Assembly (NCBI GenBank): GCA_000385875.2
Contig: KK365132.1
Span: 114,291-138,023 of the forward strand
Length of the DNA stretch: 23,733 nucleotides
Origin: Anncaliia algerae PRA339
Taxonomy: Eukaryota > Microsporidia > Tubulinosematidae
Direction of reading: 5' to 3'
Notes under the pieces: model-generated
Seen by the model: only the letters and a program-made list of their open reading frames with translations
Database searches by the model: none
Told to the model about the DNA's origin: nothing
Shown: positions 1 through 23,733 of the stretch, piece after piece
Layout of the letters: each line of letters opens with the position of its first letter
How positions within the stretch are numbered: position 1 is the stretch's first letter
Made by a program: the position numbers and the translations under genes

Positions 1-184
1 TTTCATTTCAAGGGCTATAAAGCAAAGAAACAAAAATATTTTAAGAGTAGATTTTGAATTTTGATTCAAAACCTCAATCATCATAATTTCTTCTTAAACT
101 ATCATAGGTTTTATTAATCTTTATAATTATTGACATCTCATAATTAATAATAAATCATAACTCTTTCATTTATCTTACAAATCT

Positions 185-472
185 TTATATTTGGAAGATT
201 ATGTTTAATTTATCATATAAATTTAAGTAATAGTTTTGACATATTTCAGTTCCACTAGGAACTTTTATAGCAAAGCTTTTATTAATATTTGTTTTAATGA
301 ATCTTTTATTTAAATTTTTTCCCTTGGTATACGTCTCCTTCATGGGCTTATGGAAATTTAATATTTAGGCATTTTTTGTATATTTTTTAGAGTCTTTATG
401 TACCAATTTTTTTGCGGAATCCCAATATTTCTTTTCACAAACTTTTAAATCTAAATTTGTAATTTTAATTTT
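185..472 (-). pseudogene. Possible decayed or very small gene, unknown
   Basis: On the minus strand one reading frame runs from 472 to 185 with a single internal TAA at about 367-365. The upstream part has about 35 codons of mixed, protein-like composition including C, W, D and E. The downstream part contains a complete 52-codon ORF, ATG at 343-341 and stop TAA at 187-185. That ATG is immediately preceded by CCC (344-346), the arrangement also seen before the unknown genes starting at 14320 and 22877. It could be a genuine small basic protein gene, or the 3' part of a gene broken by a nonsense mutation. Further minus-strand open pieces in another frame continue toward position 1. Frames of this length do arise by chance in DNA this A+T-rich, so the call is weak. 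No family recognised. Confidence 0.3.
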
Positions 473-734
473 TTATTTAATTTTTATTAATGATTGATTA
501 CTTAATTTTTTAGCTTCTTAGCAATAAAAGTGTATTACAAAGCATTTAATATAAATACATTTCAGTTATGTCTTTTTTTTAAATTATAACATTGATCAAT
601 TGTGTATATACTTTATATTTATAAAAGATTTATTATTTTTAAATTTAAGAATACAATTATAAAAGATGAATAATTAATTATTATTTAAATATTTATTAAA
701 TTAAATATATTATTTTTAATATTTAAAGAATCTT

Positions 735-1595
735 ATGGAGATAATTAGTTTAGCAGACATTGAAAATATATTTCTCAAGAATAGCAACATAAATGAATTA
801 ATTAATGAAATCAAATTTGATAACTACATTGATAAGGAAGAATTGATTACGTTTCTAATTGAAAAATATTCTGAATCTATTGAAAAAGAAAAAAATATTT
901 TCTATAGTGAATTATTGCTTAAGCTTTTGCCAGCAAATCTTACAGTTAAAAATAGAGATAAATTGTTTTATACTTGCACAAAATTCCTACATAATTTTGA
1001 TGTATCCTTAGCAAACCAGGCTCAAAAAATAAGTACCAATATTAATCCTAATAAAGCTAGGAAGACAGAGGAAGAAAAAACAGATGAATTAGAAGTAAGA
1101 AATGAAATTAAGTTTATTAAAGAATACAAACACTTTCAAGAATGCTTGGATAACTATGAGGATAAAGAATCTTGCTTTAGAAATATGCCTGTGTTAATTG
1201 AAAGGGCTTCATTTTATATGTTAAATCTATATAAGGAAGAATTGTTAGAATTTCTCCTCAATGAGACAGAATATCAAATGTTTTATATTTTAATTTTGAT
1301 TCAAAGGAAAGTGAATATTTTTAATGATGTACTTTTATTTTTATTCCATAAAAAAAGCTCTCTACTCAAAAGACTCAATTGCTTTGAATTTTTAATTAAG
1401 GAGAGTAGCAAGATAGAATTAAAGGAATTAAAAGGATCATTTAAAGTATTTTTAGAAAAGTATAATAGAAAATATTTTAACAATGATATTTTAGAGATAA
1501 AAATAAAGCAATGGATTGTTGTTTTATCCGATTGTTTTTGTGTTGAAGTGGATGAATTGTTGGAATATTTTAATGTTAGTAAAGAAATATTCTAA
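735..1595 (+). CDS. Hypothetical protein, 286 aa, helical, unknown function
   Basis: Complete ORF from ATG at 735 to TAA at 1593-1595. Its length without stops in such A+T-rich DNA makes it a real gene. The protein is hydrophilic and predicted mostly alpha-helical. Residues 100-125 are rich in charged residues (K, E, R) and look like a linker. Leucine- and isoleucine-rich amphipathic stretches follow, with no clear transmembrane segment and no signal peptide. I recognise no catalytic motif and no named family; a helical-repeat (HEAT/ARM-like) scaffold is possible but is only an impression. The upstream 180 bp is almost pure A/T, which is usual for a start region here. The 3' end faces the next gene, with only 26 bp between the two stop codons, so the two transcripts probably overlap at their 3' ends. 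Confidence 0.85.
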   Translation: MEIISLADIENIFLKNSNINELINEIKFDNYIDKEELITFLIEKYSESIEKEKNIFYSELLLKLLPANLTVKNRDKLFYTCTKFLHNFDVSLANQAQKISTNINPNKARKTEEEKTDELEVRNEIKFIKEYKHFQECLDNYEDKESCFRNMPVLIERASFYMLNLYKEELLEFLLNETEYQMFYILILIQRKVNIFNDVLLFLFHKKSSLLKRLNCFEFLIKESSKIELKELKGSFKVFLEKYNRKYFNNDILEIKIKQWIVVLSDCFCVEVDELLEYFNVSKEIF

Positions 1596-1621
1596 AAATT
1601 TTTTTAATTTTCTAAAATTAT

Positions 1622-2143
1622 TTATTTCAGTTGGTATTTTAATTTATATTTTTCTAAATTTAATATTATTAATTCTAAATCAAAGAATAGCAAGCAGTCA
1701 ATTAACACTGAATCACAATTATCATCATTTGCTTTATTTTTATATAATTTAGTATTTTTAATTGTCAGATTATTATCATTTTTATTTTTACCTGTTTGTT
1801 TATTAACAGCATCTCTAATCTCAATTAACTTTGATAAGTTACCTGTCCTAAATGGAAAGCAACTGTTTCTCATAGCAATATCAATTAAAATTTGTAGCGG
1901 AAAATATTTTAGAAATTCTTTTATTGTTAGCCAAATATCAACAGGTACATCACACAAAGTACAACATTTGCTTACTGTCTTTTTAAATTCTTTTTCCCTT
2001 ATATTTTTGCCTTTTTCCAATTTATCAATCAGTAAAAATATTTTCTCCAGGTGTTTTGGGTTATGACAAAATAACATTCTATTTGATTTAGTATCATCTA
2101 TTTTAATATTAAAAATATTATTAATGAATATGATTAGTAACAT
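1622..2143 (-). CDS. Hypothetical protein, 173 aa, unknown function
   Basis: Complete minus-strand ORF with ATG at 2143-2141, preceded by an in-frame stop further upstream, and its stop at 1622. It is convergent with the 286-aa gene, 26 bp away. The N-terminal 14 residues are hydrophobic (MLLIIFINNIFNI), too short for a firm membrane call, and could be a weak anchor or signal. Residues 59-65 contain a CCTLC cluster (cysteines at about 60, 61 and 64), but no second cysteine pair completes an obvious zinc site. The C-terminal third has an asparagine/lysine-rich stretch followed by an amphipathic leucine-rich tail. The ATG is preceded by two Cs rather than the full CCC seen at some other starts. 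No family recognised; likely lineage-specific. Confidence 0.7.
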   Translation of the reverse strand: MLLIIFINNIFNIKIDDTKSNRMLFCHNPKHLEKIFLLIDKLEKGKNIREKEFKKTVSKCCTLCDVPVDIWLTIKEFLKYFPLQILIDIAMRNSCFPFRTGNLSKLIEIRDAVNKQTGKNKNDNNLTIKNTKLYKNKANDDNCDSVLIDCLLFFDLELIILNLEKYKLKYQLK

Positions 2144-3804
2144 GGATGATGGTAAATTATTATCTTTTGTAAAGCTTTAAGATAATTCTTAGATTCATTT
2201 TTTAATTTAACATTTAATATTTTATAAAAATTTATAATTGTTCACATTTTAATACTTAAACAAATGAATTCATTTAAAAATAACATTAAATCAAAGATAA
2301 CAAATGAATAAAATAATTAATTCATAATTTAAAACATAAAAAATATATTAAAAATTTTATTGAGGAGTTCTTAAAAGTAATTTAATAAATTATATACTTC
2401 TCTAAAAATGTAATAAATAGTAAAAGATTAAAGAATCTCAATACATATCATTCCAAAATATTTTTTCAGGATGATAAAAAAACTTAATAAACCTAAATAG
2501 CGGGATAAATTTGGCAATCAAATATTTAAAAAATGAACCAAGGATATAATATTTTCTTAAAAAGAAATCAAAAATTGTTTCAGTTAGAAAATATAATTGA
2601 TGCTGGTTAATGTTTAAGAAGAAACTTTACTATTTTTTATAGGAAGTCCCTAAGAAGATTTGTTTTTAATAATTATATCTTAGGTTAAATTGCTAATATA
2701 TTTCTGATGAAATTTACTAATTTTTCTTAATTTGTTAAATAACAAAAATATAAATTTATAAACATAAAAGAATATATCAGTATAAACATCCTATACTTAA
2801 GGAAAAAATAATATTTAAAATTAACAAAATAACTAATGCTAAAAATTTCCTTTGATTGGAAGGTTTAATTGCTTTTCATTTGTATATACTTTGAATAGAT
2901 ATAATTTATTCTCACTTTTTTTGAACTGAGTCATAAAATTCAAGATTTATTTATTTTTATAACTATAATACACATTTATAATAATTATTAAATTTATAAT
3001 CAATCTAATATTCTAGTTATAGATAAATGATATTTTTTAGAAATATTACAACTTGTTTAAAATGATCCCGTGAAGCACCTTCCCCCTAGAAGCTAAAAAA
3101 CACAAAATTAGAATTAATTGTAAAATATCCATTATGTGATGGAATATTACCCGTTAATTTTTGCTTTTAAATATTTTAAGAATAGCTTTTTAAGAAATTG
3201 AAAATGAAATTTATGATATTAAGAAGTGGTTTATGTTAATGATCGAAAATATTAGAGATAATACAAAATATTGAAGTTTATACTAGAAAAAATAATATTT
3301 ATAGACCAAATTAATAAAATTCTGCACTTTTCTACAGTTCAATTGAACTACTTTAATGAAAAATATCTATGCAATATCAAAGTAATTTTTACTTGAATTC
3401 TTTGGAAAATCTTATAAGATTGCTAAAACTAATATTATTTTTGTTAGCTCTTATGTGAAAAGACCTTAATATCTTCTCTTATATTCAAAACTATTTTTAT
3501 AAAAATAAATAGTTTTGATTCTCTATAAATATGAATCGGATTTGATACTTATAAGGTTTTATTTATTAAATTTAATTTTCCTACAAGACTAAATATTGTT
3601 TAAGAAATGAAATCTAAATATTGTTTAAGATATTAAATTTACATGAATAATTTGTAAAATTACGACATAAGTATTTATTTTTTGTTAAATGAAGAAAACT
3701 TATATTGGTTAAATAATCATAAAAGAAAAAGTAGGAATGTCTTAGGTTTATATTATAGATCTTTGTTTGGTGCTATGCCTTAAAAGGTTATAATTATATC
3801 AAAA
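2144..3804. other. Long intergenic stretch without a supported gene
   Basis: About 1.66 kb with no long ORF on either strand. A plus-strand frame starting with ATG near 2533 reads in protein-like pieces interrupted by several TAA codons, so a relic is possible but not demonstrable. A small local rise in G+C lies at 3064-3095 around a run of five Cs, with no RNA fold I can name. Otherwise the stretch is A/T-rich and featureless. Confidence 0.5.
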
Positions 3805-3877
3805 CGAGCCTGACGGGATTTGAACCCGCAATCTCCTGATCCGTAGTCAGACGCCTTAGCCGTTGGGCCACAGACCC
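3805..3877 (-). tRNA. tRNA-Arg (anticodon ACG)
   Basis: The minus-strand sequence folds as a complete cloverleaf of 73 nt including the discriminator G. The acceptor stem is GGGTCTG paired with CAGGCTC (7 bp with two G-T wobbles). The D arm is GCCC...GGC, the anticodon stem is TCTGA/TCAGG with loop CTACGGA giving anticodon ACG (decoding CGU and, after deamination to inosine, CGC/CGA). The T arm is GCGGG-TTCAAAT-CCCGT. No intron is present. The internal B box GGTTCAAATCC is intact. Four T residues follow directly on the coding strand (3804-3801), a pol III terminator. It lies 39 bp downstream of the Jac1-like gene on the same strand. Confidence 0.97.
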
Positions 3878-3916
3878 TTCAAAATTAATTAAATGTCAGA
3901 CATAAAATTTTTGGTT

Positions 3917-4333
3917 TTACTCAAATTCCTCCAACCTTTTTTCAACAAATTCTTCTAGCCTTAAAAAGTATCGCCATCTATTCAGATAATCTTTTTTAAA
4001 ATAATTAAATTTGCATTCTTTTATTTTATCCTCAATTTTTAATTTCAAAACAAGTAATTCTTTATGGTCTGCTTGATCTATTTTATCTTCTAATTCAATT
4101 ACCTCATTTAGAAACTCTGTACTTACTTTATCATTAATAGTTTTAGAGTTATTTAAATTGTAAAGTACATTTGCTCTTTTGTAGTCATTTTTTAGTGTTG
4201 AATAAGCTTCATTTAATAGTGCCGGGTCTTTAGATGATTTGGATAAATCAAAGTAATTTTTTTCTAGTTGTATTTTACATATATCAAATTGTTTTTGTAA
4301 ACCTAAGATTGAAAAGTAGTCCTTTTCTAACAT
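3917..4333 (-). CDS. JAC1: Hsc20/Jac1-type J-domain co-chaperone with altered HPD motif
   Basis: The 138-aa protein has the layout of HscB/Hsc20/Jac1, the J protein that delivers the Fe-S scaffold Isu1 to mitochondrial (here mitosomal) Hsp70 during Fe-S cluster biogenesis. Residues 5-60 match the J domain: DYFSILGL opening helix I, LEKNYFDLS in helix II, then LLNEAYSTLKNDYKRA, the Hsc20-characteristic helix III region, ending in LYNL. Residues 73-138 form the C-terminal helical bundle, with FLNEVIELEDKID and a terminal RLEEFVEKRLEEFE. It is shorter than yeast Jac1 (about 184 aa) and starts without an obvious targeting presequence. The invariant HPD tripeptide of J proteins is replaced by F28-D29-L30, so stimulation of Hsp70 ATPase should be impaired unless compensated. 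The gene lies 39 bp upstream of tRNA-Arg on the same strand. Family call fairly sure; biochemical activity is not. Confidence 0.75.
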   Translation of the reverse strand: MLEKDYFSILGLQKQFDICKIQLEKNYFDLSKSSKDPALLNEAYSTLKNDYKRANVLYNLNNSKTINDKVSTEFLNEVIELEDKIDQADHKELLVLKLKIEDKIKECKFNYFKKDYLNRWRYFLRLEEFVEKRLEEFE

Positions 4334-5007
4334 CTCTAATATATTTTAAAATTTTAAATATTTAATAACATTTTTAATTTTGATTGGTTGAATTAATGTC
4401 TATTGAAAAGAAATTTATAACTTGTATCGTAATTCTACCAAACTTAAATACCTGTCACCATTAAATTTATATTTATTTAATATGTTAAATAAAGCAATAA
4501 AAGTTAAAAATGATATTAAAGTCAATAAAAAAATATTCAAGTCATGTTTATTATAAAAATGCTATGTGTACAAGAAATATTCTAATTACGGATTAAATTT
4601 TTACGAAATTATTGCCATAAAATATCACTAAAACAAAATTTGATTATTAGTTTTACGCCTGTGAAGATTTTAAGAAATAGATTATTAAATAAAGATATTT
4701 TAATTCCTTTAATAAAAAAATTCTTTTAGGAAAATATCTAATTATTCATTTTTAAAATAATTTATAATTCTACATTTAGCTGTTTAATTTGAAGATATTA
4801 TTTTACAAATATTATTCTCAATTTTATCAGTTTTAAATAAAATATGGTTTATAAATTTATATTTTAGATATCTTTCTACATTAAATTTTTATACAAAAAA
4901 TAAATATTAAATTAATAAATATTATTGTTATATTTTTTGATTTATGATTGGTTTATTATATTTAATAGATTTAATCAGTTTTTATTTAAACAAATAAATT
5001 AAACCTT
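4334..5007. other. Intergenic, divergent between two genes
   Basis: About 670 bp separating the minus-strand Jac1-like gene from the plus-strand 140-aa gene. It must hold both start regions. It is A/T-rich with no ORF, RNA fold or repeat that I can support. Confidence 0.5.
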
Positions 5008-5430
5008 ATGGAGAATAAATATGTCCTAGCATTCATTTACATTGTATCATTAATTTCTTTAATATTGTATTCTTATGGAGAAAAGCTTTTCAATTACTTT
5101 GTTAATCAAATAAAATATTCCTTACTAAAACATGTCTTCAATAGAATGGTAAAAGAAGCAAAGTTAGAGGAAGAAGGTAAAAAGTACTTTAAAATATTAA
5201 GAAAAATGATTTTATACTGTGAATATTTTGATTATAATTTATTGATGAAGTTAATGAATGAAGGATATTCAAAACATAATTGTAAACTGGTTGAAGAATT
5301 ATGGGGTACAATCACAATTGTTAGGAAGGAGTACTTTTTGTTTTATTCCAACATGTTTAATATTGGAATATTTTTACCGGTTTTTATGCCAGTTCTCATG
5401 CACTTCTACAAAACACTAATTAAAAAATAA
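5008..5430 (+). CDS. Hypothetical small membrane protein, 140 aa
   Basis: Complete ORF from ATG at 5008 (preceded by AACCTT) to TAA at 5428-5430. The protein begins with a hydrophobic segment at residues 5-23 (YVLAFIYIVSLISLILYSY), likely a signal anchor. A charged, helical middle follows at residues 36-110, with lysine- and glutamate-rich parts. A second hydrophobic segment lies at residues 117-134 (FNIGIFLPVFMPVLMHFY), followed by a basic tail KTLIKK. This predicts two membrane spans with a hydrophilic loop of about 90 residues. No family or motif recognised. It is not a recognisable translocase, transporter or SNARE. tRNA-Thr follows 28 bp downstream on the same strand. Confidence 0.75.
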   Translation: MENKYVLAFIYIVSLISLILYSYGEKLFNYFVNQIKYSLLKHVFNRMVKEAKLEEEGKKYFKILRKMILYCEYFDYNLLMKLMNEGYSKHNCKLVEELWGTITIVRKEYFLFYSNMFNIGIFLPVFMPVLMHFYKTLIKK

Positions 5431-5458
5431 TTCTTATATGCCCTTTAATGCAATTAAT

Positions 5459-5530
5459 GCCACCTTAGCTTAGTGGTAAAGCGCTAGTCTTGTAAACTAG
5501 AGAGCATGGGTTCGATCCCCATAGGTGGCT
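5459..5530 (+). tRNA. tRNA-Thr (anticodon TGT)
   Basis: A 72-nt cloverleaf with a perfect acceptor stem GCCACCT/AGGTGGC, D arm GC...GC containing the A box TAGCTTAGTGG, anticodon stem CTAGT/ACTAG with loop CTTGTAA giving anticodon TGT (ACA/ACG codons), and T arm ATGGG-TTCGATC-CCCAT containing the B box. There is no intron. The discriminator T is the first of five Ts (5530-5534), a pol III terminator. Confidence 0.98.
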
Positions 5531-5889
5531 TTTTGCTAAAAGCCTTTATTTGGTTTGTTTAACATATTTAAAATATATTTTAAATTTTTGTCAAAAAATT
5601 ACAATATAAATATCATTTATTAAATATATCTCCTCTTAAACAATAAGTATGCATACAATATCTTTCTAAATCTTTATTTATAATAAAATTATTAAATATA
5701 AAGTTTTGTTTAACATTCATGTTTATTTAATAATAGAAATTTTAAATGAATAAAAATTTTATTTTTGTATTAATTCATTAAGTAATTATTAATAAATCAA
5801 TCAATCAATCATTTAATAATTAAAAAACAATTATAAAACACAAAAGTATCAGTTTATTTATCATTTAAAAATAAAAATAAATTAAAAAC
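5531..5889. other. Intergenic upstream of acyl-CoA ligase
   Basis: About 360 bp, almost entirely A/T, with the pol III T run of tRNA-Thr at its left end. The only structured element is the short AATC tandem repeat at 5795-5811. No ORF or RNA gene seen. Confidence 0.5.
5795..5811. repeat. (AATC)4 microsatellite
   Basis: Four exact tandem copies of AATC (5795-5810) plus one more A, 79 bp upstream of the acyl-CoA ligase start. It is probably simple slippage; no function is implied. Confidence 0.8.
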
Positions 5890-7740
5890 ATGCCCTACAA
5901 GACTAGAATGGAATTTGATGGAGAATGTTACAAGCATGAACAATATATCCCTGTACTTGATAGAAGCCCAGACGGATCATCAACTGTTTTAGAAATATTG
6001 TTTAATAGGTATAAAAAAAAGAAAGATGGTAAAATATATGGTACAATCATTGAAGGAGAAATACTTTGGAGAACTACACAAGAAGTATTAATTGATCTTT
6101 TTAAGATAAGAAAATATTTGGCAAAGATTATAAACCCCCAAGAGATACTTGGTATTTATGCCATTAACAGATATGAATGGATACTTTCTGAGCATGTAAT
6201 ACATAGTTTGGGATGTATTTCCTCTCCCCTATATTCAACCTTTGGTGTTACTGCTGTTAAACATGTTTTGGATCAAACAGAAATGAAGACGTGTTTTTTA
6301 AGTGGAGAAAAAGCTGATTCATTATTTAATGACATCTTAAAGGATTCTAATACATTTCTTAAAAATTTAATTCTTTTTGATTCCTTCGAGAAACAAAAGG
6401 AAGTGGAGAAACTTGGAATCAACGTTCATTATTTACAAGATATACTTGACTCTGAGCATGTAGAACCAGAAGAACTTAGTGAGTTAATTGATGAAATTTA
6501 TAATTGGGAACATTATCCTGGAAATGATGATATTGCCACAATTTGCTACACATCTGGTACAACTGGCTTGCCTAAAGGAGTTATTTTAACAAATAAGAAT
6601 TTCATATCAACTATATCAGCATTCCAAAGATATACTGCTAAATATTCCTATTATAAATTATCAGAAACTGATGTTTTAATTTCTTATCTTCCTTTAACTC
6701 ATATTTTTGAAAGAATTGTTTTTTTAACAGCAATCTCTTTAGGAGGTAAAGTTGTATTTTACAGGGGAAATATTAAAGAGCTTGGAAATGATTATAAAAT
6801 TATACAACCTACTTTTGTAGCAGGTGTTCCCAGGGTATTTAATGTATTTAAAGATAAAATTATGGAAGAAGTTGGCAAAAAGGGGTACTTTACTCAATGG
6901 TTGTTTAAAAGAGCTCTACAATGGAAATATTTCTGGCAAAGATTTGGATACTATACTTCTTTCCTTGATTCTATTATTTTTAATAAAGTTAAGAAACAAT
7001 TTGGTGGTAAAATAAGAGCTATGTTATCAGGCGCAGCACCAATTTCTACAGATACCGTTAAATTTTTACAAGCCTGTTTTTCTTGTAAGATATTCCAGGG
7101 CTATGGTCAGACAGAAACTACTGCTGCTTGTATTGTTGCACCCATGGAAGAAACGACTGTTGATACGGTAGGAATACCTTTCCCACAAAATTTAATTAAG
7201 TTAGCACCAATCGGAGATAATAAATGTGAAATTTGGGTTAAAGGAGAAAATGTATTTAAAGGATACTATAAAAATGAAGAGGCTACTAAAGAATGTTTTG
7301 AGGACGGTTGGTTTAAGACAGGTGATATTGGTGAGGTTAAGAGTAACTTATTTAAGATAGTAGGAAGAAACAAAGAAATATTCAAAACAAGCCAAGGGGA
7401 ATACATAGTACCAGAAAAGGTAGAAAATATATACATGAATTCACTTATTGAAGATATTTTTATTGTAGGAAGATCTACAGAAGATTATATTGTTGCTATA
7501 GTAGTTTGCACTTCTAATGCATCCTCTGATTCTGTAATAAAGAAGATTTTAGATATTGGAAATAAAGCAGTCTATGATAAAAAAATACCAAGGTATGAAA
7601 TTCCTAGGAGGGTTTTAGTAAGGAGAACTCCTTTTACTGACTTTGGAGAAGTAATTACACCTACAGGTAAGAAGAAGAGAAATTTTTTAGAAAAGTGTCT
7701 TAAGAAAGAAATTGATGAATTATATTCAAAAAATAATTAA
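5890..7740 (+). CDS. Long-chain-fatty-acid--CoA ligase
   Basis: The 616-aa protein belongs to the ANL adenylating superfamily and most resembles eukaryotic long-chain acyl-CoA synthetases (ACSL/Faa). It activates fatty acids with ATP and CoA, giving acyl-CoA, AMP and PPi. The N-terminal region has a family-typical IYAINRYEW segment (about residues 109-117). The P-loop-like AMP-binding signature YTSGTTGLPKG is at residues 220-230, the aromatic-GQTE motif YGQTE at 405-409, and the fatty-acyl-CoA synthetase signature GWFKTGDIGE at 473-482, with the adenine-ribose-binding aspartate D479. GRNKEIFKTSQGEYIVPEKVE follows in the hinge. The C-terminal TGKKKRNFLEK contains candidate catalytic lysines. 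It is shorter than yeast Faa1 (700 aa), with no transmembrane segment and no C-terminal peroxisomal SKL-type signal (it ends SKNN). Substrate chain length is inferred from family only. Several paralogues are common in eukaryotes, so no yeast symbol is assigned. Confidence 0.95.
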   Translation: MPYKTRMEFDGECYKHEQYIPVLDRSPDGSSTVLEILFNRYKKKKDGKIYGTIIEGEILWRTTQEVLIDLFKIRKYLAKIINPQEILGIYAINRYEWILSEHVIHSLGCISSPLYSTFGVTAVKHVLDQTEMKTCFLSGEKADSLFNDILKDSNTFLKNLILFDSFEKQKEVEKLGINVHYLQDILDSEHVEPEELSELIDEIYNWEHYPGNDDIATICYTSGTTGLPKGVILTNKNFISTISAFQRYTAKYSYYKLSETDVLISYLPLTHIFERIVFLTAISLGGKVVFYRGNIKELGNDYKIIQPTFVAGVPRVFNVFKDKIMEEVGKKGYFTQWLFKRALQWKYFWQRFGYYTSFLDSIIFNKVKKQFGGKIRAMLSGAAPISTDTVKFLQACFSCKIFQGYGQTETTAACIVAPMEETTVDTVGIPFPQNLIKLAPIGDNKCEIWVKGENVFKGYYKNEEATKECFEDGWFKTGDIGEVKSNLFKIVGRNKEIFKTSQGEYIVPEKVENIYMNSLIEDIFIVGRSTEDYIVAIVVCTSNASSDSVIKKILDIGNKAVYDKKIPRYEIPRRVLVRRTPFTDFGEVITPTGKKKRNFLEKCLKKEIDELYSKNN

Positions 7741-7952
7741 ATTCTTTATTAGTTGTTGAATTATTTACATTTTTTTCATCAGATGATGTTATTTTTATAT
7801 ATCAAAAAGATTACTTCTTTTATTTAACTAGATTTAACCATATCTTATTTTTTGAACAAAAAACAATATAAAGAATAAAAAAATAGCCCTAAAAGTAAAA
7901 ATATATTAAGCAAAAAGAGATACTAATAAAATTAAGGTGGAAATAAAATATA

Positions 7953-8438
7953 TTATTTAAAGATCATCTTATTTTTTATTTTTAATATGGAGCAATAAAT
8001 ATAAATTATTCTTTTACCAGTTTCTTACACTTGTATTGACTCTGACTGCAACCCAATTTCATTCAATAGCATTTCTATGTATTCTAATTATTGTATTTTT
8101 GAATTTTTAAAATCAATTTGCGAAAATGTATTTTCTAAAATGCAAATATAAATCATTGCTCTTCTATAATATGAATAGATTGTAGGATTTTCATTGCTAT
8201 CATTTCATTAGAAGTATTAAGACTTCGAATTTCCTATTATAAGTTTAAATACAAAGAATTTTTGTAAGGAGCGTATCTTATAAATCCTAAAACTCATGCC
8301 TCTTTTACTTTTTGACTACCGTAATTGATAAATATCCAGCATAGGATATACTTTATTGAAATAATTTTTATTATATTTAATATTCCTTCGGAAAGTACTT
8401 TCATTTAGAGAATTTTTCCTATGATTAAATTGGTTGAA
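7953..8438 (-). pseudogene. Decayed coding sequence, unknown family
   Basis: On the minus strand one frame keeps protein-like composition over about 160 codons, in pieces of roughly 39, 32, 38, 20 and 23 codons separated by TAG and TAA/TGA codons. This is longer between stops than expected for this composition. The last piece ends at TAA 7955-7953. The same frame may extend upstream toward 8600. No family recognised. An alternative is chance, because T- and A-rich DNA yields hydrophobic, protein-looking translations. Confidence 0.3.
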
Positions 8439-8925
8439 TTAATTTTCTTTATAAAATTGTTTATAGAACCCCTATTTTTGGCAATATTTTCTTGTGTCAA
8501 GCTTAAATTCACAGCTCAAACATAAATGGACTCTCACCTATTGGAACAAAAGAAGAATATAACTTTCAAATTACTATTTCCAAACTTTTCTTATTATTTT
8601 AATAACATAATCTTGTTTAGTTTAGTTTCCTAATATATGTGCTTGGATATGACGTTCCTTAAGCCATTAATTCTAATCGCATTAAAAAAGCAGATGATTT
8701 AGCTAGACTTTTTAAAATATCAAATTGGTAGAAAAATTCAAATCATCATCTACTCAAAGTGTAGCAAAAAATTGAATGCTATTTTTAATAATTTTGATGC
8801 AACAATCGTGCTTTCTGTATTATGTTTGTTTTAATCTATAAAAAATATTGCCAAACTCTTGGCATTTTAAAAGATATAAAATTAACCTTTAATTTATTAA
8901 ATTATCAATGTTATCATTTTTCATG

Positions 8926-9005
8926 AGTTGGGTTCGTTGACGGCATCCTGGTTGTTGGCTTGCTCTTCTTTCATCATGATGTTTGTTGTTCTGGAGCCGC
9001 ATGAT
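8926..9005. other. GC-rich island of unknown origin
   Basis: About 80 bp with a much higher G+C share than the surrounding DNA, bounded sharply by A/T-rich sequence. It includes the perfect palindrome CATCATGATG. Several frames are open across it: one plus-strand frame begins ELGSLTASWLLACSSF, and two minus-strand frames are also open for about 30-39 codons. I could not fit it to tRNA, snRNA, RNase P RNA, SRP RNA or rRNA. It may be a fragment of a mobile element, a contaminant fragment or an unidentified ncRNA. Confidence 0.35.
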
Positions 9006-9607
9006 GGGTTAGCAAAAAAATTGTTTAAATAGTTTAGTTTTTCTAGAAAAACTTCCTTATCTGTATTAATAATTTATTTTTATTATATGTAAAATTAGAA
9101 TGTAGTGCACTACAATGTAGATAAATTAAGTTCTCATATATTTTTATATTTTCACTTATATGGGATATTTTCTTATCTTTTATAGTTTTTTGGTTGAGTT
9201 TGATTTCATAAAAAATTATATTTATAATAATAAAAAATAGCTATCGAAATTCTGATTCTATGTATGCCAAACAACAATTTATATGGGCGCGATATCTTTT
9301 TCAGAAACTTTTTATGCATGATATAGTTGAACATTTTTTTATTTCCTTTACTGATCTAGTTATCCAGATCAAAATGGGTGAGAAAAATACCTTAAAATAT
9401 AAATATCGAGAAAATCAAATTATAATGCAGTTCCGCAATATTTTAAATTATATATTGTAGTGCAAAAGATGCTTTGAATAATATTTAATTTATTTAATAT
9501 TTTTAATATTATTTATTTATATATTATTTGATACCCATCATCATGGGAGGATTGAATAAAGGTAATTTTACTAAAATTGTATTTAAAAGTAAACTATCAA
9601 ATGTTTA

Positions 9608-9675
9608 CAAGGCACGCTCCCGGTGTCTTGTAGACTTGTTTCTCAGCTGTGGCGGCAACCTGGAGAAACACTGCA
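9608..9675. other. Second GC-rich island of unknown origin
   Basis: About 65 bp with composition unlike its surroundings, containing ACGCTCCCGGTGTC and GCTGTGGCGGCAACC. It is open on the plus strand within two overlapping frames and on the minus strand for more than 25 codons (the minus frame includes QVAATAEKQVYKTPGA). Its similarity in length and composition to the island at 8926 suggests a common source, although the two do not share an obvious sequence. Confidence 0.35.
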
Positions 9676-9900
9676 TGTATGTTAAAAGTTTCTATTTTCT
9701 GCACTTATGATCTATTAAAATCGCATGAAGATACCACAACCAATTTTAAAACCAAACGATATCTTTTAGGTTTAAATTTAAAGTTCTTATGTATGATGTT
9801 AGCAGATAATATCTTTAATGTTAAAAGAAATAAAATTGAATTTGATCCTTTAATCATAGTTGACCACCCATTTTTAATGTTTGGGAAGCAAACTTTTTAA
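9649..9900 (+). pseudogene. Open frame with serpin-like C-terminal motif
   Basis: A plus-strand frame of 83 codons with no convincing ATG start (its first codon would be GTG) ends IIVDHPFLMFGKQTF. The DHPFL pentapeptide preceded by hydrophobic residues is the hallmark of the serpin C-terminal signature, but the following glycine departs from the pattern, the expected last strand is missing, and the preceding residues do not show a reactive-centre hinge. A frame this long is expected about once by chance here. Weak relic call. Confidence 0.15.
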
Positions 9901-10276
9901 AAACTATTTATAGTATTTTAATTTACTTCAAAGCAAGTATTTATCATGGTATGTTTAAAAGCTATTTATATATAAAAATATTTTAAAAGAATTTTAATTG
10001 CAATAAAAGCTTTAGAGATCCTTTTTTATTGATATAAAATAGTAAAAATCAAAAATATTTTTCTAAACACACCTTATGAATGATGAGTTCATTTAAAAAA
10101 TTGATTTAACAACCTAATAATGCTAAAATCTTTTTTATTTAAAAAATTGAAATAATTTAATACCGTATAATTAAAGATTCATACGTATAAAGATAATATC
10201 TTTAAACAAAAATTTAATTCTTTGTTATTTAAATCCTTTTTTACGTCATTTAATTTGATTTTTAATGCAAATTTTA

Positions 10277-11152
10277 TTAGGAAAATTCCTTTAAACCTGA
10301 GTTGTAATATATTTGATCAAGAGTATTAGAAATCAAGTATAAAAATATTTTTAAAACTAAAAATATTTCTCTTATCATGACAAACCTAATTAATATTTTA
10401 CTTACCTTTTAAAAAATCTGTGATAAACAGTACATATAGAAATATAATAGACTAAAATAGAAAATATGCAGCAACTAGATAATGTTTTTAAAGCATGATT
10501 CTCATCCTTATTAAAGAATGATAAAAATAGATCGGTTATAACCAAAATATACACTATTATGTTCAGTAGATATGATATTTTGTGTAAGCGAATTGTATAA
10601 ATTATTTTTATAAATACCCTACATATAAGAAACAGATAAAAGAGTATTCTGAATATTTTGTTACAAATTCTGATCTAATTAATTTTAACTTACCTTATAT
10701 GCTGTCTTTAGCATAGAATTCGCCCCAATCCTATCATTTAATTTAAAAAATATATTAGTTGAAGGCAAATATCTCAACTTATAGAAGATATAGCATGATT
10801 CAACTACCATAACCAACAAGCTTGCCATATTAATATATCCATATTTTTGAAACATTGTTATTAGCATCCCCGAAAGGATGATATATATTCTTAAGACTAT
10901 GTAAAAAAGTAAAGCCTCAAGGTTCTTTTGGATCATGGCATAAATTACAGATATAAATGAAATATAATTTGCCAAAAAGGCTAATTCCATGAAATGTATT
11001 AAAGAACAACATGGTTTTATACCCAAACTTCTATAGTATTCGATTGTTTTATGTGCATATACTAAGAATATACTTGTTTCTATCACATAAAATGATACAA
11101 TAATTAGTATAACATGGTTTATTTGTTTACTTCTCGCTCGTTGGTCTGACAT
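10277..11152 (-). CDS. Multi-pass membrane protein, three exons, two mini-introns
   Basis: Read on the minus strand as join(11152-10694, 10674-10406, 10385-10277). Exon 1 is open for 153 codons and then meets GTAAGT; unspliced it would stop two codons later. Removing 19 nt restores a frame open for 89 codons, up to a second GTAAGT. Removing 20 nt restores the frame again for 35 codons to TAA at 10279-10277. The spliced protein has 278 residues and about eight hydrophobic helices: residues 13-33, 51-73, 80-101, 107-126, 161-181, 187-207, 214-236 and 246-263. Four lie in exon 1 and four after it, with regular spacing across the junctions. It is probably an integral membrane protein of unknown function; no transporter motif is recognised. 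The start at 11152 (MSDQRARSKQ) is the first ATG of the frame and gives a short basic cytosolic-looking N-terminus. The unspliced reading gives a truncated 155-aa four-helix protein, which is the main alternative. Confidence 0.8.
10386..10405 (-). other. Spliceosomal intron 2, 20 nt
   Basis: On the minus strand the intron is GTAAGTAAAATATTAATTAG, 20 nt, phase 2 (it splits an AGG codon after AG). It shares donor GTAAGT and the whole 3' end TTAATTAG with intron 1. If retained, the codon after AGG is TAA. Confidence 0.75.
10675..10693 (-). other. Spliceosomal intron 1, 19 nt
   Basis: On the minus strand the intron is GTAAGTTAAAATTAATTAG, 19 nt, phase 0, after exon end AAG. It has a perfect GTAAGT donor, AG acceptor and a TTAAT element (possible branch site) within a few bases of the AG. 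If retained, it introduces TAA as its third codon. Its length is not a multiple of three. Confidence 0.8.
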
Positions 11153-11916
11153 TGTTTTTTAGATCTGATTTTTTTATAATATTGACAGAAAATTTCTTTT
11201 GATTTGGTATTTATCAAAAAAACGTTAATTTTAATAAATCGAATTCAAATTTTCTAATTTTAATTAAACAGTTTGTTTTAAGGTTAAATTGAATTGAATC
11301 GTGAAACTAATATAAATTTCATTCATTTTGTAAAATTACAATGACAAAAAAAGATCATATATAGAACTTAAATATTGCAATAATTAATAATTTTCAAATC
11401 AAAATAATATGAACACCTATCAGTGAAATAGATCATGGTTATAATACAATTTATTTAAAAAAAGACCTAGAAAATGTTTGCAGACAGCAATGATATTGTT
11501 TTCTTTATATAATTAAACTATTAAATTTAATGATTTTTGGAGCTAAAGATTCTTTCATTAAAAGTTTTATCAAACAATAAAAGCTCAATCAATCACAAAT
11601 ATCAATTTAAATTATTATTAGCAAATACAATTAAAAAGTATATTTGAAAAGTAAGTATAAAATAAAAAAATAGAAGAATATTGTTAATCTTTTAGGATAA
11701 TTGTGTTAATCTACATTCCTATAAGGGTTCGAATCTTGGATTAATTAATTTAATTTTATTTTAAAGGAATTCTTGTATTTAAAAATATTTTCTTTATCAT
11801 CTTAATTACAAGTCCAACAACAAATAAAACTAAAATATACAACACTTATTTGATATATCTAGATCACACTTTCCCGTATGAAAAAACTATATGGACACAC
11901 ACCTAAATGCAATTAA
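11153..11916. other. Intergenic, upstream of the spliced gene
   Basis: About 760 bp, A/T-rich, containing the start region of the minus-strand spliced gene. A GTAAGT at 11651 on the plus strand is not preceded by a coding frame, so I do not call an intron there. No other feature seen. Confidence 0.5.
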
Positions 11917-12291
11917 GAATGCTACAAACAAACTAGCAATAGCTTTATCAAAAAGTTCAAAGAAACAATCAGCATATCTACATAAGTAAATACAATATTT
12001 ATCAAAGAAAGAGGTGATGTTGTGTATGGTGTCATCATACACATATTTGAATTTTAAGAAGGGATTTTAAAGTGATTGCGATAGTTAAAGAGGATTGATG
12101 TAGACAGAAACAAAGTTTCAGTTGAAAATTATTTGAATGAAACTTTTAAATAAAGTATGGTTTTTACAAAGAAATATTCTTCAAGTATAAATTTATCGGC
12201 CCTAATCGCGGCGCCCAAAGAGGCGATAAAATTCTATACACCTATAATGAGTTCTCTTGTAGAAAATACAGAAGAATATTATATAATTTAA
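11917..12291 (+). pseudogene. Decayed coding sequence, unknown family
   Basis: A single plus-strand frame from 11917 to the TAA at 12289-12291 has protein-like composition interrupted by in-frame TAA, TAA, TGA, TAG and TAA. Its pieces include NTIFIKERGDVVYGVIIHIF, RIDVDRNKVSVENYLNETFK, and a final 44-codon ORF from ATG 12157 (it reads INLSALIAAPKEAIKFYTPI in the middle). The G+C spike at 12199-12230 falls in this last piece and is explained by GCC, GCG and CCC codons in frame. This looks like a gene that has accumulated nonsense mutations. Family not recognised. Confidence 0.4.
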
Positions 12292-12543
12292 TTTTAAATT
12301 ATGACATCATGATTGCTGATTTTATTGAATAATTTTTGCAATAATACCTCAAATCCAAATTTAAACAAACCTTTTATCAAATTTTTAGCATCTTCTATTT
12401 AATTTTGTCGAATACTTAACTAAAGTCAAATTATACATAATATAAATTGAATTTTTACCATCTAAGCTCATAAAATATTCTATTATTACAAATGAACATG
12501 GAAAAGAAAAATTGACTTTATTGAGATGGAATAAAGGTTTATG

Positions 12544-12588
12544 GGTAAATGTATACTTAGGATCCCCCCCCTTAATTGAGTGGGATTT
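12544..12588 (+). repeat. Left terminal inverted repeat of Merlin element
   Basis: A 45-bp repeat starting GGTAAATGTATACTTAGGAT, then eight Cs, TTAATTGAGTGGGATTT. It matches the reverse complement of the right end at every position except the C/T run, where the right copy has six Cs and three Ts. Confidence 0.95.
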
Positions 12589-12646
12589 CAAAAAAAAATA
12601 TCAACAATTTAAATAAATACAAACACTACATAACATTGTTAAAAAT

Positions 12647-13303
12647 TTAAAATAATAGACTAATAATATATAAATAGTATGTAACTAAANNNNNNNNNNN
12701 NNNNNNNNNNNNNNNNNNNNNNNNNNNNNNNNNNNNNNNNNNNNNNNNNNNNNNNNNNNNNNNNNNNNNNNNNNNNNNNNNNNNNNNNNATTCTCTAGTA
12801 TTAATGTCGATTCCGCCTACAACCCACGGACTTCTTGGAATTCTCCCGACATTATACTTTCTTTTACTAAATTTGCTTTCATCAATCTCAATTACATGCC
12901 CAGGTCCTCCTATTCTACCCCTCGAATTTTCTTTTAATATTATATAAGAAAGTTTTTGTAGCTTATTGTACCATTTACTAATTGTTTTATGTCCTGAGAA
13001 TTTTAGCTCGTGCATGACTTTCTGTTGATTTAAGTCTTGAGACCAGTAGTAAGCAAGATCTAGAAGCCTTGCTAAATCCAATTTATTGTTAAAAAATATG
13101 GTGTCCTTGAAAATAGAGGGAGCAGTAGAACAGGCTTTGCATTTCCATCTGAAAGTGTTCTTATATTCTATTAATCGCATATGACCCCCTAAACATTTTA
13201 TGCAGTTCTTTAAAACAGGTATAACTTCTATTTCCTGCAACCATTTTATAGTTTCGGCAAGATTAACCGTTTTTCCTACTAGTTCTCGATGCGTGATATT
13301 CAT
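12647..13303 (-). CDS. Merlin (DDE_Tnp_ISXO2-like) transposase, interrupted by gap
   Basis: 171 residues are readable before the gap, starting MNITHRELVG at 13303. A zinc ribbon C34-x2-C37...C54-x2-C57 (CIKC...CKAC) is followed by a helical region at about residues 75-125 (LDLAYYWSQDLNQQKVMHEL). The start of the DDE/DDN catalytic domain follows: GGPGHVIEIDESKFSKRKY with the first catalytic aspartate D141, then RGIPRS-like RIPRSPWVVGGID. The frame across 100 N and the 13 residues after it (12647-12689) is not meaningful: the remaining catalytic residues and the usual C-terminal part, roughly another 100 or more residues, are absent. Either the true gap is much larger than 100 bp or the element is internally deleted. 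Expression signals are not evident. Confidence 0.85.
   Translation of the reverse strand: MNITHRELVGKTVNLAETIKWLQEIEVIPVLKNCIKCLGGHMRLIEYKNTFRWKCKACSTAPSIFKDTIFFNNKLDLARLLDLAYYWSQDLNQQKVMHELKFSGHKTISKWYNKLQKLSYIILKENSRGRIGGPGHVIEIDESKFSKRKYNVGRIPRSPWVVGGIDINTREXXXXXXXXXXXXXXXXXXXXXXXXXXXXXXXXXXLVTYYLYIISLLF
12690..12789. other. Assembly gap, 100 N
   Basis: A run of exactly 100 undetermined bases, the conventional placeholder for a gap of unknown length. It lies inside a repetitive element, where scaffolding errors are common. Confidence 0.99.
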
Positions 13304-13476
13304 TGAGGCTATTTAAATTAATAAATATTATATACCTACATAATAGAAAAGTAATAGTTTAAAAATTACAATATATAGTTTTTATTTAACTTGTCTTTTA
13401 ATTATTGTTTTTAAGTGCATATATCGATATTTTATTGCTATTATTGCATTTAATATTTTTGTTTTTTAGAGGCAAA

Positions 13477-13520
13477 AAATCCCACTCAATTAAAGGGGGG
13501 ATCCTAAGTATACATTTACC
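13477..13520 (-). repeat. Right terminal inverted repeat of Merlin element
   Basis: A 44-bp copy, reading on the minus strand GGTAAATGTATACTTAGGAT then six Cs, TTTAATTGAGTGGGATTT. It is the outer boundary on the transposase 5' side, about 170 bp upstream of the transposase start codon. Confidence 0.95.
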
Positions 13521-14319
13521 AAATTGCCTACTATATTTCTATTAAAATCTTTCCCATAGTAAAGAGATGTATTATAAATCTTCTAAAATTTTTAATTTAA
13601 CCATCATTTATAAGGTTAGTCTTTATTATATTTTATCTGAAGTGTTTTATTATTGTAAGAATATGAATATATTCATATTTATTTAAAGATATAATTTTTT
13701 GCCCTATGATGGAACACAGGCAAAAAAACAAGAAGTTGTTTTATAAAAAATAGGTTTGAGATGTCTATCTCTCCTATTTGTTAGGAGATAAAATATCTTT
13801 AAAGCACAACAATTATGTACATTATTTTAATTGCTAGAAATTTTACTTTTAAAAAATACAGCTTTTAAGCGAAACATATCATAAATACCAACTGCAATCA
13901 ATTTTTTATGATCTCTACAAGTATTTTGATAAGTTTTAACCAAACCGAATTTAAAACCATGCTTCCACGATTAATATTTTTTATTCTTAAAATATATTCG
14001 AAGAAAATAAATATTTTATCCCTCTCCCAACATTAATTTAATTCAGGTTTAATAAGATTGTGATTAAATATTAACGAGATCATTAATTGTTAAATGGGGA
14101 TAAAATATTTTAAATCGAACAAATCTTTTTTCTTTAAAAAATAGATTTAAAATTAATTTAATTAGATATTGTATGGAAATAGTGATAAACTTAATTTTAA
14201 AAAATATTTTACTTCGAAATAATTTATTATTGTAATAAATATCTTATAACTAAAATAAAAATAATTAATATAAATTAAAATAAATAATTTATAAAAAACT
14301 AATTTAATTCAAATATCCC
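13521..14319. other. Intergenic with short palindromes
   Basis: About 800 bp without a gene. It contains a perfect 20-bp palindrome AATATGAATATATTCATATT at 13660-13679 and a hairpin TCTCCTA-TTTGT-TAGGAGA around 13773-13791. A 15-codon ORF after GCCCTATG near 13707 is too short to call. The last 200 bp is nearly pure A/T and leads to the CCC before the next start. Confidence 0.5.
14317..14319 (+). promoter_or_regulatory. CCC motif abutting start codon
   Basis: CCC directly precedes ATG in otherwise pure A/T upstream DNA. CCC-like motifs just upstream of start codons are an established microsporidian signal. The same arrangement occurs at 22878-22880 (minus) and 344-346 (minus), and CCC with a 4-base spacer precedes the ribonucleotide reductase start (22060-22062, minus). 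Confidence 0.45.
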
Positions 14320-15258
14320 ATGCAAAAAATTATAGCTTCATCTGAAAAGATTCTTCTTTTAAGAGAAAAAAGAAAAGCAATAAGAGAAACCATTGAAAGA
14401 GAAGAAATTGCTGTTAATAAATTAGTAAAGGATAATTTGGATTTATTTGATTATATTATTAATGTAGACCATATGAGCATTTGTGAAGCAAATATTTTAG
14501 AGACAAAGTTTAGGTTACTTGTAGAAGAAAGAATAAAGGATATCTGTGAAGAAACATACAAACAAATATTGCTGATTTATGAGAAATTGATAATTCCTGA
14601 TAAAATAAGCCTAACCTTTCCAGAGCAAAATAAAAAAGACATGCTTGTTTCCCTAGAAGACTATCTTAAATTTTTGTTCTGCGTTCACTTATTTGAAGAA
14701 AAATTGAATATTAAAAGTGATACTTGCATCCATTTTAATTTAATATCATTAGAATGTGTTTTTAGCAGTCAAAATGAAATACTTTCTAAGATAAATCCTG
14801 TAAATATTACTTGGAATATTGATACTTCTCTTTTAGAGTTATTTAAGAAGAATATTACAATTAATTTTAACACAGAGAACCTCAACACTTTTATAATGAA
14901 AAAGAAATTGGATTTATTTTTAAAATACTTAAAAAAATACATGAGTTTTCCCAAGGAAGGACTCTTCTACTTAAATTCTTATTTACTCCCTAAAAATTTT
15001 GCAACAATTAATTTAATCCATGAGAAGGATACTAACTTAAGTGAATCAGATAAAATAATAAATGATTTTTTTAGTGAGGTAAATATTATCTTACTCCAAT
15101 CAGATATTGATGAAGAGAGTAAAGCATTGATTTATTCTTATATGATGTTAATTAATAAGGGAATAACCTCATTTGCTGATACTTCATATTTTAAGGATAA
15201 AGGAACATATTATTATGTTAAGTGGATTGATGTGTTTAAGAATGAAGTATATTATTAA
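14320..15258 (+). CDS. Hypothetical coiled-coil protein, 312 aa
   Basis: Complete ORF from ATG at 14320, directly after CCC, to TAA at 15256-15258. The length without stops makes it certainly coding. Residues 8-40 (EKILLLREKRKAIRETIERE and on) form a basic/acidic helix with heptad spacing, likely a coiled coil. The rest is helical and hydrophilic, with short leucine-rich segments (residues 111-125 and 200-215) and no clear transmembrane segment or signal peptide. The C-terminus ends in aromatic residues (FKNEVYY). I recognise no motif or family. A structural or complex-forming role is plausible from the coiled coil only. It has no close neighbour: about 800 bp of empty DNA upstream and 1.3 kb downstream. 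Confidence 0.85.
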   Translation: MQKIIASSEKILLLREKRKAIRETIEREEIAVNKLVKDNLDLFDYIINVDHMSICEANILETKFRLLVEERIKDICEETYKQILLIYEKLIIPDKISLTFPEQNKKDMLVSLEDYLKFLFCVHLFEEKLNIKSDTCIHFNLISLECVFSSQNEILSKINPVNITWNIDTSLLELFKKNITINFNTENLNTFIMKKKLDLFLKYLKKYMSFPKEGLFYLNSYLLPKNFATINLIHEKDTNLSESDKIINDFFSEVNIILLQSDIDEESKALIYSYMMLINKGITSFADTSYFKDKGTYYYVKWIDVFKNEVYY

Positions 15259-16587
15259 TTAAATTGTTTTTATTTTGAATTCATTATATAGATATTTTGT
15301 TTTCAGAAAGCTGAGCAAATTTTTTTCTTTAGAAAGTAAATTTTTAAAAACTCCTTAAGTGAACTTCGTATCAAAAATATAAAATAAATACCATATTTAT
15401 TTTTAATGATTAAAAATATACAAATTAAGCTTTGAATATGAGGATATAGCAAATGCATTAATGCTATTGATGTATTTTTACTTTACAAAAGAATCTCTTT
15501 AAATAAAAAGTTATTACAAGATGGTTTCAACAGATTTTTACTCGTAGATTTTTTTAGAAAAGATTAAAATTAACTAATGTCGCATTTAATATTTTTAACT
15601 GAAACTAACTCTTAATATGAACATATATTATCAATCAGATGCTGTTTTCTATTATGAATAGATACAATTTACATATGAGTTATATTGAAAAAATAACTAC
15701 ATCCTCTAATACAACAATAATGCTTTTACTCAATTATAATACTGTCTATTTAAAGCCATGAATTAAATAAATTAAGCGTAGATTTTTGTACATGTCATAA
15801 CATCTTTAAGGAAAAATTCAGCAGATAAATCTTTTAAATCAACATTAATAACATTTATAAGTATTTATTCAAGCTATACTTATTTTGACAAAGTTATTTT
15901 TGCAATTCTAGCAGCATATCCAATACCTATGATCACTTTAATTTATCAATTATTATGGAAAAAGGCATTTATAGCTTCCAAATATTTTTTACAAATGGTA
16001 TTCTACAAACTGCTTTTTCTTTTCTAAATTATTTCTGTTAGAATTTTTACATCAAAGAAAATATATAAGATTAACTTTTTCCATGTTTTTACTGAAAATT
16101 GTTTTTTCCAAAACAGGATCAATAAATAATTTTTTTACTTTTCCATTTAAACATGTTTTTTTAATATGATAAATCAACTAATTCAACATTTTGACTTTGT
16201 ATTTTTTCTTTGTGTTAGTTGATAAATTAATATAACATAATTTTTGTTTTTAAAAATGATTCATGATATTAACTGCTTAATATTTAGGTATTCTCATATT
16301 AAAAAAATATTTTACGTGGGAATAATATACTTAACATTTTTAAAATTTTATTTAAACTAAATTTTTTATCGTTATTAAAAGATATATTTTTTATTCTAAA
16401 GAATTTATAATGAATAGTTGTCTTCATTCTTTCAATAAATGTTTAAATTCATTAAAAAAATAAAGTACTTACATTAATAAATGTTAATTTTTTAATAAAT
16501 TTACCTTTAATTTTAATAAAAACTTATCCAATTAAATTATATTTTTAATAAAATAATTTCTATATAAAAGAAACCAGAATTTAATAA
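15259..16587. other. Gene-poor stretch containing relic frames
   Basis: About 1.33 kb between two solid genes. 15442-16027 carries consecutive open pieces in changing frames that resemble a broken serpin, listed separately. The remainder, 16028-16587, is A/T-rich and holds the start region of the WD40 gene, with no recognisable element. Confidence 0.45.
15442..16027 (+). pseudogene. Possible decayed serpin, frameshifted
   Basis: Three plus-strand open pieces in successive different frames follow serpin order. The first (from 15442) includes ISLNKKLLQDGFNRFLLVDF, resembling the segment that ends in the family VDF. The second (ATG 15639 to TGA 15761) has a T-x4-LLLNYNTVYLK pattern, resembling the conserved serpin 'T-lvLvNaiYFKg' strand. 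The third (15782-16027, 81 codons, no start at its head) has YTYFDKVIFAILAAYPIPMI about 43 codons later, roughly where serpins have a tyrosine-phenylalanine followed by a leucine-proline-tyrosine strand and a methionine-rich strand. The spacing fits, but the hinge, DHPF signature and intact frame are missing. Serpins are known in several microsporidia. A tentative match by eye; chance is a real alternative. Confidence 0.3.
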
Positions 16588-17850
16588 ATGCAGGAAGAAG
16601 AGAAAACAAATTTACCTAACCTAAAAGAGATCTGCAATGCAAAATACCAAAATCCAAAATTCGTATATGATGGAAAGAGAATGAGAGTCCTAACTGTGAG
16701 AAGAACTCTGGACTATGCATCGGCTTATGTATACAGAAAGTATTTTAAAAAACCTATGCCAATATGTATTGACAGCACATCCTTTTTAGGGCTGCAGCCG
16801 GACCCTGCAAAAAAATATTCTAATGAAAGCCAAATTTTATACATGAAAGAGCCTTTATTTTGTGAACCTAAAGAAGCTATAACTAGTGAATTCGCGCATA
16901 TTTCAATTAACAAAATAAAATGTCCTATAAATGTTGTAAAATATACCCCAGATGGAAGAAGGCTTATGTCGGGCACTTCAACGGGCGAATTCACACTTTG
17001 GAATGCATTTAGCTTTAATTTTGAAACCATCTTACAAGCCCATGAATCTCCTGTTAGAAGTCTTTGTTGGTCACCTAGCGGGAAATTTTTAGTTAGCGGT
17101 GATTCTTTAGGAATTATGAAGTTTTGGCATCCTTCGATGTTGAATTTATTGAAAATTGATGCACACAATGAGCCTGTGAGAGATATTTCATTTTCATCAT
17201 CGGATAGCAAATTTTGCACAGCTTCTGATGACGGTACCATTAAAATATGGGACTCAAAGGAATCAAAAGAGGAAGGACAACTTAAAGGCCACGGTTGGGA
17301 TGTAAGAGTAGCACAATGGCATCCTGAATATTCTTTAATTGCTTCTGGAGGCAAAGATAACCTAGTAAAATTATGGGATCCACGAGTTAAAAAAGAACTT
17401 AATACACTTCATATACATAGAAATACCATTTTGGCTCTTCAATGGTCTAAGGATGGTAAATATTTACTTTCTGGAGGGAAGGATCAGGTTGTTAAGAAGT
17501 TTGATTTAAGAGCCTTTGAAGAAATTTTTTCCTATAAGAATCATAAGAAAGAGGTTACTGCTATTTGCTTACACCCTAATATTGATAGTCTGTTTGTATC
17601 AGCAAGCTCAGAAGGCGGATTGTATTTTTGGGAAATGTTTGATGAGAATCCTCTGAAGATAGTAAATCAAGCACATGACAACACAATATGGGGTTTAGAT
17701 TTTCATCCATTAGGCCATGTTTTGGCTTCAGGGTCAATTGACAATTCAGTGAGATTCTGGGTCAGAGAACGTCCTAATAAAATTATTGAGTCTAAGATTA
17801 AAAGCATAGAAGATAAAGAAAGAATTCCCGGTTTAAATATATTTGAATGA
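16588..17850 (+). CDS. PFS2: Pfs2/WDR33-type WD40 polyadenylation factor subunit
   Basis: The 420-aa protein has seven WD40 repeats and the N-terminal segment diagnostic for Pfs2 (yeast) and WDR33 (animals), a scaffold of the cleavage and polyadenylation factor that recognises pre-mRNA 3' ends in the nucleus. The diagnostic segment is DGKRMRVLTVRRTLDYASAY at residues 28-47, rich in basic residues as in the RNA-contacting part of WDR33. Repeats lie at about residues 108-140, 151-181, 192-222, 234-264, 277-306, 319-349 and 362-392. Each has GH- or AH-like starts and W/F-D-like ends, the best being IKIWD and VKLWD. It is slightly shorter than yeast Pfs2 (465 aa) and lacks the long C-terminal tail of WDR33. 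The frame is unbroken. The start is the first ATG, with A/T-only upstream sequence and no CCC motif. It is the clearest orthologue assignment in the window together with ribonucleotide reductase. Confidence 0.92.
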   Translation: MQEEEKTNLPNLKEICNAKYQNPKFVYDGKRMRVLTVRRTLDYASAYVYRKYFKKPMPICIDSTSFLGLQPDPAKKYSNESQILYMKEPLFCEPKEAITSEFAHISINKIKCPINVVKYTPDGRRLMSGTSTGEFTLWNAFSFNFETILQAHESPVRSLCWSPSGKFLVSGDSLGIMKFWHPSMLNLLKIDAHNEPVRDISFSSSDSKFCTASDDGTIKIWDSKESKEEGQLKGHGWDVRVAQWHPEYSLIASGGKDNLVKLWDPRVKKELNTLHIHRNTILALQWSKDGKYLLSGGKDQVVKKFDLRAFEEIFSYKNHKKEVTAICLHPNIDSLFVSASSEGGLYFWEMFDENPLKIVNQAHDNTIWGLDFHPLGHVLASGSIDNSVRFWVRERPNKIIESKIKSIEDKERIPGLNIFE

Positions 17851-19679
17851 TACAAAATAAAAATTTTTATGTACAAATTATAAATGTATGTAGAGGTATT
17901 TATAAAATATATCATAACTTTATATGATTCCTTTAACATTATTATAAAATTAAAAATATTTTATTTAAAAAAAATATTTATTCTTTCTACCTTACCTGAA
18001 CATGAAAAAAACCACTCCTTCTTACAAATAATTCTCATTTTCAACACCTCAAAAACTTTACTCTATTTACATAAGACATCTCTTAACCAAGTGATATACA
18101 AATGGATATGACAAAAATAATTCATAAAGTTTAAATGAACATAATATCCTCGTTAGTCTTTTAATTTTTTACGTGTAATGGTAATAAAGGAATATATATT
18201 GATTAAATCATTGAAAAGAATTTCTCCTGCGTTTTAATTTCAGGGATAGGATAGAATTACTATATATAAAGCAGTTTAATTTTTTGGGTATTTATAACTT
18301 GATATTATGATTATATTAATATATTATGAGTTTCTTTTACAAATTTTAATAAGAAAACTTATGTAATTATGAAATATGTAGGGATTCTTTATTTAGAGTA
18401 TATAGCTGAATAATCTCTTATTTTTTGTGCATATAAAACTATATTGAAATTAATGATTTCTAGTAATATTAAAAAGCCTTTTGAACTACCACATGAATAT
18501 TGGTATGGTAGCCTAAAGTTTTGATCAAATCTGGTTTGATCAAAGAAAGCCATATTGTTATCAGCTATTCAAAACTTCTATTGTATAAAACTACTTCTTT
18601 GTTAGTTTTTCTTTCTTATTTGGATGAACAAAGATAACAGTTCAGAATTTAAATATGTTAAGTAAAAATCTATGACCTTCTTTCATATATCCAAGATCAT
18701 AGATTTTACAATCTCATTCTTTTATATCTTGTTAATAAAATTTGTTAAATATTAACTATACCCATGCAGTTGTCTTAATTGTTTTATTAAAATAATCTAC
18801 GATTACATGTTGGTTATATTCTGTAACCAAACTCAGTTCTTTTCAAGAAGATCTTTTTTAATTTTTAAAAATTTTACAAATTAAAACTGTATTTATTAAT
18901 CGTAACATTTCTTCAATTTTGTTATTAAAAATATTGCATGGTCAATCAAATCATCTTTAAGAAATTATTTAATTTATTGATTATGTTGCCAAGTTTATTA
19001 TAAATCAAGTGAGTTTTATTTATCATGTAAAATCAATGAATAAAGAAATAAACAAAATACTCGCATTTAAATTCTATGTCTTAATATTGTCAAAATGGCT
19101 ATTTATTAGTCACCATAATCTCATCAAATTAAATTACTATTAGATAATAGATAATTAAGAATATCATTTTATAAAATAACTACTATTTTTTCCTTTATAG
19201 TTAGTTTCCTTTACCATATACAAAAGCAAATCTTTTATTTATATAAAATTTTTCATTATGCTTGAAAAAATTCTTATTCAGGTGTAATAATTTATTTTAT
19301 ATTTTTTCTAAACCATTAGTATCCTCAGAATCAAAGTCAGTTAAATATTTATATACATTTTTGAGTAAAAAATAAGAAATGTATATAAAATCATGAAAAG
19401 TAATATTAAAATAGTTTAAATATTTAATATTTTTTTAGCTAAAAAAGAATAATTAAATAAAAAATATTAAAAAAGAAGGTTGTCAAAGGCAAAGAAATAC
19501 AATCTTTATAAACCTATAATTTATAATCTGATCAATAATAGAATATATTACAGTAAAATATATAATTCAATTAATCTTATATTTAAATAAAATATTTGAT
19601 AGAATTAAATTTATTTGTTCAAAATGAAAATATTTACAATTCTTAAATATAAAATATATTTAATACTTTATAGATTTAT
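17851..19679. other. Long intergenic stretch between convergent genes
   Basis: About 1.83 kb between the 3' ends of the WD40 and ribonucleotide reductase genes. A 75-codon plus-strand frame at 17884-18111 starts 33 bp after the WD40 stop but is low-complexity and expected by chance. From about 18453 to 18890 several frames give protein-like pieces broken by stops, so a relic is possible. Two inverted-repeat structures lie at 18486-18511 and 18520-18544. The rest is featureless A/T-rich DNA. Confidence 0.45.
18486..18544. repeat. Cluster of inverted repeats
   Basis: CTACCA (18486-18491) pairs with TGGTAG (18506-18511) around a 14-nt loop. Nine bases later the decamer TTTGATCAAA, itself a perfect palindrome, occurs twice (18520-18529 and 18535-18544) separated by TCTGG, so it can fold as a 10-bp stem with a 5-nt loop or form two palindromic sites. 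No function known. Confidence 0.6.
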
Positions 19680-22055
19680 TTATGCACTACATGACTCACA
19701 GTTCTCATCATCCAAGGAACATGTAGAAAGAGACTTAACTGTTTGGTTTAACAATTCTTTATCAACTGTAAACTTAATAGCAGATGACTTAGGTTGTGTT
19801 CTTAGGTAATACATTCCTGTCTTTAATCCATTCTTCCAACCATAGAAATGCATACTAGTAAGCTGCTGCATTGTTGGGCTACTCATAAAAATATTTAAGG
19901 ACTGAGTCTGATCAATAAATGGTCCTCTACCAACTGATAAATCAATAATACTCTTCATTTTATACTCCCATACTGTTTTATATATGTCTCTTATTTCTTT
20001 AGGTATTATGGGTATGTTTTGAATAGATCCTTCATTCTGAATCAATAAATTTTTGATTTCATTGTTCCACAATCCTCTTTCTATTAAATCCTTCAATAAA
20101 TGTTTATTAATTACTTGGTATTCTCCAGCCAATGTTCTTCTTGTGTAAATGTTAGAAGTAAATGGTTCAATGCATTCATTAAACCCAAGTATCTGTGAGG
20201 TAGTTGCTGTTGGCATACAAGCAGTTAACAAAGAATTCCTTACTCCATGTTTAATGATTTTACTTCTAAGAGACTCCCAATCTAAATGACTATTAGGTTT
20301 AACATTCCACATATCAAATTGAAATTCTCCTTTAGAAAGAGGTGATCCTTCAAAGGATGAATAAGCTCCTTCTTCTATAGCCAATAGGTTACTCTCTTCT
20401 AATGCTGCATAGTAAATACATTCAAAGATATTTCTATTTAATACTTTAGCTTCCTCTGAATCAAATGATATTTTAAGCATGGCAAATAAATCAGCTAAGC
20501 CTTGTACTCCAATACCAATGGGTCTATGCTTAATGTTGCTACTTTTTGCTTCAACTACAGGATAAAAATTGTAATCAATTATTTTGTTTAAATTTCTACA
20601 AATAACCTTTGTTACTTCCATTAATTTAGAAAAATCATAGAAAAAGGGAGAATTATTTTTCAAATTAAGTTTTTCATTGATTTCATTTCTTAAAAGTGCT
20701 TCATTTGATTCTCTTTTTACTAAGAAGGAAGGTAAAGCAATGCTTGCTAAGTTACAAACTGCTACTTCATTCTCACTGGTAAATTCTAAGATTTCTGCGC
20801 ATAAGTTACTTCCTTTTATTATTCCTAAGTTCTTTTGGTTGTTTTTTTTATTACAGCTGTCTTTATAAAGAATGTATGGAGTACCTGTCTCTATCTGTGC
20901 TTCAATAATTGCTCTCCATAATTTCTGGGCTGGTATTCTTTTCCATACTTTATTTTCTTTCTCATATTTCTCATATAAATTATCAAATTCATCACCATAA
21001 ACTTCAGACAATCCCTTTGCAATATTTGGACAGAATAAACACCAATCTTCATTTTTTTCCACCTTCTTCATAAATAAATCAGGAACCCAAAGTGCTGTGA
21101 AAATACTTCTACTTCTCATCTCTTCTTTTCCTGTATTTTTTCTTAAATCTAAAAATTCAAGTATTTCTGGATGCCATGGCTCAAGGAAAAATGCTATTGA
21201 TGAAGCTCTTTTGTTTCCACACTGTGAAATAAATTTAGACATTGCTTCAAATACTTTTATCATAGGAATTATACCATTGGACGTTCCTCCTGTTGAAAGG
21301 GGAGAGCCTCTGGCTCTGATATGAGAAATGTTCACACCAATTCCTCCTGCCATTTTAGCTATGTGTGTACATTGTGTTAGTGTATCAAAAATTCCTTTTG
21401 CTGAATCATCCTTAATTGTGAGAAGAAAACAACTACTCATCTGGGTTTTATTGCTTCCTGCATTAAAAAGTGATGGTGTAGCATGTATAAAGTATTTATT
21501 ACTCATCAATTCATAAGTCTCTTTTACTTTCTCAAAATTCTCTCTATGTATAAAAACACTTACTCTTAAAAATAGATCTTGAGGTCTTTCAATTACCTCT
21601 CCATAAGAAAGCAGGTACCCCTTAAGGAGTGTTCTCAGTCCGAAAAAAGAAATAAGATTATCTCTTTTGTAATCTATTAATTTATCATAGGCTTCTTTAT
21701 TTTTACATACCAGATTATAGAAATCCTCTGAAATATACCTAGTGTTTTTGTATAAAAGAATGATCTTCTCTGAAAATGAATTGCTTGTAGATTTATGCAA
21801 AGATGAAACCAGTATTCTTGAAGCCAACACACCAAAATCAGGATGTAAAGACATGCAAGATGCTGCAGTTTCTGCAGAATACTCACATAATTCAGTTGTG
21901 GTCATGTTATTTACTATTCCCAGCATAATCTTATCCACAAATTCATTGGGATTGATATTCTTTGTATCTAATCCACATGTGTGTGCTTGTATTGACTTAA
22001 GCAATTTACTTCTGTCAAATGGTCTTGGCTCATTATTTCTTTTAATTATGAACAT
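19680..22055 (-). CDS. RNR1: Ribonucleoside-diphosphate reductase large subunit (class Ia R1)
   Basis: The 791-aa protein reduces NDPs to dNDPs with the R2 radical subunit, supplying DNA precursors. Residues 1-90 form the ATP-cone allosteric domain (MFIIKRNNEPRPFDRSKLLK at the start). The redox-active cysteines C209 (in SSCFLL) and C434 (in VAVCNLASI) pair, and the radical site NLCAE gives N417, C419 and E421. The PTATTS phosphate loop is at 615-620, and radical-transfer tyrosines Y749-Y750 are in GMYYLRTQ. The C-terminal cysteines C786 and C789 (CESC), which re-reduce the active site, are present. All catalytic residues are intact. Length is close to yeast Rnr1 (888 aa) minus its tail. Loop 2, which governs substrate specificity, reads QCGNKRASS where most eukaryotes have QGGNKRPGA. 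The start is chosen at the first ATG, with CCC five to seven bases upstream. The R2 gene is not in this window. Confidence 0.97.
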   Translation of the reverse strand: MFIIKRNNEPRPFDRSKLLKSIQAHTCGLDTKNINPNEFVDKIMLGIVNNMTTTELCEYSAETAASCMSLHPDFGVLASRILVSSLHKSTSNSFSEKIILLYKNTRYISEDFYNLVCKNKEAYDKLIDYKRDNLISFFGLRTLLKGYLLSYGEVIERPQDLFLRVSVFIHRENFEKVKETYELMSNKYFIHATPSLFNAGSNKTQMSSCFLLTIKDDSAKGIFDTLTQCTHIAKMAGGIGVNISHIRARGSPLSTGGTSNGIIPMIKVFEAMSKFISQCGNKRASSIAFFLEPWHPEILEFLDLRKNTGKEEMRSRSIFTALWVPDLFMKKVEKNEDWCLFCPNIAKGLSEVYGDEFDNLYEKYEKENKVWKRIPAQKLWRAIIEAQIETGTPYILYKDSCNKKNNQKNLGIIKGSNLCAEILEFTSENEVAVCNLASIALPSFLVKRESNEALLRNEINEKLNLKNNSPFFYDFSKLMEVTKVICRNLNKIIDYNFYPVVEAKSSNIKHRPIGIGVQGLADLFAMLKISFDSEEAKVLNRNIFECIYYAALEESNLLAIEEGAYSSFEGSPLSKGEFQFDMWNVKPNSHLDWESLRSKIIKHGVRNSLLTACMPTATTSQILGFNECIEPFTSNIYTRRTLAGEYQVINKHLLKDLIERGLWNNEIKNLLIQNEGSIQNIPIIPKEIRDIYKTVWEYKMKSIIDLSVGRGPFIDQTQSLNIFMSSPTMQQLTSMHFYGWKNGLKTGMYYLRTQPKSSAIKFTVDKELLNQTVKSLSTCSLDDENCESCSA

Positions 22056-22059
22056 TATA

Positions 22060-22062
22060 GGG
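22060..22062 (-). promoter_or_regulatory. CCC motif upstream of RNR start
   Basis: On the minus strand the start region reads AAAGCCCTATAATG: CCC is separated from the ATG by TATA. A CCC-like element close to the start codon is a recurrent microsporidian feature, here conserved in a housekeeping gene. Confidence 0.35.
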
Positions 22063-22241
22063 CTTTAGACTGAATATTTGTGTTTAAATACTTTTGGAGG
22101 GAAAATTGGAGGCAAAGAAAATATTTTAAAATTAATATTTTAATTATTTAAAATAAAAACCTTTTAGGTTTATTTAAATATTTGATAAATAAATTTGAAT
22201 AGGAATTATTTCATTAAAATAATTTTTTTTGTTATTTTACA

Positions 22242-22877
22242 TTAATCTTTATATAATTCATGAATAATATCATCATTAATCATTTTACAAATAACTCTAT
22301 CTAAATCATTAATCACTAAAAAACAATTTAAATTGTATTTGTCTCTTCTTTTAATCAATGATACAATATAATTTTTATTATTCATAATTATTTTATCATT
22401 TTTATTATTTTTTACTTTATAAATCGTAGATGCAACTAATTCTTTAAAGTTTTTCTCTTCATTTATGCAATTTATAATGATTTTAAATAGTTCATTGGTT
22501 AATTCAATAAATTCAACTTTATTTCTTATACTTTTTAAATTTCTTATTTTTTTTCTTATTGATTTTAATAAATTTTTTAATTCTTTTTCTTTATTTTTAA
22601 TTGCTTCCTTTAATTCATCCAATTTAATGACAGCATTAATTTTAAAATTTAATTGTTTTTGTTTAATAAAATTATAAATGAAAGAATTATTTGCATTAAT
22701 TAGTTTTTGCTTCAGGCCATTGATTTGAGGAATATTTTGGTAAGCTTCAATATTTTTTAACGTTTGAGAGCTAAATAGGAGTTTTATAAGAGGGGTATTA
22801 TTAATTGTATAAGTTAAATAGTTAATATCTTGTTCAGATTTTACAAAAGTAACCATAAATATATTGAGCAAATACAT
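22242..22877 (-). CDS. Hypothetical secreted or anchored protein, 211 aa
   Basis: Minus-strand ORF ending at 22242. The longest reading starts at 22916, but I choose the ATG at 22877-22875 because it is directly preceded by CCC and then begins with a compact signal-peptide-like segment (MYLLNIFMVTFVKS, then hydrophilic EQDINY). The first 13 codons of the longer form are A/T-rich upstream sequence. The mature part is asparagine-, lysine- and isoleucine-rich. It contains a charged, probably coiled-coil region with the repeated pattern of LDELKEAIKNKEKELKNLLK, then a less regular C-terminal third that includes YIVSLIKRRDKYNLNCF. No domain recognised. A signal peptide plus a lysine-rich coiled coil fits secreted microsporidian proteins such as polar tube, spore wall or host-exposed proteins, but that is inference. 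It is 186 bp upstream of the ribonucleotide reductase gene on the same strand. Confidence 0.75.
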   Translation of the reverse strand: MYLLNIFMVTFVKSEQDINYLTYTINNTPLIKLLFSSQTLKNIEAYQNIPQINGLKQKLINANNSFIYNFIKQKQLNFKINAVIKLDELKEAIKNKEKELKNLLKSIRKKIRNLKSIRNKVEFIELTNELFKIIINCINEEKNFKELVASTIYKVKNNKNDKIIMNNKNYIVSLIKRRDKYNLNCFLVINDLDRVICKMINDDIIHELYKD

Positions 22878-22880
22878 GGG
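22878..22880 (-). promoter_or_regulatory. CCC motif abutting start codon
   Basis: On the minus strand the sequence reads TTGCCCATG, with A/T-rich DNA on the upstream side. It decides the start choice for the 211-aa protein. Confidence 0.45.
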
Positions 22881-23298
22881 CAATATTTTTATTAAAAATA
22901 TATAAATAATTAACAAAAATTAAGATATTTATAAAAAATAAAGTTAAAAAATATAAAATTATCAATAAAATATCTTTATCCATTACAAGAAAGGACATAA
23001 AAATATATTTAAGGATTAATGTATGATAGCAAGTTTTGCTTTAGCTATTTTAATTAGTAAATAATATAGTTTTATAAAAAATTGTTACAAAAAATGAAAT
23101 CTTTTTGATGATTTTACTAGAATCTACTCTATTAAATATTTAATGGTAGCACTCTTCATCAACTAATATTCAATAAGTTAATTTAATGCAAAAGGCCTAC
23201 CTATTTACTGTCTCTATTTGATTATTAAGACAAGATGTTATATCATTATAATTAATTAAAAATTTAAGTTTAGAATTAAATTCAATAAATTTTCTGGA

Positions 23299-23339
23299 TC
23301 AATGCTATTATTTTAACCCGGGTAATAAAATAGCATTGA
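23299..23339. repeat. Long hairpin with CCCGGG apex
   Basis: TCAATGCTATT (23299-23309) is perfectly complementary to AATAGCATTGA (23329-23339), and the 19-nt interior carries the palindrome ACCCGGGT, so the whole can extrude as a cruciform or fold as an RNA hairpin. Flanking AAATTT-type stretches extend it imperfectly on both sides. There is no adjacent gene within 400 bp. Confidence 0.7.
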
Positions 23340-23733
23340 CAATTTATAAATTTTATTAAAGAAATTAAATATTACAAATAAATAAAATATGCTTTCCACC
23401 CAATATGAATACAGATAAGATGGAAACTATGTTGATAAGATTAAATAAAAAAGAAGATATTGAATTTCTACAATTAAACAAATTTCGCACGAAAAAATAA
23501 AGTATGAAGGATGCCACACAAGTCTATCAATGATATAATTTAAAGTTATTAACGATGCTATCCATATAGATGCATGAATAAATTGTGCTTATTTTATAAA
23601 AAAGAACTTTGATAAGAAATTTTTCTTTTTTTGAAAATATAAACTTTGATTTCATAACAATTTTTAAAGTCGTTAGTGCATGGTGTATCGATAAACCAAC
23701 ACATTCCATCATAAAAAAACTAAATCTACATCA

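Follow-up and report, generated by a model that had tools for sequence, protein, structure and literature searches.

Two putative introns of 19 and 20 nt in a membrane-protein gene of the microsporidian Anncaliia algerae, shared across a nine-gene family

The stretch of DNA analysed here (23,733 nucleotides, henceforth the window) corresponds to C3:114291-138023 in the 5.6-Mb, 78-contig genome of Anncaliia algerae PRA339, and its features are collected in Table 1. An additional ORF with a masked stretch, at window positions 12647-13303 on the minus strand, resembles by eye an ISXO2/Merlin-like transposase. The gene that concerns us occupies positions 10277-11152 on the minus strand, where a 278-codon gene with candidate introns of 19 nt and 20 nt was read from the sequence. 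A preliminary description of this segment had proposed two GTAAGT...TTAATTAG units on the minus strand, and these lie, exact to the base, at 10693-10675 and 10405-10386. That splicing them turns a 155-codon ORF into a gene of 278 codons was confirmed from the exon lengths and frames—the unspliced frame runs for 155 codons and stops two codons into the first intron—and retention of either intron does bring in an early in-frame stop, as had been claimed. The suggested microsporidian source also agrees with the best protein matches, which come from A. algerae PRA109.

Table 1. Features of the window (window positions) and candidate introns elsewhere in the genome (contig:positions).
Feature	Location	Strand	Details
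tRNA-Arg	3805-3877	-	
tRNA-Thr	5459-5530	+	
AMP-binding (acyl-CoA synthetase-like) gene	5890-7740	+	
Exon 3	10277-10385	-	109 nt including stop codon; leave-one-out HMM E 1.7e-10, spliced frame
Intron 2 (candidate)	10386-10405	-	20 nt, GTAAGTAAAATATTAATTAG, phase 2; if retained, stop after 1 codon
Exon 2	10406-10674	-	269 nt (family range 266-272 nt); leave-one-out HMM E 1.2e-12, spliced frame
Intron 1 (candidate)	10675-10693	-	19 nt, GTAAGTTAAAATTAATTAG; if retained, stop after 2 codons
Exon 1	10694-11152	-	459 nt (153 codons) from the ATG at 11152; phase 0 at its 3' end
WD40 protein gene	16588-17850	+	
Ribonucleotide reductase large subunit gene	19680-22055	-	
Family member C43_4, intron 1	C43:17324-17343		20 nt, ends TAATTTG
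Family member C2_b, intron 1	C2:280005-280024		20 nt, ends TAATTTG
Family member C2_c, intron 2	C2:273916-273936		21 nt, ends TAATTTG
eL37 intron	C8:183471-183490		20 nt, directly after start codon; PF01907 E 1.5e-20
eL39 intron	C2:313989-314008		20 nt, directly after start codon; PF00832 E 4.1e-13
Candidate intron	C6:224483-224501		19 nt; open frames joined; gene without significant Pfam match
Candidate intron	C2:18680-18698		19 nt; open frames joined; gene without significant Pfam match
Candidate intron	C18:57063-57082		20 nt, donor GTAAGA; open frames joined; gene without significant Pfam match

The frames that follow the two acceptors stay open for 89 and 35 codons, as first described, in DNA of 24.2% GC, where base composition predicts a stop every 11.2 codons (the earlier estimate was about 11). 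Open runs of this kind would arise by chance with p ~2e-4 and p ~0.04, respectively, so that, taken alone, the open frames of exons 2 and 3 are only suggestive to moderately telling. The introns of the window gene are settled instead by its paralogues, which share them.

We identified a family of nine members, comprising the window gene, five genes in tandem on contig C43 and three on C2 (~273.8-285.1 kb). All nine carry a phase 0 intron after exon 1 and a phase 2 intron 266-272 nt later; in each of the eight paralogues, intron 1 (19-20 nt) and intron 2 (19-21 nt) lie at positions matching those of the window gene, and the 18 family introns measure 19 nt (nine), 20 nt (six) or 21 nt (three). 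The spliced products are 270-288 residues long and share 20-30% identity with the window protein; ten residues are invariant across the nine (G44, E118, N139, R162, Y166, D201, E211, K216, Y259 and G273, window numbering), seven of which are encoded by exons 2-3. What the data show directly are the sequence, positions and spliced frames of the window gene, and a two-intron layout common to nine divergent paralogues. The preliminary description had called a pair of introns in one gene unusual for this group; the pair is indeed present, but it is the trait of a nine-gene family rather than of one odd gene. The refutation named there, orthologues that end at the exon-1 stop and lack the later exons, does not apply within this genome, where each of the nine members found has exons 2 and 3. 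Both introns would be older than the family expansion, given their presence in every member.

A tblastn search with exon 1 of the window gene recovered the query itself and all five members on C43 but missed those on C2. With the C2_c protein as query, the C2 members and three of the five C43 members were recovered, but the window gene was missed. No tenth member was seen in genome searches with these two queries, although a more divergent copy could escape them. In the phylogenetic tree, the C43 and C2 members form separate supported groups, while the window gene sits on a long branch of unsure placement. Among ~5.8 billion proteins, relatives were limited to four entries from A. algerae PRA109, plus three unnamed ORFs. 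This distribution, together with the arrangement as two clusters plus a single copy, suggests that the family is a lineage-specific expansion.

The main proof of the spliced model comes from leave-one-out profiles built from the eight other members and run against the 910 stop-to-stop pieces of the window. These profiles matched window positions 10674-10405 (exon 2) and 10408-10280 (exon 3) at the E-values given in Table 1, the next best matches standing at 0.061 and 0.12, respectively, and both exons were matched solely in the predicted spliced frames.

The genome-wide search called for in the preliminary description, with the strict motif GTAAGTN{2,8}TTAATTAG, returned 15 matches versus two for a reversed-pattern control. 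All 15 join open frames—two in the window gene, ten in its paralogues (hence 12 in the family) and three in other genes. Looser patterns were less distinct by count: a motif admitting introns of up to 29 nt gave 21 matches versus 10 in the control, and one with any base before the last G (TAATTNG) gave 25 versus 10. Four of the six matches that the up-to-29-nt search added to the 15 join frames as introns of 19-21 nt; the other two, of 15 nt (C11:116772) and 26 nt (C1:557499; in the best phase, open for 27 codons upstream and 62 downstream), gave no convincing junction of frames. They were counted as chance, as were C59:21501 and C69:13549 for the same reason. No longer intron convincingly joining frames was found genome-wide with the motif allowing up to 29 nt. 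A further pattern that admits other donors, GTAWGVN{2,10}TAATTWG, produced 23 matches versus 16 in the control; five of the 23 places were inspected, and one of the five, C18:57063, joins open frames. An ATG-anchored pattern produced five matches versus nine, the introns of eL37 and eL39 being two of the five. Since all these searches were motif-based, introns with other motifs may exist.

In total, we count 23 intron candidates (11 of 19 nt, nine of 20 nt and three of 21 nt), 18 of which belong to the nine-gene family. Among the remainder, those at C6:224483, C2:18680 and C18:57063 were called on open frames only. A by-eye assignment of the C6:224483 gene to a Tim17/22-type protein had no Pfam support and was dropped. 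GTAAG is present in all 23 candidates and GTAAGT in 22, which is partly by construction, as the searches required the donor; TAATT, also in all 23, is again partly a product of the search, but within the family it was fixed independently by the paralogue alignment. The final G is invariant, a terminal AG occurs in 20 of the 23 (including both window introns), and the intron interiors have a GC content of 4.6%. Removal of the family introns restores a reading frame that is conserved in the family alignment and profiles.

With respect to the product, hydropathy analysis yielded eight TM-like segments in the window protein, in line with the roughly eight helices first described, and five to seven in the eight other members. 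An AlphaFold model of the half encoded by exon 1 (mean pLDDT 82.2, pTM 0.71) consists of four long helices (residues 2-42, 49-75, 78-99 and 105-128). A fold comparison of this model gave no clear match, the rows being generic helical bundles; a PDB sequence search returned nothing better than E 1.5, and Pfam had no match in the window protein and three weak matches across the nine members, in one member each, with E 0.04 or worse. The prediction of a polytopic membrane protein holds up. Three of the invariant residues, E118, R162 and D201, are charged and lie inside TM-like segments; these would suit a transporter, channel or receptor, a role that we offer as a guess.

The genome also contains a U2 snRNA gene at C44:42359-42544, which scores 66.5 bits against an Rfam cut-off of 46, includes GUGUAGUAUCUGUUC and has a stable predicted fold (z -5.3). 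Rfam U6 and two Prp8 Pfam domains had no match in the genome—nor in the control genomes—and a U6 core pattern gave 0 matches. Taken together, the sequence data make it very probable that the segment is one protein-coding gene with two U2-type spliceosomal introns of 19 and 20 nt and a 278-residue polytopic membrane protein as its product. In the mechanism we propose, a reduced spliceosome would read GTAAGT as the donor and, at the 3' end, (T)TAATTAG as a block in which branch site and acceptor are fused. The branch A would probably be the base at -5, and the length would be pinned at 19-21 nt, with 6-8 nearly pure A/T bases between donor and block. Donor, branch block and acceptor would take up 13 of the 19-21 bases, and a polypyrimidine tract would have no room, since the branch A presumably lies at -5. 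Recognition would then depend on base pairing, of U1/U6 with GTAAGT and of U2 with TAATT. Less surely, distance from TAATT might be the main determinant of the acceptor, in which case a T could be tolerated at -2. An unspliced message would stop in intron 1 and give a half-length protein only.

The Anncaliia introns belong to the microsporidian short class, at its short end. Introns of E. cuniculi measure ~23-76 nt. Short introns in Encephalitozoon, Trachipleistophora and Vavraia share the GTAAGT-type donor and a TAATT close to the AG, and some microsporidian short introns directly follow the start codon of ribosomal protein genes, as in eL37 and eL39 here. Unlike the introns of those three genera, the ones described here are uniform at 19-21 nt and, in some cases, end in TG, and most of them come in internal pairs, two to each gene of a membrane-protein family. 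The search motif given for T. hominis in PMC3486916, GTA[AG]GT..TAATT N0-4 AG, covers all AG-ended introns found here except the one with a GTAAGA donor. The initial view that 19-20 nt is the extreme low end for any eukaryote was right in that these introns are near the lower end, but introns of 15-17 nt are known, as compiled in PMC10245619. That compilation lists chlorarachniophyte nucleomorph introns of 18-21 nt, a size match to those of Anncaliia, and likewise narrow, near-minimum ranges in mikrocytids (16-17 nt, with conserved sequence) and heterotrich ciliates (15-16 nt). Intron numbers in these different lineages are far higher than the 23 found here: 224 in Mikrocytos mackini and >800 in the nucleomorph (PMC10245619). 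In Stentor, >8,000 introns have been counted.

Could the motifs be chance A/T strings and the exons separate ORFs? The DNA is very AT-rich, GTAAGTN{2,10}TAATTAG would be expected ~11 times in 5.6 Mb under independent bases (versus 20 observed), and the reversed control for the TAATTNG search itself matched 10 times. Yet eighteen motifs fall at two homologous positions in nine genes, 22 of the 25 TAATTNG matches sit at frame-joining positions and just three outside them, and the identical intron type recurs in eL37 and eL39. We therefore regard this reading as already refuted by positional homology, with a negligible probability. Only slightly more credit is due to the idea, which we judge very unlikely, that introns real in the family ancestor are hardly spliced today, or not at all, so that the gene yields a half protein of 155 residues, the form given in the PRA109 annotation. 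It draws on the poor splicing seen for short introns elsewhere in the microsporidia—six of eight motif-predicted introns unspliced in Spraguea (PMC3749934), all but one of 85 in T. hominis (PMC4654818) and a median efficiency of 25.3% in V. culicis (PMC4435813)—as well as on the PRA109 annotation, which ends at the exon-1 stop, and on three family acceptors without AG. The Spraguea and T. hominis data count against splicing here, as does the published label of A. algerae as intronless (PMC8476143); the RNA-seq-supported introns in 27 genes of V. culicis (PMC4435813) count for it, and the unspliced Spraguea introns described in PMC3749934 adjoined the start codon in frame, from which the two in the window differ. 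Moreover, the splice motifs are nearly invariant, and in every one of the nine members exons 2 and 3 have kept open frames whose alignment is frame-specific despite deep divergence, which requires selection on the spliced product.

The spliced model thus retained, three of its 18 family introns (Table 1) end in TAATTTG instead of TAATTAG, and the homologous frame requires these TG ends. One explanation, to which we give a somewhat better than even chance, is that they are broken splice sites in decaying copies, or that another AG is used, rather than true GT-TG introns. AG dinucleotides were scanned up to 110 nt from the start of each TG-ended intron. In C2_c intron 2, an in-frame AG would define a 30-nt intron at the cost of three residues, and in C2_b intron 1 an in-frame AG at 89 nt would drop 23; however, the nearest AG in the latter (25 nt) shifts the frame, and the single AG of C43_4 intron 1, at 73 nt, is out of frame, with none in the 50 nt after the intron. 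TG-ended motifs are not in genome-wide excess either (four matches in the TAATTNG search versus ~11 expected from base composition), and the case for them rests on position, not counts. Against decay, the downstream frames are intact after all three introns, and the identical A-to-T change occurred in each while their relatives' lineages retain AG. These changes look independent, given that AG is retained in the sister copies and that the C43 and C2 genes fall into separate groups. Furthermore, the PRA109 orthologue of C2_b, differing at 9 of 141 residues, has Trp at the matching place of the unspliced translation (...MLIWLDI); as TGG is the sole Trp codon, the protein implies that the T at the acceptor was probably retained there. 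The alternative is that Anncaliia possesses GT-TG introns with TG as sole acceptor, in which the 3' splice site would be set by a fixed distance from TAATT, with T or A at -2, and the AG rule would be relaxed in very short microsporidian introns; we put this forward tentatively, as a possibility with roughly half the weight of decay or another AG. Human U2-type introns offer a likeness in TG 3' splice sites with T at acceptor position -2, but these, as described in the text of PMC2374985, are used solely beside a usable AG within 28 nt, which C43_4 intron 1 does not have.

The public protein record bears on how such introns could have been overlooked. Between H311_00686 of PRA109 and exon 1 of the window gene, 10 of 153 residues differ. 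The entry is listed as 155 aa with ...AYKVS at its end, and the final two of these residues come from translation of the intron. This public orthologue, seen as a protein entry, does end at the exon-1 stop, which fits an annotation running into the intron. Indeed, all three PRA109 entries that extend to the exon 1 boundary, one of them partial, run into intron 1 and stop in it or just past it, and these proteins are 93-99% identical to exon 1 of three family members. Lim et al. 2021 named A. algerae as an example devoid of introns (PMC8476143), and the halved PRA109 gene models may partly explain this label. The gene set of PMC4435813 included A. algerae; the splicing losses listed in its text are those of E. 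aedis, Nematocida and the Ent. bieneusi/V. corneae ancestor, A. algerae not being named among them, and its splicing machinery may already be on record in a figure of that study. In the openly accessible literature searched, we found no report of introns in Anncaliia. As far as that literature goes, three points are new: introns in this genus, their occurrence in pairs in each gene of a nine-gene family, and the possible sole GT-TG ends.

The genome of a species called intronless would accordingly hold at least 23 good candidates of 19-21 nt, 18 in one nine-gene family whose public membrane-protein gene models are cut in half. Both intron-loss reconstructions and gene models for the human- and mosquito-infecting Anncaliia would need revision, and the TG-ended introns offer a direct, cheap test of 3' splice site choice by a minimal spliceosome. 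Finally, the window gene is represented in PRA109 by two distinct versions—H311_00686 and the partial H311_01330, which differs from the window exon 1 at 4 of 109 residues—and these would fit diverged homeologues or alleles.
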